DNA from: a virus
IMG/VR virus record: IMGVR_UViG_3300043015_000204
Coordinates: 1-25,829 of that record
Reading direction: 5' to 3' (one strand)
DNA: 25,829 bases
The notes under the pieces are model-generated. The model had not been told where the DNA came from and made no database searches. It was given only the letters and a program-made list of their open reading frames with translations. Shown piece by piece: positions 1 to 25,829 of this stretch. Positions within the stretch are counted from its first letter, which is position 1, and each line of letters begins with the position of its first letter. Both the position numbers and the translations under genes were made by a program.

Positions 1-223
1 AACTCACAAGAAATAGCACGTGATTGTTGCACGATTAGATGCACCATCTTGCGCGAATCCCTTGTTTCATTGGGCTTTACGTGGGCAGGGTTGCCATTTG
101 TTGCACACCCCCCTGTCCGACCATGCTTTTTCTGTGGTGTGAGCGACAGCCCACCCTATGGGGGGAAAGCGCGGCAACCAATATAGCGGTAGGGCGATCA
201 CAAGTTTGACCCAAAACCAACAG
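1..223. other. Non-coding right-end region, likely within or beside the terminal redundancy
   Basis: I find no convincing gene here in either direction; open frames are very short or are shadows of the adjacent repeats. The 9-mer TTGTTGCAC occurs twice (24-32 and 98-106). The stretch lies beyond the large terminase gene, the end-promoter and the repeat array, which is where T7-like genomes keep their direct terminal repeat. The assembled contig may therefore run through the terminal repeat here into the genome left end. The boundary of the terminal repeat cannot be placed from this window alone. Confidence 0.45.
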
Positions 224-415
224 GGTTGGGAGACCACTGGGACGGGTACACACTACAGCTCAAGCTCATGCTACCCACTACATGGTTGGGAGACCACTGG
301 GACGGGTACGAGCTGGTGGTCAAGCTCAAGCTACCTACTGCAGGTCAAGCTCAAGCTACCCACTACAGGTCAAGCTCAAGCTCAAGCTACCCACTACAGG
401 TCAAGCTCAAGCTAC
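224..415. repeat. Tandem direct repeat array, T7 SRR/SRL-like
   Basis: Two kinds of repeat are interleaved. A 26-bp unit beginning GGTTGGGAGACCACTGGG is perfectly repeated at 224-249 and 284-309. A 25-bp unit beginning GGTCAAGCTCAAGCTACC recurs head to tail at 318-342, 343-367, 368-398 (expanded by one extra CAAGCT hexamer) and 399-415 (truncated). A degenerate copy lies between the two 26-bp repeats, at about 255-282. Open frames crossing it have repeat-driven, low-complexity translations and no homologue I recognise, so I do not call them genes. In T7, short direct repeats flank the terminal redundancy at both ends; the position here, past the terminase genes, is equivalent. That role is inferred. 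Confidence 0.8.
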
Positions 416-450
416 AACCTAACCCTAGCCTCAACTTTCCTCTTGCTATA

Positions 451-493
451 TGCCCCTTGGAGGGGAGGATACCATCATCCCCGAGAAGGGGCA
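451..493. repeat. 43-bp interrupted palindrome (large hairpin) near the genome end
   Basis: The outer arms TGCCCCTT (451-458) and AAGGGGCA (486-493) are exact reverse complements. Inside a symmetrical 3x3 internal loop, a second stem pairs GGGGA (462-466) with TCCCC (478-482) around an 11-nt loop. There is no T-tract on either side, so it is not a classic rho-independent terminator. It lies between the large terminase stop and the direct repeats, so it could be a transcription stop, a concatemer-processing structure or a terminase recognition element. The structure is visible; the role is inferred. Confidence 0.65.
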
Positions 494-630
494 GGCACAG
501 CTTGGCCACAGCTACTACCTGTCCATGATGGTCTTCCACGAACACTCAGTGTGAGCACCTCGAGGACGGGGGTAGCTTCAGCCACAAGCTCAGGCCCCAC
601 CACTGCATAGCTATAGGTATAGCCCATTTA
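494..630. other. Non-coding spacer
   Basis: Spacer between the 43-bp palindrome and the promoter-like motif downstream of the large terminase gene. I see no gene, repeat or clear signal in it apart from a short AT-rich GCTATAGGTATAGC palindromic stretch near 607-620. Confidence 0.5.
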
Positions 631-648
631 CAATGGTGGAACCCAATT
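631..648 (-). promoter_or_regulatory. Phage RNA polymerase promoter, phiOR-like position
   Basis: The minus strand reads AATTGGGTTCCACCATTG, one base different from the copy upstream of the capsid gene. It lies 14 bp beyond the large terminase stop codon and points toward the genome end, where no gene follows within 600 bp. T7 and T3 have a promoter at exactly this place (phiOR), which is implicated in DNA packaging and replication at the right end. The motif is seen directly; promoter activity and the phiOR role are inferred from position and from resemblance to the SP6 promoter. Confidence 0.75.
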
Positions 649-662
649 ATTTCCTCATGTTA

Positions 663-2438
663 TCAGGTACTTGCCCAGACGCCTCCTGAGCCATCATTCA
701 TGGCCAGTTCCATCGCCTTTTCAGGGCTTGCACCCATAGCCAGAGCGTCCAAGCTGAGGCCTACTTCACCGTGCCACAGCGCCAGTTCAGCTTCGAGGAT
801 GCGGTCGCTACGTTCTGCAGCCTTCTGCTCCTCGTCCTGACCCATCTGCTCGACCCAGTAAGCCACGGCCATAGCCAGAGCGTCCACACGGTCGTCGTAT
901 GCGAGGGAGCCACGGTCCTTCGTCAGCCTGCTCATCTGGTACATGAGCTGACGCTTGAGCGCTTGCTCAGGCGGGTAGTCCCTGACGGACTGCTGGTCGT
1001 GTTTGATCACGCTCGGACAGATTACAAGCCTGTGCTGGTTCATGACAGGCTCGAGCGTGTCGATGATCCGCTTCTCCTTCTGCTGGTTGGAGCGGACCTC
1101 CTCGAGGGTCATGGGGTATCCGGCCTTCTTGAGGTGCGGAGTGAAGAGCTTGGTGAACATGCCGTCACCGAAGTTGCTCTCGATGATCCCGAGGTTGCAT
1201 TTGTTACGCTTGGCGATCTGTGCGAGGGCGTCCATGACGTGGTCGTCGTAGCCACCCTGCATACCACCAGCCTCCGTCACGAAGAGGAAGCCGTTGAGCA
1301 TCTTGACCACAGCGTAGGTGGTCTCGTCCTTGCCCCTACCGGAGGGGTCGATAGCGATTACGCTGCCTTCGTACTTCACCCAATCACCGGGCGTGGCCGC
1401 TGGGCGGTGATAGCGGTCGCCATTGAGGCCGACGCACTGGAGTTCCTGCAGTCTGTACTGAGGATCGGCAGACCAGATCAGGCGCTCAGGGGCTGTGTCC
1501 ACGTTGAGGGACGTGACGATGAGGTCGGACAGCTTGAGCGGATACTTGTCGGCGTCAGAGAGCCGGGTGTCGAGCATGAACTGCAGGGCAAAGCCTGAGC
1601 GTCCATAGGACATCTCACGTTCGAGCAGGTCGTCGTCGTCGAAGCGAGTAGGATCGACGGGATCACGGGGGGATTCACCGTCTTCCAGCATGGCCACGAT
1701 GCTCGGTGCCAACCGGTCACCGTAGCTCGTAGCGAGGACGTCCTTGGCAGGTAGGCGGGCAGGCCAGATACGCACAGCATACCCACGGTTGGGCAGCTCG
1801 TTGTACAGGCTCTCCTCGGTCTGCGGGGTGCCGAGGTATTTGATGCGTCCACCGGGCTTCAGCACGGCGTCGAACTCCTTCACCCGCTCTGCCAGCTTGT
1901 CGCGTTGGCCTTGGGTCTCGGAGTTGTTGGGGACCTCCACGTCGTCGCCGATGATCTCGTCAGCGCGGGAGCCAGTGAGCTGACCGAAGATGCCCACGGA
2001 TTTCACCGATGGGGAATGGTCTGCTTTGGCGGGGCCGACATCGAAGGCGATCATCGAGCTTCGTTGCTCAGGACGGGGCTGGAGGTGTTGGAGGATCGGC
2101 ATCTCACTGATGAGACGCTGCGTGAAGATCGAGAACTGGTCGGCCCGGTCCTTGGAGGCAGAGACCACCATGAACTTGAGCTGAGGGTTACGCAGAAGAC
2201 GCCAGCACACGTAGGCTGACGTGATCCAGCTCTTGCCGACACCACGGAACGCCTCGATGATCAGGCGGCGGGGTCCGTGTTGGAGGTATGTGGCGATGTC
2301 CATCTGAACCCACGTCGGGTCAGGGAGCAGGAGGTGCCGCCATACGAGTATCAGGAAGTACCGGAAGTCCTCGAAGATCTTCCAATCCTTCTCGGGGTAT
2401 TGTTCACGCCACCAAGGCGTGTCTTTCTCTAGGCTCAT
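663..2438 (-). CDS. Terminase large subunit (T7 gp19-like DNA packaging ATPase/nuclease)
   Basis: This motor protein pumps genome DNA into the procapsid through the portal and cuts the concatemer. It has 591 residues, close to T7 gp19 (586). The Walker A loop is FRGVGKS (residues 64-70), the Walker B acidic segment is EIIGDDVE (161-168), and a coupling motif GTPQTEES follows near 203-210. The C-terminal RNase H-like nuclease begins at AIDPSGRGKDET (362-373), whose Asp364 is the likely metal ligand. The ATG is preceded by AGGAG with a 5-nt spacer. In T7 the spanin genes 18.5/18.7 sit just upstream; here that slot is a 99-nt non-coding gap. It is the last gene before the genome end. Identity is firm. 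Confidence 0.96.
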   Translation of the reverse strand: MSLEKDTPWWREQYPEKDWKIFEDFRYFLILVWRHLLLPDPTWVQMDIATYLQHGPRRLIIEAFRGVGKSWITSAYVCWRLLRNPQLKFMVVSASKDRADQFSIFTQRLISEMPILQHLQPRPEQRSSMIAFDVGPAKADHSPSVKSVGIFGQLTGSRADEIIGDDVEVPNNSETQGQRDKLAERVKEFDAVLKPGGRIKYLGTPQTEESLYNELPNRGYAVRIWPARLPAKDVLATSYGDRLAPSIVAMLEDGESPRDPVDPTRFDDDDLLEREMSYGRSGFALQFMLDTRLSDADKYPLKLSDLIVTSLNVDTAPERLIWSADPQYRLQELQCVGLNGDRYHRPAATPGDWVKYEGSVIAIDPSGRGKDETTYAVVKMLNGFLFVTEAGGMQGGYDDHVMDALAQIAKRNKCNLGIIESNFGDGMFTKLFTPHLKKAGYPMTLEEVRSNQQKEKRIIDTLEPVMNQHRLVICPSVIKHDQQSVRDYPPEQALKRQLMYQMSRLTKDRGSLAYDDRVDALAMAVAYWVEQMGQDEEQKAAERSDRILEAELALWHGEVGLSLDALAMGASPEKAMELAMNDGSGGVWAST

Positions 2439-2537
2439 AAAGGCTCCTATGCGGGCTGGAGAAGCTCAGGGCAGGCCTAAAGGGCCTCTAGGGTATGGTC
2501 GCCCCAGAGAACCTCTTCAGGCCTGTAATACGGCCTC
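2439..2537. other. Intergenic gap between terminase subunits with AGGCC repeats
   Basis: This 99-nt spacer holds four AGGCC copies on the minus strand. Two are StuI-type palindromes, at 2472-2478 (CAGGCCT) and 2518-2525 (CAGGCCTG), that could pair to form a stem with a roughly 40-nt loop. No open frame is evident. T7 encodes its spanins at this place, so the gap may be the scar of a moved lysis cassette or an RNA processing hairpin. Both readings are inference. Confidence 0.4.
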
Positions 2538-2765
2538 TCAGCCGCCGTAGAGAGGGGTTACGTTTCCAAGGTCTGGCAGATCATCCGCGAGGGATTTGAT
2601 CGCTGGGTCTTTCGCACCGTCAGCGTTGATACCGTTGTCCTTGAGGAACTGTCGGATGGCGTTGAGGTCGGACGGGCTAGCTTGCCCTGACTTCAAACGA
2701 TCCATCATCTCTTCTGCGAGGGCACCGTGAAGTGCCGCCATCAGGTCTTCTGTTGCGCGGCTCAT
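2538..2765 (-). CDS. Terminase small subunit (T7 gp18-like)
   Basis: The 75-residue protein begins MSRATEDLMAALHGALAEEM and contains SPSDLNAIRQFLKDNGI. The pattern (S/T)PxDLNxxRQFLKDN(G/N)I is the signature of T7-like small terminase subunits (T7 gp18 has 89 residues). It binds the concatemer junction and recruits the large subunit. I chose the ATG at 2765 rather than an upstream in-frame one because AAGGAG lies just upstream and the ATG overlaps the holin stop codon (ATGA). It sits between holin and large terminase, as in T7 (17.5-18-19). The acidic C-terminal tail (DDLPDLG) fits contact with the large subunit. Confidence 0.88.
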   Translation of the reverse strand: MSRATEDLMAALHGALAEEMMDRLKSGQASPSDLNAIRQFLKDNGINADGAKDPAIKSLADDLPDLGNVTPLYGG

Positions 2766-2944
2766 AGGAATGGGTCTCCTTTTTGCCCGAGAACACGGAA
2801 ACGCACCCACTCGTAGATGCGGATACATGTCCAAATGATTGCCAGCGAACCTGCAATCGTCGTGACGACAACAGGCAGCCAGTCAAGTTGAGAGCCGATG
2901 GCAGCACCCATGGCTGCCACGTCGGCTACGTCTCTATCGTTCAC
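2762..2944 (-). CDS. Holin (T7 gp17.5-like)
   Basis: A 60-residue membrane protein with one hydrophobic segment, WLPVVVTTIAGSLAIIWTCI (about residues 21-40), followed by a basic, polar tail (RIYEWVRFRVLGQKGD). T7 gp17.5 (67 residues) has the same layout and the same position just before the small terminase. It would open the inner membrane at lysis. The start is inferred to be GTG at 2944: it overlaps the upstream stop codon (GTGA), while the in-frame ATG at 3004 would add 20 residues of implausible sequence inside the neighbouring gene. A second small membrane protein at 17798-18004 could share or compete for this role. Confidence 0.7.
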   Translation of the reverse strand: MNDRDVADVAAMGAAIGSQLDWLPVVVTTIAGSLAIIWTCIRIYEWVRFRVLGQKGDPFL

Positions 2945-3426
2945 GTTGGGACCTCCCAACCGAAGAGTGCATCGAGCTGTTCGTCCGTCACACCTGCAGA
3001 CCACTTCACGAGTTCAAGAAAGGGAGCATCGCGGCGTACCTCAGATACTGCCCCCCACTCGATCCGCGCCTCTGTCTGTTGATCGGCGGTGAGATAGCTC
3101 AGTGCCGAAGCGAAAGCGGCGGGCCAGCCACCACGTGCTGCATCCTCAGCTTCAGGTCCAGTCAGAAGACCGGCGCGGAAGCAAGCGATGCAGAAGGCGC
3201 GACGAGGAAGGACCGCAGCCTTGCGCCACTCCACAGCCATCGCTTCAACTTCCTCCGGGGTCAGCGATGTCTCGGCCCACGCAGTTCCGTCCCAGTTGTA
3301 GCGTCCAGTGACAGGCTTGAGTGGGACCTCGACAGTCCCTGCAGGGTATCCCAAGCGTGTAGCAGGTGATGGGTCTCCTGTGGTCTGCCAATACCCGTGG
3401 TCCGGGTGGTAGAAACCTTTTTCCAT
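2941..3426 (-). CDS. Tail fibre-associated protein, possibly an assembly chaperone
   Basis: 161 residues. The N-terminal 50 residues (a YHPDHGYWQT start, then GYPAGTVEVPLKP and YNWDGTAW) resemble the small domain found in phage proteins encoded right after tail fibres. The middle and C-terminal part is alpha-helical and rich in Ala and acidic residues, with no motif I can name. The start has AAGGA 8 nt upstream. It follows the distal tail fibre gene by 11 nt and overlaps the holin start. Position and the N-terminal pattern suggest a fibre assembly or attachment role; the evidence for function is weak. Confidence 0.5.
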   Translation of the reverse strand: MEKGFYHPDHGYWQTTGDPSPATRLGYPAGTVEVPLKPVTGRYNWDGTAWAETSLTPEEVEAMAVEWRKAAVLPRRAFCIACFRAGLLTGPEAEDAARGGWPAAFASALSYLTADQQTEARIEWGAVSEVRRDAPFLELVKWSAGVTDEQLDALFGWEVPT

Positions 3427-3437
3427 TGTGTGTATCC

Positions 3438-4826
3438 TTACCGTAGTTCAGACCAGATGTTCATCGCGTCGGTGCAGTCGATCCGGTAGTACCACCCGTC
3501 AGGTACGATGAACTGGATGTTGGTCAGCGTTCCGGGGTCTCCGACGATTGCCTGCACCATCGAGCCTGTGCTTGCGCCAATGTACCCAGACATGCTGGTG
3601 TTTGCGGTTGAGTGGCGGGAGTGAATCCAGATCGGGCGTCCAGTGGTGTTCTGGTAGTTCGTACCATACGAGCGCGATCCCTCGAGGCGCTGCCAAGTCT
3701 GACCATACCCGAGACCATCTTGCTGGTCTGCGATGGCCTGTGCCACACGCTGCGGTGTCATGACCTTGGTGGTGCTTGTACCAGCTTCAGCTTCAGCCTG
3801 TGTCGCAACAGGGAGCCGAGCGATGTTGAGTGTACCGGCGTTCATGTACGAGGCGTTGAGGAAGTACCCACTGCCCTGTCCGTCGAGAAGATCGGCGTCG
3901 AGACCAGAACCTTGCCCGTCCACGGTCTTGATCTTTGCCAGCACGTCAGCAGCCGTGTATGAGGATGAGGGCAGCTTGCTGTCGATGTCAGATTGGAGAC
4001 CAGCCACAGTTGATGCGTCCAGCTCCCATGCGCCCATCAGCGTGGACGTCCCTACACCAGTGACCTGATAGACGTTGCCGTTGGAGTGGAAGTAGATGTC
4101 ACCCGTGTTTGCAGCATCAGCAGCGTAGGTTGTCAGGTTACTGCCGTATGCCACGTGTGGTCCCATAGGACCTACGTCACCTTGGGCACCCTGAGGGCCG
4201 GTAGCACCTGTCGGACCTTGAGGACCTGTCGGCCCCGCAGGGCCTGTGTCACCTTGGGGGCCTTGGATACCTTGAATGCCTTGCGGGCCAGTCGCACCAG
4301 TGTCGCCGGTAACACCTTGAGGACCTTGCGGGCCTTCATTGCCTTGCGGACCTTGGTTGCCTTGCGGGCCGATCAGCGCAGTCCATGCACCCCAGTTACC
4401 ATCAGGTTGCTTCCAACGGAGCGAGGATACAGGAGCGTTCGTTCCGTTGCCCCACTCGTAGTCTGGCGTCGGGCCTGACGGGCCGGTAGGGCCAGTAGGA
4501 CCCGTGGCACCTTGGACACCCTGAGGACCTTGAACGCCCTGAGGGCCGGTATCACCAGTGTCACCCTTCGGGCCTTGGATACCATCGGCACCTGTCGGGC
4601 CAACAGGGCCTTGGGCACCGTCCGCGCCATCCACACCATCAACACCCTTCTGAGCGATCTTCTGCCAGTAGGTCGTGTTGGAGGTCGGGATGCCAGCGGT
4701 AACGTTGATCTTCGCTACGAAAGTTTCACCCCCGTCAAACACAGCATCCTGTGCGACGTAGGCGGTAGCGGCAGACCACGTTCCTTTCCAGCCGATGCGT
4801 ACCCGGCCAATGTTGATTGCTGCCAT
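3438..4826 (-). CDS. Collagen-like distal tail fibre / receptor-binding protein
   Basis: 462 residues. Residues 1-60 form a small beta domain with the W..TAYVAQDAV..G.TFVA...IPTSNTTYW pattern of CBM5/12-type carbohydrate-binding modules. Then come 20 uninterrupted Gly-X-Y triplets (61-120), a 32-residue non-collagen island (121-152) and 24 more triplets (153-224). The C-terminal 240 residues hold the phage-fibre motifs GLDADLLDGQGSGYF (308-322) and AEAGTSTTKVMTPQRVAQAI (346-365). A tip domain begins near TWQRLEGSRSYGTNYQNTTG. It probably trimerises through the triple helix and displays a receptor-binding tip. Its start lies 1 nt after the stop of the T7-type fibre gene, suggesting coupled translation and a bipartite fibre. 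Confidence 0.85.
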   Translation of the reverse strand: MAAINIGRVRIGWKGTWSAATAYVAQDAVFDGGETFVAKINVTAGIPTSNTTYWQKIAQKGVDGVDGADGAQGPVGPTGADGIQGPKGDTGDTGPQGVQGPQGVQGATGPTGPTGPSGPTPDYEWGNGTNAPVSSLRWKQPDGNWGAWTALIGPQGNQGPQGNEGPQGPQGVTGDTGATGPQGIQGIQGPQGDTGPAGPTGPQGPTGATGPQGAQGDVGPMGPHVAYGSNLTTYAADAANTGDIYFHSNGNVYQVTGVGTSTLMGAWELDASTVAGLQSDIDSKLPSSSYTAADVLAKIKTVDGQGSGLDADLLDGQGSGYFLNASYMNAGTLNIARLPVATQAEAEAGTSTTKVMTPQRVAQAIADQQDGLGYGQTWQRLEGSRSYGTNYQNTTGRPIWIHSRHSTANTSMSGYIGASTGSMVQAIVGDPGTLTNIQFIVPDGWYYRIDCTDAMNIWSELR

Positions 4827-4827
4827 G

Positions 4828-5982
4828 TTATGTCACCGTTGTTACGTGGAGAAAACCATCTGCGTCGATGGTGAAGTCGTTATCGTTTGCTGTGCCGTAG
4901 TACTCGATCATCAGCTCCCCCTCGTCGGAGAGGTAGAAGCGACCGAAAGCTAGGCCAAGAGGGGTGGCACCCATGGGACCTTGGTCACCAGTGGGGCCTT
5001 TGTCTCCGGTATCTCCGGCTGGCCCCTGAGGGCCGGTGAGGCCAGTGGGACCTTGGATACCTTGGGGACCAGCGGGACCTGTTGGGCCTTGTGGTCCTGT
5101 TGCTCCGGTTGGGCCAGTAGCTCCGGTCGGACCTTGGAGACCTGTTGGGCCTTGTGGACCCTGAGGCCCTACCGCACCTTGGTCACCAGTCAGGCCAATG
5201 GGACCTTGTACGCCCTCAGGGCCGCGATCACCTTGGTCACCCTTTGGTCCTTGCAAGCCGGTCGGGCCTTGGAGACCTTGGGGACCAGCAGGTCCTAGAC
5301 CACCTGTCGGACCCATAGGGCCTTGAGGACCTACCGGACCTTCCGGGCCTGTCGGGCCAGCGGGACCTGTTGGGCCAGCGGGTCCTTCAGCACCGGTGCC
5401 GCCCTGCGGGCCTTCGGACAGGTAGAAGTCCATGACGCCAGTGTTCGGGTTGTACGTGACGTAACCAGCCTGTCCGTACGGGATGCGGTGCATCACCGTC
5501 TGGATCGCGTTGTACTGTGACGCCAGCGCTTCAACCTGTTGGAGGTATGAGTTACCAGCGTTCTGCACCCAGTCGAGGGTGACCACGTCACTGCCGTTTA
5601 CAGGTGTTGCACCGTTGATGAGCTTCCGCCCTTGCAGGTCGAACACGCCGTTTTCCAGCCGGAGGGTTTCCCCCATGTCGTCTGCAGCTTCCTGAGCGAT
5701 GAATGCCCCGTGACGTGCGACGGTGTCGAGATCCTCCTCGCGGAGAGCCACACCATCAGCGAAGTCCACGATCTGATCCCGAGGGGTTTCTCGGTAGATA
5801 CGAACAACAGCTCCATTCGCAGGAGCTGGGCTGATGGAAACGGTTGAGGCGTTGTTCCAAGTGAACGCAGCCTCCGCGCCATCCACTGTCACGAAGATGT
5901 GCGCCTTGTCGATGTAGCCGAAGTTGAAAGAGAACAGGGTCTTGGACCCGTCCCCCGTAAGATCGACGAAGGATGTTGCCAT
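4828..5982 (-). CDS. Tail fibre with T7 gp17-type N-terminus and collagen stalk
   Basis: 384 residues. Residues 1 to about 135 match the T7 gp17 N-terminal tail-attachment domain: [21 protein letters not shown] is its start (seen at 3-23), followed by [20 protein letters not shown] and a helical region. Residues 191-340 are 50 uninterrupted Gly-X-Y triplets, about 43 nm if a standard collagen triple helix. The last 44 residues are a small beta-like cap. T7 gp17 has instead a beta-structured shaft and tip of similar total reach. The product probably anchors the fibre to the tail, with receptor binding handed to the next gene product. A GC hairpin carrying GGAGGG precedes the ATG by about 14 nt. 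Confidence 0.88.
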
Positions 5983-5996
5983 GTTGTGTCAGCCCA

Positions 5997-6012
5997 CCCT
6001 CCTCGCGGAGGG
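5997..6012 (-). promoter_or_regulatory. GNRA-capped hairpin in the tail fibre leader
   Basis: The minus strand reads CCCTCC-GCGA-GGAGGG: a perfect 6-bp GC stem closed by a GCGA tetraloop, with no following T-tract. The 3' arm is the only ribosome-binding-like sequence upstream of the tail fibre ATG at 5982, about 14 nt away. The fold could hide the ribosome-binding site, or act as an RNA-processing or 3'-end-protecting structure between the ejection and fibre genes. The fold is seen; the role is inferred. Confidence 0.5.
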
Positions 6013-6031
6013 CAGGCCCCTATGTTGTAGG

Positions 6032-9000
6032 TTACTGTGAGAGCGTGGACAGGCTGTCGAAGACCGACGTGCCTTCCTGAGGCTGTTGATCAGCGATAGC
6101 TGCAACACCAGAGTAAGCACCCCGGCGGGCAGCCATGGACTCACGACGAGCCTCGGTGATCGACTGCCGCAGTTCGGCGTTCTCACGGATGAGAGCCTCA
6201 CGTGCAGCTCGGCGGTAGCCTGCGATCACGCGCTGGACAGCCACGATCCGCCTGTTGTCAGACGGCTCATCAGTGTCAGCGAAACGCTCACGCCCAATGT
6301 CGTAGCCCTGTGTCCCCATGAGGTGCTCGAGGGCTTGGTACATCGTGCGGCGGCCAATGCGTACCGTACCATGCAGCTCGAGCAGGCGCTCGTACTGGTG
6401 GCCTGTAAGCTCCACACCTTCCACTGTCCGCGTAGGAGAGGAGAAGTTGTAGCCAAGGCCTGCAAGCTCATCGAGAACCGTGTCAGGTTCCCAATCGCCC
6501 TGCATGAACGGATTGCCCATGGACATGAACGCAGCACCAATCGGGTTAGCCATGTCGGACCCCCACCCTGCCGGGTAGACGATGGGCTGGCCGGTGACCC
6601 AAGAACGCCGCGCGGGCAGGTTCTCAGAGTAGCCGGGGACAGTGTTCATGACTGCATCCACGATGGACCGCACCTCACGCATCACAGGATCGTCCTGCTT
6701 GCGGCCTTCACGCATGAGCGCAGAGTACGGCAACATGGACGCCGAGAGGTTGGCGAAGTACCGGCCTGCGTAACGCTCAGGATCGCTGAACGCTTCAACA
6801 GCGTCGGTGATACCCTGCAGGTAGGTCTGCGAGGCGACGTTGTTGGCCAGAGCCACTGTTGCGGCCAGCGCGATGTCACCCATGGTCTGGTCGTCCACCT
6901 GCCCCGAGATAGCTGCAATGTCTGCCGCCAGTCCGAAGAACATGGAGAACGGCGCAAGACGGCGGTATTCCGTGTAGGTACGGCTGCCATCAGGGTTCTC
7001 CGTGACCACGCTGTATGGACGCCAGCCAGTTTCGAGCAGACGCGCACGTGCTGCAGGGTCGGATGGACCACTACCAGTGATCTTCCCTTCCATCGCAGCC
7101 ATCCCCGCTGCCCCCCAGATCATGGCACCCGTGCTCATCTTACCAATCGCACTTGCTCTGCGCCGAGGATCACCGCTGCGGATGTCGTCCATGAAGTTCT
7201 TACTCAGGAACTGAACACCGGGAGTACGCTGTACACCAGCCACGATGATGTTCGTCGGTGTACGCACGAACGGCATCAACAGCTTGAGACCGGGATGGCG
7301 GTTGGTTGCCATCTGGATGTCCCGAGAGAGGCTGCCCTTGCGTAGCTCCTGCGTGAACGTGGCCTCACGGGCGTGGTCGAGACCCGCCTGAGAGGTCGCA
7401 CTGCCATGCCGGTCGAACGCCTTTTCCATACGGTCAGCGACGTATCTCGCAGCACGGTCACGCGGCAGCTTGCCACTTGCTACAAGGTCACCCGCCTCAG
7501 TCGTGAGACGTGCGTAGACCTCAGCTCGGTAGTTCATCTGCTTGAACAGCTCGTCGCTGGCCATGAGCAGACGGGAGGGTGCCCGGATCACAGCGCCCAT
7601 ACCGTTGACGATGTTGTCGAGGACAGGGTTGCCGGTGTTGATGGCGATGGCGTGGTTCACAATACCGTTCGCCTCAAGGATCGCAGCCTCAGGATCGAGG
7701 ATGTTGCGCCCCTCGCGGAGGGAGGTACGGAAAGCTCGGAAGCTCTCGCGCATAGCGTTGGACATACCCGCGAACATGCGGATACCTTCCCTCGCCGTAC
7801 GTAGATCACCACTTACGAGACCACCGAGGACACGTTCGGACGGCAGCAGGAGCATGTTGCCTGCGTTCGAGAGCATGTTGACGATGTGCGTCTTCGGGCC
7901 AGAGAGAAGCCCGTTGATCCTGATCTCGTTGAGCCAGCCCATTGGACCGTGGCGAGACGTTTCAGCGAGACGGAGGATACGGCCTGCGCTGCCACCGTTG
8001 GCACGTACAGCCCGAGCCAAAGCACGGATCGCGTCGGGACCACCAGCACTGTCGATGTTTGCCTGCATCTGGCGAAGGATGTCGGCGTCGGCAAGCTGCT
8101 GTCCGGTGATACCATCCACAGTGCGTATACGACCAGCCGCAGTTGTCTGGGCTGCCCCGGTGATCACAGACCGCAGGTTAGCAGAGGTCTCCACCAGCCG
8201 CGCCTGATACTGCAGGAACCGGGTCATATCTGCTTCCGACGCATTCGGGCTGTCTACCCGATACGCCAACTGCTCGATCTCACGGGCCAGCGATTGCACA
8301 AGCTCCTTGCCAGCAACCACAATGGCCTGCTGGTGGTGAGCATCCTGAGCCATACGCGCAAGGTTTGCGTCAAGATCACCCGGAGCAATCTCAAGCTCAC
8401 GCTCAAGGAAGTTCCGTGCGCCTGCTGTCATAGCCTCGAACGTAGTACTTTCGCGTACGCCAAAGGCACGGATGTCCTCGGCTGCCATCTCAATCACTTC
8501 ACGGGCCGACACGTCGGAGTCCATGTAGTTCTGATTGAAGACGGTGCCTTCAAGCTGCCGATATGGATCAGGCTGGGACCCGCCACGCTGGAGTGCAACC
8601 TCACGCTGGAGAGCTGCGGTGAGTCCTTCGTGGTTGACAGGTCCTGTGGGCTGTTCGTCAGCCGCGTTGGACGCTGCGGTTACAGCTTCTGCCTCCCCTT
8701 CAGCGGTAGCCTGTGCGGCAGCCTGTGCTTCACCCTCAGCGGCAGCAGCGGTGTCTCGGGGGGCTACCCCGTCCACATGTACTTCCTCGCCCTGAGCGTT
8801 GATCACACGGCGTCCTGCGTGGGCCTGCGTAGGTGCAGGGAGATCACCAGCGTCGATCTGCTGGAGCCACTCACCAAGCTGCGGGTTCTCTTCCATGATC
8901 TGGCCGACAGCGTCGTTCATGAAGTTAGCTGCAGCTTCGTCACCTTCGGTCGCCCGCATGTTACGCGCGGTGCGGAAGGATCGGAACATAAGGAACACAG

Positions 9001-9796
9001 CCTCAGTGGCTACGCCCATGCCCAAGCCTTCGATGGCGTTCATGAGACGCCCCTCAAGCTCCGTGTCGTCCTCGTCAGCCGCAAGGAACTCCGTTACCGG
9101 GTCCTGCAGACCAACGTGGTCGCGGAGGAAGTCAGAGAAGCGGTCTTCATGGGGGTCGAACGAGGAGAAGTCAGTTGCTGCACCGACGGCCAGACCCTGA
9201 CGAGCTGCCTGTCCAGCCGTAGCTGCACGTGCAACGCCAAGACCACGTGAGATTGCGGCGTAGCCGGTGAGGAACTGTACCACACCCCGTGCCATTCCGC
9301 CTGCCATGGTCTCGTTGTCTGCGACCTCAGGGAGGGACAGGGTGCCGTCGTCACCGATCAGGTCACGTGTCTGCCACTCAGGGACGTCAGTACGAGACAT
9401 GACTTCCTCTTCAGTCAGCCACTCGAACCCGTCGTCGTCGGTGTAGTAGAGGTCGTGACCACGCGTAACAGCGTTGCCGACACTCTCGCCTGCCCATTGG
9501 ACAGTGTTACCCATCTCTTGCAGGCCATCACGTGCACCACCAACCACGGCCCGCCCGGTCTCAACCGCAGTTGTAGCCAGACGTTCACCGATGGTCGGAG
9601 GAGTTTGTGCTTCGATACGCTCCTGACGCAGCGCTTCCTCTTCCTCAGGTGTGCCGAGGCGGGGAGGTGCCAACGCGATGTCAGGCTGCGAGGGCGCTTG
9701 TGCAGGCTCAGGGGAAGCTTCTGCCTCCCCACCTGCCGCTTGGCGGAACCCGATCAGGTTGCCGTCCTCGTCATAGACTTCGACCATGTCAGTCAT
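6032..9796 (-). CDS. Large internal virion / DNA ejection protein (T7 gp16 position)
   Basis: 1254 residues, similar in size to T7 gp16 (1318), and in the gp16 slot immediately before the tail fibre. The first ~400 residues are low-complexity, Ala/Glu/Gln/Pro-rich linkers around a small helical region. I see no lytic transglycosylase active-site pattern at the N-terminus, unlike T7 gp16. A mid-region segment starting LNEIRINGLLSGPKTHIVNM (about residue 620 on) is a signature I associate with very large ejection proteins of marine podophages. The rest is largely helical. It probably enters the host with the DNA and helps build the trans-envelope channel. The ATG at 9796 overlaps the upstream stop by 8 nt. 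Confidence 0.75.
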   Translation of the reverse strand: MTDMVEVYDEDGNLIGFRQAAGGEAEASPEPAQAPSQPDIALAPPRLGTPEEEEALRQERIEAQTPPTIGERLATTAVETGRAVVGGARDGLQEMGNTVQWAGESVGNAVTRGHDLYYTDDDGFEWLTEEEVMSRTDVPEWQTRDLIGDDGTLSLPEVADNETMAGGMARGVVQFLTGYAAISRGLGVARAATAGQAARQGLAVGAATDFSSFDPHEDRFSDFLRDHVGLQDPVTEFLAADEDDTELEGRLMNAIEGLGMGVATEAVFLMFRSFRTARNMRATEGDEAAANFMNDAVGQIMEENPQLGEWLQQIDAGDLPAPTQAHAGRRVINAQGEEVHVDGVAPRDTAAAAEGEAQAAAQATAEGEAEAVTAASNAADEQPTGPVNHEGLTAALQREVALQRGGSQPDPYRQLEGTVFNQNYMDSDVSAREVIEMAAEDIRAFGVRESTTFEAMTAGARNFLERELEIAPGDLDANLARMAQDAHHQQAIVVAGKELVQSLAREIEQLAYRVDSPNASEADMTRFLQYQARLVETSANLRSVITGAAQTTAAGRIRTVDGITGQQLADADILRQMQANIDSAGGPDAIRALARAVRANGGSAGRILRLAETSRHGPMGWLNEIRINGLLSGPKTHIVNMLSNAGNMLLLPSERVLGGLVSGDLRTAREGIRMFAGMSNAMRESFRAFRTSLREGRNILDPEAAILEANGIVNHAIAINTGNPVLDNIVNGMGAVIRAPSRLLMASDELFKQMNYRAEVYARLTTEAGDLVASGKLPRDRAARYVADRMEKAFDRHGSATSQAGLDHAREATFTQELRKGSLSRDIQMATNRHPGLKLLMPFVRTPTNIIVAGVQRTPGVQFLSKNFMDDIRSGDPRRRASAIGKMSTGAMIWGAAGMAAMEGKITGSGPSDPAARARLLETGWRPYSVVTENPDGSRTYTEYRRLAPFSMFFGLAADIAAISGQVDDQTMGDIALAATVALANNVASQTYLQGITDAVEAFSDPERYAGRYFANLSASMLPYSALMREGRKQDDPVMREVRSIVDAVMNTVPGYSENLPARRSWVTGQPIVYPAGWGSDMANPIGAAFMSMGNPFMQGDWEPDTVLDELAGLGYNFSSPTRTVEGVELTGHQYERLLELHGTVRIGRRTMYQALEHLMGTQGYDIGRERFADTDEPSDNRRIVAVQRVIAGYRRAAREALIRENAELRQSITEARRESMAARRGAYSGVAAIADQQPQEGTSVFDSLSTLSQ

Positions 9797-11996
9797 TGAT
9801 GATCAATCCTTCCAGAGGGATGTTGTACTCAGCCGCATACTCAGCCGGGGTGATGCCCAGCTCCTGTGCGGTTAGCTGAAGCGTCCTCAGACCTGCTGGT
9901 GTGGACATGAAGTCGATTAATGGTTGCGGGATACTGCCGTACTGACCAGCCACCATCCCACTCGGGTTGGTAGCAGGTGCGGGTGCAGGCGCAGGCGCGG
10001 GTTCTGGAGTTGGCTCAAACTCGGGTACAGTCCGTCCCGGTATTTGGCCAACAGCAGTTGATGCCACGCCTCCGAACATTCCTTCAGGTGGCTGGAACTC
10101 CGCAGAGTTCAGTATCTCGTTCTGTACTCCGCGCATGTGGAGACGGAACGCACGCTGTGAAACCTCTGGGTTAGCGTCGAGGAACGCATATGCTTCATCT
10201 TGCATCAACTGACGTGCAGTCAACCCAACCTCTTCACCTCCAGATACCGATCCTGAGAGGTCACGTACCCCGAAGCGATCCGAGATGATGTTCTCGACAT
10301 TGTCGAAGTAGCGGACCACGTCCCGGTCACCGAAGTAGCCGGAGTTACGCTGGCGCGAGGCCAGATCGTCCATCAGACCGCCGACATCCGAAGGTGCCAG
10401 CAGCTCGTTCGCTGCCGCCGTAGCGATTGCTTGTTCCACAGCGGAGTAGTCACCGTCAGATGCTGCACGTCCAACTTGCAGACGTAGGTCCGTATAGACG
10501 TCAGGGTCTGTACGCACGTTCACCTGTCGGTCGAGCATGGTTTCCTGCAAGGCGAGAAGAGTTGTCGCAGCGCCGGGGTTACCGGCATTACGTGCAGCCG
10601 TTACGAAGTCTTCGATGTCAGCCGAAGGGTCAGACATGAGCGTTGTCAGGCCATCCTGCAATGCAAGGCGTCCTGCCTCTTCACGGGCCTGCTCTTCCAG
10701 TGTGTGCTGACGGCGGTCGCGTTCCCAAAGACGGTCGAGGATTCGATCCTCAGCGTTGGCCCGGTCTTCACGAACCCACCCGATGTTGCCGAGAGGGCCG
10801 TTGCCGGTCGTCAGCTGATCGAGAACGTCGAGCATACTCGGGTCGAGGCTGTCCAGAGCTGCTCCGATTACAGCCTGAACGACGGTCTCATTGGCTTGCC
10901 GTGGGGCCATGCCGTTTGAGATTACACTGTCCAGCATCGCCTGCATACGCGGAGCGTTGGTCGTGTACGACGTGTAGGTCGCGGACGCTTCCGGGTACTC
11001 AGACTGAGCCTCAGGGCCTGCAGCGACGTAGCGGTGCATGGCCTCAGTTCCGTGCTCAAGCGCAACAGCCCGAAGACCGTTGCGAGAGTACGACATGTCA
11101 GTGTAGCCACGGGCGTTGATCGTCTCATCGACGACAGCGATAGCCGCAGCTCCAACCAGCTCACCACCGAACGGCATACCTGCCACATCCTCAGCGGTGT
11201 AGCTCGTGCCGTTCATCGCGTTGTAGGCTGTCAGGCTCTCCTCGGAGACGCCGGTCTGGATCGAGAACTCACCACGTGCCGCAGAGAAGACTGATGCGAA
11301 CTCTTCGGCTGGCGTCTCGCCTTCCGGGTCCTCGTTGAGGAGCATACCGATCCCGGCAGACAGCTCGTCCCGATAGTCCACCGACCGGCCACGTAGCTGT
11401 TGCTGCGTGTGGTAGGATGCCATCGAGTCGATAGCTTGGTTTGCGTATGGTGTGAACGTCTCTGTCAGCAGGACAGGGTCCAACTGCTCCATACCAAACT
11501 GGGCCTGATAGGCAGCCGTCTGTTGGTTGATCCATTGCTGGACAGCACCTGCGTCCCCGCTCGGGGGAGACTGGCGGTACTGGGCCATCAGGTAGTCGTT
11601 GAGACCCATGCCGAGGCGGTTGACCCGCTGACGCAGAAGCCCTCGCTGGAAGTGTGGAGAAGCTGCCGCTAGTTCATCGGCGTAGCTGGTTCCGTTCTCT
11701 TCATCGTAACGCCGCTGGCGCTCGATCAGACCATTCCAACCGTCACGGTTCTCTTGGAGAGCGATACGCGGATCGACACGGGCCTCAGCCTGTACGCCTG
11801 CGGCCTCTTCACGCTCGGCGAAGCGGCGGTTCTCTTCCTGCAAGAAGCCTTGGAGGGTCGGGTTGATGCTCTGGAGCTGACGCGCCAGCTCGAGCATTGG
11901 GGACGGAGCCGGGTGCTGGTACTGAGGCGCGACGTAGCGGCTGACCGGAGACGCGACCGCAGTCAAGCTCGGATCAGGTGCAATACGTTGGGACAT
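9789..11996 (-). CDS. Internal virion protein (T7 gp15-like core / ejection protein)
   Basis: 735 residues, close to T7 gp15 (747), and between the gp14-like and gp16-like genes as in T7. It is mostly helical and rich in Gln, Ala and Glu, with segments like LLRQRVNRLGMGLNDYLMAQ and many TPR-like helix pairs. Near the C-terminus a Pro-Ala linker (FEPTPEPAPAPAPAPATN) joins a roughly 60-residue helical tail (ITPAEYAAEYNIPLEGLIIND end). It would form the middle ring of the core above the portal and be ejected into the periplasm. The ATG has AGGA 7 nt upstream, straight after the gp14-like stop. No enzymatic motif is visible. Confidence 0.75.
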   Translation of the reverse strand: MSQRIAPDPSLTAVASPVSRYVAPQYQHPAPSPMLELARQLQSINPTLQGFLQEENRRFAEREEAAGVQAEARVDPRIALQENRDGWNGLIERQRRYDEENGTSYADELAAASPHFQRGLLRQRVNRLGMGLNDYLMAQYRQSPPSGDAGAVQQWINQQTAAYQAQFGMEQLDPVLLTETFTPYANQAIDSMASYHTQQQLRGRSVDYRDELSAGIGMLLNEDPEGETPAEEFASVFSAARGEFSIQTGVSEESLTAYNAMNGTSYTAEDVAGMPFGGELVGAAAIAVVDETINARGYTDMSYSRNGLRAVALEHGTEAMHRYVAAGPEAQSEYPEASATYTSYTTNAPRMQAMLDSVISNGMAPRQANETVVQAVIGAALDSLDPSMLDVLDQLTTGNGPLGNIGWVREDRANAEDRILDRLWERDRRQHTLEEQAREEAGRLALQDGLTTLMSDPSADIEDFVTAARNAGNPGAATTLLALQETMLDRQVNVRTDPDVYTDLRLQVGRAASDGDYSAVEQAIATAAANELLAPSDVGGLMDDLASRQRNSGYFGDRDVVRYFDNVENIISDRFGVRDLSGSVSGGEEVGLTARQLMQDEAYAFLDANPEVSQRAFRLHMRGVQNEILNSAEFQPPEGMFGGVASTAVGQIPGRTVPEFEPTPEPAPAPAPAPATNPSGMVAGQYGSIPQPLIDFMSTPAGLRTLQLTAQELGITPAEYAAEYNIPLEGLIIND

Positions 11997-12008
11997 TGGT
12001 GTTCCTCG

Positions 12009-12581
12009 TTAGAGCGTGTAGTTCCCCGAGATAGGGTCACGCGTGGAGAAGGTCTGGTAAGACTGCAAACCCTGAGCGCCGATACCGAGGAGTGTGCCAC
12101 CGAGGCCGGGGTAAACCACTGGTGTCATAGGCACAGAGTTGATCCTGCTGAGGGCCTGTGCCTCTATGCCTTCACGGCTGCGTTGGATTTGGTCCTCAGT
12201 GAAGCCAAGCTGTTGGAACTGGCTGTCGGCATAGTTCAGGTACTGCCTGTCGAAGTCTGACATCAGCATGTCCACAGACACGCCAGCCGCTTCACTCGAG
12301 GCATTCGCAGTTGATGCCGCCCGCATAGCAGCGAGACGGCTGTTGTTGACGTTCAGCGCAGTCGCTGAAGTCTCTTGTTGCTGCCGAGCGGCAAGGTCGT
12401 CGCTCTGGCGTAGCATGTCACTGATCGCTGCATCACGCGTGGCCTGTTGGTTCTGGACCTGTGCGTCATACTGGGCGTCAGCTTGCTGCTGTTGGCCGAC
12501 GTACTGCACAACCCCCGTCACCGCTGAGATGGCGAGGGAAGTGTAGAACATAGCAGCAGCGCCTAGTGCGGGTGGGCACAT
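12009..12581 (-). CDS. Internal virion protein (T7 gp14-like)
   Basis: 190 residues, compared with 196 in T7 gp14. A hydrophobic N-terminal helix (AMFYTSLAISAVTGVVQYVG, about residues 10-29) is followed by a long Gln/Ala-rich helical region (QQQQADAQYDAQVQNQQATR) and a segment ASSEAAGVSVDMLMSDFDRQ that is typical of the family. It is ejected first and inserts in the outer membrane to start the DNA channel. The start at 12581 has AGGAGC about 5 nt upstream and overlaps the gp13-like gene by 19 nt. The C-terminal residues beyond about 150 are variable and uncharacterised. Confidence 0.82.
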   Translation of the reverse strand: MCPPALGAAAMFYTSLAISAVTGVVQYVGQQQQADAQYDAQVQNQQATRDAAISDMLRQSDDLAARQQQETSATALNVNNSRLAAMRAASTANASSEAAGVSVDMLMSDFDRQYLNYADSQFQQLGFTEDQIQRSREGIEAQALSRINSVPMTPVVYPGLGGTLLGIGAQGLQSYQTFSTRDPISGNYTL

Positions 12582-13030
12582 GCTTTGCTCCTGATGAATG
12601 GGATGGCCCTGACTTTGCCGGGGCCGAAGTTGTCGATAGGTGTTCCGAAGGTGAACCCAAGGAACTTGAGCAGCCGCTTGTGGACGGTGTTGCTGTCGGT
12701 CACCATGTTGGACAGTGACACGTAGCGTGTGAGCTGATGCTCAAGCCAAGGCTTTGCTGCTGTCAGGTACTCACGTACATTCTGCTCTATCACAGGGGAC
12801 GACAAGAGCCAGATAGACCCGTGACCGCCTTCTGTAGGGACGATCCCCCACATGGCCCCCACCCTGCCCTCCTCGTCCAGACCTGTCATGCAGAGTTCGG
12901 AGTGGAAGAAGCCAAGGGTAAGTGCAGCCATCGGGTCCATACCAGCCAAGGCTTCCACCTCGTGCCGGTCTGCTTCACGCATGGTTCCCGATAGCTCGAC
13001 CACGTCAGCGGTCACGGATTTTCTGATCAT
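12563..13030 (-). CDS. T7 gp13-like internal protein with GNAT-like fold
   Basis: 155 residues (T7 gp13 has 138). The pattern SIWLLSS near the centre and SNTVHKRLLKFLGFTFG in the C-terminal third matches T7 gp13, whose equivalent segment reads GNTSHIRFLKTIGAVF. This is the acetyl-CoA-fold end of GNAT acyltransferases. The family is required in T7 for correct assembly of the internal proteins though it may not stay in the virion. Whether this copy is catalytic is unknown. I chose the ATG at 13030 (ATGA overlap with the gp12-like stop, GAAGGA upstream) over an in-frame ATG 36 nt earlier inside that gene. Confidence 0.72.
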   Translation of the reverse strand: MIRKSVTADVVELSGTMREADRHEVEALAGMDPMAALTLGFFHSELCMTGLDEEGRVGAMWGIVPTEGGHGSIWLLSSPVIEQNVREYLTAAKPWLEHQLTRYVSLSNMVTDSNTVHKRLLKFLGFTFGTPIDNFGPGKVRAIPFIRSKACAHPH

Positions 13031-15543
13031 ATCACTGATGTCCTTCGCTCGAACCTGCCCTCCCACTCAGCACCTGTCAGGTTGCTCGGGAGGAAACTGT
13101 CGTTGATCACTGTGATCCGTGCGTTCTTGGCGTTTGCGTTGACACGGAACGAGAAGGTCCCGTCCTCCACGTCGCGGCTGCCTACCACCGCAGAGGGTGT
13201 GCCAAGGATTTGCCCGGTGTGGGTGTACGTGTAGGTCTGGCCATTGCCTGCCTCTACTTCCACTTTGAAGTATCCTGTCTCAGCGAAGCTCAGATGGAAC
13301 TTGTGCAGTTGCAGGCGACCGGCGATTACCGATGCCTGTCCACCGGATGCGACCGAAGTCTTTAGCACCGGCTTGGAGAACTCGTAGGTGAACCTGTACG
13401 GCAGGCCTACGTAGAAGAGAGACGAAGAAAGATCACCCTCGACCACGACGCTGTTGACGCCGATAGAGATGAACGTTGGGAACGTGTACTCTGTGAACTG
13501 TGGGTCCTGTGGGCGGAACACAATCTCAGGCGTCGTAGCCAGAGTGTACGGCAGCGTGATCGTGGACCTGTCGAGGATAGCGTCATACGCCACAGTTACC
13601 TGCGTCTGGTCGAGGCGGCGGTCGAGCCTGACGACAAAACGGCTGCCGTCTTCGGTGAGACCTTCACCCATATCGACGGACTCGAGGTACACACCGTCTT
13701 GGTACTGGGTCACGAAGTAGGTGGTGTCGTTGACCATACCTGCACTCAGGATTGAACACCCTGTGCTGAACTCCCAGACACTCCAGCTCGATTGAAGCTT
13801 CTGCTCCCCTCGCCAGTAGTACCTGTAGACGTACACCTTGTCACTCGCACCAGCCGACAACAGCAACATTGTGTCTGCCGAGGCCGATCCCGTAAGCTTG
13901 AAAACACCCGCAGGAATGTAGGTCGGCACGTGCTTCGTGAGGTCTGAAGCGTCCGTCGTCTCTGTCTCAGGGATTACGTAGTACTCCATCACAGCAGTGT
14001 GCTGTTTCCTGCGGGACGCGAAGAACACGGTCTTCCCGACAGGGATCGGAGCCGCGCCATCGTCGATCTCATAGGACGTCGTGTGCTTGACCTCAGGTGG
14101 CTCACTCGCAAGCAAAGTCTTCGCGTCAATCGAGTACTGAGTCTGACCAGAGAAAAGGATGATCTCCTTGCGGTAAGGCACAGCGTACTTCAGGTTAGCC
14201 ACGCTTGTCCCAGATGCTGACACGTCAATCGGACCATCGTCTAGGAGTGTCGCCACCGTCTCAGGGAAGAACGAGAACAGCGCATTCGTGCGGGACATCA
14301 CCACATTCCCTCCACTCAGGAAGCACATGCGGTTCGTCGCCAAGAAGACATCACTGATCTTCGCCCCAACGAAGCTCGGCCACGGGGCAGTCTCGGTGTC
14401 ACCAGCCTCGCGTTCTCCCCACTCGACTTGCTCAAGCGTGAAGTTCCCGTCAGGCTGTCTGATGAGAGAATGGGGCATCGTTGAAGCGTCGAGCTTGTAC
14501 TCAACCCCCGGTCCTACAGTTTCAACCCAGACCCCTGCGTCCATGCCGGGACCACCGTTGTTGGCCTCGAACCTGAGGAAGTAGTCGTCGACATCAGACA
14601 CGTCGTCGCCGAAGACCTTAACGATGTATCCATGCGGGGCGACAACAGGAAGCTCAGAGAAGCGTTGGATTTTGCCGGGGACAGCGCGGGTGTGGATACC
14701 GCCAGAGCTGTCCGTGAACTCGATGTCGAACGGCGTACCGTCATTACGTTTCACGCTGATCACAGGAGAGTAGACATCCACAGTGTAGTCGGGGTGTAAC
14801 TCTGCGGCGAGGACAGCGCCTATCTTATCCACCACCTCATCGACAGAGACCTTCGGCTTGTCGGCAGTTGCGCTGTCAAGCTGTTGTGCCTCCCAAGCCT
14901 GCTCCCTGATCGCCTGCGGTGCCTCTGGCATGAAGTCAACAGGGATAGGCTCATCAGTACCTTCAGTCGTGTCGGTCGGGGCAGGTACGCTGAAGGCATC
15001 CGCAGCATCACCGTAAGCGTCGTCCGTGGTGTAGACGATGATGTCTTGTCCATCGACACGCACGGTGTAGGTGACGTCGTAGTTGACAGAGCGCACGAAC
15101 AGGAGCGACTGCGCCGGGGTGGCGGGCGTCAGCTCTGGCAACTTGCCAACGACTGCTTCCTTGTTCACGATGAACGTGTTGTCAGCGATTGTCAGAGCGC
15201 GGATGTCACTCTCCGGTGAGACGCCTGTGATATAGCCTGCGCCGTCTGGGTATGTGACCGTGCGCTCTGTCCCGTCGAGGTCGAACACTTTGATCGAACC
15301 GTCGAACACCATGGCGACGTAGCGCTCGGTTGTGTCGCGGTTGATCAAGTGGGTGTACGCAGCCCCAGCTTGGCCATCGACGATCTTTGCGATGTGCTTG
15401 AGAGGCTGTCGTTTGTTCGTCCCCTCCACGATGGAGGAGGAGCCGTTCACCTGAACTTCTGCCTGTGAGGGCAGACGCATGGCCAGAGCTTGCTGGCTCA
15501 CGCCGTTCATCAGGTTCGGCATCTGTTCAGATACAAGGGGCAT
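13027..15543 (-). CDS. Tail tubular protein B / nozzle (T7 gp12-like)
   Basis: 838 residues, close to T7 gp12 (794). The start MPLVSEQMPNLMNGVSQQAL carries the hallmark NLxNGVSQQ of the family. The middle contains the typical SRTNALFSFFPETVATLLDDGPID and FSGQTQYSI segments, and the end has the beta-rich EFSKPVLKT and NGQTYTYTHTG strands. It forms the hexameric nozzle at the end of the tail and closes the DNA channel. The ATG follows GGAGG with 4 nt spacing and overlaps the gp11-like stop by one base (TAATG), so translation is coupled. Order gp11-gp12-gp13 is as in T7. Confidence 0.93.
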   Translation of the reverse strand: MPLVSEQMPNLMNGVSQQALAMRLPSQAEVQVNGSSSIVEGTNKRQPLKHIAKIVDGQAGAAYTHLINRDTTERYVAMVFDGSIKVFDLDGTERTVTYPDGAGYITGVSPESDIRALTIADNTFIVNKEAVVGKLPELTPATPAQSLLFVRSVNYDVTYTVRVDGQDIIVYTTDDAYGDAADAFSVPAPTDTTEGTDEPIPVDFMPEAPQAIREQAWEAQQLDSATADKPKVSVDEVVDKIGAVLAAELHPDYTVDVYSPVISVKRNDGTPFDIEFTDSSGGIHTRAVPGKIQRFSELPVVAPHGYIVKVFGDDVSDVDDYFLRFEANNGGPGMDAGVWVETVGPGVEYKLDASTMPHSLIRQPDGNFTLEQVEWGEREAGDTETAPWPSFVGAKISDVFLATNRMCFLSGGNVVMSRTNALFSFFPETVATLLDDGPIDVSASGTSVANLKYAVPYRKEIILFSGQTQYSIDAKTLLASEPPEVKHTTSYEIDDGAAPIPVGKTVFFASRRKQHTAVMEYYVIPETETTDASDLTKHVPTYIPAGVFKLTGSASADTMLLLSAGASDKVYVYRYYWRGEQKLQSSWSVWEFSTGCSILSAGMVNDTTYFVTQYQDGVYLESVDMGEGLTEDGSRFVVRLDRRLDQTQVTVAYDAILDRSTITLPYTLATTPEIVFRPQDPQFTEYTFPTFISIGVNSVVVEGDLSSSLFYVGLPYRFTYEFSKPVLKTSVASGGQASVIAGRLQLHKFHLSFAETGYFKVEVEAGNGQTYTYTHTGQILGTPSAVVGSRDVEDGTFSFRVNANAKNARITVINDSFLPSNLTGAEWEGRFERRTSVI

Positions 15544-16127
15544 TAGGCCTCCAGAATGCGGTTGAGACCGGGAGTGTCGCGGAGGAAGTTCAGGTCCTCA
15601 TCCTCGGCCTGATCATCAACAAAACGAGCACGTGCGATCATCTCGTCACGCTCGTTGAAAGCGTTGAGGACGTCTGAGCCGAAGCTTGTCTGTTGGTACT
15701 TCCGGGCTGCCCGGTAGGTGATATAGTTGCGGGCTGTTTCAGGCAGCTCCTCATACTCGAACGCGAACACGACCTTTGCCTTGAGGTCCTCGCTGAAGAC
15801 GTAGGTGTGGTTGTAGCGGTCGTAGACACGCTGGCCGCGCAACACTGGATCAGTCTGACCGAAACGGTTCTTGGTGATGTCCACCTTCAAAGCGTTCAGC
15901 GGCACAGTGATGTTGTCCTCCCCGTCGCGGGACAGGGGGAAGTCGTGCTCGGTGTTGAACAGCCAACCCTCAAGCTGCACCGTGCGACTGATGTCGTCGA
16001 GCACCTGCACTGCAGACACTACATCGACACCCGTGGGGTTAGTCAGGGACGTAACGGGGGACTCCCCGATAGCTGCGAGGAGTGTGTTAACAGCCTCGAG
16101 CTTGGTGGTAGGTGTAACGATGGACAT
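15543..16127 (-). CDS. Tail tubular protein A / adaptor (T7 gp11-like)
   Basis: 194 residues (T7 gp11 has 196). The start LEAVNTLLAAIGESPVTSL is the family signature, as are SRTVQLEGWLFNTEHDFPL and ARNYITYRAARKYQQ. It forms the dodecameric gatekeeper ring between portal and nozzle. It is the first gene after the capsid terminator at 16139-16185 and has only a weak ribosome-binding site (GGGATGAG). Like T7 gene 11 it probably depends on readthrough of the terminator, which would make far less tail protein than capsid protein. Confidence 0.93.
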   Translation of the reverse strand: MSIVTPTTKLEAVNTLLAAIGESPVTSLTNPTGVDVVSAVQVLDDISRTVQLEGWLFNTEHDFPLSRDGEDNITVPLNALKVDITKNRFGQTDPVLRGQRVYDRYNHTYVFSEDLKAKVVFAFEYEELPETARNYITYRAARKYQQTSFGSDVLNAFNERDEMIARARFVDDQAEDEDLNFLRDTPGLNRILEA

Positions 16128-16138
16128 TGCTCATCCCG

Positions 16139-16185
16139 AAAAAAAAGCCGAGAGACCATAGCGATTAAGCTTAGGCCCCTCGGCT
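16139..16185 (-). terminator. Rho-independent terminator after the capsid gene (T7 Tphi equivalent)
   Basis: On the minus strand AGCCGAGGGGCC pairs with GGTCTCTCGGCT (12 bp with two G-T wobbles) around a roughly 16-nt loop containing AAGCTT, followed at once by eight T. The place, between capsid and gp11 genes, is the same as T7 Tphi. It would end most transcripts from the promoter at 17405-17422 after the capsid gene and let a minority read into the tail genes. Confidence 0.92.
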
Positions 16186-16198
16186 GAGAGAGAGAAGA

Positions 16199-17170
16199 TT
16201 AGGCGACAGCGCCGGTGGCAAGTTCGATGGACGAGGCCGGGTCGATTACACCGGAACCCATCGCGTACTTGGCCAGCATCATGTCACCCTGATACATGGC
16301 GTTGAAGTCTGCGCCGGTCTTCTGGACGGCGAGGTCCATCAGCTTCACGGTGCCGACTGCGGCCTTCTGGAAGACCAGACCAGCGGTCGTGGTGAAGTCA
16401 CCAGAGTAGGTGTTGCGCTCACCAGTCACAGCAGCAACCACAGCGTCAGGGACGTTGTTCGACTTCCGGATCGAGATGCCAGCAACTTCAGGCAGGATAG
16501 CCTTGGAAGCATCACCGGCACCGCCCCAGTCGCGGTTGAGGTTGTCACGGTTCTGCACGAGCAGATAGAACTGCGCGGGCTTGAACACGCCGTAGCGTTC
16601 GCCTTCCCAGACATCCTTCTCGTCGAAGGTCTGAGCAGCGGAGTGCAGCAGCGAGGTCAGGACAGTGCCATCGGTCTTGGCTGAGGCGTTGGTCAGGCGG
16701 GTGCCGCCGGGGAGGTCGTCGATCTTGTTGGCCGAACGAGCGGCCAGTGCCACGAGACGGGCGATCTTGGTGTCGAACTCGCGGGCCAGAGCTGCGCCAA
16801 GCTGCTTGGAGTATTCAGAACGCACGTCGTAGTGGTTCTTCAGCTCTTCCAGCTCGTCGATCATGACGTCTGCGATCAGCTTGTCGTCGATGTTGATCAC
16901 GGTCTCGTTGTGCTTGAACTTGTTCGAGCCGAGGACCGGAACACCCGGAGTGTGGTAGCGGGCCGTCGCCTTGCCCATGTGGGCGAAGGAGGCCGACTTG
17001 CCCTGCGAGATGGTGCGGACCATATGCAGCGGCATGAAGATGTTCATTTCGTTGAATGCAGTGATCACCTCGCCGGTGAACTGCTTCATGAACAGAGCAT
17101 TGGCCGCGTCATAGTCTGCCGGAGTGGCTGCGTTGACGACGCCCAGTTGAGAAATGACAGCGTTGGTCAT
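16199..17170 (-). CDS. Major capsid protein (T7 gp10A-like)
   Basis: 323 residues of the HK97 fold, T7 gp10 branch. Characteristic segments are FMKQFTGEVITAFNEMNIFM near the N-terminus, RTISQGKSASFAHMGKATAR, the NIDDKLIADVMIDELEELKN stretch and VPVLGSNKFKHNE. There is no sign of a frameshifted longer form like T7 gp10B: the gene ends 14 nt before a strong terminator. The start is preceded by AGAGG. It is transcribed from its own promoter through a long leader, and both flanking signals fit high late expression. Confidence 0.95.
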   Translation of the reverse strand: MTNAVISQLGVVNAATPADYDAANALFMKQFTGEVITAFNEMNIFMPLHMVRTISQGKSASFAHMGKATARYHTPGVPVLGSNKFKHNETVINIDDKLIADVMIDELEELKNHYDVRSEYSKQLGAALAREFDTKIARLVALAARSANKIDDLPGGTRLTNASAKTDGTVLTSLLHSAAQTFDEKDVWEGERYGVFKPAQFYLLVQNRDNLNRDWGGAGDASKAILPEVAGISIRKSNNVPDAVVAAVTGERNTYSGDFTTTAGLVFQKAAVGTVKLMDLAVQKTGADFNAMYQGDMMLAKYAMGSGVIDPASSIELATGAVA

Positions 17171-17404
17171 TGGGTGCCTCTTGAGTTGAGTAAGGGGATT
17201 GCTCCCGTGACTCGCACTCGCTCCTGCAGGGGTGTCCGCCGCAGCGGGCCAAGCGTTCTGCTCGTGTGTGTCTTTGGGTTGCCAGCTCGCTTACAAGCGA
17301 TGGTGGCTTCTCAAACTCAGAGGGTAGTTGGAGCGAACAGAAACCCACCGCCGTGGTCACCGCTGGAACCCGGTAGCGGGGTCAACGATGGGGGCTTCTG
17401 TTTG
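17171..17404. other. Long untranslated leader of the capsid gene
   Basis: About 234 nt between the promoter motif and the capsid start. Open frames that cross it have no plausible start signal or recognisable product. On the minus strand it holds several short inverted segments, including CGCTTGTAAGCG (near 17289-17300) and CCGCTGCGGCGG (near 17236-17247). It may fold into a stabilising 5' leader for the capsid mRNA. Inference only. Confidence 0.5.
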
Positions 17405-17422
17405 CAATGGTGGAACCTAATT
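17405..17422 (-). promoter_or_regulatory. Phage RNA polymerase promoter upstream of the capsid gene
   Basis: The minus strand reads AATTAGGTTCCACCATTG, followed by CAAACAG. It overlaps the last codon of the o-spanin gene and points at the capsid gene 235 nt on. The SP6 promoter core is ATTTAGGTGACACTATAG: 13 of 18 positions are identical, including TTAGGT and CAC. It corresponds in place to T7 phi10, the strongest class III promoter. The polymerase gene is not in the window, so promoter activity is inferred. Confidence 0.8.
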
Positions 17423-17650
17423 ACAGTAGGTCTCCCACAACTCGTTATGGTCACCGATCTGGTTGAAATCGGCGTAGGCAGACTGGGGCCAGCTAAGGCC
17501 CAACAGCCATTGTTTCGTCTCAGGACGGAACCTGATCTCGTCGGCCCACTGGCAGTCATTGACCGGGGGCAAGCGAAGGCTGTCGGGCCAGCTACATGCG
17601 GTCAAGAACGTCGCTGACAGCAGTAGGCACAGGACGTGTGCGTACTTCAT
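17417..17650 (-). CDS. o-spanin (Rz1-like outer-membrane lipoprotein)
   Basis: 77 residues beginning MKYAHVLCLLLSATFLTACS: a lipoprotein signal peptide with lipobox LTAC, Cys19 being the lipidated residue. The mature part is short and polar, with a PP turn and a C-terminal HNELWETYC pattern I associate with phage Rz1-type proteins. It starts inside the i-spanin gene in another frame (59-nt overlap) with AAGGAGG just upstream. The i-spanin and o-spanin would span the periplasm and fuse the membranes at the last step of lysis. An in-frame ATG further upstream would destroy the signal peptide, so I start at 17650. Confidence 0.82.
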   Translation of the reverse strand: MKYAHVLCLLLSATFLTACSWPDSLRLPPVNDCQWADEIRFRPETKQWLLGLSWPQSAYADFNQIGDHNELWETYCN

Positions 17651-17801
17651 AGGCTTCCTCCTTGACTGAGATAGTTTGCTCGAGGTTCTCCACCTCATCT
17701 TCGAGGGCCTCGACACTGTTGAGCTTCACCCAGATGTAGGTGACCAGCGCCGCCACAGAGACGACGCCGATAGCCAGACCTGTAAGGCGGGCGGCCATCA
17801 T
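17592..17801 (-). CDS. i-spanin (Rz-like inner-membrane protein)
   Basis: 69 residues. One N-terminal transmembrane segment (LTGLAIGVVSVAALVTYIWV, about residues 6-25) is followed by a coiled-coil (VEALEDEVENLEQTISVKEE) and a short charged tail. This is the i-spanin layout, though it is shorter than most Rz proteins. It overlaps the o-spanin gene in a different frame, the arrangement expected for Rz/Rz1, and its start overlaps the stop of the 68-aa membrane protein gene. It lies between scaffold and capsid genes rather than near the terminase genes as in T7. Confidence 0.78.
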   Translation of the reverse strand: MMAARLTGLAIGVVSVAALVTYIWVKLNSVEALEDEVENLEQTISVKEEAYEVRTRPVPTAVSDVLDRM

Positions 17802-18004
17802 TGGCCTTCCCCCTCACCGGGGTACTGCTTGGCACGGAGCGTGAAGATGCCAGCGAAGGCCTCGATCACGGGGTACATCTTGCCGAGCAGCTTGTTGTCT
17901 TTCGGTGTGGGAGTAGCATTGACGATTGCAACAGCGAAACCATGGACCCCGAGGATCATCAGTCCGATCCGGTCCATGTTCTCCCAGAACCACAGGAAAT
18001 CCAT
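17798..18004 (-). CDS. Small membrane protein, candidate holin or lysis accessory
   Basis: 68 residues with one clear hydrophobic stretch (IGLMILGVHGFAVAIVNAT, about residues 13-31) and a second weaker one (YPVIEAFAGIFTL). Between them is TPTPKDNKLLGK, a polar linker that recurs in unnamed phage proteins. A strong AAGGAGG lies 6 nt before the ATG. It is translated just before the spanin pair, with overlapping stop/start, so a lysis role is likely; it could be a holin, an antiholin or a virion protein. The gene at 2762-2944 is the better positional match to T7 holin. Confidence 0.5.
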   Translation of the reverse strand: MDFLWFWENMDRIGLMILGVHGFAVAIVNATPTPKDNKLLGKMYPVIEAFAGIFTLRAKQYPGEGEGQ

Positions 18005-18014
18005 GGCTTCCTCC

Positions 18015-18821
18015 TTATCGGGTCACGAAGATGTTCGACACCGCGATCTTTGCTGCGACCTGATCACGGAAGGATTGGCTGGTCTTGTACTCAGGCTTCG
18101 CCATGTCGGCCAACATGTCGGACTCGGTGGCGTAGCCTTGGGCACCGCCGGGGGTCTTGCCGCCAGCGAGTTTGCCTTCAGTGCCGAGGTCGTCAGCACG
18201 ACGTGCGACCATGCCTTCAACGGCTTGGCGGCCCTTGGCTGCATCGCCGGAGTTGACAGCTTCGATGTACGCCGCCACGTCGTCGGCAGGTACGTTCTGG
18301 GCGATCCATTGCTCCAGCTCTGCGAAGCCTTCATCACCGCCAGCAGCAGCTTTGATCGAGGCGACCTCAGCTTCAGCGCCAGCCGTAGCATCGGCCTGAG
18401 CGGACGTCACACCACGCAGGTATGCGTCGATCATCTCACGGGGGATACCACCATCGACGTAGCTCTGGATCGTCTCCTCGGACAGGCTGCCGTTCTCTGC
18501 GTACTCAGCAGCAGCGGCGCTCGGGTCAATGCCTGCTTCTTCAAGGATACCAGACACCGCCTCGCCGTACTCCGGGTACTTGGGTTCAGCACCGGCTTTG
18601 GCCTCTTCTTCGCCTTCCGGGGTGGTCTCGGCTTCTTCATCAGCGGGCTGCTGGGGCGTCGGTTGCCCCAGCTTCGTTTCAAGCTCCTTGTACGCCTTCA
18701 CGAGGTCGTCTTGGCTCTTGAACTTTCCCGCCAGAAGATCGCCCTGCGAAGACGCGGTGGCGGAAGAGCCATCGGCTGATACTTCGATTTCGAGGGTTTG
18801 AGCTTCTGTGTTTTCGGTCAT
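18015..18821 (-). CDS. Capsid assembly scaffolding protein (T7 gp9-like)
   Basis: 268 residues (T7 gp9 has 307), acidic and mostly helical. The segment GDLLAGKFKSQDDLVKAYKE (about residues 27-46) is the family signature, followed by an acidic, Ala/Pro/Glu-rich low-complexity region and a helical C-terminus with basic residues that would dock on the capsid shell. It guides capsid subunits into the procapsid and leaves before DNA packaging. The ATG overlaps the stop of the 40-aa gene by one base (TAATG). Portal-scaffold-capsid order is as in T7, except that the lysis cassette interrupts it. Confidence 0.92.
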   Translation of the reverse strand: MTENTEAQTLEIEVSADGSSATASSQGDLLAGKFKSQDDLVKAYKELETKLGQPTPQQPADEEAETTPEGEEEAKAGAEPKYPEYGEAVSGILEEAGIDPSAAAAEYAENGSLSEETIQSYVDGGIPREMIDAYLRGVTSAQADATAGAEAEVASIKAAAGGDEGFAELEQWIAQNVPADDVAAYIEAVNSGDAAKGRQAVEGMVARRADDLGTEGKLAGGKTPGGAQGYATESDMLADMAKPEYKTSQSFRDQVAAKIAVSNIFVTR

Positions 18822-18943
18822 TAGTAGGTGGTCCGTTCAATGTCCTTGCCGACGGTGTCGGTCACTGGTTCACGTTTGCCGGTCGATACTTCACCGGGGG
18901 TGGACGGGACGGCCTTAGCCTGGGCTTGCTTCTTGGCTGCCAT
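18821..18943 (-). CDS. Small protein between portal and scaffold
   Basis: 40 residues beginning MAAKKQAQAK and ending VTDTVGKDIERTTY; basic at the N-terminus, acidic further on, with no membrane segment. It overlaps the last 29 nt of the portal gene in another frame, has AAGGAG 7 nt before its ATG, and its stop overlaps the scaffold start (TAATG). These signals make translation likely despite the short length. I recognise the C-terminal TDTVGKDIER pattern loosely from small proteins at this place in other T7-like phages, but no function is known to me. It could be a head-assembly cofactor or mainly a coupling peptide for the scaffold gene. Confidence 0.65.
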   Translation of the reverse strand: MAAKKQAQAKAVPSTPGEVSTGKREPVTDTVGKDIERTTY

Positions 18944-20489
18944 CAGTGGCTCCTTGCAGTTGTTGTTGGATGAGAGGGCCTGCCTGCTTGATCAGCTCAG
19001 GCCCGAGCTTGTCGATCATTCCCATGCCCTGCTGCTGCTCGGCATTCTGAGCTTGCGCCTGTGCGGGCACGAGAAGACCGTTGGTTTCGATGCCATCAGC
19101 CACAGCAAAGCGGGCGATCAACTCGTTGATGTTGATGTACTGACCCAACGCCGGGTTTGCTGTTGCTTGTGCCACCTTCTCGAGGAAGCGCATCAACTTG
19201 TCAGCGTCGTGGCCTCGGCCAAGGGCGGCAAAGCCCGTGACGATCACTGGCTTGACACTTGCCGGTAGCTTCGGGATGCGCTGGTTCTTGCGCAACAGGT
19301 GCAGGCGACGGCGCACGTACGGGAGCTGGAACTCTTTGGACAACAGCGAGTAGATGCCGCCAAGACTTGAGTCGAGTTCCTGTGCGACGAAGCGCACTTC
19401 TTCTGCGGTGACACGTTCAGCATCACGCATGACTTCTGCGTTGATGAGGAAGGCATAAGCCAGCCTACGCTCGATCACAGTGATCATGTCCTGCGCCACG
19501 CGGAGGTCACCTTGCTTGTCCATGCGGAGCACAGTCACGTCGTTGGCATCACCAGAGCGGATCGACAGGTTCGGAGCTTTTGCAAGAACCTGAGGATTGG
19601 TCGTGCCGTTCGGACGCACGAGGAACAAGACCTTGGCTGCCGCTGCAGACGCATCGTTCACGGCTTTGGTCAGGACCTCGAGGCTGTTCAGGTCGCCGAG
19701 GTACATCTCGACGTATGAACGCCCGTAGTCTTCACCCTCCACGACGAACATGCGCAACGGTATCCACGGACTTGCGTCTTCAGGTACCTTGCTATTGGTC
19801 TCCTCGTCGATGATGTCTGCGACGGTCTGATGCCACAGCACATAACCGTCTTCGCGGGTGACATGTGTGTACATCTTGAGCGTCTTCTCAGGACTGTCAG
19901 GCCATTTACCTGCAGCCGTGATCTTCTCACGCATCGTGTCAGAGAGAGCGAACGTCGAGACTTCCTCGCATATGACGATCTCCCGCCAGTCACCATCCGG
20001 GTCACGCATGACCACGTACTTGTTGAGGTTGTATGTGCGGGACGCCTTCTCCCCGACGTAGAACAGGCAGTTGCCTGTGACGAGCAGATGCTTACACGCC
20101 TCGAACACGAGTGTGGTATCACCGCTGTTCTCAATGTCACGCAATGCTTGGCGCTCGATCATGCCGAGACCCTTCAAGACCTCGTTGCGCAGCTCTTCAT
20201 CGGAGTTCAGCTCCGGGTCGATCACGTCGGTGTTCAGCTTGAAGAACGGCGTGTTCATCGGGAGCAAGGACAGGAGCATCTTCGACGCCAAGGCATTGGT
20301 GCCACGCGCACCAGAACTCTGCTCAGGGTCCTTGATCTTCATGCTGCCAGCGCTGGTCACGTCCTTCTGGAAGAGCGTGGGTATCGTCAGCTTCGCACAC
20401 TTGTCAGCTCGATCCACGAATGGTGAGCGGAAAGACTGAAGCTGATGATACCGGCTACTGGCAGTTGTGGTTTCTGCCTCTTGGTTCAT
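18915..20489 (-). CDS. Portal / head-tail connector protein (T7 gp8-like)
   Basis: 524 residues (T7 gp8 has 536). Family segments are RSPFVDRADKCAKLTIPTLF near residue 21, GARGTNALASKMLLSLLPMN near 60, then FKLN, and later RVTAEEVRFVAQELDSSLGG (about 350-370). A Gln-rich C-terminal helix (QAQAQNAEQQQGMGM) forms the barrel-like end. The dodecamer sits at one vertex, initiates head assembly and is the packaging channel. It starts with AAGGAG 5 nt upstream, 9 nt after the preceding gene. Confidence 0.95.
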   Translation of the reverse strand: MNQEAETTTASSRYHQLQSFRSPFVDRADKCAKLTIPTLFQKDVTSAGSMKIKDPEQSSGARGTNALASKMLLSLLPMNTPFFKLNTDVIDPELNSDEELRNEVLKGLGMIERQALRDIENSGDTTLVFEACKHLLVTGNCLFYVGEKASRTYNLNKYVVMRDPDGDWREIVICEEVSTFALSDTMREKITAAGKWPDSPEKTLKMYTHVTREDGYVLWHQTVADIIDEETNSKVPEDASPWIPLRMFVVEGEDYGRSYVEMYLGDLNSLEVLTKAVNDASAAAAKVLFLVRPNGTTNPQVLAKAPNLSIRSGDANDVTVLRMDKQGDLRVAQDMITVIERRLAYAFLINAEVMRDAERVTAEEVRFVAQELDSSLGGIYSLLSKEFQLPYVRRRLHLLRKNQRIPKLPASVKPVIVTGFAALGRGHDADKLMRFLEKVAQATANPALGQYININELIARFAVADGIETNGLLVPAQAQAQNAEQQQGMGMIDKLGPELIKQAGPLIQQQLQGATDGSQEASPG

Positions 20490-20498
20490 TGTGTCTCC

Positions 20499-20705
20499 TT
20501 ACGGGACGTTGACGCTGCCGCCAGAGCCGGGGACCTGCAGGCCTACAGCGAGAGAGCTGACAGTGCCGGGACGCCGACCACGTTGGGTGGTGGTGCGTTC
20601 ACCTTGGCGTTTTGCCGAGAACGTCTCTGCAGTTTCAGACGGAGGGGGCGGAGGCGCGGGGGGCGGCTCAGGGGGTGGCGGGGTCTTCACCTTAGGTGGA
20701 CACAT
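20499..20705 (-). CDS. Proline-rich small virion protein (T7 gp7.3-like)
   Basis: 68 residues. The N-terminus is a proline-rich run (PPPPEPPPAPPPPP), the middle is basic, and the end reads AVGLQVPGSGGSVNVP. T7 gp7.3, the tail assembly/host-range protein encoded just before the portal gene, ends similarly in a Ser/Gly-rich segment (SVARSSGGGINI). The place in the operon is the same. It overlaps the upstream gene by 14 nt. Identity rests on position plus a short C-terminal resemblance. Confidence 0.6.
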   Translation of the reverse strand: MCPPKVKTPPPPEPPPAPPPPPSETAETFSAKRQGERTTTQRGRRPGTVSSLAVGLQVPGSGGSVNVP

Positions 20706-20877
20706 CTGGGTATTCCTCTTGGGTGTGTTTGACAGCCTTCAGGTGGCGTACGACGGTGACCTGCCCGTAGTGTGTGGAAGCTTGTTCATCTCGAGGATCG
20801 AGGGCGTGGTCAGGGAACGCATTGTCGAGGTAGGTGATCAGCTCGTCACTGATCGGCGGGCATTTGACGTAGGCCAT
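20692..20877 (-). CDS. Small hypothetical protein, first gene of the head operon
   Basis: 61 residues, beginning MAYVKCPPISDELITYLDNA and hydrophilic throughout, with no membrane segment or motif I recognise. The ATG has AAAGGAG 7 nt upstream and lies about 16 nt downstream of the promoter motif at 20893-20910, so it is the first gene of the portal transcript. Small proteins with similar openings precede the gp7.3-like gene in many T7-like phages of marine bacteria, but I know no function. Confidence 0.65.
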   Translation of the reverse strand: MAYVKCPPISDELITYLDNAFPDHALDPRDEQASTHYGQVTVVRHLKAVKHTQEEYPDVST

Positions 20878-20892
20878 GGAGGCTCTCCTTTG

Positions 20893-20910
20893 GGATGGTG
20901 GAACCTAAAG
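20893..20910 (-). promoter_or_regulatory. Phage RNA polymerase promoter of the head module
   Basis: The minus strand reads CTTTAGGTTCCACCATCC, sharing the core TTAGGTTCCACCAT with the copy before the capsid gene. It stands between the ribonucleotide reductase stop and the first small gene of the portal operon, giving a leader of only about 20 nt. The last two positions differ from the other copies, which may lower or shift initiation. Confidence 0.75.
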
Positions 20911-20936
20911 AGGGAGCCGTAGCTCCCCCTCAGGTA

Positions 20937-22931
20937 TTAGCGGATGGGACACGCACCAGTTGCGCAGCCCTCGTCCTGCAGCTCCTCAAAGCTCTCGGTG
21001 CCGTCGAGGTCCACAGGCCACAGCTTCATCACGTACTCGTCGTACATCTCCTTGGTCACGACCTCCTGAGGCAGGTAGGCGTAGCCCAAGTCGGCTGCAG
21101 TCTTCGTCGGGTCGTTGCGGTAGATGAAGCTCACGCCGACGTAGCTGTCCCAGTTGTCCATGATCCAGTCGATCATGGCTGGGATCTCGCTCTGGTCGTA
21201 GCTGATGGTCACGCTGCAGTTGTGGTCCACGTAGTTGTCCATCAGGAGCTTGTAGCGCTCGAGCTGCTCAACGGCGGTCTCGAGGTTCACGTGCTTGCCA
21301 TCGACCTCGTCGAACTCCACGTCCTCGTAGGCGACCGGGAAGGTCACAAGGACGCTCTCACTCTCGAACGGCTTCTCGATCACCTTGTACCCCGCAGCCC
21401 GCATCTTGGGGACGATGGGGTCGTGCTTGGAGAAGGTGACGTTGTTGAAGATGTAGCGACCGAGGGGGCGGTGGACGCCTTCGGTGGTGTCCATGATCTT
21501 CGACAAGGTGCCGCTGGGCTTGACTGTGGTTACGGCTTTCGCTCGGGGGAGACCCAGCTCGTCGGCCATGGAGTGGGCACCACGCTTAGCTGCAAGTCGT
21601 GTCTCTGCAAGGAGACAAGCACGGGAGTTGGGTGCTACCGCGTCCAGCATCTTCACGATGCCCGTCGCCCCGACACCACAGAGGCGCAGGAACTCATTCA
21701 ACTCGTGCCAGCTACGCTGCAGCACACCATCATCGAGGTTGACACAGGTCTGTCGATAGTTCGCTCGGGCTGCAAGATACACAGCGCGGCGCAGGCCTTC
21801 ATGGTCCGTGATGAACTTGCCCCAATCAACTTCAACGAGATTGCAGAAGCTCTTGTTTCCAAGGAGGATTTCACCGCAGGGATTGACACCCATGAACCAA
21901 GCGGCACGGGAGAGAGCTGTGGTTGCGTTGAGGAAGCTCGGTTCAGACCCACCAGCTTCGACCATCTTGGTGAAGATGTGGGACAGCTCCCAACGCGTCG
22001 GCTTGTGGTAGAACAGGATCGCGTTGTTCGACTGCTGCCGATGCTCGTTCCCGTGAAGCCAGAAGTCCTTCTTGGCCAAGATGAACTCGTCGATCTCAGG
22101 TTCGTCCACGCCCATCACTGCGATCTCTGCAGATCGACGGGAGGACAGCGTGGTGCCGAGCCAGTTGAGTAGGTCGAGGATGTCGATGCGGGTGAGGAGC
22201 TTCCCTGCCCGCTTGCTCATGATCTCGCAGATGGCCGCGAAAGCTTTACTGATGGTCTCGTCGCCGGAGCTGATCCAGCCGTATCCCTTGAGGCGGATAC
22301 CTGCGGCACGGACTTCGCGGAAGTCGAGGACGATCTTGTCCACCGGCTCCTTGAGTGCCAGCAGTTTACCTGCAGCTTTAGCCCATGCGGCTGCACTGTC
22401 ACCAATGGACAGGCGGTAGACACGCTTGCCACCTACTGTCTTGATCTCGGTCGCGTTGCCTTCACGCCCTTTGGGATCACCGATCACCTTCTCGGAGCGC
22501 CAGACCTCGATCTCAGCAGCGTTGACGAAACCGTTGAGGGTACCGACGACAGGCTCAAAGCCGACGCCGCAGCCTTGCAGCAGCAGCCAGAAGGCATCGA
22601 CCACATCATGGACAGTCTCGATCCGACCGAAGGAACAGTTGAACTGCGAGGCCTCACGGGACTTGGCAACGTCGGTGCCGCCGAGCCAGAGGGTACGGCC
22701 AGAGACAGACACCTTCCGGTCAAGCATGAGCTGGCGCAGCTCCATCAGCTCGTCTTTTTCACCGATTGTCAGGGGGAAGTGGCCCTTCGCCCGTTCCCAC
22801 AACCATGCTTGATGGTCGATCACGCGGTCAACGGTCTGCTCCCATGTCTCGAACTTGGTGCCTTCTTCGTCCAGCGGTCTGTTGTAGGTACGCCGCGTCA
22901 CCACGGTCGCACGGGTTGATGGTTGGTTCAT
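20937..22931 (-). CDS. nrdJ: Class II (adenosylcobalamin-dependent) ribonucleotide reductase, monomeric RTPR type
   Basis: It reduces ribonucleoside triphosphates to deoxynucleotides for phage DNA synthesis, using coenzyme B12. 664 residues; Lactobacillus leichmannii RTPR has 739. The disulfide cysteine is Cys99 (SQFNCSFG). The radical loop NPCGEILL has Cys352, with Cys363 (SFCNL) 11 residues later, the RTPR spacing of 408/419. The C-terminal redox pair is Cys656 and Cys661 in CATGACPIR, the RTPR spacing of 731/736. The KPSGTLSK phosphate-binding motif is also present. No ATP-cone is obvious. It needs no oxygen and no second subunit but does depend on the host cobalamin supply. It lies just after a strong terminator, so its transcription depends on readthrough or an unseen promoter. 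Confidence 0.95.
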   Translation of the reverse strand: MNQPSTRATVVTRRTYNRPLDEEGTKFETWEQTVDRVIDHQAWLWERAKGHFPLTIGEKDELMELRQLMLDRKVSVSGRTLWLGGTDVAKSREASQFNCSFGRIETVHDVVDAFWLLLQGCGVGFEPVVGTLNGFVNAAEIEVWRSEKVIGDPKGREGNATEIKTVGGKRVYRLSIGDSAAAWAKAAGKLLALKEPVDKIVLDFREVRAAGIRLKGYGWISSGDETISKAFAAICEIMSKRAGKLLTRIDILDLLNWLGTTLSSRRSAEIAVMGVDEPEIDEFILAKKDFWLHGNEHRQQSNNAILFYHKPTRWELSHIFTKMVEAGGSEPSFLNATTALSRAAWFMGVNPCGEILLGNKSFCNLVEVDWGKFITDHEGLRRAVYLAARANYRQTCVNLDDGVLQRSWHELNEFLRLCGVGATGIVKMLDAVAPNSRACLLAETRLAAKRGAHSMADELGLPRAKAVTTVKPSGTLSKIMDTTEGVHRPLGRYIFNNVTFSKHDPIVPKMRAAGYKVIEKPFESESVLVTFPVAYEDVEFDEVDGKHVNLETAVEQLERYKLLMDNYVDHNCSVTISYDQSEIPAMIDWIMDNWDSYVGVSFIYRNDPTKTAADLGYAYLPQEVVTKEMYDEYVMKLWPVDLDGTESFEELQDEGCATGACPIR

Positions 22932-22953
22932 GTGTTGTTGCTCTTGTTCTCCA

Positions 22954-22989
22954 GACGAAAAAGCCCCCGCGTTGAGCGAGGGCTTCGTC
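22954..22989 (-). terminator. Rho-independent terminator between MazG-like and ribonucleotide reductase genes
   Basis: On the minus strand AGCCCTCGC pairs with GCGGGGGCT around the loop TCAAC, followed by TTTT; the flanks GACGAA/TTCGTC extend the symmetry. It is placed 11 nt after the MazG-like stop codon and 23 nt before the ribonucleotide reductase start, so it should separate the replication transcript from the reductase gene. Confidence 0.9.
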
Positions 22990-22999
22990 TTGTGTTCGT

Positions 23000-23473
23000 T
23001 CAGGCCGCGACCAGATCGGAGAGGTCGGGCGGGGTGTAGTTGGGTCCCTTGAGGACCTTTCCGTCCTCGCGCTTGATCGGCTTCCCGTCGTCACCGAGCT
23101 TCGACATGTTCGATGCGTGGACGCGGCGCAATGCCTCGAGCGTGACTTCGTCGGTGAACCTGCAGATAGCCATCGCTTCGTGGAGGAGGTCTTCAATGTC
23201 TTCCGCGAGGTCGAGGAAGCTTTCCAGCTCATCAACAGGGAGGATGTGGGAGTCGCCATCTGGCATGGTGAGAGCAGCCCCAGCGTACACGTAGGCGAGG
23301 TCTGCCATTTCCTTCAACACGTTAGCGTCAGGCTCGCCCTCCATTGCTTCGATGAGTTCTTTGCGCTCTTCTTCGCAAAGCTTCACCCACAGGCGGAAGT
23401 CGAGGGATGCCCGGAACGTGCGGATGAACTCCGCGACCAGCTCAATGGGATCTACCGTACGTACTGCGTTCAT
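23000..23473 (-). CDS. MazG-like nucleotide pyrophosphohydrolase
   Basis: 157 residues of the all-alpha NTP pyrophosphatase type. The metal-binding pattern is EEERKEL (34-40) then EMADLAYV (55-62), the ExxE-x(n)-ExxD form in which the acidic residues bind Mg2+. The C-terminal ASNMSKLGDDGKPIKREDGK stretch is typical of phage versions related to phosphoribosyl-ATP pyrophosphohydrolase. Phage MazG proteins are thought to act on non-canonical dNTPs or (p)ppGpp-type nucleotides; the substrate here is not known. AAAGGA precedes the ATG, which overlaps the DUF3310 stop codon. Confidence 0.82.
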   Translation of the reverse strand: MNAVRTVDPIELVAEFIRTFRASLDFRLWVKLCEEERKELIEAMEGEPDANVLKEMADLAYVYAGAALTMPDGDSHILPVDELESFLDLAEDIEDLLHEAMAICRFTDEVTLEALRRVHASNMSKLGDDGKPIKREDGKVLKGPNYTPPDLSDLVAA

Positions 23474-23706
23474 ACTTTGTGTCCTTTCTCAACCATCCCA
23501 CGCATACGCTCGGCGAAGTAGATGATCTTGTTGATGTCGTAGAGAGTGTCGGTCCCTTCCTTCTCGCCCATGCGGAAGCAGGCCTTGAAGATGTTGGCAC
23601 GGGCGAAGGACATACCTTTGGCTTCGATCAGATCGTTCAGCTCAGTGGCGTCCACGGGGAGGCCGTAGTAGGAGCTGGAGCCGCCGTCAGACTTCACGGT
23701 GTCCAT
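23470..23706 (-). CDS. DUF3310 protein
   Basis: 78 residues with the pattern YYGLPVDATELNDLIEAKG, FARANIFKACFRMGEKEGTD and YDINKIIYFAERM. This is the DUF3310 domain, common in phages and also found in the T7 gp1.7 nucleotide kinase. The full gp1.7-type kinase region is absent; only the DUF3310 part is present. It probably works in nucleotide metabolism, given its neighbours. It starts 13 nt inside the exonuclease gene. Confidence 0.85.
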   Translation of the reverse strand: MDTVKSDGGSSSYYGLPVDATELNDLIEAKGMSFARANIFKACFRMGEKEGTDTLYDINKIIYFAERMRGMVEKGHKV

Positions 23707-24440
23707 AGGATCGGCTCCTTCTTCTTGAAGTCATAGTCAGAGGCGCGGAGGATGCGGGCCACGCGGGCTTGCCGCAGAGCTTCCTCTTCACCGAGGCCTT
23801 TGGACGCGTACGTCTCGACCACAGCAGCCCAGTTGTCTGCAATGGTGGCACCCAATTCGATGATCTCGGACGCCCGCTTGGCTCCCACCTGAGGACATCC
23901 TTTGTACCCATCGGTGCCGTCACCCATCAGCGTCTGGTACAGGTGATACCAATCAGCTTCGTCTTCGGTGATCTCGACAGGGGCTTCGGAGATGTCCTTC
24001 ACGTAGGTGCAGGGGATCGTCTTCATGTCCTTGTCGATGGACACGATGATCTTGTCACGCTTCGACGGATACGTGGCGAAGATGCCCATGACATCGTCAC
24101 CCTCGAGGCTGGGGCGCATGACACCCCCAAGCTCGTCGATCATCCACTGCTTCACAGCGAGGAGGACCAACGGTTTCTTCACCGTCTTGCGGTGGGTCTT
24201 GTAGGTAGGGAGGACGTCCAAGCGGAAGTTGTGCTTAGGGTCAGTGATGCAGAGCTTGTAGTCGTGCCCATCCAGTGCGTCCATCATACGCTCGATCTGA
24301 GCGAGGACAGCGTTGGTCACTTCGTTGAAGTTGACGTTCCACGTCCAGTGACCCGGCTCCCACTCGAGAGCCGTTTCACATGCGGCGGCGCACTGGAAGG
24401 CGACCACGTCTGCGTCGATCAGCAGCGTGGGTCTGGCCAT
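23694..24440 (-). CDS. 5'-3' exonuclease (T7 gp6-like, FEN/PIN family)
   Basis: 248 residues (T7 gp6 has 300). Metal-binding acidic residues are visible as IDAD (8-11), EGDD (113-116) and SIDKD (134-138). YKTHRK (80-85) is the basic clamp. A helix-hairpin-helix DNA-binding element is at GDGTDGYKGCPQVGAKRA (173-190). It would remove RNA primers and degrade host DNA. I use the ATG at 24440, overlapping the upstream stop (TGATG); the longer in-frame reading has no family resemblance. An 18-bp promoter-like motif lies inside the gene at 23840-23857. Confidence 0.92.
   Translation of the reverse strand: MARPTLLIDADVVAFQCAAACETALEWEPGHWTWNVNFNEVTNAVLAQIERMMDALDGHDYKLCITDPKHNFRLDVLPTYKTHRKTVKKPLVLLAVKQWMIDELGGVMRPSLEGDDVMGIFATYPSKRDKIIVSIDKDMKTIPCTYVKDISEAPVEITEDEADWYHLYQTLMGDGTDGYKGCPQVGAKRASEIIELGATIADNWAAVVETYASKGLGEEEALRQARVARILRASDYDFKKKEPILWTP
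23840..23857 (-). promoter_or_regulatory. Promoter-like motif inside the exonuclease gene
   Basis: The minus strand reads AATTGGGTGCCACCATTG, one mismatch to the right-end copy at 631-648. It points toward the DUF3310 and MazG-like genes, whose first start codon is about 135 nt on. T7 has several promoters inside genes, so activity is plausible; the match also encodes ELGATI of the exonuclease, so chance cannot be ruled out. Confidence 0.6.
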
Positions 24441-24628
24441 CAGGCATCCCCACAGGCTGCCGCCTTGACGGCCCACATGGAAGCGGTCTCGAGGTGAGTG
24501 AGGGCCACGGAACGGCGGCGGGACTGAGGCAACGCCTCGATCAGTGCTGCCAGCTCGTTGGCCTTTTCCTTGAGAGACGCGATCACAGGGTCGCCAGACG
24601 GGTTGAAGTTGGTATCGGTGATTGCCAT
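24440..24628 (-). CDS. Acb2/Tad1-like small protein, putative cyclic-nucleotide sponge (anti-CBASS)
   Basis: 62 residues beginning MAITDTNFNPSGDPVIASLK. A long helix (LKEKANELAALIEAL) is followed by a turn and a second helix with SRRRSVALTHLETASMWAVK. The pattern SRxxxxALTxLExAxMWAxKA is what I recall from the Acb2/Tad1 hairpin domain of phage anti-CBASS proteins, which form hexamers that bind cyclic di- and trinucleotides so that CBASS effectors stay inactive. The assignment is by pattern memory. The gene overlaps thyX and the exonuclease gene by one base each (TGATG twice), so it is locked in the replication operon. It could instead be a helical protein with no defence role. Confidence 0.65.
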   Translation of the reverse strand: MAITDTNFNPSGDPVIASLKEKANELAALIEALPQSRRRSVALTHLETASMWAVKAAACGDA

Positions 24629-25323
24629 CAGTTGGCTCCATGTTTTTCTAGGGCTGCCATGCTCACGGGGAACAGGGCGTGAAGGGTGTCGGAGATGGGC
24701 TTGGCCACGTACTGGCTTTCCTTCTGCGCATGGTTGTCCAGCCGGAGCTGGCACATCTTGGCGAAGGCATAGACAGACCCTGACCAAATCCACGTGGTCA
24801 TTAGGGATTGAGGCAGGAACATGCGGGCCTGCTCACGGGAGAGGCCGACAGAGATCGCGTAGTTGTAGGCGTCCTGCGCATGGTCGATCACACGCCGGTA
24901 GCGCTTCTGGATGCCCAGTATCTCGGCTTCATCCAGAGCTTCACCGCTGCCCTGCTTCACGTTCTCAGGCTGGCAGCGCCAGTCGTTGTCTGCAGGCCAG
25001 TAGAACTCCAGCTCACCCTCGACATAGCGACGGCTCACCTCATTCCACGGCAGGTACTCGTGCTTCACGAGCTGGCGGGCCACGAAGATCGGGGCTGTCA
25101 CACGGAAGGAAACGAAGGCGTGGTTGAAGGGGGACTTGTGCTTGTGCTTGGCTAGGTAGTTGATGAGCTTGGTGTCACGCTCGGACAGCTCGTCGCCGAT
25201 GCCGTCGTAGTCAACGGTGCGATCCGAGTTCTCCCACTCACTCTCAGCATCGAAGCTGACGCGGGCAGCATTGACCACAGCAAGGTCGTCGCCTGAGTGG
25301 CGCAGGTATTCAACGTCGATCAT
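24628..25323 (-). CDS. thyX: Flavin-dependent thymidylate synthase ThyX
   Basis: It makes dTMP from dUMP with methylene-tetrahydrofolate, FAD and NADPH. 231 residues, usual for the family. SPFNHAFVSFRVTAPIFVAR (64-83) is the conserved FAD-domain stretch, and LPWNEVSRRYVEG (91-103) holds the substrate-binding NExSxRY. The classic RHRxxS motif is changed: residues 87-89 read KHE. Other family features (ARMFLPQSLMTTWIWSGSV, LRLDNHAQKE) are present. AAGGA lies 10 nt before the ATG, 23 nt after the polymerase stop codon. Confidence 0.92.
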   Translation of the reverse strand: MIDVEYLRHSGDDLAVVNAARVSFDAESEWENSDRTVDYDGIGDELSERDTKLINYLAKHKHKSPFNHAFVSFRVTAPIFVARQLVKHEYLPWNEVSRRYVEGELEFYWPADNDWRCQPENVKQGSGEALDEAEILGIQKRYRRVIDHAQDAYNYAISVGLSREQARMFLPQSLMTTWIWSGSVYAFAKMCQLRLDNHAQKESQYVAKPISDTLHALFPVSMAALEKHGAN

Positions 25324-25346
25324 GCGACGATTTCCTTTCAGATTGA

Positions 25347-25829
25347 TCAGTGGGTTTCGGCCCAGTTGGCACCGAACTTGAACTCCCCATCGAGGGGGCA
25401 GAGGAACCCGAGGGCATCCCCGGCTTCTCTCATTGCAGCGACAGCATGTTCGCCGACGCGTTGCTCGAGGCCCTTCTTCACCAAGGTCTGAACCTCATCG
25501 TGAACGTGGGCTACGAGCATGAAGTCCTCGCCAGAGACGAGGCCATCGGCCACCATCCGGTCGTAGAACATGATGGTCGCCAGCTTCACCGAGATAGCAC
25601 CGGCTGACTGCAGCAAGGTGTTGAGAGCGGAGTGCTCCGAACGTACCTTGAGCAGGCCTCCGTCGATCCCCATGACGTGCATGTCACGCTTCTCGATAGC
25701 CTTCTTCAGGTCTTCCTTGAGACGCTTCAGTGCAGGCGTACGCTTGAGGAACTCAGTGATGAGCTTGCGCCCTGCCTTCTTCTTCTCAGCTGGAGAACCC
25801 TGCGGCTTGACGATCTCACCGATCAGCTC
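25347..25829 (-). CDS. DNA polymerase, family A (T7 gp5-like), C-terminal fragment
   Basis: Only the last 160 residues are in the window; the reading frame stays open to the edge. The palm motif C reads AHVHDEVQ (Asp and Glu of HDE bind the catalytic metal). The segments GIDGGLLKVRSEHSALNTLL and FGANWAETH at the end match T7 DNA polymerase closely (GLDGRKVHVRSPHAALNTLL, GPNWAICH). It replicates the phage genome, in T7 with host thioredoxin; the thioredoxin-binding loop would lie outside the window. The partner helicase-primase is presumably upstream as well. Confidence 0.93.
   Translation of the reverse strand, partial: ELIGEIVKPQGSPAEKKKAGRKLITEFLKRTPALKRLKEDLKKAIEKRDMHVMGIDGGLLKVRSEHSALNTLLQSAGAISVKLATIMFYDRMVADGLVSGEDFMLVAHVHDEVQTLVKKGLEQRVGEHAVAAMREAGDALGFLCPLDGEFKFGANWAETH

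Follow-up and report, generated by a model that had tools for sequence, protein, structure and literature searches.

We propose, with a probability of about 90%, that the first 662 nucleotides of the window are the right genome end of a T7-like phage (Autographiviridae), in which a conserved element would direct a cut between bases 191 and 190 and the phage RNA polymerase would assist at the junction. (The window is a whole IMG/VR record of 25,829 bases, and the predicted repeat is present in this contig in a single copy.) The decisive feature of this block is a two-part element that was absent from the features listed in an earlier note on this DNA. Given the T7-type anatomy and the presence of this element at the predicted start of the repeat, we consider the block to be an ordinary T7-type right end. 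Beyond this one end, which is ordinary, the broader interest is that T7-like genome ends can be predicted from a conserved two-part mark, in most cases to the base.

A T7-like late region that ends with the terminase

The T7-like phage portion of the window is on the minus strand. Its gene order starts with a fragment of DNA polymerase, continues with thymidylate synthase, exonuclease, ribonucleotide reductase, connector, scaffold, and major capsid, followed by tail tubes, internal virion proteins, and fibres, and ends with the small and large terminase subunits (TerS and TerL). Both this late gene order and TerL itself are T7-like, as in an Autographiviridae-type end. Because TerL is encoded on the minus strand (2438-663), we read the block from 662 to 1. 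Its features are listed in Table 1.

A DNA search with the end of the window matched only one related locus, L002, and, weakly, another (L003). L002 also encodes a single-subunit RNA polymerase (929 amino acids; RNA_pol, E = 7.5e-108); the window does not extend to the corresponding genome region.

Table 1. Features of the putative genome end, and ribozymes in two relatives. Positions refer to the window unless a relative is named.
Feature	Position	Strand	Basis or remark
Large terminase (TerL) gene	663-2438	-	phrog_38, E = 5.5e-121; the block starts at its stop codon
Putative phage RNA polymerase promoter motif, AATTGGGTTCCACCATTGTAA	628-648	-	phiOR-like position; recurrence, strand, and position
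43-bp interrupted palindrome: outer stem, 3x3 internal loop, inner stem	451-493	-	RNA fold
Tandem array with repeat units of 60, 25, and 31 nt that are rich in AGCTTGAGCTTGACC	about 220-421	-	TRF
Conserved non-coding sequence	past the tandem array, to base 1	-	end of the window
Two-part terminal-repeat element	160-216	-	TTTT 216-213; box A 11-mer 207-197; box B TTCCCCCC 167-160
Predicted cut	between 191 and 190; first repeat base 190	-	scoring model; allow 1-3 nt
Predicted direct terminal repeat, initial 190 nt	1-190	-	model and relatives; remainder beyond the contig
Hammerhead ribozymes	L002 8584-8671, 9453-9521; L003 about 4490-4578, 5298-5366		

A two-part element at the starts of terminal repeats

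When the window is compared with T7, LUZ100, and the Desulfovibrio phage ProddE, a shared block is apparent at the starts of the terminal repeats: TTTnG..AAAAATSTGAG, then 28-29 nt, then TTCCCCCC. Across T7-like phages, the consensus of the element past TerL is TTTnG..AAAAATSTGAGrGGGTA^T, with 28-29 nt from box A to TTCCCCCC. The window's element consists of box A (TTTTGGG-tcAAActTGTGAt), a spacer of 29 nt, and box B (TTCCCCCC). This is the same sequence element that is seen at the start of the repeat in phages with known ends. Its box A has diverged from the consensus (AAACTTGTGAT, 8/11), which counts against our reading.

To describe the element's distribution, we scanned viral contigs with a strict pattern that permitted spacings of 26-31, and we found at least 120 matches. 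A control with the boxes in swapped order gave no matches. Among 80 loci from the matches listed, 45 had a spacing of 28 and 32 a spacing of 29 (77/80). TerL was present in 74 of these 80 listed loci, and in about 70 the element was downstream of TerL, on the same strand, and within 2.5 kb. Columns outside of the selection pattern were conserved as well, namely TTT at -19 to -17 and GGGTA^T at +1 to +6 (89 non-redundant copies). Looser forms of the element were found downstream of TerL in nearly all of the related contigs with enough sequence.

Prediction of known genome ends

Because the training set of our first model included four of the reference phages, we rebuilt the models without them. 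This gave two scoring models based on metagenomic contigs, one from TerL-relative contigs only (23 sequences) and one from all contigs (84), with no reference phage in training. With both models, the predicted start coincided with the first repeat base as deposited for T7, T3, P-SSP7, Syn5, gh-1, and HTVC019P, and it was 1 nt from the deposited start in phiKMV. The larger model was also exact for K1F and phiYeO3-12. At low scores, it was off by 1 nt for LKA1, 2 nt for JG068, and 3 nt for SP6, and was exact for LIMElight; the scores for SP6 and LIMElight were below background, and the smaller model missed both. The Pf-10 record lacks the second repeat; there, the start given by the model would make the repeat 257 bp long, but the score is low and barely above that of the next-best site. 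The repeat of Pf-10 was found to be 257 bp by RAGE and Sanger sequencing (PMC8779105). The ends of P-SSP7 were determined by Sanger sequencing (PMC3350473) and those of T3 by NGS (PMC3896407); the other reference ends were taken as deposited.

In the window, the site scored 24.0, as compared to a maximum of -0.2 in 30 simulated windows. It was unique in the window, and the two reference-free models agreed on it. The tolerance of 1-3 nt on the predicted cut reflects a one-base ambiguity around CCCTA. The earlier note had suggested that the terminal repeat begins in or just after this block, and the predicted start lies inside of it, just past the tandem array. The same note had the contig running on into the left end. 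This does not hold: the record stops about 190 nt into the predicted repeat, and only the relatives L002 and L003 are seen to run on into the left end.

The models and the records do not always agree. The predicted cut is 12 nt from the annotated start in LUZ100 and 8 nt from it in ProddE (whose ends are annotated as predicted), and the disagreement is far greater for RHEph01 and phiIBB-PF7A. In phiIBB-PF7A (NC_015264), a weak model site at 38271 and an ATCTGT at 38545 enclose about 274 bp. Since this is close to the repeat length of its congener Pf-10, the deposited 985-bp repeat of phiIBB-PF7A is doubtful. The 512-bp identity between the deposited ends of RHEph01 is located away from the element, and we did not count it as support. 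The records for CRP-125, RHEph21, TRX32-1, and Lo5R7ANS contain no terminal repeat.

As a side observation, the deposited ends conflict with the element in NC_015264 (phiIBB-PF7A, predicted repeat about 38271-38544), OR420743 (CRP-125, predicted start 37452), and NC_047738 (RHEph01, 42236). These records may have been cut at the wrong place, like the first record of P-SSP7.

The right edge of the repeat

Both relatives that continue past the end of the window contain a short motif exactly 236 nt past their predicted cuts: ATCTGTA in L002 and GTCTGTT in L003. Otherwise, the sequences there have diverged. Junction-like signals are at -96 and +236 in L002 and, within 1.2 kb, only at +236 in L003. 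Because this signal is found at +236 in two diverged relatives, we believe that the terminal repeat is most likely about 236 bp long, with its first 190 nt in the window and its right edge placed from the relatives only. In L002, the predicted repeat would span 7673-7908.

ATCTGT(T/A) or a close variant also marks the right edge of the repeat, exactly or to within a few bases, in T3, phiYeO3-12, Syn5, Pf-10, K1F, JG068, SP6, P-SSP7, gh-1, and HTVC019P. We did not find such a signal at the right edge in phiKMV, LKA1, LIMElight, or LUZ100. Across 73 contigs, in the region 130-400 nt past the cut, TATCTGT ranked at the top among 210 permutations of its own letters (13 contigs, versus a mean of 2.0). 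T7 RNA polymerase has ATCTGTT as its class II termination signal, which is known from the concatemer junction (PMC11617373).

A putative promoter, a hairpin, and a tandem array past TerL

The earlier note had described, after the stop codon of TerL, an isolated promoter with no downstream gene, a 43-bp interrupted palindrome, and a tandem repeat array, and it had likened this series to T7 and T3. These observations hold, and the order of TerL, phage promoter, repeats, and predicted terminal repeat is as in T7 and LUZ100.

The promoter motif starts 15 nt beyond the stop codon of TerL, and it fits a motif family with the consensus AATTrGGTTCCACCATTGCA. There are four strong copies of this motif in the window, at 648, 17422, 20910, and 23857, all of them on the minus strand; the copy at 17422 is upstream of the major capsid gene. 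The relative G001, whose TerL is 98% identical, contains nine copies, including one just upstream of the RNA polymerase gene. In both the window and G001, all of the high-scoring copies are on the transcribed strand, and the other strand has weak matches only. The motif is also found directly past TerL in L003, L005, and ProddE. The motif's recurrence, strand, and position suggest that it acts as a phage promoter. We also considered a T7-type CTATAG core as the promoter, but we rejected it because this string does not recur at gene starts, as the other family does. Past the promoter, there is one ATG-initiated open reading frame of at least 50 amino acids (627-475), and it is disrupted in L002 by a 22-nt difference in length. 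The promoter therefore appears to have no conserved gene to serve. Scans of the L002 junction for E. coli-type promoters and terminators gave no match.

Separately, CCACCATTG within the promoter and CAGTGGTGG downstream of it are the left and right arms of a strong inverted repeat (644-591, minus strand; folding energy of -30.2 kcal/mol, z = -5.3).

The palindrome is predicted to fold, as RNA, with an energy of -24.7 kcal/mol (z = -2.4). The geometry of this hairpin is matched in L002 (z = -3.1) and L003 (z = -5.3). Between the window and L002, two positions are altered on both arms, with pairing kept; in L003, most of the letters are different, yet the geometry is alike.

Within the tandem array, TRF reported periods of 60 (220-344, score 173), 25 (318-415, score 128), and 31 (345-421, score 138). 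The copy number is strongly contracted in L002 as compared to the window, with flanks that are about 93% identical. Just beyond the predicted repeat, L003 contains a period-11 array (3960-4034, 6.9 copies) and L002 contains two copies of a 24-nt sequence (at 7942 and 7986). Short repeats are therefore present on both sides of the predicted terminal repeat. The terminal repeat of T7 also has short repeats on both sides.

Alternatively, the terminal repeat might be real but start elsewhere in the block, such as in the array, with the element being just a nearby site for binding or pausing. Arrays adjoin the repeat in T7, and the discrepancies of 8-12 nt in ProddE and LUZ100, and the larger ones in two other records, would fit with this idea. 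But in eight phages with deposited repeats, the repeat starts exactly 6 nt past box A. Also, the length of the array varies even among close relatives, while the element does not. Overall, we consider a start elsewhere in the block to be improbable.

Proposed mechanism

In T7, concatemers are joined via the terminal repeat, transcription proceeds toward the junction, the polymerase pauses, and cutting by terminase leaves a repeat at both ends. By analogy, we propose that this phage's genomes would be joined head to tail via a shared terminal repeat, as in T7-type replication. Transcription by the phage RNA polymerase would begin at the isolated promoter (648) and enter the repeat after crossing the hairpin and the array, both of which are non-coding. 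The two-part element (216-160) would be recognised by the terminase, which would cut between 191 and 190 and so set the left edge of the repeat. A second cut, about 236 nt downstream at an ATCTGTT-like signal, would set the right edge; T7 RNA polymerase is known to pause at such a signal.

Of this explanation, what is demonstrated is that the elements are present and conserved, in the order and with the spacing described, and that the models agree with known ends. The terminase itself may read both boxes, and polymerase pausing may aid cutting in this phage. As for the hairpin and the array, slowing or stopping transcription is one candidate role.

Fixed ends or permuted genomes

The L002 contig crosses the junction unbroken, as would be expected if genomes were packaged by headful from a pac site and were circularly permuted, with the element being the pac site. 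However, repeats collapse in assemblies, so phages with fixed ends assemble through as well. Because of such collapse, P-SSP7 was first called circularly permuted, and it was later shown to have 206-bp repeats (PMC3350473). Furthermore, both TerL (whose matches are T7-like) and the element are those of fixed-end phages, and we consider headful packaging very unlikely. In a further reading, the block would be not a packaging end but a temperate phage's attP or an origin of replication. This is hardly credible: in L002, the integrase and the tRNA-like sequence (the usual partner of attP) are about 5-6 kb away, and T7 and T3, which have no integrase, contain the element just as well.

Comparison to known phages

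The right end and concatemer junction of T7 and T3 have gene 19, phiOR, short repeats, and a terminal repeat of 160 or 231 bp, with the parts in the same order as here. T7 and T3 have in common with the window the two-part element with a spacing of 29, the cut (here predicted) 6 nt past box A, and the CCCCC(C)ATAGG box. Their repeats end at an ATCTGTT-like signal, such as the one at +236 in L002 and L003. In contrast to T7, the promoter in the window is of unrelated sequence and there is a hairpin between the promoter and the repeats. Other differences from T7 and T3 are the unit of the array, the lack of gene 19.5, a predicted repeat of about 236 bp, and, in a relative, an early region with an integrase, a MarR-like regulator, and hammerhead ribozymes.

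The Pseudomonas phage LUZ100 has a TerL that is about 60% identical, a 244-bp repeat, and a mapped promoter, phi8, right after TerL. It also has short CTCAAG-rich repeats before its terminal repeat, box A and box B at a spacing of 29, and a MarR-like regulator plus an integrase (seen here in L002). It differs in its promoter sequence (CAATTACCACACAG) and in its annotated start, which is past the predicted cut. ProddE, which has a predicted 271-bp repeat, contains the promoter core AATTAGGTTCCACC past TerL, as here, and its boxes are nearly identical in their letters (GGTTTTGGGTgAAAaaTGTGAa and TTCCCCCCATAG). ProddE differs in having an AT-rich stretch between TerL and the element, in its annotated start (also past the predicted cut), and in its host group.

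More broadly, from coliphage T7 to phages of marine, soil, and Desulfovibrio origin, a single two-part cleavage element may be common to much of the Autographiviridae and, together with the junction signal, may give both edges of the repeat; we would not bet for or against this. If true, both edges could be read from the sequence alone, including for unfinished metagenomic genomes and for records with wrong ends. Annotators could place the true ends of environmental T7-like genomes and mark questionable ones, among them the 985-bp repeat of phiIBB-PF7A. In T7, recognition by terminase becomes testable through changes to either box or to the spacer between them. We searched the literature for the left-edge sequence of T7 or a family motif and found no description in the papers covered, which did not include most of the older papers on T7 and T3 packaging. 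We therefore give about even odds that the family-wide rule was previously undescribed. If it was, it would be a new family-wide rule for genome cutting in these phages.

The early region of relatives

The early regions of L002 and L003 contain a type II hammerhead ribozyme (Rfam RF02276, 46.9 and 45.9 bits). Just before the first early gene, L002 also contains a type III-like hammerhead, identified by its pattern (stems of 9, 6, and 4 bp), and L003 has a core that matches it by eye. Neither the window nor any of the other related loci that we scanned contained them. These ribozymes could process early mRNA, like the RNase III sites of T7.

Between the predicted repeat and the first early gene, both relatives have a GC-rich and apparently structured non-coding stretch (L002 8240-8560, L003 about 4260-4520). 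We found no match to Rfam for this stretch in either relative; GCAGGGG..CCGCCCGAAG.CATA is common to both. Finally, a MarR-like regulator, a tyrosine integrase, and a tRNA-like sequence directly precede the RNA polymerase gene in L002 (11870-13765), as in LUZ100. This suggests that the phage may be temperate.
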